The notes under the pieces: generated by a model
The model's input: the letters and a program-made list of their open reading frames with translations, nothing else
Databases searched by the model: none
What the model was told of the DNA's origin: nothing
IMG/VR virus record: IMGVR_UViG_3300033149_004838
Location: 1-22,845 of that record
DNA length: 22,845 nt
Source: a virus
Direction: 5' to 3' (one strand)
Shown: positions 1 through 22,845 of the stretch, piece after piece
Position numbering within the stretch: the first letter of the stretch is position 1
How the letters are laid out: the number at the start of each line of letters is the position of its first letter
Program-made: the position numbers and the translations under genes

Positions 1-1
1 T

Positions 2-1237
2 TTTCTTGATCTTTTAACCAAGAGAATACATCCAAAACTGAAGGAAAGTATCTCTCTCTTTTCAACTCTTAGTTTTATCGTTCTAAAAGAGTTAAATGAG
101 ATCTTAACTCTAAGTGTTGTTTCTCTCAAATCATTTAGAAAGAGATTTCTTGAAAGTTTGAAGGTTCTAGACTCTCCTCAGTTTTTCTTTAGAAAAATAG
201 TCTTGCAATCTCTCACATTTCTTGGTATCCCCTCTTTCAAAATTAAGCATTTCATTTCTGAGATTCTTTCATTTCAAGATTTCTTATCTAAACAGAAAAC
301 TTTGCTAAGAAAACTTACTGAAGTTCTCAGTTTAAAAGATACCGTTTCCTCAATAAGTCATCTTTTCAGAGTCTATTCTGAAACTTTAACTCTCCTAAGT
401 ACTTTAAATCTAAAACCAACAAAGAAAATTGTTGAAACTTTAAATCTGTCTCTAATAACATTAGTTGCTTTTTATCATAAGATTGATGAAAGTATTAATT
501 TCATAGATTCCTTCTCAAAGATTAGTAAATTTTATCTTTCTCTCCTCGAAACCTTATCTTTGCTTGATAGTAGAAAGATTCTCTCTCTTAAAAGAATCTT
601 GGAATCCTTTGCTTCTCAAGATCAGATAAAATTCATCTTTTCCAAAAGACAATTTGAAGTTTTGAAAACATCAGCTCTGATAAGAAAGCAACTTTACTTG
701 ATCAAACAAGAAGTTCTCAATTTACAATCCTTTATCTTCTCCTCAATCTTCACTTATTTATTTGAATCTTTAACCTTCAAAGATATAGCTCTAAAGAAGA
801 GAGTTCAATTCATTTTTGAAACACTAACACTTACTCCGACATTTCAATTTCTCTTTTTCAAAGAATTAATATCAAGTATCTCTTTTAAAGAAACTATAAA
901 ACCTAGGCTTGCTTTGATTTCAAAAGTTTTGTATGAAACTATTTCTTTAAGTTCTCAGCTTGCATTTCAAATAAGTCTGTCTCTTAATGAACTTTTACAT
1001 TTCTCTAAAATCTTAGTTTTTAGAATGAAGAAAAGACTCGTTGAGAGTTTATCAGTTTCTTCTTTGCTCAAGAAAAATATTTTAATCACTCTAAGTGAAA
1101 CTTTGAAATTCTCAATTAGTCTTGTAACACCCTTAATACCTCGACTAAAGAAAACTGTTAAACTAGTATGGCGCCAAACTTTAAGTATTCAACTAGTCCA
1201 GAAGTTGAAACAGAAAATAAAGGTGAGGAAAAGATGA
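2..1237 (+). CDS. 18-residue-repeat fibre-like protein, 5' end cut by the window
   Basis: The frame is open from base 2 to the TGA at 1235-1237, and the repeat pattern already runs through bases 44-157. The gene therefore starts upstream of the window; a TTG at 158 is not a credible start. About 411 residues are visible. Almost all of it is one degenerate repeat of 18 residues (sometimes 20-21) with a pattern like E-[S/T]-L-x-[L/F]-x-[D/S]. I count roughly 19-20 units. The alternating polar and hydrophobic residues suggest beta strands. There is no catalytic motif. The same repeat occurs in the DUF2341-like protein just downstream and at the N-terminus of the tail hub protein, so a fibre or tail-tip stalk role is inferred. 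The stop overlaps the next start by ATGA. Function is inferred; the repeat and the truncation are seen directly. Confidence 0.75.
   Translation, partial: FLDLLTKRIHPKLKESISLFSTLSFIVLKELNEILTLSVVSLKSFRKRFLESLKVLDSPQFFFRKIVLQSLTFLGIPSFKIKHFISEILSFQDFLSKQKTLLRKLTEVLSLKDTVSSISHLFRVYSETLTLLSTLNLKPTKKIVETLNLSLITLVAFYHKIDESINFIDSFSKISKFYLSLLETLSLLDSRKILSLKRILESFASQDQIKFIFSKRQFEVLKTSALIRKQLYLIKQEVLNLQSFIFSSIFTYLFESLTFKDIALKKRVQFIFETLTLTPTFQFLFFKELISSISFKETIKPRLALISKVLYETISLSSQLAFQISLSLNELLHFSKILVFRMKKRLVESLSVSSLLKKNILITLSETLKFSISLVTPLIPRLKKTVKLVWRQTLSIQLVQKLKQKIKVRKR
44..1165 (+). repeat. Coding 18-residue (54-base) degenerate repeat, about 20 units
   Basis: Marking the recurring Glu of each E-[S/T]-L-x-[L/F] motif gives spacings of mostly 18 residues, with a few of 20 or 21. 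The units diverge at the DNA level, so this is a protein repeat rather than a recent tandem duplication. Confidence 0.7.
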
Positions 1238-1416
1238 TTTCGTTTTACTTTTTACTCGAAAAGTTAACCAAACTTCTTTTAATCTTCTCAGTTTGGAAGA
1301 GAGAAAGAGAAGCCGGGCTAATTAAAATTCAACAAAACCCTCAAGATTTCTTTTCTGTGAAACGTAAAAGAACTGAGTCAATTCATATCAGTCTGACAAA
1401 AGGAAGTGGAGTTTGA
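1234..1416 (+). CDS. Small 60-residue protein of unknown function
   Basis: The ATG at 1234 overlaps the upstream stop as ATGA and is preceded by GGTGAGG, a good ribosome binding site. I prefer it over the further upstream ATG at 1168, which would overlap the repeat gene by 70 bases. The product has a hydrophobic N-terminus (FYFLLEKLTKLLLIF), then a basic stretch, and ends in a motif (ESIHISL) like the E-S-L-x-L repeat of its neighbour. The stop at 1414-1416 abuts the ATG of the next gene, so the genes look translationally coupled. It could be a small tail-fibre component or a remnant of the repeat protein. I do not recognise a family. Confidence 0.5.
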   Translation: MISFYFLLEKLTKLLLIFSVWKREREAGLIKIQQNPQDFFSVKRKRTESIHISLTKGSGV

Positions 1417-2619
1417 ATGGCCTTTCCTTTTGATTGGAAATATCGCAAGTCACACATAATCAACCAGACTTCAGGCGCTGGTGCAAACTATCAAGTCCTG
1501 ATAATTGTTCACTATGGAAATGGCACTGACTATAATGAGAATACAAAGTCTCCTCCAGAAGGTCATGTTTATCTAAACGGGAAATGTAGAACAGACTTCG
1601 GTGACATTCGTTTCTCAGACGATGATGGAAAAACAGAGTTAGACTACTGGATGAAAGAAAAAGTCGAAGGAGATTATGCAGTTTTCTGGGTTGAAATTAA
1701 AGATGACTTGAGTAGTGCTCAAGCAAAGATCTATTGCTATTATGGTAAAAACGATGCAACGACTACAAGTGATATAAAGAAGACAAGTCTTTTTAACCAT
1801 GGAGATGATTTCGAAGACGGAGTTCGTGATTCAGATTTGTGGGATGTAACTAAAGATGGGATTGGAACAGTATCTGAAGCTGAGGGAAAGGTAAAATATT
1901 ACAGCCTTGATATTGCTGCATACGGTGGATATATAAGCAATTCTTTTCATCCTGCTCACGATCTTGAGATCATAACTAAAATAAACAACAAAAACTTGCA
2001 CAGTGCGGGGTTATACATCAATGTAGAGCATCACGAGAACTGGGACCCGGAAGCCAAAGGCGATTTCTATTGTATAGCATTACAAAACAGCGATGATACA
2101 TGCTATGTCAAAAGAAAAGTCAGTGGAGTAAAAATAACTTTATATTCCGATAGTTGGACTGATAGCGAAAATGATCTTAAAATAAGAGTTGAGAACGGTA
2201 CAATTTCTTTCTTTGAAGGTGATGCAGAGAGATTTAGTCAACCATATGCTTTGGATACTAGAGATATATATTTTGTCTTTATTGCCAGGACTGCCTCTGG
2301 ATTCGTTGGAACTGACTGGTTTGATTATTTCTTTGTAAGAAAATTTGTTGATCCCGAACCTACACATGGAAGTTGGGGAAGTGAAGAGACTTTAAAGATT
2401 ATTTTGGAAGAATCTTTATCAATTATAGCAAAGTTAAGTTTTTCGTTTTCTAAAAAACTCAATGAGAAACTTGAGTTACTTGGTACTCTTTCGACAGATT
2501 GGATTCATGTCCCTATTCTTGTAAGAGAAACTATTTACACCACTTTGAAAAGCCGTTTTTATGTGAAAATCTTAAAAGAAAGAATAGTAGCTTACTTGAA
2601 AGAAAAATTGGAAAATTAA
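1417..2619 (+). CDS. DUF2341-type beta-sandwich adhesin with repeat tail
   Basis: Residues 1-120 start FPFDWKYRKSHII and read as a DUF2341 domain, a beta-rich module common in archaeal and viral surface proteins. A second beta-rich, concanavalin/LamG-like stretch follows (about 128-310; FNHGDDFEDG near its start). A linker (PTHGSWGSEE, 315-324) often ends such domains. The last 75 residues return to the 18-residue E-S-L-x-I/L repeat of the upstream fibre gene (for example from E332). This suggests that the repeat docks or extends the sugar-binding part. The start ATG directly follows the upstream stop. There is no signal peptide, as expected for a virion protein. Domain identity is by eye; the role as a receptor-binding tail protein is inferred. 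Confidence 0.65.
   Translation: MAFPFDWKYRKSHIINQTSGAGANYQVLIIVHYGNGTDYNENTKSPPEGHVYLNGKCRTDFGDIRFSDDDGKTELDYWMKEKVEGDYAVFWVEIKDDLSSAQAKIYCYYGKNDATTTSDIKKTSLFNHGDDFEDGVRDSDLWDVTKDGIGTVSEAEGKVKYYSLDIAAYGGYISNSFHPAHDLEIITKINNKNLHSAGLYINVEHHENWDPEAKGDFYCIALQNSDDTCYVKRKVSGVKITLYSDSWTDSENDLKIRVENGTISFFEGDAERFSQPYALDTRDIYFVFIARTASGFVGTDWFDYFFVRKFVDPEPTHGSWGSEETLKIILEESLSIIAKLSFSFSKKLNEKLELLGTLSTDWIHVPILVRETIYTTLKSRFYVKILKERIVAYLKEKLEN
2410..2610 (+). repeat. C-terminal copies of the 18-residue repeat
   Basis: About three units with Glu-led motifs (ESLSII, EKLELL, ETIYTT) at spacings of 18, 21 and 17 residues. They match the repeat of the gene at 2-1237 and of the hub protein at 18976. Confidence 0.5.
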
Positions 2620-2672
2620 GGAAAGCCTTTTATATTTTTTCTCTACTATTTTTGATTAGGAGAGATCACTTC

Positions 2673-2993
2673 TTGCCTACCTTAACTTTAGTACGTGGAG
2701 ACAAAAACTATATTCTTGAATTTGAAGTTAGAGATGCGGATGGTGAAATAGTCAATTTAGAAAACTGTAGTATTGGTTTCAAAATGCAAAAATATGGCGA
2801 AGCTACCCTAACCTTAGATAAAGAAGGTACTGTAATTGACGCTGCTTCTGGTTTATGTCAAATTTTGATAGAGGAAGAACTTGTTAATAAATCTGGAGAA
2901 TACTTTGCAGAGCTTGAGATACGCTGGCCTACTGGAAAGATTCTGAGTGCTCCAAATATTTATGTTAAGATCTTGAAGGATCTTCCTAGATGA
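2673..2993 (+). CDS. BppU-N-like immunoglobulin-fold baseplate/fibre protein
   Basis: The open frame extends back to 2499, but that part overlaps the end of the DUF2341 gene and looks non-protein-like (Cys/Lys/His-rich). The TTG at 2673 has TTAGGAGAG about 8 bases upstream and gives a clean 106-residue beta-rich protein starting MPTLTLVRGDKNYILEF. That opening (R-G-D near the start, then alternating strands with a D-x-x-G turn) resembles the N-terminal domain of phage baseplate upper protein BppU, an Ig-like attachment fold. It ends the adhesin cluster, and its stop overlaps the next ATG (ATGA). Family assignment is by pattern only. Confidence 0.55.
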   Translation: MPTLTLVRGDKNYILEFEVRDADGEIVNLENCSIGFKMQKYGEATLTLDKEGTVIDAASGLCQILIEEELVNKSGEYFAELEIRWPTGKILSAPNIYVKILKDLPR

Positions 2994-3340
2994 TGAAAAA
3001 AATGGAAGAAGATAACAACCTAAAAAAATGGATCAAGCAAGTAGAAACTAGAAAAACAGAGATTGATAAATTAAAGGTTGGAGATAGACTTGAAACTACA
3101 TCTTCCATAGCAATTCTTCATGCCGATCTTTGTGCTTCTCTTCATGGTTGGGCTCAATGGCTCAAGAATCCGAATGTAATGAACCAACTTTCTGGAGAAG
3201 AATTGAAAGAGACATTTGAAATCTTTAAGAAACAAGCAAAAGAGTTTCTTGATCTAGACTTGAAGATGACTAAATCGGTTTTGAATAAAGCAAGGAAAAA
3301 AGAGAAGAAAAAGAGCAAAAAGACAAGTTATGTGGCTTAA
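2990..3340 (+). CDS. DUF2153-like helical protein
   Basis: A 116-residue, mostly helical, charged protein. The middle (HADLCASLHGWAQWLKNPNV, followed by a F/L-S-x-E-E-L segment) resembles the archaeal family DUF2153 as I remember it, which has no known function. The C-terminus is a strongly basic KKEKKKSKK tail that could bind nucleic acid. The ATG at 2990 overlaps the upstream stop; ATGs at 2993 and 3002 are alternatives. Only 2 bases separate it from the ligase fusion gene, so it may belong to that operon block. The family match is tentative. Confidence 0.6.
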   Translation: MMKKMEEDNNLKKWIKQVETRKTEIDKLKVGDRLETTSSIAILHADLCASLHGWAQWLKNPNVMNQLSGEELKETFEIFKKQAKEFLDLDLKMTKSVLNKARKKEKKKSKKTSYVA

Positions 3341-3342
3341 AA

Positions 3343-6300
3343 TTGATCAGAATCTTAGGTACCAAGGGAGAGATTGAAGAATCTTCTCCTTCTCATAAGA
3401 AGAATTCCGGTATTTTGATAGATGGAGTTCTCCTTGATGTGGGAGAAGCTGAATTTATTAAGTTAAAACCTAAGGCAATTTATATCACACACTTACACCC
3501 TGATCATGTGAAAGGTTTAGAAACCGCAACAAAAATTCCTGTATTTTCACTAGAAAAACCAAAACTTGAGGCTATCAATTGGCATCAAATATCCTCTGGT
3601 AAAGAATATCGGCTTGGAGGTATAAGGATTATACCAATTCCAACTACGCACTCAAAGAAAGTGAAATCTTGCGCTTTTCTGATTCTAAGGAAAGGAAAGA
3701 AAATACTTTATACTAGTGATATGATCTGGATAAAGAAAAAATATCATGGTTACTTGAAGAATTGTGATCTTGTTATAACGGAAGGTTCTTCTTTTTCTCG
3801 CGATTTAATAAGAAAAGATAAGAAAACGGGTGAAATTTACGGGCATTCAAGCATTCCTCGTCTAGTTAAACTCTTTAAAGGTCTAGGAGCTAAGAATATT
3901 GTTATTACTCATTTTGGTAAATGGCTTGTTACTGATCCTAAGAAAGGGTATGAAAAAATAGCAGCCTTAAGTGATGAAAAAACTAAAGTATGGGCTGCAA
4001 AGGATGGAGATGAGATAGATTTGGAAAAGTTACAAATTACTACAGAAACTTTACCAAAAAGAATACAACAGGTTATTGTAAAGAAGAAATTGTTTTGGTG
4101 TCCTATAGATCCTGAACACGGACCATTCGAAACAGAGATAGCTCTCAAAAAACATCTCAAGAAAAAACATCCCAAGGAGGCGGCTAGATGGTTAAGACTT
4201 CTTCAACTCACAGTTCAACCAACTAGAGGATTATATCTTGTACCACCTCATGGGACTTGGATAGTCAAAGGTATCAAAACTTTAATTGTTAAAAAGAAAA
4301 AGTTCAAAACTGATCCAAAGGAACCTCTAGTTCTATTAGAGGGGAATAAAGCTTTAGGAGTAATATGGTTAAAAGCTCCAAAGGCGATAAACTATCAAGA
4401 ATTCAAAGGATTGTTTGACAGACATAAAATTAAAGATGAAGAACGCAAAAAATGGTGGGGTGATGTTTTTCCATTATATGCTTATGAGTTTACTATTAAG
4501 AAGTATTCTAAACCAAAAATGGTCAAGATTCCCAAAGGGGTGCAGACTTTCGTAAATATAAAAAATGTAGAATTTATCTCTAAGGAAGAACTGATAGCAG
4601 ATTGGAGAAGTTATGATCCTAAGAAACTAATCAAAACAAAAGCAGGTCAGAGAGTTCTTGCAGATGATCATAGAATCTGTCATACTTGGTGGAATAGATT
4701 AAAACAAGGAAAAGCTATGAAATCTAAGCAGTTTAAAGATCTTTCTTTAGAAAAGCAGAAAGAGGTTGTCCGGAAATTACATGAACAAATTGTTGAAGCA
4801 ATGAAGATTCTTGGTTGGAAACATCGTACTCCATTATCAGTTGAATCTTTAATAGAAGATCCTAGTAAAGTAGAAATCAAGAATCTCGAACGAATAGATC
4901 CGAGATATCTTCAGGGCTTGAGTGATAAGCAGCTTAAAGCTCTCTATTACAGACTGCATTGGCTTTATCATAATAAGCTAAGAAGAATAACCGAACCTTT
5001 AGACAATGCTCATATCTTTGTCTGGAAAGAACTTAAGGATAGAAATATTCGTTTCAAACCAGTGGGAGATAAATTAGATAAGAGAGCAATTTCTGTTGTA
5101 GTTGAATATCCTAAACCTGAAGGTTTCGGGCCTGGAGGAATGTCAGCACATGAAACTATTCCAGAAATATATGTTGATAAGCTCTCGCGAGATCTTGCTC
5201 TTACTGAAGCTTTACAAGCTTTTCCTGACATAATTGTGTTACAAGAAGATCCAGTTCATGTTCATCTGTGTGGTTCAATAGTTAATAAAGGACGGAGTCC
5301 CAAGGGGCATGATGTTGATATTCTCTTTAAACAGAGTTTTCCAGACGCTAGAATTATTCATCAATTTGTAGATGATATTTCAGAGAGAAATCCTGATCTT
5401 GCTAGAAGATTGCATTTTGTCTGGGATCCATGGGGTCCTCAAATAGGTTTTTCTGTTCCTCTTTACAGACTAGCTTTTGTTAAAGTTTCTCCAAGAGAAT
5501 TGAGAATAGCTCATCCTTATGAATATCTTTCTAAAGCTATTGAAGTAATGAAACCTTTCAGAGCTCTTAAACCTAAATCTGGATTTCATAAACATGAATT
5601 CTTTGAAGTTCAAGATTTTTGGGATAAATGGGCTTCCAAGGTTATCGATAGAGGTCTAGTGGTCCAAAAGAAATATGATGGAATGAGATTTCAAATTCAT
5701 GTTAAAGGAAATCAAATAAAGATTATCACGGAAGATAAGAAAAGGGATAGATCAGGAGTATTTAAGCGATCAGTTAAAGAACTTCTTTCTAAGAAGAAAG
5801 CAAATAGTTTTATCCTAGATGCTGAAATGGTCGAATATGATTGTCAAGGTAAAGAAGTCAAAGATATGGAAATGATCTGCAAACCTAAGAAGCGAGAGAC
5901 AATGATTCCATGGGTAACTGCAGTCAAGAAAGCAATGGATGACAAGAATATCGTCTTTCATATTCATGACTGTCTATATTTCAATGGAGAAGACATTCAT
6001 GACAAAGGCTATGTAGAGAGATGGAACACTATTCCAAAATGTATTCCACCAGGTTTGAAGCATTGGAGAAGAGTTGAGGGAACTCTAGTTTCAAATGTTA
6101 GAGCTTTCTTTGCTGCGGTTAATAAATATAGAAGAATGCCTGGCTCAGAAGGTGTAGTTGTAAAGATCAAAGATTCTAAGTACAAATTGACTGGAAGAAC
6201 AGGAGAATGGGCTAAACTTAAGAATCTTAAGGAAATAGATGTAATGGTCTGGGAAGAAGAACAGAAGAAAACAGCTGCAGGAGAGAAAATTAACCAATGG

Positions 6301-6879
6301 ATGTATTATCCAGTTTTCCAGGTCCCTTGTAATATGAAGGATAAAATAAAAGAAAATCAATTTGTCGAGTATCAGGGAAAATGTTATGCGAAGATAGGAC
6401 GTACTTATTCAACAAAAGAGCGAGCTAAGCGTGGAGACATTATTACGGTTAGACCTATTCAAATCGTAGAGAATAAAGATCCAAGAACAGGCAAACTTTG
6501 GTGGACGTGGATGTTTCCTTTGTATGAAGGAAAGAGAACAGATAAGAAAGAACCTGATACTTTAACGACCGTCCGAAGAATAGTGAAAGCTGGAACAGGT
6601 CCCTTGTCGGATGATCTGTCTTCAAAGATTATTAGACTTCCTCGATGCCCATATTGGAATGATCCCTCAATTTGTCCACTTAGAGAGAGATTCTATGTTC
6701 CAGGAGATCATCTAGCTGAGCTTTCTAAAGAGAAAGTACTTGAGGAATATCTGAAGTTTCCAATAGTTTGCAAATTTGCTAATAGATTTAGATGTAAATT
6801 TGTTAAAGATTACTATTATGATTTACGCCCAATCAAAGAATATAAGGAAGAAGAAGTAGAATATATGGAGGAGGATTAG
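3343..6879 (+). CDS. Metallo-beta-lactamase / nucleotidyltransferase / ATP-dependent DNA ligase fusion
   Basis: 1178 residues, starting at a TTG right after the upstream stop. Domains in order: (1) about 1-240, a metallo-beta-lactamase fold with all seven metal ligands (H50-x-H52-x-D54-H55, H103, D126, H190) and no clear beta-CASP insert. (2) C253, H259, H271, H276, a possible zinc finger. (3) about 294-411, a PUA/ASCH-like segment (tentative). (4) a helical linker. (5) about 625-720, a pol-beta-type nucleotidyltransferase with G644-S645 and D657-x-D659. (6) about 765-1070, an ATP-dependent DNA ligase: motif I K777-Y-D-G, III E828, IIIa near D876, IV E936-G-V-V-V-K941, V W956-A-K-L-K960, and an OB-fold ending in motif VI R1065-T-D-K1068. 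(7) a C-terminal Cys cluster (C1102, C1111, C1143, C1151). KYDGMR favours DNA over RNA ligase. All three enzyme sites look intact. Substrate and pathway are inferred to be DNA end processing and sealing. Confidence 0.85.
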   Translation: MIRILGTKGEIEESSPSHKKNSGILIDGVLLDVGEAEFIKLKPKAIYITHLHPDHVKGLETATKIPVFSLEKPKLEAINWHQISSGKEYRLGGIRIIPIPTTHSKKVKSCAFLILRKGKKILYTSDMIWIKKKYHGYLKNCDLVITEGSSFSRDLIRKDKKTGEIYGHSSIPRLVKLFKGLGAKNIVITHFGKWLVTDPKKGYEKIAALSDEKTKVWAAKDGDEIDLEKLQITTETLPKRIQQVIVKKKLFWCPIDPEHGPFETEIALKKHLKKKHPKEAARWLRLLQLTVQPTRGLYLVPPHGTWIVKGIKTLIVKKKKFKTDPKEPLVLLEGNKALGVIWLKAPKAINYQEFKGLFDRHKIKDEERKKWWGDVFPLYAYEFTIKKYSKPKMVKIPKGVQTFVNIKNVEFISKEELIADWRSYDPKKLIKTKAGQRVLADDHRICHTWWNRLKQGKAMKSKQFKDLSLEKQKEVVRKLHEQIVEAMKILGWKHRTPLSVESLIEDPSKVEIKNLERIDPRYLQGLSDKQLKALYYRLHWLYHNKLRRITEPLDNAHIFVWKELKDRNIRFKPVGDKLDKRAISVVVEYPKPEGFGPGGMSAHETIPEIYVDKLSRDLALTEALQAFPDIIVLQEDPVHVHLCGSIVNKGRSPKGHDVDILFKQSFPDARIIHQFVDDISERNPDLARRLHFVWDPWGPQIGFSVPLYRLAFVKVSPRELRIAHPYEYLSKAIEVMKPFRALKPKSGFHKHEFFEVQDFWDKWASKVIDRGLVVQKKYDGMRFQIHVKGNQIKIITEDKKRDRSGVFKRSVKELLSKKKANSFILDAEMVEYDCQGKEVKDMEMICKPKKRETMIPWVTAVKKAMDDKNIVFHIHDCLYFNGEDIHDKGYVERWNTIPKCIPPGLKHWRRVEGTLVSNVRAFFAAVNKYRRMPGSEGVVVKIKDSKYKLTGRTGEWAKLKNLKEIDVMVWEEEQKKTAAGEKINQWMYYPVFQVPCNMKDKIKENQFVEYQGKCYAKIGRTYSTKERAKRGDIITVRPIQIVENKDPRTGKLWWTWMFPLYEGKRTDKKEPDTLTTVRRIVKAGTGPLSDDLSSKIIRLPRCPYWNDPSICPLRERFYVPGDHLAELSKEKVLEEYLKFPIVCKFANRFRCKFVKDYYYDLRPIKEYKEEEVEYMEED

Positions 6880-6880
6880 T

Positions 6881-7093
6881 ATGATAGAATCTGAAAGAGA
6901 ACTATTACAAAGACGGCTTGAAAATCTCTTAGCTCTTGAAAAGGAAGCAAGAGAAGAAGTAGCTAGGTTAAAAGCTTTGCATGAAAAAAAGCCTTGGCAT
7001 GTTGATTTAGATAAAGCTTACAAAGATGCCGTCTACAGATTGGAAGTGGTTAGGAACAATATTCGTTTGACTAAAGAAAAACTTAAAGCATAG
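6881..7093 (+). CDS. 70-residue coiled-coil protein
   Basis: Starts one base after the ligase stop with GGAGGA just upstream. The sequence is nearly all charged helix with heptad-like leucines (LLQRRLENLLALEKEAREE), a short break at PWHVDL, then a second helix: a two-helix hairpin or coiled coil. It sits between the ligase fusion and the triple phosphoesterase protein, so it may be a small adaptor for one or both. That role is inferred only from position. No family recognised. Confidence 0.65.
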   Translation: MIESERELLQRRLENLLALEKEAREEVARLKALHEKKPWHVDLDKAYKDAVYRLEVVRNNIRLTKEKLKA

Positions 7094-7111
7094 TGTCCTG
7101 GAGGACAACTG

Positions 7112-8953
7112 TTGAGAATTACAGAAGAAATGATAAATTGGCTAGAATTTCCTAAAGAGTACATCGAGTTAGCGTTAGCTCCATACATGGAAATGCCTAA
7201 GGGGGAACATCCCTTTGTTATGCAACATCACTGGAGAGGCAGAAGCGTGCATGTAGATTGGAGAATGAAAGCAAATGGTTACTTGGTAGGTTGGACAATT
7301 TTAGACAATCCGAAAGGTACCCCAAAAGTCGATTCCTTAGAAGACGCAGCTAAAGCATTAAAAATAGTACCTTTCCGATTCAAAGCCGAAAATAAAAATA
7401 TAGGTAGACGAGCTGAAACTAAAGCAAGACAACCACTCGAATGGCTCAAAGTGCATGGAGTTACGAAACCGGGTGAAGTGGGAGCTACTAAAGAGAATAT
7501 CGGCGTTATTTATATCTTTGAAAAAGGAAAAGTTATCTTTGGAGTACAAAAACCATATTTTCATGAGTATTTCATTAAATCTGAGACAGGAAACTTCTTC
7601 CCGAAAGGAGAATGGGTAAGAATTGTGGTCAGAAGAGTAAGAGTTCCAGTTCTTGATCCTGAAACTAAGAAACCTCTCAAGAAACGAGAAGTAATGTGGA
7701 GAGTCTTAATTCCAAGCACTCAAGAACCTTACGCTATCTCTAAACGTGCTATGCAAAGAAACTATAAACCTCCTAAGTCAAATCCTTATCCTTTTCCATT
7801 AGAATGGACTAAGAAGAACTTTCCTGAACAATTTAAGAAATGGAAAGAATGGATAGAAGGAAAGAAAGCCGAGAAAACCTGTAGAAATTGCATCGAGTTT
7901 GAAAGTTGCACAGATCCAGAAACTTTGGCGAACCCAGATAGAATTGCTTGTAATAATTGGAGACCAAAAGAACCTTGTGAATGTTCTTCGGCTAGGTTTA
8001 CTTTACATTTCAATTCTTGGATGGGACAGTTTGTGGTTAGGGGACAACCTAGGAGAGAATGGTATCTTCGGTTGGATGATAGAGGCAAAGGAGATATAAG
8101 ATCATTTTTCTTTCCAAGAGATCCTTTGTATTTTGAGCCAGTAAGTGCTGAGGATGAGGGAAGAGTTGATAGAAAATGGTTCAATTTTGAGGGGAAAATA
8201 CCTCCAAGAACAAAATATAATCCTAACAAAAAAATTCCTGCCATTATGAAAATCATTGATTCTGGAAAAGTTGAAATAGATTCTAGAACTGAGAATGGAA
8301 TTGAAATTATTGATCTTAAATTCAAAGGAAAGAAGTTAAAAGGTAAATGGAGATTAATCCAAGAGGAGAAAGGAGCTTCAACCTTTTCTTTTGAGAAGTT
8401 GAATGAGCAATTAGGAAAGATTACTTTTGTTCTTCAGAGACATTGGATTCCTAGAAAAGGAATCGTAAAATCTCCCAAGTTTCCAGAAGACTTTGTTCAT
8501 CACTGGGATATTCGACTTAGTTCTGGTATAGAGTGGAACCTCTACAAGAATCCTACTAAAGTTGCTGTTGAAGAACCAATTAGAGCAAGAAAGAAACAAT
8601 ATTCTCCTGAAAAGATCAAACCATGGATGGAAATTTCTAAACCACATAAGTTTATGCTAGTTGGTCCTCTTCCAACTTATGTCGATCCACTTGATAAAGG
8701 AAAAGTAGAAATCTTCAATATGAGTCCTACTTTCATTTCCATGAAATTACACGGTTCCAAATTAAAAGGCTATTTCATCTGGAAGAAAACAGAAACTGAT
8801 CAAGTATTTATGAAGTCCAAACTTCCTAAAACAGAAGAGAAATCAGATAATGATGAGATTGAAGAAACTTTCAAAGAAGTTTTGAAAGCGTTAAAAAAAG
8901 AAGAAGAAACTAAAAAAGAGAGAAAGGAAAAAGACGAAGAAGAAGAGGGATAG
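7112..8953 (+). CDS. Triple LigD-type 3'-phosphoesterase-fold protein
   Basis: TTG start with GGAGGA upstream. I read three copies of the 3'-phosphoesterase (PE) fold known from LigD, which trims 3' phosphates and ribonucleotides. Copy 1 (about 33-230) has the Q-x-H...H-x-D-x-R core (H40, H47, D49, R51) and a PLEW...G...KPGEVGA stretch like the LigD P-L-D-Y...G-E-Y-G-A region, but the usual DHP histidine reads as Q. A Cys cluster (C257, C260, C266, C280) follows. Copy 2 (about 294-425) keeps the second half (FEGKIPP, IIDSGKVEI, KKLKGKWRLI) but has lost the metal-binding H/D residues. Copy 3 (about 435-580) regains H444, H464, D466, R468 and ends KLHGSKLKGYFIW. The C-terminus is acidic and basic. 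LigD PE is normally a single domain of about 160 residues. Copies 1 and 3 may be active; copy 2 is probably structural. Confidence 0.75.
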   Translation: MRITEEMINWLEFPKEYIELALAPYMEMPKGEHPFVMQHHWRGRSVHVDWRMKANGYLVGWTILDNPKGTPKVDSLEDAAKALKIVPFRFKAENKNIGRRAETKARQPLEWLKVHGVTKPGEVGATKENIGVIYIFEKGKVIFGVQKPYFHEYFIKSETGNFFPKGEWVRIVVRRVRVPVLDPETKKPLKKREVMWRVLIPSTQEPYAISKRAMQRNYKPPKSNPYPFPLEWTKKNFPEQFKKWKEWIEGKKAEKTCRNCIEFESCTDPETLANPDRIACNNWRPKEPCECSSARFTLHFNSWMGQFVVRGQPRREWYLRLDDRGKGDIRSFFFPRDPLYFEPVSAEDEGRVDRKWFNFEGKIPPRTKYNPNKKIPAIMKIIDSGKVEIDSRTENGIEIIDLKFKGKKLKGKWRLIQEEKGASTFSFEKLNEQLGKITFVLQRHWIPRKGIVKSPKFPEDFVHHWDIRLSSGIEWNLYKNPTKVAVEEPIRARKKQYSPEKIKPWMEISKPHKFMLVGPLPTYVDPLDKGKVEIFNMSPTFISMKLHGSKLKGYFIWKKTETDQVFMKSKLPKTEEKSDNDEIEETFKEVLKALKKEEETKKERKEKDEEEEG

Positions 8954-8993
8954 ACTTAAATAAAGACTTGAGAATAGTTTAAAGTGATAAGCA

Positions 8994-10871
8994 ATGGAAG
9001 AAGAAGATTTAGGAATAGAAACTGAAGAACTTGCAAGATCAAAAGAACTAGAGATGCTTACTATTCCATATCACTTAGTTGGAGAAGTAGGCAAAGCTCT
9101 TCTGATTACAGGAGTTGCATTAACTGAAGGTATCTGGAAGAATGTTATTTATTCTGCTAAAGAATTAAAGAAAGTAGCTAAATCTTTGAAAGGTAAGCCA
9201 TTGCTCATTGAACATGGAACAACTAAGGAATTTGGAGACAGAAAAGTGGGTGTAGTTGTTGAATCTTACTATGAACCTACTTTGAAAGGAATTGTCTTCA
9301 AAGGTCATGTTGAAAATCCACTTGCTAAAAAACTTGTTAAATCAGGAGTACTTTCTGCAGTTTCCTGTTCCACTTGGTTAGATAAGAAACCAGTTAATCA
9401 ATCTCTAAAAATAGGAAAAAACTATATTTTTACAGAATTAAGTTTAGTTAGAGTTCCTGCATGTGATAAATGTTTTATCTTTCATAAAGAACAGTTATCA
9501 AAACTTACAGGAGAGAAAGACTTAAAAATAACAGAGAGCTTAAAATTTGATAGAGGAGAAAAAAATATGACAGAAATAGAAACCTTATCCGAAATAGAGG
9601 AAGAGGAAGAACTGATGGATCTAGAAGAACTTGAAGAACCTACTTTGTATGCTATCCTTGAATTGCCTGATGAAGAATCTTTAGAAAACCTCAGAAGGTC
9701 AAAGAAGATAGTTTCTTATTACTATGGTTATCCTTCTTATGCTCCTTATGGCTATAAATATCCTTCTCCTTATAAGTATCCTTATAAGTATCCTTATCGA
9801 TACAAAGAGAAAGGAAGTCTAGAAGAAACGCCTATAATAGCTGCAATCCTACAACTTGATTCCAAGGAAGAATTGGAAGAACTTAGACAAATTTATAAAG
9901 TCAGAAGAGCTTACTATGGCTACAGAGGCTATCCATATCCGAATGGTTACTCATATAGATATCCTTACAAGTATAAGTACAAGTACAAGTATCCAACTTA
10001 TGGGAAACTTAGTGAAAAACTTTCAGTCCAGGACAGAACAGTAGGTAAACCACTAGAAGATTACGAAGAATACAAACCCAAAGAAATCCGATCTGTTGAA
10101 CCTGCTCCTAATCCTGAAAATACTTCTGCTCTTACTTGTCCAGTCTGTGACAAAGATTTCAAAGATAATGAAGCTTTCATGCAGCATTGGAAAGAAGAGC
10201 ATGAGAAAGAGTATGGTCCTTTCAAGGAAACAAAAACAATTCTAGAAGCACTTGGTTGTATAGTCGATCTTAGTAAAGGGGATACTAAAATCATAAAGTC
10301 TAAAGCTGGTCGGTTTATTGTCTTTGTAGACACAGGAGAGACGGGCTTTGGTCAATGGAAGATTGTGGGAAACTTTGCAACTCGTAAAGAGGCAGAAGAG
10401 GCAGCTAAGAAAGCCAAACTTGCTAAGGAAGAAAAAGAAGAAACAGCTAAGGACAAATGGGGTTGTATCGTTGGAAAAGAGAAATGGGATCCTGAACAGA
10501 AGAAATGTATACCTGTCTCTGAAGAAGAGATGAGTAAATATACTGATTTCATGGCTCAATGTCGTAAAGAAGGTAAGTCAATGAAAGATTGTGCTGAGGA
10601 ATGGCGGAAAAGAGAAGAAACACTTGCAGTCATTTGTCCGGCTTGTAAAGAAGAGTTTGAAAATGAAAAAGCTTTAGCTAAACACTGGGCTGAGAAACAT
10701 CAAGAAGCTTATGGACCTTTAAAGAAAGCATACAAGTATCCTGAGAAGAAATCGTTGGCTTATTACTATTATAAATATCGTGGTAGATATTATCCATACT
10801 ATTATAAGGACGGGAAATACTACACCAAGTATCCTTATAAGAAAAAGAAAAGAAAGGCTAAGAAGAAATAA
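8994..10871 (+). CDS. Prohead protease (XkdF/S78-like) fused to Tyr-rich repeats and two C2H2 zinc fingers
   Basis: Residues 20-165 look like a phage serine prohead protease: GVALTEGIWKNVIY, then GKPLLIEHG (candidate catalytic H74) and VLSAVSCSTW (candidate serine S124 or S126). It cleaves scaffold and capsid proteins during head maturation. Beyond about 190 come an acidic stretch, two copies of an I-L-x-L-x-x-x-E-x-L-E-x-L-R module each followed by Y/K/P-rich runs, a C2H2 finger (C382, C385, H398, H403), a middle domain with a C-x8-C-A-x-x-W motif, a second C2H2 finger with identical spacing (C548, C551, H564, H569), and a Tyr/Lys-rich basic tail. Such extensions are unusual for a protease of this type and may form an in-cis scaffold or DNA-binding part. 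GTGAT lies 5 bases before the ATG, and an AT box (TTAAATAAA, 8956-8964) upstream could be a promoter. It is followed by scaffold-like genes and the capsid gene. Confidence 0.75.
   Translation: MEEEDLGIETEELARSKELEMLTIPYHLVGEVGKALLITGVALTEGIWKNVIYSAKELKKVAKSLKGKPLLIEHGTTKEFGDRKVGVVVESYYEPTLKGIVFKGHVENPLAKKLVKSGVLSAVSCSTWLDKKPVNQSLKIGKNYIFTELSLVRVPACDKCFIFHKEQLSKLTGEKDLKITESLKFDRGEKNMTEIETLSEIEEEEELMDLEELEEPTLYAILELPDEESLENLRRSKKIVSYYYGYPSYAPYGYKYPSPYKYPYKYPYRYKEKGSLEETPIIAAILQLDSKEELEELRQIYKVRRAYYGYRGYPYPNGYSYRYPYKYKYKYKYPTYGKLSEKLSVQDRTVGKPLEDYEEYKPKEIRSVEPAPNPENTSALTCPVCDKDFKDNEAFMQHWKEEHEKEYGPFKETKTILEALGCIVDLSKGDTKIIKSKAGRFIVFVDTGETGFGQWKIVGNFATRKEAEEAAKKAKLAKEEKEETAKDKWGCIVGKEKWDPEQKKCIPVSEEEMSKYTDFMAQCRKEGKSMKDCAEEWRKREETLAVICPACKEEFENEKALAKHWAEKHQEAYGPLKKAYKYPEKKSLAYYYYKYRGRYYPYYYKDGKYYTKYPYKKKKRKAKKK
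9567..10871 (+). CDS. Possible nested in-frame scaffold product of the protease gene
   Basis: The ATG at 9567 is in frame with the protease gene (its residue 192) and is preceded by GAGGAG at 9553-9558, 8 bases away, a better ribosome binding site than that of the full-length start. The product would be 434 residues, start with an acidic stretch (MTEIETLSEIEEEEE), and hold the Tyr-rich repeats and both zinc fingers without the protease. Lambda makes its scaffold Nu3 in this way from inside the protease gene C. The start and site are seen; use of the start is inferred. Confidence 0.4.
   Translation: MTEIETLSEIEEEEELMDLEELEEPTLYAILELPDEESLENLRRSKKIVSYYYGYPSYAPYGYKYPSPYKYPYKYPYRYKEKGSLEETPIIAAILQLDSKEELEELRQIYKVRRAYYGYRGYPYPNGYSYRYPYKYKYKYKYPTYGKLSEKLSVQDRTVGKPLEDYEEYKPKEIRSVEPAPNPENTSALTCPVCDKDFKDNEAFMQHWKEEHEKEYGPFKETKTILEALGCIVDLSKGDTKIIKSKAGRFIVFVDTGETGFGQWKIVGNFATRKEAEEAAKKAKLAKEEKEETAKDKWGCIVGKEKWDPEQKKCIPVSEEEMSKYTDFMAQCRKEGKSMKDCAEEWRKREETLAVICPACKEEFENEKALAKHWAEKHQEAYGPLKKAYKYPEKKSLAYYYYKYRGRYYPYYYKDGKYYTKYPYKKKKRKAKKK
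9648..10013 (+). repeat. Duplicated 64-residue Tyr-rich module in the protease
   Basis: Two copies spaced 64 residues apart: residues from 219 (YAILELPDEESLENLRR) and from 283 (AAILQLDSKEELEELRQ). Each leads into YYGY and then Y/K/P runs such as YKYPYKYPYRYK. A third Tyr/Lys-rich run ends the protein. Confidence 0.6.
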
Positions 10872-10900
10872 AAGCTAATTTAAAGGAGGTAAGGAAGAGA

Positions 10901-11404
10901 ATGAAGGAAGAGAAAGAAAAGCCTAATGAAGAAATAGAGGAATTACCAGAAGAAAATCCAATCGAAGAGTCTGCTTCTGAAGAAGTGCCAGCAGAGGAAC
11001 CTTCTCAAGAAGAAATACCTATACTTGGCAAATATATTCATGAACACCAGTATAAAGGTGTACCTGAGAAAACAAAAGAAGAAGAGAAGACAGCTAAATC
11101 CAAAGAAATCGTAGAGGAAGAATCTACAGAAACTACAGAGCAAGAAGAAGAAAAGCCTGTTGAAGAGACCCCTCAAGAGGAAGAAGAGAAACCGGCTAAA
11201 GAAACCAAAGAAGAGAAACCAGAAGAGGAAGTTCCTACAGAAGAGAAACCTGAAGAAGAGAAACCTGAGGAAGAAGAGACTCCTCCTGAAAAAGAATCAA
11301 CACCACCAACAATAGATGAAATACTCAAAGCACTGAAAGAAGATGAAGATCTAAGAAAAGAATTCTTCGCTAGAGCTTTTAAAGAACTATCAAGTGACCG
11401 ATAA
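10901..11404 (+). CDS. Acidic low-complexity protein, probable scaffold component
   Basis: 167 residues, about half Glu, with many EEKPEEE-type repeats and Pro/Thr spacers, and a short ordered-looking helical end (DEILKALKEDEDLRKEFFAR). AAGGAGGT lies about 11 bases before the ATG. It sits between protease and capsid genes, where phages encode scaffold proteins, which are often acidic and helical. The C-terminal helix could be the capsid-binding part. The scaffold role is inferred from position and composition. The stop overlaps the next ATG by one base. Confidence 0.6.
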   Translation: MKEEKEKPNEEIEELPEENPIEESASEEVPAEEPSQEEIPILGKYIHEHQYKGVPEKTKEEEKTAKSKEIVEEESTETTEQEEEKPVEETPQEEEEKPAKETKEEKPEEEVPTEEKPEEEKPEEEETPPEKESTPPTIDEILKALKEDEDLRKEFFARAFKELSSDR

Positions 11405-11793
11405 TGGACAAAGAAGAAAAGGAATTACTCAAGAAGATCCTAAAGAAAGTTGACTCTCTAGAAGAGAAACTTAAGGAAAAAGATGAAGAGATAAAAAGAC
11501 TACGAGAACAAAAGCCACAAACTCAACCTAAACCAGCTGAATCAAGTAAGCCTAAAATACCTGAAATCAAAGAAACTGGGGATAAATTTACTGATCTAAT
11601 GGTTCAACTTGCCAGAGAGAAGGCGGAATATGAATCTGAACAGAGAGAAAGAGAAAGAAGAACTGCTCCTACTGTGGAAGAGATAAGGAAAAACTTTGAT
11701 CTTGGTGAAGTTGCATTATTTGCTATTAAGAGAAATCTCTTGAAGAAAGGAAAAGAAAAAGACGTTAAATCAACTACTTCTATTCATACTTAG
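11404..11793 (+). CDS. Coiled-coil protein, probable scaffold or head-assembly protein
   Basis: 129 residues. The N-terminal 45 form a clear coiled coil (ILKKVDSLEEKLKEKDEEIK), followed by a Pro/Gln/Lys linker and a second charged helical region (FTDLMVQLAREKAEYESEQR) ending in a basic tail. It is translated from an ATG overlapping the stop of the acidic gene, so the two are likely made in a fixed ratio. It lies directly before the major capsid gene. Scaffold is the best guess; no family is recognised. Confidence 0.6.
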   Translation: MDKEEKELLKKILKKVDSLEEKLKEKDEEIKRLREQKPQTQPKPAESSKPKIPEIKETGDKFTDLMVQLAREKAEYESEQRERERRTAPTVEEIRKNFDLGEVALFAIKRNLLKKGKEKDVKSTTSIHT

Positions 11794-11802
11794 AGAGTAA
11801 TC

Positions 11803-11814
11803 TTTATTAATATA
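11803..11814 (+). promoter_or_regulatory. Possible archaeal TATA box for the capsid gene
   Basis: TTTATTAATATA lies in the 67-base gap before the major capsid gene, about 50 bases before its ATG. This would leave a leader of about 25 bases that includes the GTGAT ribosome site. A separate promoter fits the need for high capsid expression. AT-rich DNA gives such boxes by chance. Confidence 0.3.
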
Positions 11815-11860
11815 TTCTCCCCTAGTTTTATTTAGACTCAAAAGGAAAGAGTGATAAATC

Positions 11861-12901
11861 ATGAAGTCTCTAGAAGAGCTTGCTAATTGGTCTACAGATG
11901 ATTTGCCTAGTCTGTTAACTCAGGTTATATTAGCTGAAGTCGAGGAAGCAGCTCGAGCTAGACGTTTTGGAAGAAACTTAGTCAGAATTAATGAAGACTT
12001 GGTTAGGACCAAAGGTCGTAGCTTGATCTTTTACAGAAGAGGTACTTTGAGTGCTAGCGCTGTGACTGAAGGTTCTTCACCTTCTCACAGTACGATCACT
12101 TACACACCTCATACTTTGACTGTAAGCAAATATGCTGTTGCTGCTAAGATTACGCAAGAAGCTATCGATGGATCTAACCTTGATCTTATCAGGGATACGA
12201 TCCGTGAAGCAGGTATAGCTCTTGCAGATAAAGAAGATGCTGTCATCATATCTGCACTTATGGGTGAAGAAAGCACCCTTACAGTGGAAGCTGTCTCTGC
12301 AGTTGATGGTGGAACCACAACTTTGGCTCACTCACCATTGACTTATATTAAGATAACTACAGGCGAAAATACCCTCTCGGTTGACTATTACAATGGTGTG
12401 ATAGTAGCCTCAAACACTGCTTCTGCTTTTACAGTCTCATACTACTTCTCTGACAGAACTAACTATGTTGATGCAAGTACTGAAGGTACTTTCTCATATG
12501 TTGACATAGTTAATGCTGCTAATGTAGTGCGGGCTAAGAAATGGACACCTGACTTTATGCTAATTCATCCCAATCAGATGAAAGACCTGCTTAAGAGTTC
12601 ACAATTTGTGGACTATTCTAAGTATGGTGCTCGTGAGCCTCTGCTCCGAGGAGAGATTGGGCAGATATCAGGCATAAGAGTACTTGTTTCAACCAACATG
12701 CGTTCTGGAAATGCAATTATCCTTGCTTCTAAGAGAGCAGCTTGGTTAGCCATCAAGAGACATATAGATCTCAAGAGATGGGATAATCCAAGCACTGATA
12801 GTATAGAGCTTTACTTCTATATGGAATATGGTTGCAAGGTAACTGATGAAGATGCCATAGTGTTGCTGGTTGGTCTTGGAGATACTACTGTTACAAGTTA
12901 G
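11861..12901 (+). CDS. Major capsid protein, HK97 fold
   Basis: 346 residues. The order of elements fits the HK97-like capsid family: an N-terminal helical arm (1-45), a strand-rich E-loop-like region around 55-95 (RGTLSASAVTEGSSPSHSTI), a conserved segment KYAVAAKITQEAIDGS, the spine helix (LIRDTIREAGIALADKEDAV), an inserted beta domain (about 140-200), and the A-domain end with FMLIHPNQMKDLL and a final strand-rich part. GTGAT lies 6 bases before the ATG. Position after protease and scaffold-like genes, and a terminator-like hairpin right after it, support the call. There is no obvious cleaved acidic delta domain at the N-terminus, which fits scaffold supplied by separate genes. Confidence 0.85.
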   Translation: MKSLEELANWSTDDLPSLLTQVILAEVEEAARARRFGRNLVRINEDLVRTKGRSLIFYRRGTLSASAVTEGSSPSHSTITYTPHTLTVSKYAVAAKITQEAIDGSNLDLIRDTIREAGIALADKEDAVIISALMGEESTLTVEAVSAVDGGTTTLAHSPLTYIKITTGENTLSVDYYNGVIVASNTASAFTVSYYFSDRTNYVDASTEGTFSYVDIVNAANVVRAKKWTPDFMLIHPNQMKDLLKSSQFVDYSKYGAREPLLRGEIGQISGIRVLVSTNMRSGNAIILASKRAAWLAIKRHIDLKRWDNPSTDSIELYFYMEYGCKVTDEDAIVLLVGLGDTTVTS

Positions 12902-12927
12902 GCAAGCTAGTTAGATCATAAATAATC

Positions 12928-12979
12928 TCTACTCCTGCCTGTGTGTGGGAGTAGAATGTTTTTATTTTTTCTCATTTTT
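12928..12979 (+). terminator. Hairpin plus T-run after the capsid gene
   Basis: An 8-bp perfect stem (TCTACTCC at 12928-12935 with GGAGTAGA at 12948-12955) closes a 12-base loop. TTTTTATTTTTT and more T-rich sequence follow within a few bases. It resembles an intrinsic terminator, and T-tracts alone terminate archaeal transcription. It would let capsid mRNA end here. Confidence 0.65.
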
Positions 12980-13002
12980 ATTTTGCAATTGAGGCGATAG
13001 AC

Positions 13003-13010
13003 TAAAATAT
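13003..13010 (+). promoter_or_regulatory. Possible TATA box for the neck/tail operon
   Basis: TAAAATAT lies about 34 bases before the ATG of the connector gene, downstream of the terminator-like hairpin, in the only non-coding gap over 100 bases in the window (12902-13043). Spacing allows a start of transcription near 13030. Weak by sequence alone, supported by the terminator before it. Confidence 0.3.
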
Positions 13011-13043
13011 TTCTAAGTTTCTTATTAAAGTAGAGGAAGAAAT

Positions 13044-13787
13044 ATGGCTTATACAAATCCACAGAATGTACGTGATCTTCTAGGAGTAGATTTAGATGCA
13101 GCAGATGATAGCATTCTTGAAGAATTTATTGATTATGCTCAACGTTATATTCGTTCTTATATTCAAGTCCAGGTCATAGATGGAAAACTTAGTGGAAATA
13201 TAGATGGAGAGAATAATACCTTTTCCACTGAACATGCCTTCTTCGCTGATGTGTCAGGTGATACTTTGATAACTACAGCAGACTTTACAGTCTATGGTTG
13301 GAAAAAGAACTTTGAAAAAGATCCACTTAGAAGAGAAGAGCTCACAGTCTCTACTTTTGATCCAACACATGGTGTTATAGTTCTTGCTTCTGCTCCTGAT
13401 CCTGATGAATATGGAAAGATAACAATTGATTACTCCTATTATACTAAGGCAATTAATTGGGAGATGTTATCTCTAGCTACAGCTTGGAAAGCTGCAGAGT
13501 TGTGGGTCAAAAGAGAGGAATTCCTAGTACCTGAAAGTTGGTCTATAGGCAACAAGAGAATAACTCAGAGACAACCTTGGAAGTATTATGAGATAGAAGT
13601 AAATAGAATCTTAGACAAAATAAGAGCTCTGCCTATGACTAAAGTGGACTATAAGAAATTAGTCTTTAGACCTAGAGGACCAGAAGGACCTGAGGTTGAC
13701 AGTACTGCAGCTAAAGAGATTAAGCAGAAAGGAAAGTATACTCCTCATCCAGAGATCAAGGATATAGTAGACAATGCCAATAAGTAG
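13044..13787 (+). CDS. Head-tail connector (gp6-like adaptor)
   Basis: 247 residues. The N-terminus (NPQNVRDLLGVDLDAADDSI, then LEEFIDYAQRYIRSYI) is the short-helix pattern of phage head-tail connector/adaptor proteins that bind under the portal. A beta-rich insertion (about 45-135) follows, then helices again (EMLSLATAWKAAELWVKREE) and a C-terminal extension with a PRGPEGPE stretch. The insertion makes it longer than typical gp6-type adaptors (about 100-150 residues). GAGG lies 7 bases before the ATG. First gene of the neck series after the capsid. Confidence 0.65.
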   Translation: MAYTNPQNVRDLLGVDLDAADDSILEEFIDYAQRYIRSYIQVQVIDGKLSGNIDGENNTFSTEHAFFADVSGDTLITTADFTVYGWKKNFEKDPLRREELTVSTFDPTHGVIVLASAPDPDEYGKITIDYSYYTKAINWEMLSLATAWKAAELWVKREEFLVPESWSIGNKRITQRQPWKYYEIEVNRILDKIRALPMTKVDYKKLVFRPRGPEGPEVDSTAAKEIKQKGKYTPHPEIKDIVDNANK

Positions 13788-13798
13788 AGGAGAACCTC

Positions 13799-14179
13799 AT
13801 GAAAAGAATACCAGAGTGGAAACTTAAGAAAATTTTCAAAGCTTCTTGTACTCTTCACAAGGTGACAGTAAGTGAAATTGAAGATGAATTTGGTATGACT
13901 GAAGAAACTACAGAAACTACTTATTCTATTAAAGCGGAAGTTCAACCTCTAACTTCAGAGGATCTGGCATATCTCCCACCGGGACAATTCTCGGAAGGTG
14001 ATGCCTGGGCCTACTTCTTGCCTTCTTACAACGTTAATGAAGAAACTTTAACAGTGGAAGTAAATGATTATATCACTTTTAATGGGATCAAGTATCTAGT
14101 TCAAAGATATGAAGATTACTTCGAAGGAAACAATGTGATTTATAGAAGAGCTTATCTAAAGAGACAGGTGGGTCAATAA
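13799..14179 (+). CDS. Head closure (stopper) protein
   Basis: 126 residues, mainly beta, with a segment for a small barrel: TYSIKAEVQPLTSEDLAYLP, then GDAWAYFLPSY and VNDYITFNGIKYLVQRYEDY. The pattern G-D..., D-x-I-x-F-x-G-x-x-Y-x-V matches phage head closure/stopper proteins (SPP1 gp16-like), which plug the connector after packaging. GAGGAG upstream of the ATG. Position between connector and the gp10-like gene agrees with the usual order. Confidence 0.6.
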   Translation: MKRIPEWKLKKIFKASCTLHKVTVSEIEDEFGMTEETTETTYSIKAEVQPLTSEDLAYLPPGQFSEGDAWAYFLPSYNVNEETLTVEVNDYITFNGIKYLVQRYEDYFEGNNVIYRRAYLKRQVGQ

Positions 14180-14746
14180 TTGCCTAGGATAAGATACTCT
14201 TTAAAAGCATTTCGTAAGAAATATGCTGAGGGATTAGAAAGAGGGATGAAGATAGCTATTTATTCTGCTTATTCAGAACTAAATAAACAAGCCTTCAAAA
14301 GAATCCTTACTACTGCTCCTAAAAGCAGAACTCCTAGTACTAGGTTTCCTGTTGGTTTTGTCTCTAGTTATATTAAACTTGTTCTTAAAAGAAGACCTCC
14401 TTATTTTTATGAGGAAGTAGATGTTCCTGGGAAATTTAATAAAGGTTCTAGAGCTTGGAGAGCTTGGATTGTCATAAAAACTCTTCATGATGGCTGGACT
14501 AGGTTGCCTTTTGAGAGAAAACCTACTCGAAAGAAAGCAGTTGCTTTGCCTGTTTATCCTGGTTCTTCAGTTCCTAGACCAGGAAAAAAGAGATTAGTTT
14601 ATAGAAAAACAGTTCAAAGAAGACAAATAAGACTTAATCCTTGGATAAGAAGAACATGGCAAGCATTAGAACCTGAATTTCCTAGAATCTTAGAGGATGC
14701 GGTAGAGAAAGAGAATAGAAAACGTAAAAAGGAGAGAATAGCATGA
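14180..14746 (+). CDS. Neck/minor tail protein (HK97 gp10-like)
   Basis: 188 residues, very basic. N-terminal helices (LKAFRKKYAEGLERGMKIAI) lead into a core with TAPKSRTPSTRFPVGFVSSYIK, typical of the gp10-like family, in which proteins just before the tail-completion gene carry a P-x-x-T/S-G-x-L-x-x-S pattern. The C-terminus is helical and charged. Start is a TTG right after the upstream TAA with AGGTGGG upstream. The stop overlaps the next ATG (ATGA). It probably joins neck and tail. Confidence 0.55.
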   Translation: MPRIRYSLKAFRKKYAEGLERGMKIAIYSAYSELNKQAFKRILTTAPKSRTPSTRFPVGFVSSYIKLVLKRRPPYFYEEVDVPGKFNKGSRAWRAWIVIKTLHDGWTRLPFERKPTRKKAVALPVYPGSSVPRPGKKRLVYRKTVQRRQIRLNPWIRRTWQALEPEFPRILEDAVEKENRKRKKERIA

Positions 14747-15231
14747 ATACAGAAGATTTAGAAAGACTATTAGTTACTACGTTGAGAAATAAATTAAGTT
14801 CAGAGAAAACAGCAGTTAGTCAAACTAGTGAATGGATCTATGTAGACTTTCCTCGTCTTGATGCTAAGATGCCTAGAATCTCAGTTACCCTTGCTTCTTC
14901 TCCTAGCAGACCAGCAGGAATTGGAGCTAATGTAGACAGTGGCTCTGGAACCTTTGGAATCTTTGAAGAAACAACTTTTGATATTGATATTTGGGTACAT
15001 CGTACAAATAAGACTACAGGGATATCTCCTAAAAGAGCAGGTACTTCTCTTAGAGACTGGTTAGGAGATCGTATTGTTGATGTTCTTATGAAAGAGAGAG
15101 ATAACTTAAAGAGTTCTGATGGAATCTTAGATATTGAAAAGATAGGAGAAACTCCTTTTCCTTTTGATGAAGAAAAAGAGATTTTTAGAAAGACAATTAC
15201 TTTTAGAATCACTTATATTAGAACTTACTAA
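14743..15231 (+). CDS. Tail completion / terminator protein
   Basis: 162 residues. Alternating alpha and beta: N-terminal helix (DLERLLVTTLRNKL), strands with a Pro-Arg-Ile-x-Val core (KMPRISVTLASS), a strand pair (TTFDIDIWVHRTNKTT), helix LRDWLGDRIVDVLMKERDNL, and final strands (FRKTITFRITYIRTY). This is the pattern of tail terminator proteins (lambda gpU/SPP1 gp17-like), which cap the tail tube and join it to the head. Its place just before the tube gene agrees. ATG overlaps the previous stop by 4 bases. Confidence 0.6.
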   Translation: MNTEDLERLLVTTLRNKLSSEKTAVSQTSEWIYVDFPRLDAKMPRISVTLASSPSRPAGIGANVDSGSGTFGIFEETTFDIDIWVHRTNKTTGISPKRAGTSLRDWLGDRIVDVLMKERDNLKSSDGILDIEKIGETPFPFDEEKEIFRKTITFRITYIRTY

Positions 15232-15281
15232 GAGTAATGGTTAAAAGTAACTTCTTAGATAATTTAAAGTAGGTGAAATAA

Positions 15282-15680
15282 ATGGCAGTCTATAAAGGTT
15301 GGAATGCCAAAATCCTCATCGATGGAAATGAAATCGGATTTGCTGAGTCAACTTCAGTAGAGATAGCTACTGGATTGGAACCATACTATGAGATAGGTAA
15401 TAGACAACCTGCTACACTGATTGCCGGTAATGAAGAGATTACTGGTTCAATGTCAAAAGCATGGGTTAATACTGACTATCTCAATCTTGTTGCCCCAGGA
15501 AATGCTGCTCTCACTGAATTTGATCTAGTATTCAAAGCTGGTACTGCTGCAGGTTCTCCATGGATATATTGCTACAACTGCAAGTTTGAGACAGGTTCAT
15601 TAGATATTCCACAAGATGGTTTCCTGACAGAAGATTATGATTTCAGAGCTCAGAGCGTGTACATCACCTCTGCTCCATAA
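15282..15680 (+). CDS. Major tail tube protein
   Basis: 132 residues, beta-rich, starting MAVYKGWNAKILIDGNEIGF, with GNEEITGSMSKAWVNTDYL and a final strand region DGFLTEDYDFRAQSVYI. It fits the single-domain phage tube fold (XkdM/gpV-like) that stacks in rings around the tape measure. GGTGA lies a few bases before the ATG. Only one such gene is present and no sheath-like gene lies before it, so a non-contractile tail is likely. The 91-base gap after it (15681-15771) holds no clear gene, only the strong AGAGGAGGT site for the next one. Confidence 0.7.
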   Translation: MAVYKGWNAKILIDGNEIGFAESTSVEIATGLEPYYEIGNRQPATLIAGNEEITGSMSKAWVNTDYLNLVAPGNAALTEFDLVFKAGTAAGSPWIYCYNCKFETGSLDIPQDGFLTEDYDFRAQSVYITSAP

Positions 15681-15771
15681 GCTCGATTGAGGAAATGGTA
15701 AGTAAACCAATTAAAAATAAGCCAAGTAAGGCATAGACCGAGAGTCTTCAAGTAAGAGGAGGTAAAAGCGG

Positions 15772-16119
15772 ATGGTAAATACAAAAGAAGCTGAATTTGC
15801 TAAAGCAGCTGATCTTCTAGCTCCTGCTAAGGGAGAGAAAGAAGTCTTTCTTAAGACTTTGAAGAAGAAAGTAAGAATCAGAAAAGTCAATATTGGTGAT
15901 GTTTCTGCTATTCAAAAAGCTGCTAGTGGTGGATCTGATATTGATCAGTATGTTTATCTAGTTTTCAAAGGGTTAGTTCAACCAAAACTTACCCTTGATG
16001 AGTGTAGAGCTCTTCCATTGAAAGTAGTGTTAGAGTGCTCCCTTCATATAGCACAATTCAGCGAATTGGATGAGAATAGTTTAAAAGGTATCCAAAATTT
16101 ATTAACAACAAAGTCCTAG
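15772..16119 (+). CDS. Tail assembly chaperone, short form (gpG-like)
   Basis: 115 residues, located between tube and tape-measure genes, where siphophages encode tail assembly chaperones. The N-terminus is charged helix; the middle (KVRIRKVNIGDVSAIQKAAS and YVYLVFKGLVQPKLTLDECR) resembles proteins of the XkdN/gp13-like chaperone class, with a compact helical domain. AGAGGAGGT at about 8 bases before the ATG gives strong initiation. The open frame ends at 16117-16119, a few codons after a slippery heptamer, so this is the non-shifted product. It coats the tape measure while the tail is built. Confidence 0.7.
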   Translation: MVNTKEAEFAKAADLLAPAKGEKEVFLKTLKKKVRIRKVNIGDVSAIQKAASGGSDIDQYVYLVFKGLVQPKLTLDECRALPLKVVLECSLHIAQFSELDENSLKGIQNLLTTKS

Positions 16120-16262
16120 ATACTGTCTTCCAGGTAATGTATTACATGCATTGGACTTTGGAAGACGTGCAGAAGCTAAGCTTTCGACAATTGAACTGGA
16201 TAGTTGAAGCTCTTAAGAAACAGAAGAAAAAAGAAAAACAAGCAATGAAAAGAAGGAGATAA
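15772..16262 (+). CDS. Tail assembly chaperone, -1 frameshift form (gpGT-like)
   Basis: The heptamer A-AAT-TTA (16095-16101) fits the X-XXY-YYZ rule for -1 slippage in the reading frame of the chaperone. Slipping there gives about 163 residues. The extra 53 run through LDTVFQVMYYMHWTLEDVQK and LSFRQLNWIVEALKKQKKKE to a TAA at 16260-16262, five bases before the tape-measure ATG. The extension (hydrophobic segment, W-x-L-E-x-V, F-R-Q-x-N-W, basic Lys/Arg tail) resembles GT-type extensions of siphophage chaperones. An 8-bp inverted repeat follows. An ATG at 16137 could instead start a separate 41-residue protein, but no ribosome site precedes it. Confidence 0.7.
16095..16101 (+). promoter_or_regulatory. 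Slippery heptamer AAATTTA for -1 frameshift
   Basis: Codons read CAA-AAT-TTA in the zero frame. The heptamer A-AAT-TTA lets both tRNAs re-pair in the -1 frame. The -1 frame has no stop from here to 16260. A downstream inverted repeat (GTCTTCCA 16125-16132, TGGAAGAC 16159-16166, 26-base loop) starts 23 bases later, farther than the usual 5-9 for a stimulator. Confidence 0.6.
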
Positions 16263-16266
16263 GTAG

Positions 16267-18306
16267 ATGGGAATAGCTGAAGAAGTCCTAGTATATTTGA
16301 AGGTCAAAGGAACTCCTGATCTCAAAAACTTAGATCAGGCCATGACTCGGTTGGGTTACAACCTACGTCTAGCTGGTAGAGACCTCATGAGAATGGGAGG
16401 TCAATTGGATAGAGTTGGTCAATACTTCAAAGGTTTTGCAGGAAATGTATTCAAGTCTTCAGATATAATGGGAGATGCTTTTGATGACATTCAGTTAGCC
16501 TGGCAAGATGTTTTTGAAGAAACAGGAATAATTGATTCTTTTGCTGGAGCTATGGAAGGGTTAGCTGAAATTATAGAAGCAAATCCTATCCTAGCTTGGG
16601 GAGCTATGGCACTGTTTGTTTTTGGTCAAATTGCTTCTTCACTCGGTATTCTTTTCAAACTTATAGGTTTTATGAACCTAGCTGTTGGAGCAACACTATC
16701 TGCTCGTTCTGCAGGTCTTGGATGGGCAGAATCTATAAAATATACAATTCAGGCTCTTCTTCTTCAGAATGAAGCGATAAAGGAAAACATAAAAAAGAAA
16801 GCTTTAGCAGCAGCTGAGACTAGAAAATTAGGAGGAGCTTCACAACAAGCAGGAAAGAAGTGGAAACAAAGTACTTTATTCCAAGAAAAATCTGAGAAAG
16901 AATCCAAGAAACAGAAAAAAGGTTTAAAAGGTTTAGGTAAAACTTTGCTCTTTGGTATTTCTGCTCTCAGCGGTTTGATAGTAGGAATGACTTTAATAGG
17001 TCCTATAATGGAAGCAGTAGCTCCAATTTTTGAAGCAATTGGTGATGCCGTTACAGATGTTTTTGATGCATTAGAAGCTTCAGGAATTATAGATTGGATA
17101 GTTGACTTTATTGAAAATAACAAAGAATTAGTAGTGGCTATGTTAGTAGCTGTTGCAGCTTTACCTCTTCTAATATCAGGAGTTAAAACTTTAGGTCCTC
17201 TCCTTGGGAAACTTGGAGGAAAATTCAAGATAGTTACTGATATCTTTAAAGGAGGAGGAGAAGCAGGAGAGACTGCATCTGGTGGCTTTAACAAAACGTT
17301 ACTTGCAATTGCAGCTATTCTGCCTAGTATTGTCGGGCTAGTTTGGGCATTCACTGAATTTATTAAAGTTGTTTCTAAAGCCGGTTTCACTATTTCAGAA
17401 ATTGGAGTTTTGCTTGCATTGATGACAGCTAATGTAGGAGCTATTGTCACTGTAGTTGGAGTTCTATCCAAGTTCCTAAGTGGTCTTAATCAAATGGGCT
17501 GGGGAACTGTAGCTATGGTAGCTGCCTTAATGTCTGGTGCTGTTGCTCTTGCTCTTGCTTTTTCTCACTTCCTAGAAGTAGCTGCTGCTACTGGATTTAA
17601 TCTAGGAGAGATTGCAGGAATTATAGGTACCCTGACAGGAGCAATAATTGCTTTGTTAGCAGCTATTACAGTTTCAGTCGTAGTTCTAGCAGGTCTTTCG
17701 GTAGCTGCTTCAGCTGCTCTTCCAGTTGTTGCTTTATTACTTGGAATAGGAGCAGCTGCTGTTCTTGTGGGTACAGGATTCTTGCTTGCTGGGCTAGGTA
17801 TAAACTTTGCAACTGAAGGGATTATTAAATTAGCAACAAACATAGATAAAATAGTTGCTGCATTACCCAGTCTAATAGGTCTAGCTGGTGCACTTGTTGC
17901 AATTGGAGCTGGAGGACTTGCAGCAGCAGGGGGAATTTCTGCACTTGCTGCATCAGTGTTCTTGTTAGCAACTGCTCTTACTGCTCTATCAGTTCCTCTT
18001 GGCTTAATAGGTGCAATAGGAGGTAGAGGAGCAGTTCTAGCTGCAGTAGACAAGATACCTATGTTACAAGGTGGAGGAATTATTAAAGAACCTGGACTAG
18101 CTTATCTTCATCCAAAAGAAACTGTTGTTCCTGCTAAAGTTTCTAGAGGAGGAGGAGGATACAAACCCAAAGAAGGAGCCTTGACTGTCTCTGTTGATCT
18201 CACAGGAGTCTCTTCAATAGATGAAATAGTACAGAGGTCGGTGGAAGCTTCAATAAATCAGATATCTGAAGAGCTTGCTAGAAAATATAGGAGGAGTGAG
18301 TACTAA
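16267..18306 (+). CDS. Tape measure protein
   Basis: 679 residues, the longest tail gene. The N-terminus (VLVYLKVKGTPDLKNLDQAM) is helical. Repeated hydrophobic stretches (for example 107-133 and several in 225-590, many Ala/Gly/Leu/Val-rich) could insert into the host membrane during DNA entry. The C-terminus carries the tape-measure hallmark: QGGGIIKEPGLAYLHPKETV at 601-620, like the GG-I-x-x-P-x-x-A-x-x-x-x-x-E ending of siphophage tape measures. By the empirical 0.15 nm per residue it would set a tail of about 100 nm. The start is just after the frameshifted chaperone with GGAG upstream. No lytic transglycosylase or peptidase motif is seen, which fits a host without peptidoglycan. Confidence 0.85.
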   Translation: MGIAEEVLVYLKVKGTPDLKNLDQAMTRLGYNLRLAGRDLMRMGGQLDRVGQYFKGFAGNVFKSSDIMGDAFDDIQLAWQDVFEETGIIDSFAGAMEGLAEIIEANPILAWGAMALFVFGQIASSLGILFKLIGFMNLAVGATLSARSAGLGWAESIKYTIQALLLQNEAIKENIKKKALAAAETRKLGGASQQAGKKWKQSTLFQEKSEKESKKQKKGLKGLGKTLLFGISALSGLIVGMTLIGPIMEAVAPIFEAIGDAVTDVFDALEASGIIDWIVDFIENNKELVVAMLVAVAALPLLISGVKTLGPLLGKLGGKFKIVTDIFKGGGEAGETASGGFNKTLLAIAAILPSIVGLVWAFTEFIKVVSKAGFTISEIGVLLALMTANVGAIVTVVGVLSKFLSGLNQMGWGTVAMVAALMSGAVALALAFSHFLEVAAATGFNLGEIAGIIGTLTGAIIALLAAITVSVVVLAGLSVAASAALPVVALLLGIGAAAVLVGTGFLLAGLGINFATEGIIKLATNIDKIVAALPSLIGLAGALVAIGAGGLAAAGGISALAASVFLLATALTALSVPLGLIGAIGGRGAVLAAVDKIPMLQGGGIIKEPGLAYLHPKETVVPAKVSRGGGGYKPKEGALTVSVDLTGVSSIDEIVQRSVEASINQISEELARKYRRSEY

Positions 18307-18785
18307 TGGCAAGTTTAAAATTTGTTGAGTATCACAATGTAACAGGGAAAGTTTACCAAGCTTCTGGTAATACTTTTACTTTTGACCCTAATCCTAGACA
18401 GATAAAGAAAGAAGTTTCTGTTAAATGGCGTATAAGAAGAGCAGGCTATGAGAAGAAAATAGAACGAGCTAGATTTAGATACAATGAAAAGATAGTCCTG
18501 ACTATCCTTGGTTCTTGTCAAGCTGATAAGAGAGATGAACTTGAATGGTATGCTAAGAGAGATTCTTTGTATCTAGTTAAAAATCTTAGTATGAAAACTT
18601 ATCATGCTGAACAGACAAGTGACTCAGATGCTGCAGAACCTTCAGATTATGCTTCTGCCAAAACACAGGGAGAAGAGAGTTTTTATGTTGTTATAGAGAA
18701 AGCTCTGTTCACTCAAAATGAGGCTAAATTAGATTGGTATGATTATCAATTAACCGTAAGGAGAGTGCATGATACTAGGCATTAG
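18306..18785 (+). CDS. Putative distal tail (Dit-like) or hub-adjacent protein
   Basis: 159 residues, mostly beta, placed directly after the tape measure (ATG overlaps its TAA) where distal tail proteins lie. Sequence cues: FDPNPRQIKKEVSVKWRIRR, a basic hinge, a strand VLTILGSCQADKRDELEWYA, and a final WYDYQLTVRRVHDTRH. Dit proteins make the ring on which the hub and fibres sit. I cannot find a diagnostic Dit motif, so the call rests on position and beta pattern. It could instead be a LysM-less hub stabiliser. Confidence 0.45.
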   Translation: MASLKFVEYHNVTGKVYQASGNTFTFDPNPRQIKKEVSVKWRIRRAGYEKKIERARFRYNEKIVLTILGSCQADKRDELEWYAKRDSLYLVKNLSMKTYHAEQTSDSDAAEPSDYASAKTQGEESFYVVIEKALFTQNEAKLDWYDYQLTVRRVHDTRH

Positions 18786-18799
18786 GAGGTTGTCGCATC

Positions 18800-18976
18800 T
18801 TGAAATATCCAATTTATCCTTTTGAATTTTTGACACAAATAAAATTTCAGTTTTCCTTTTACGCTTCAATCACAAGAGGAAAAGTAAGTTTGGATAAGAT
18901 TTTTGGTATCAATTCTGTTCAAATGGAAAATCCTGTCGCTCCAAAGTGGAAATTTTATGGATCTGAGGTGTTCTAA
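18800..18976 (+). CDS. Small 58-residue tail-region protein
   Basis: The TTG at 18800 follows GGAGGT (18785-18790) and runs without a stop to TAA at 18974-18976, overlapping the ATG of the hub gene by one base. This is the same coupling used by neighbouring genes. It fills the 190-base gap after the Dit-like gene. The product is aromatic and basic: KYPIYPFEFLTQIKFQFSFY at the start, VQMENPVAPKWKFYGSEVF at the end. No family recognised; a small tail-tip adaptor is possible. The site is about 9 bases from the TTG, slightly long. Confidence 0.55.
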   Translation: MKYPIYPFEFLTQIKFQFSFYASITRGKVSLDKIFGINSVQMENPVAPKWKFYGSEVF

Positions 18977-20838
18977 TGGCTACTTTTTCAACAACTCTGA
19001 CGGAACAAGTGCTCTTTCAAGACTTGGAGATCAATAACGCTAAACATGATCTTTTTGAAAGTAGTTCTTTTAATGATTCGTTAGTGAAATCGACATATAA
19101 AAGCCTAGTAGAGACCGCTTCTTTTTCCGATTCTTTGCCTTTTGGTTTCACCTTCTTCAAAAGTTTAAACGAAGGAATAACTTTTCTAGATGTTCTTGGG
19201 AAATATACTCAAGCTAAACATGCTACTTTTGATGTAGAAATTTATAGAAATGGTACTCCCCTCAGTGTAGACAAAGGTGATGTCATAAGATTTGAATTTA
19301 CAAAGTCTCTAACTGAGCAAGTAGGTGGAGGTTGGATTGTCTTTGAAAATGCAGATACTCTTGACTATAGAGCAGGTGATGAAATACGTTTCTATTATGG
19401 ATCGGAAAGTTCCGGTCTTAACAGATTAATCTTTACAGGAGAAATAGATAGTGTAGAGAAACAATATGACGAGGAAGAAGCTCAACAGCTGTTACGATTA
19501 GACTTTCTTGATTGGGGAAAGATCTTACTAGAAAAGAAGATTGATAAATCCTATCCTACAGTTACTAATGCGAACACAATTATCATTGAAATTCTTTCGG
19601 ATGTTAGTACATCAAATGATCCTCCCTATTCTTCTGAAAGGAAGATAAATATCAGTCATATTGCTAGTACTTACAAGACAAGAACAGCTGACTTTGTGGG
19701 TGAATCTTTATGGGATTGTCTAAAGAAACTAGCTTTTATAACTGAGAGTGAATTCTATGTAGATCAGAATAAAAGACTTCAATTCTTCCCTAAGAATCAG
19801 AATGTCCTAGGAGAAACTTTAACAATAGAAGACTTTATAGATTATAAATATAGAACAAAAGAGGATATGATTGCTAATACGGTTAAAGTCTTTGGAAATG
19901 CTTCTAAGTTCTCTGAAGATTATGATCCTGATGTTTATACAGAAACAAGTGCCTCTTACTGGTCAGATGATGGTTCTTCTGGGACCTTGCTAGCAGGACC
20001 TAAGACCCTTCCTACTGGTTATGCTGTTGCTGGAGATCAAGTGATTTCTTACACAAGAGCTTATGGTACAACTTCAAATGGTTCATTGTCAATGAAATGT
20101 CTCTTTGGCAAGGAATATGATCTGACACTAAAACAAGCTTACTCTGAGATAGTCTTTGATCTTTTATGTTATCCAGGCAGTGATCAAAGAGCAAATTCAT
20201 TAAATGTTTATCTTATTGATGGAGATGATAATAAAGTCTGGATCAAAGCACATAAATTTAATTTTATGTGGTGGCAACCTACTTCTATGATAGGAGATCA
20301 TGTTGAATTTCAAGAGTTCAGAATTCCTGTAGGTCCTTTGACCGAAGAAGAAGGCAAATGGGAACTTGTATCTGGTTCTCCTGATTTTGATTGGAAGAGA
20401 GTGAAAGGTATTTCATTCCAAGCCTGCTTTAAGATCTCAGGAGTTGGTTCTGATCAAGTTAATCTTTGGGTTGACAATCTTCATTTTGATAAAGGAAAAT
20501 GGTATGGAGTCTATTCAGACTCTACATCTATGCAAGATCCTCCAGATGGTCATGGCATCCGTTACAAAGAGATCTTTGATGATACAATTTTCTCAGATGT
20601 TGCAGCTCAAAGATGGGCTAAAGAATATATCATAAAATACAAAGACCCTATTGACTTCTTATACGAATCTCAGATCTTTAGAGAAGATATTGAATTTCTC
20701 AATCCAGGAGATATTTTCTCAGTAAATGTTCCAGAACTAGGTTCTACCTACAAAGATTTTAAGATAAGAGATATCACATTCAAATATTCAGAAGAAGATT
20801 TCTTTGAAATAGTAATTACTCTTGAGGAGGCTCTATAG
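18976..20838 (+). CDS. Tail hub / baseplate protein with repeat N-terminus and inserted beta-sandwich
   Basis: 620 residues. Residues 10-74 hold three to four units of the 18-residue E-x-x-x-F-x-D-x-L repeat seen in the upstream fibre gene (Glu at 10, 28, 46, 66). From about 78 on comes a hub-like beta-barrel (FDVEIYRNGTPLSVDKGDVI, DYRAGDEIRFYYG, IFTGEIDSVEKQ), consistent with gp27/gpD-type tail hub proteins, and then an alpha/beta part (VGESLWDCLKKLAFITESEF). An inserted beta-sandwich (about 325-510; ends with QVNLWVDNLHFDKGKW) resembles jelly-roll carbohydrate-binding folds. The C-terminus returns to the hub (FLNPGDIFSVNVPELG, FKIRDITFKYSEEDFFEIVI). It anchors the tape measure end and the fibres. 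Domain calls are by eye. Confidence 0.65.
   Translation: MATFSTTLTEQVLFQDLEINNAKHDLFESSSFNDSLVKSTYKSLVETASFSDSLPFGFTFFKSLNEGITFLDVLGKYTQAKHATFDVEIYRNGTPLSVDKGDVIRFEFTKSLTEQVGGGWIVFENADTLDYRAGDEIRFYYGSESSGLNRLIFTGEIDSVEKQYDEEEAQQLLRLDFLDWGKILLEKKIDKSYPTVTNANTIIIEILSDVSTSNDPPYSSERKINISHIASTYKTRTADFVGESLWDCLKKLAFITESEFYVDQNKRLQFFPKNQNVLGETLTIEDFIDYKYRTKEDMIANTVKVFGNASKFSEDYDPDVYTETSASYWSDDGSSGTLLAGPKTLPTGYAVAGDQVISYTRAYGTTSNGSLSMKCLFGKEYDLTLKQAYSEIVFDLLCYPGSDQRANSLNVYLIDGDDNKVWIKAHKFNFMWWQPTSMIGDHVEFQEFRIPVGPLTEEEGKWELVSGSPDFDWKRVKGISFQACFKISGVGSDQVNLWVDNLHFDKGKWYGVYSDSTSMQDPPDGHGIRYKEIFDDTIFSDVAAQRWAKEYIIKYKDPIDFLYESQIFREDIEFLNPGDIFSVNVPELGSTYKDFKIRDITFKYSEEDFFEIVITLEEAL
19003..19197 (+). repeat. 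N-terminal copies of the 18-residue repeat in the hub
   Basis: Glu-led units TEQVLFQD, FESSSFNDSL, VETASFSDSL and NEGITFLDVL recur at 18, 18 and 20 residues. They match the repeat of the fibre gene at 2-1237 better than chance spacing would suggest. Confidence 0.6.
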
Positions 20839-21416
20839 TGGATGCAGGAGATGAACTTAAAAACTTATCTAAAAGATCAGAACGCTTGAAACAGAAATAT
20901 AAAAGAAAGTTACAGGATCCAGGAACAGAGATCAACCAAGTTTCCAGTGGTACCTTTCTATTGAATGTAAATGGTTTTGTTAACGAAGTAAGTGGTTTTC
21001 AGAAAATAGGCTCTTCTCCATGGCTTGATGCTGATGATGGAACAAATAATTATATTCGTTGTTATCCTCCGCCTCTGGGTAATATGCAAGATAGATATTA
21101 CACCTTCGAGGATTTGTCTGTGCAGCTTATTTCTTTAACCTCAGTTAAACTCAAGTTAGTGGTTAGAAGTGAACCAGGTATTTATTCTTTTGCACTTCAT
21201 GTTTATGTATGGGATGGTGCTTATCAACAAGCTGATTATTTCACTATTGGTCAAGAAACTTGGCACACTGTTGAAGCTGATGTAACTTCTATCTTAGACA
21301 GTGAAGACAAAATTAATAACACTCGTTTGCGTTTAGTAACAGATGGTAGCAATAACGACAGAGGAGAAATCACACATGCATACCTAGAAGTCATTGGAAC
21401 TTTTGGAAGTGCTTAA
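20838..21416 (+). CDS. Tail adhesin 1 with shared YKR helix
   Basis: 192 residues from a GTG overlapping the hub stop, with GAGGAGG upstream. The N-terminal 35 residues (LSKRSERLKQKYKRKLQDPG) form a charged helix shared in pattern with the next two genes. The rest is beta-rich (residues about 45-190), for example SVQLISLTSVKLKLVVRSEP and YSFALHVYVWDGAYQQADYF, with W-x-x-V...T..L.D near the end, like a carbohydrate-binding sandwich. Likely a receptor-binding protein docking on the tail tip by its N-terminus. Function is inferred. Confidence 0.55.
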   Translation: MDAGDELKNLSKRSERLKQKYKRKLQDPGTEINQVSSGTFLLNVNGFVNEVSGFQKIGSSPWLDADDGTNNYIRCYPPPLGNMQDRYYTFEDLSVQLISLTSVKLKLVVRSEPGIYSFALHVYVWDGAYQQADYFTIGQETWHTVEADVTSILDSEDKINNTRLRLVTDGSNNDRGEITHAYLEVIGTFGSA

Positions 21417-22010
21417 ATGACCTCTCTTAAAGATCTTAAGTCGGATGCTAGAATCCTGGAACAGAAATATAAAAGAATTTTAAGAGATCCTAGAATTTTC
21501 TCAACAGGTATTTTTGGCGATAACTCGGATTATTCTAACCGATATGATATGTCAGGAAATAACAAAGCTTCAGTAAGAGGCAATCTCTTTAATATTCCAT
21601 CAGGTAAGACCTATACTATTTCACAAATAACAGCTAAAATTTACAATGCTGGAAATGGGGATTGGCGTTATGGAATTTACAAAATAGTCAATGGAATACC
21701 TTCCGCTGAGCTTATTGCCTACACAGAAGAAAAGACAAATGTGGTTTATGGAAGTTTAGTCACTGCTAATATTATATGGCCATCATCTTCAGTTTCTTTA
21801 GAAGGTGGTAATTATTTACTAGTTGTTATCTGTGGTCACACTATAGGAATTTATAGAGGTTCAAAATCTGGGCAGATAGTTCGTACCGGCACTTTTGATT
21901 CTTACACAGACGGTTTCTCTGATCCCTATGGAAGTGGAGGAACAGACGATATGAATTATAGTCTCACGATATATGCTGAATATTCTGCTGTTGAAGGAGA
22001 GACTGATTGA
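21417..22010 (+). CDS. Tail adhesin 2 with shared YKR helix
   Basis: 197 residues. The ATG comes directly after the stop of adhesin 1. The N-terminal helix (LKSDARILEQKYKRILRDPR) is shared with its neighbours, but the C-terminal part is unrelated by eye to adhesin 1: strands such as TYTISQITAKIYNAGNGDWR, GIYKIVNGIPSAEL and NYLLVVICGHTIGIYRG, ending NYSLTIYAEYSA. It looks like a beta-sandwich with a typical final strand. Receptor binding is inferred from place and fold. A clear ribosome site is missing, so reinitiation after adhesin 1 is likely. Confidence 0.55.
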   Translation: MTSLKDLKSDARILEQKYKRILRDPRIFSTGIFGDNSDYSNRYDMSGNNKASVRGNLFNIPSGKTYTISQITAKIYNAGNGDWRYGIYKIVNGIPSAELIAYTEEKTNVVYGSLVTANIIWPSSSVSLEGGNYLLVVICGHTIGIYRGSKSGQIVRTGTFDSYTDGFSDPYGSGGTDDMNYSLTIYAEYSAVEGETD

Positions 22011-22690
22011 TGAAGGTAGAGGAACACTACAAAAGATTATCTGATCGTTTCCGAAAACTAGAACAAAAATATAAAAGACAGAGAAGCTATCCTCAAAAAG
22101 AGCAGGAAGGCCTCTGGATTAATAGATGTGAAAGTCTTGATGGTTGGGCTGGGGATCTTAGTAGATTAAGTCTCAATTCGACTAATCCTTATGAAGGTAA
22201 ATATCACTTTAGATATAATGAACTAAGCTTAGCCTCAAGAAATTTTTATTATAATATCAATAATATCCCAGTACCAGAAGATGTTTGGTTCAAGCTATTC
22301 CTCAAGATTGACTATATCTCTTCTGGAGGTACTGGAAATGTGTTTATAGTCGACTTAGGTCAGGTAACTGGTGGTTTTCGTTTCTGGTATAAAGATTCGA
22401 CTCATTGGGGCTTAAAAGCAAGATTATATAATTCGGAAGATTCAGCGATAAAAGGATCTTTCAATCTCAACCAATATTATGAAGTTAAAGTTCATTTCTT
22501 TCCTTTTAGTCCTACCCTAATGAAATGTGAAGTCTTTGTCAATGATGTATCTATTTCTTCTGTAGTTGTTGCAGTCGATCGACCTTCTCTTCTACAACAG
22601 ATTTATTGCTCTTTTGAAAAAGGTACTTATTTTTTTGACGTCTTAAGAGTTCAAACAACACAAGAAGAGCAGGAAGAAGATCTTCAATAG
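22010..22690 (+). CDS. Tail adhesin 3 with shared YKR helix and LamG-like domain
   Basis: 226 residues from the ATG at 22010, which overlaps the previous stop; a TTG at 22007 is one codon longer and equally well placed after AAGGAGAG. N-terminal helix (LSDRFRKLEQKYKRQRSYPQ) as in the two previous genes. The rest (about 40-215) is concanavalin/LamG-like: CESLDGWAGDLSRLSLNSTN, then FKLFLKIDYISSGGTG, MKCEVFVNDVSIS and GTYFFDVLRVQ, the usual strand order of a glycan-binding jelly roll. The tail is acidic (EEQEEDLQ). Third member of a tandem adhesin set. Confidence 0.55.
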   Translation: MKVEEHYKRLSDRFRKLEQKYKRQRSYPQKEQEGLWINRCESLDGWAGDLSRLSLNSTNPYEGKYHFRYNELSLASRNFYYNINNIPVPEDVWFKLFLKIDYISSGGTGNVFIVDLGQVTGGFRFWYKDSTHWGLKARLYNSEDSAIKGSFNLNQYYEVKVHFFPFSPTLMKCEVFVNDVSISSVVVAVDRPSLLQQIYCSFEKGTYFFDVLRVQTTQEEQEEDLQ

Positions 22691-22753
22691 TCTTTGTTAA
22701 GAGAAACATTAAAATAATTTCTTGAGATTAAAATACATAGATTGGTGAAATCT

Positions 22754-22845
22754 TTGACTCCTACTACAAAAGACTTGCTTTTAGAGATTATCCAACGACT
22801 TACTCGAGTAGAAGAAAACATAAAATCCTTTAATGATGATCTTCA
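22754..22845 (+). CDS. Start of a coiled-coil protein, cut by the window end
   Basis: TTG at 22754 preceded by GGTGA at 22744-22748, five bases away. The open frame runs to the window edge, with about 30 residues visible: LLLEIIQRLTRVEENIKSFN. This is a short amphipathic helix with heptad spacing, as in small tail-tip or lysis-accessory proteins. Function unknown. The 63-base gap before it has AT-rich sequence but no convincing terminator. Confidence 0.5.
   Translation, partial: MTPTTKDLLLEIIQRLTRVEENIKSFNDDL

Follow-up and report, generated by a model that had tools for sequence, protein, structure and literature searches.

A ligase-containing polyprotein in the head-gene cassette of tailed viruses, probably part of a DNA repair kit packed inside the particle

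The window analysed here is the whole of a linear virus record of 22,845 bases. It carries one long ORF with a TTG start, in which the initial annotation had recognised a metallo-beta-lactamase (MBL), a nucleotidyltransferase (NTase) and an ATP-dependent DNA ligase and had inferred a role in repair. This raises the question of what a virus might do with such enzymes in a single chain. The ORF call and its translation confirm one intact protein of 1178 residues with all three enzymes. The earlier description as a five-part fusion was an undercount, since a helical domain and a four-cysteine tail are also present and phosphoesterase (PE) domains are encoded by the next gene. The fusion is composed as follows:

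3343 to 6879, plus strand: fusion ORF, 1178 aa, with the order MBL, ASCH, helical domain, NTase, ATP-dependent ligase, four-cysteine tail (ORF call, Pfam, family profiles)
3343 to 4038, plus strand: MBL domain, residues 1-232, PhnP/RNase Z/YycJ-like, no beta-CASP match (Pfam, NCBIfam, PDB profile search)
4099 to 4173, plus strand: zinc-finger-like linker, residues 253-277, with C253, H271 and H276, not a full C2H2 finger (sequence only)
4207 to 4587, plus strand: ASCH/PUA-like domain, residues 289-415, motif DEERKKWW (AlphaFold2, Foldseek, VIA)
4594 to 5142, plus strand: putative helical domain, residues 418-600, usually preceding the NTase (family profiles)
5197 to 5592, plus strand: minimal Pol-beta-superfamily NTase, residues 619-750, with G644-S645, D657-x-D659 and R709 (conservation, structure alignment, profiles)
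5638 to 6597, plus strand: ATP-dependent DNA ligase, adenylation and OB domains, residues 766-1085, nucleophile K777 (Pfam, conservation)
6646 to 6831, plus strand: four-cysteine tail, residues 1102-1163 (alignment of 19 rows)

The window is one metagenomic contig, and an assembly artefact or a set of chance motif matches might therefore be suspected. We consider this negligible. Two independent contigs of other metagenomes (L009 and L010) show the same order of MBL, ASCH, helical domain, NTase, ligase and tail, followed by PE, and the Pfam E-values in the window reach down to 5e-27. Profile searches for further MBL-NTase-ligase fusions, as had been proposed, recovered related architectures in other assemblies. 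Because the architecture recurs in this way, an assembly error is ruled out and the fusion is real.

The MBL domain matches Lactamase_B_2 (E=1.4e-14, residues 43-191). Among 25 relatives H50, H52, D54 and H168 are invariant, and H103 and D126 are each found in 24. The site had been called complete; this holds for these positions, but H55 is not universal (H in 17, C in 5, A in 3) and position 190 is H in 17 and Q in 8 relatives. The NCBIfam matches to RNase_Z and PhnP stay below cut-off, and a comparison of the MBL profile with the PDB revealed likeness to PhnP, RNase Z and YycJ-like hydrolases; Apyc1, an anti-Pycsar enzyme, is matched by this profile as well (2.4e-9). No Beta-Casp Pfam match was found in the window at E<1, and D126 and H190 are separated by 64 residues.

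AlphaFold2 models were made for two parts, the ASCH domain and the helical domain together with the NTase. The ASCH model (pLDDT 92) is similar to 2dp9 (Foldseek 6e-7; VIA Z 12.9) and to ZmASCH (Z about 11). The structure comparison suggested earlier for residues 290-410 thus yields an ASCH/PUA-like fold, and the modelled domain likely binds nucleic acid. For the second model Foldseek gave no confident match (all E>0.2), and structure comparison singled out no relative of the helical domain. The four-cysteine tail is a possible zinc or Fe-S site.

The NTase domain of the window alone has no Pfam match; NTP_transf_2 is matched by 9 of 46 relatives (best 8.8e-5), and in a search of the PDB with the family profile Mnt, TdT and Pol beta rank first at E=0.2-0.6 only. 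In VIA-align the model aligns best with the minimal NTase HI0073 (1no5; Z 8.2, 88 residues, 3.0 A); MNT antitoxins come next (Z 5.1-6.9), and Pol beta reaches Z 4.9. G644 and D659 are conserved in 47/47 and D657 in 46/47 relatives. On the basis of the model alignment, the relatives' Pfam matches and the profile search, we assign the domain to the minimal NTases of the Pol-beta superfamily, with G[GS]...DxD on the NT fold. This agrees with the earlier pol-beta-type assignment, which a different fold of residues 625-720 would have overturned. The domain does not fit Pol X. The third acid is D in 28/47 and R in 10/47 relatives; the window has D657 and D659 but R709. Only about 20 residues separate the end of the NTase (747) from the start of the ligase (766), too few to accommodate the thumb of Pol X. 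Polymerase activity is absent from prokaryotic Pol X enzymes in which the acids are altered (PMC9226535).

The ligase matches DNA_ligase_A_M (E=5e-27, residues 766-960). The KxDG nucleophile and motifs III, IV and V are conserved across the family at 93-100%: K777 100% (59/59 rows scored), G780 100%, E828 97% (58/60), E936 98% (59/60), K941 93% and K958 98% (59/60). A full motif set had been reported; motif VI in the OB domain is recognisable but weak, with P1059 in 56/62 rows and variable basic residues behind it. Inteins favour conserved active-site motifs. In the module formed by the fusion and the PE gene they are located just before ligase Lys958 (motif V), at ligase residue 1055, beside the third strand of the NTase (about residue 702) and in the QKPxFHEYF motif of the PE. 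The conserved catalytic residues and the position of inteins at active-site motifs led us to reject a vestigial or structural role as a general explanation of the domains. Judged by catalytic-residue conservation, the enzyme domains appear to be mostly intact.

The PE gene, which the initial annotation had missed, adjoins the fusion ORF and is followed by head genes:

7112 to 8953, plus strand: ORF of 613 aa, TTG start preceded by GGAGG, encoding a tandem array of three LigD 3'-phosphoesterase-like repeats (Pfam, profiles)
7130 to 7705, plus strand: PE repeat 1, metal ligands H40, H47, D49 and R51 (invariant or 99% in the family)
7967 to 8410, plus strand: PE-like repeat 2, metal ligands lost (PE1 profile 2e-16 over residues 316-433; sequence)
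8411 to 8851, plus strand: PE-like repeat 3, with H444, H464, D466 and R468 (profile and sequence)
8994 to 10871, plus strand: prohead-protease-like ORF, protease at residues 31-165, two C2H2 fingers and several stretches rich in Tyr (profile common to the XkdF/S78_2 proteases of relatives)
11861 to 12901, plus strand: HK97-fold major capsid protein (Phage_capsid_4 4.8e-16; phrog_267 4e-20)

The LigD_N match of the 613-aa ORF (2.2e-7) is just over the curated cut-off. The Mn ligands His42, His48 and Asp50 of the LigD PE have counterparts in H40 (38/38), H47 (46/46) and D49 (46/46), counting only rows with a letter at that position. His84 and Tyr88, both required in the PE of Pseudomonas aeruginosa LigD (PMC8656161), have no equivalents; position 107 is Q in 20/47 and E in 20/47 sequences, and position 111 is W in 47/47. 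In the PDB the best two of five matches of the PE profile are 3p43 and 3p4h (E about 1e-6), both titled "ATP-dependent DNA ligase, N-terminal domain protein", followed by the ligase entries 2lj6 and 3n9b. The protease-like ORF of the window has no direct protease Pfam match. Its C2H2 fingers were considered as a common packaging tag, an idea that was dropped since they occur in only 3/39 protease ORFs and 1/101 module ORFs. No portal was found in the window, where the genes ahead of the module are one with DUF2341 and two small ones.

A tblastn search of 50,697 phage records returned one relative of both the NTase-ligase part and the PE gene, in the ANMV-1 virus. Scans of IMG/VR recovered 31 loci with the ligase alignment, 12 with MBL-ASCH and 33 with PE; 26 of the latter 33 also carry the ligase, and the queries recover each other's domains. 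The 61 distinct loci contain the NTase in 57, ligase in 57, PE in 58, ASCH in 33, MBL in 26 and a D12 methyltransferase in 11 cases, shares which are partly set by the choice of queries. The domains are permuted in order, split over one to several ORFs, or fused. UDG (L030 and L061), Nudix, 2H/LigT (L055), C5 and other methyltransferases occur as optional extras. The ligase is missing from three relatives (L069, L070 and L075), and L007, the sister of the window, is devoid of MBL and ASCH; both observations count against a repair role. The constant core of NTase, ligase and PE represents, as read from its sequences, a set for end healing and sealing.

The location of the module inside the capsid gene cassette had also escaped the initial annotation and gives the best hint of its mode of action. 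Of the 36 loci with a recognised portal, 35 have it upstream in the same orientation, often abutting the module, and the capsid gene lies downstream in all 24 loci with a recognised major capsid protein. A protease was recognised in 47 loci; in 34 it is downstream of the module and in 13 it is fused with it in one ORF, as in the single NTase-ligase-PE-PE-XkdF protease chain of L033, L036 and L053. In L024 the ASCH domain is fused to the portal. Lactococcus phage 28201 and Rhizobium phage RHph_Y1_11 have no such module at the equivalent place. Ligase distances correlate with those of portal (r 0.86), TerL (0.83), major capsid protein (0.78) and protease (0.78), each above all 500 permutations and similar to the benchmark of capsid protein against protease (0.81). 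From its position in the cassette and these correlations it follows that the module behaves like a head gene and co-diverges with the head genes. The viruses are tailed and some of them infect archaea; TBP was found in 2/42 records and in ANMV-1, and MCM matches are weak and not host-specific.

A gene adjoining the portal might also encode an enzyme of morphogenesis or packaging, which would work at the portal during assembly and mend concatemeric DNA at nicks and gaps, or the ordinary replication ligase of the virus, expressed late; in either case it would be absent from the virion. This would fit the finding that in nearly all of the records searched (22/26, contigs >100 kb among them) no ATP ligase was found other than that of the module, which makes a general viral ligase possible and speaks against dedicated repair. 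However, the prohead protease fusions of 13 distinct loci would, if they are not cleaved beforehand, place the enzymes inside the procapsid, and fusion with head genes is unexpected for a replication ligase. We therefore judge an assembly-stage or general ligase rather improbable. Protease fusion and cassette position imply, without proving it, that the enzymes enter the procapsid, and judging from the sequences the particles of this virus family probably contain a kit for DNA repair.

Phages and plasmids are known to encode polyvalent proteins, large chains in which unrelated enzymatic domains are combined. Their genes lie near virion genes, some are fused to portal or MuF, and they are predicted to be packaged and delivered into the host along with the DNA (Iyer et al., 2017; PMC5512222). 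According to the searched part of that survey, those above 1000 aa are almost all bacterial and Pol-beta NTases are reported in conjugative elements only (PMC5512222). The module differs from them in that its processing would involve a prohead protease instead of zincin peptidases, and in its DNA ligase, LigD PE, MBL, ASCH and glycosylase, none of which appears in the same part of the survey text (PMC5512222). The module has several disparate enzymatic domains per polypeptide near virion genes, as polyvalent proteins do, and we regard it as a new, DNA-repair variant of them.

A packaged protein of this type might instead be injected for counter-defence or host takeover, its domains modifying proteins of the host or breaking down signals. 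The MBL would then be a cyclic-nucleotide phosphodiesterase, in line with its match to Apyc1, and the minimal NTase an AMP-transferase, its fold matching best HI0073 and MNT antitoxins. The methyltransferases contained in several modules would act against restriction, and ligase and PE would undo nuclease damage on incoming DNA. The evidence for packaging is the same as for repair. In contrast, the most constant parts are the end-healing and sealing enzymes, the MBL is optional, and no part in anti-defence is apparent for UDG or the LigD-type PE. Counter-defence as the purpose is thus a serious contender, though an unlikely one.

Artemis, Pol X and ligase IV, with which the protein had been compared, proved to be a weak parallel. 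The likeness is one of chemistry at the superfamily level and not homology of the set; the MBL differs from Artemis in having no beta-CASP match, the NTase lacks the thumb and the third acid of Pol X, no BRCT Pfam match was found in the window ORFs, and Ku was found in 0/50 related records, a set that lies outside the window's own record and may include fragments. The likening to eukaryotic end joining was rejected on the grounds of beta-CASP, thumb and Ku. Bacterial LigD likewise joins ligase and PE in one repair protein, with the PE metal ligands kept. The module differs from it in its minimal NTase, the lack of Ku, a PE without His84/Tyr88 equivalents and the location in a capsid cassette, and a Pfam scan of window ORFs at E<1 gave no match to the LigD primase-polymerase domain. 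A single named relative was found, the "ATP-dependent DNA ligase" of the ANMV-1 virus (866 aa; AJP62006, KP703175). Its NTase-ligase-PE-PE core is homologous and is encoded immediately after the portal; MBL, ASCH and helical domains were not found in it, and ligase, portal and NTase are nowhere mentioned in the ANMV-1 paper. That no protein with the full domain set had been described, as the initial annotation stated, agrees with our search among openly licensed papers. African swine fever virus packages base-excision-repair enzymes in its virion (PMC12172490). It resembles the module in combining a Pol-beta-superfamily enzyme, a ligase and other repair enzymes in a DNA virus; there, however, the virus is unrelated, the proteins are separate, Pol X is a true polymerase and packaging has been shown, whereas here it is inferred (PMC12172490).

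The RNase Z-like MBL, the NTase as a CCA-type enzyme, the ligase and the 2H phosphoesterase could also be seen as a kit that mends tRNA or mRNA cut by host defences. The 2H/LigT domain occurs in one member, and ASCH domains are able to act on RNA. This is nevertheless very unlikely, as the ligase belongs to DNA_ligase_A_M, with weak RNA_ligase matches in two members only. DNA rather than RNA is indicated as the substrate by UDG, the LigD-type PE and the DNA methyltransferases. Together with the end-healing core, these DNA-directed partners lead us to rank first a role in mending the virus's own DNA or processing its ends, with somewhat better than even confidence, over counter-defence, a ligase of assembly or general use, and RNA repair. 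Conservation of catalytic residues in all enzyme domains and a ligase of the DNA family speak for repair; the PE without His84/Tyr88 equivalents and the window NTase without the third acid speak against it. The role inferred initially thus gains strength from the presence of PE, UDG and methyltransferases as partners, and only its mapping onto eukaryotic end joining finds no support.

We slightly favour the reading that the fusion and the PE gene encode a capsid-packaged polyprotein for DNA repair and ligation, acting on the viral genome before or at entry. It would be made late, alongside portal, protease and capsid proteins, and would probably enter the procapsid, fused in some viruses to the prohead protease, and may be cut into pieces there. 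Its enzymes would act on viral DNA inside the particle or during entry into the cell. The PE repeats would clean blocked 3' ends carrying a 3'-phosphate or 3'-ribonucleotide, the MBL may trim ends of nucleic acid, the NTase may add nucleotides or modify a partner, and the ligase would seal nicks, with the ASCH and helical domains holding the nucleic acid. Optional methyltransferases might serve anti-restriction and UDG the removal of uracil. More tentatively, and with considerable doubt, the head might hold a Ku-independent, self-contained machine for healing breaks which is injected with the genome, so that repair or circularisation precedes viral gene expression; its steps may be 3'-end cleaning, nucleotide addition, sealing and, in some members, uracil excision.

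If packaged repair is correct, DNA repair would be a virion-carried function of tailed viruses, archaeal sediment viruses included, parallel to African swine fever virus by separate descent. The module would be a second natural route, besides LigD, to joining a ligase with a 3'-phosphoesterase. Environmental viruses would then hold a shuffled library of ligase fusions, which are possible enzyme tools, and the repair-kit reading makes a testable prediction about the contents of these capsids.

The metallo-beta-lactamase (MBL) and ASCH half of the fusion protein is optional, since it is absent from the sister protein encoded at 9257-11719 of the related locus L007, which shares 66% identity with the window protein across 784 aa. 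A stand-alone MBL of 225 aa (identity 49-54%) is encoded at 2085-2762 of L006, a contig of a Peregrinibacteria MAG, and points to a possible cellular origin of the MBL half. The nucleotidyltransferase, ligase and 3'-phosphoesterase-like (PE) active-site motifs are interrupted by inteins in the loci L012, L013, L014 and L038. The window carries two further features in and beside the module:

1417-2619, DUF2341 protein, encoded ahead of the module
6646-6831, conserved four-Cys tail, C-terminal to the ligase

The four-Cys tail is a possible metal site. The DUF2341 gene occupies the place that the portal gene has in most relatives; neither portal nor terminase was found in the window record. In the nearest relatives of the window, a Lon-type protease gene is located close to the module (L001 4078-6285, L007 1-2220 and L010 1-1494). 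In the ANMV-1 virus (L004), the gene following the ligase (5868-9368) encodes a Cys-rich protein of 1166 aa, whose C-terminal segment was read by eye as MuF-like.

Downstream of the PE gene, the prohead-protease-like ORF (8994-10871) contains strongly Tyr-rich stretches, which consist of Tyr/Lys/Pro repeats in the window and are common to eight relatives (L007, L008, L009, L010, L013, L014, L015 and L016). The density in these ORFs reaches a maximum of 21 Tyr per 40 residues. In L002, prohead protease and capsid protein are apparently fused in one ORF of 861 aa (15874-18459), as read by eye. The Tyr-rich stretches perhaps serve as a scaffold or contact DNA.
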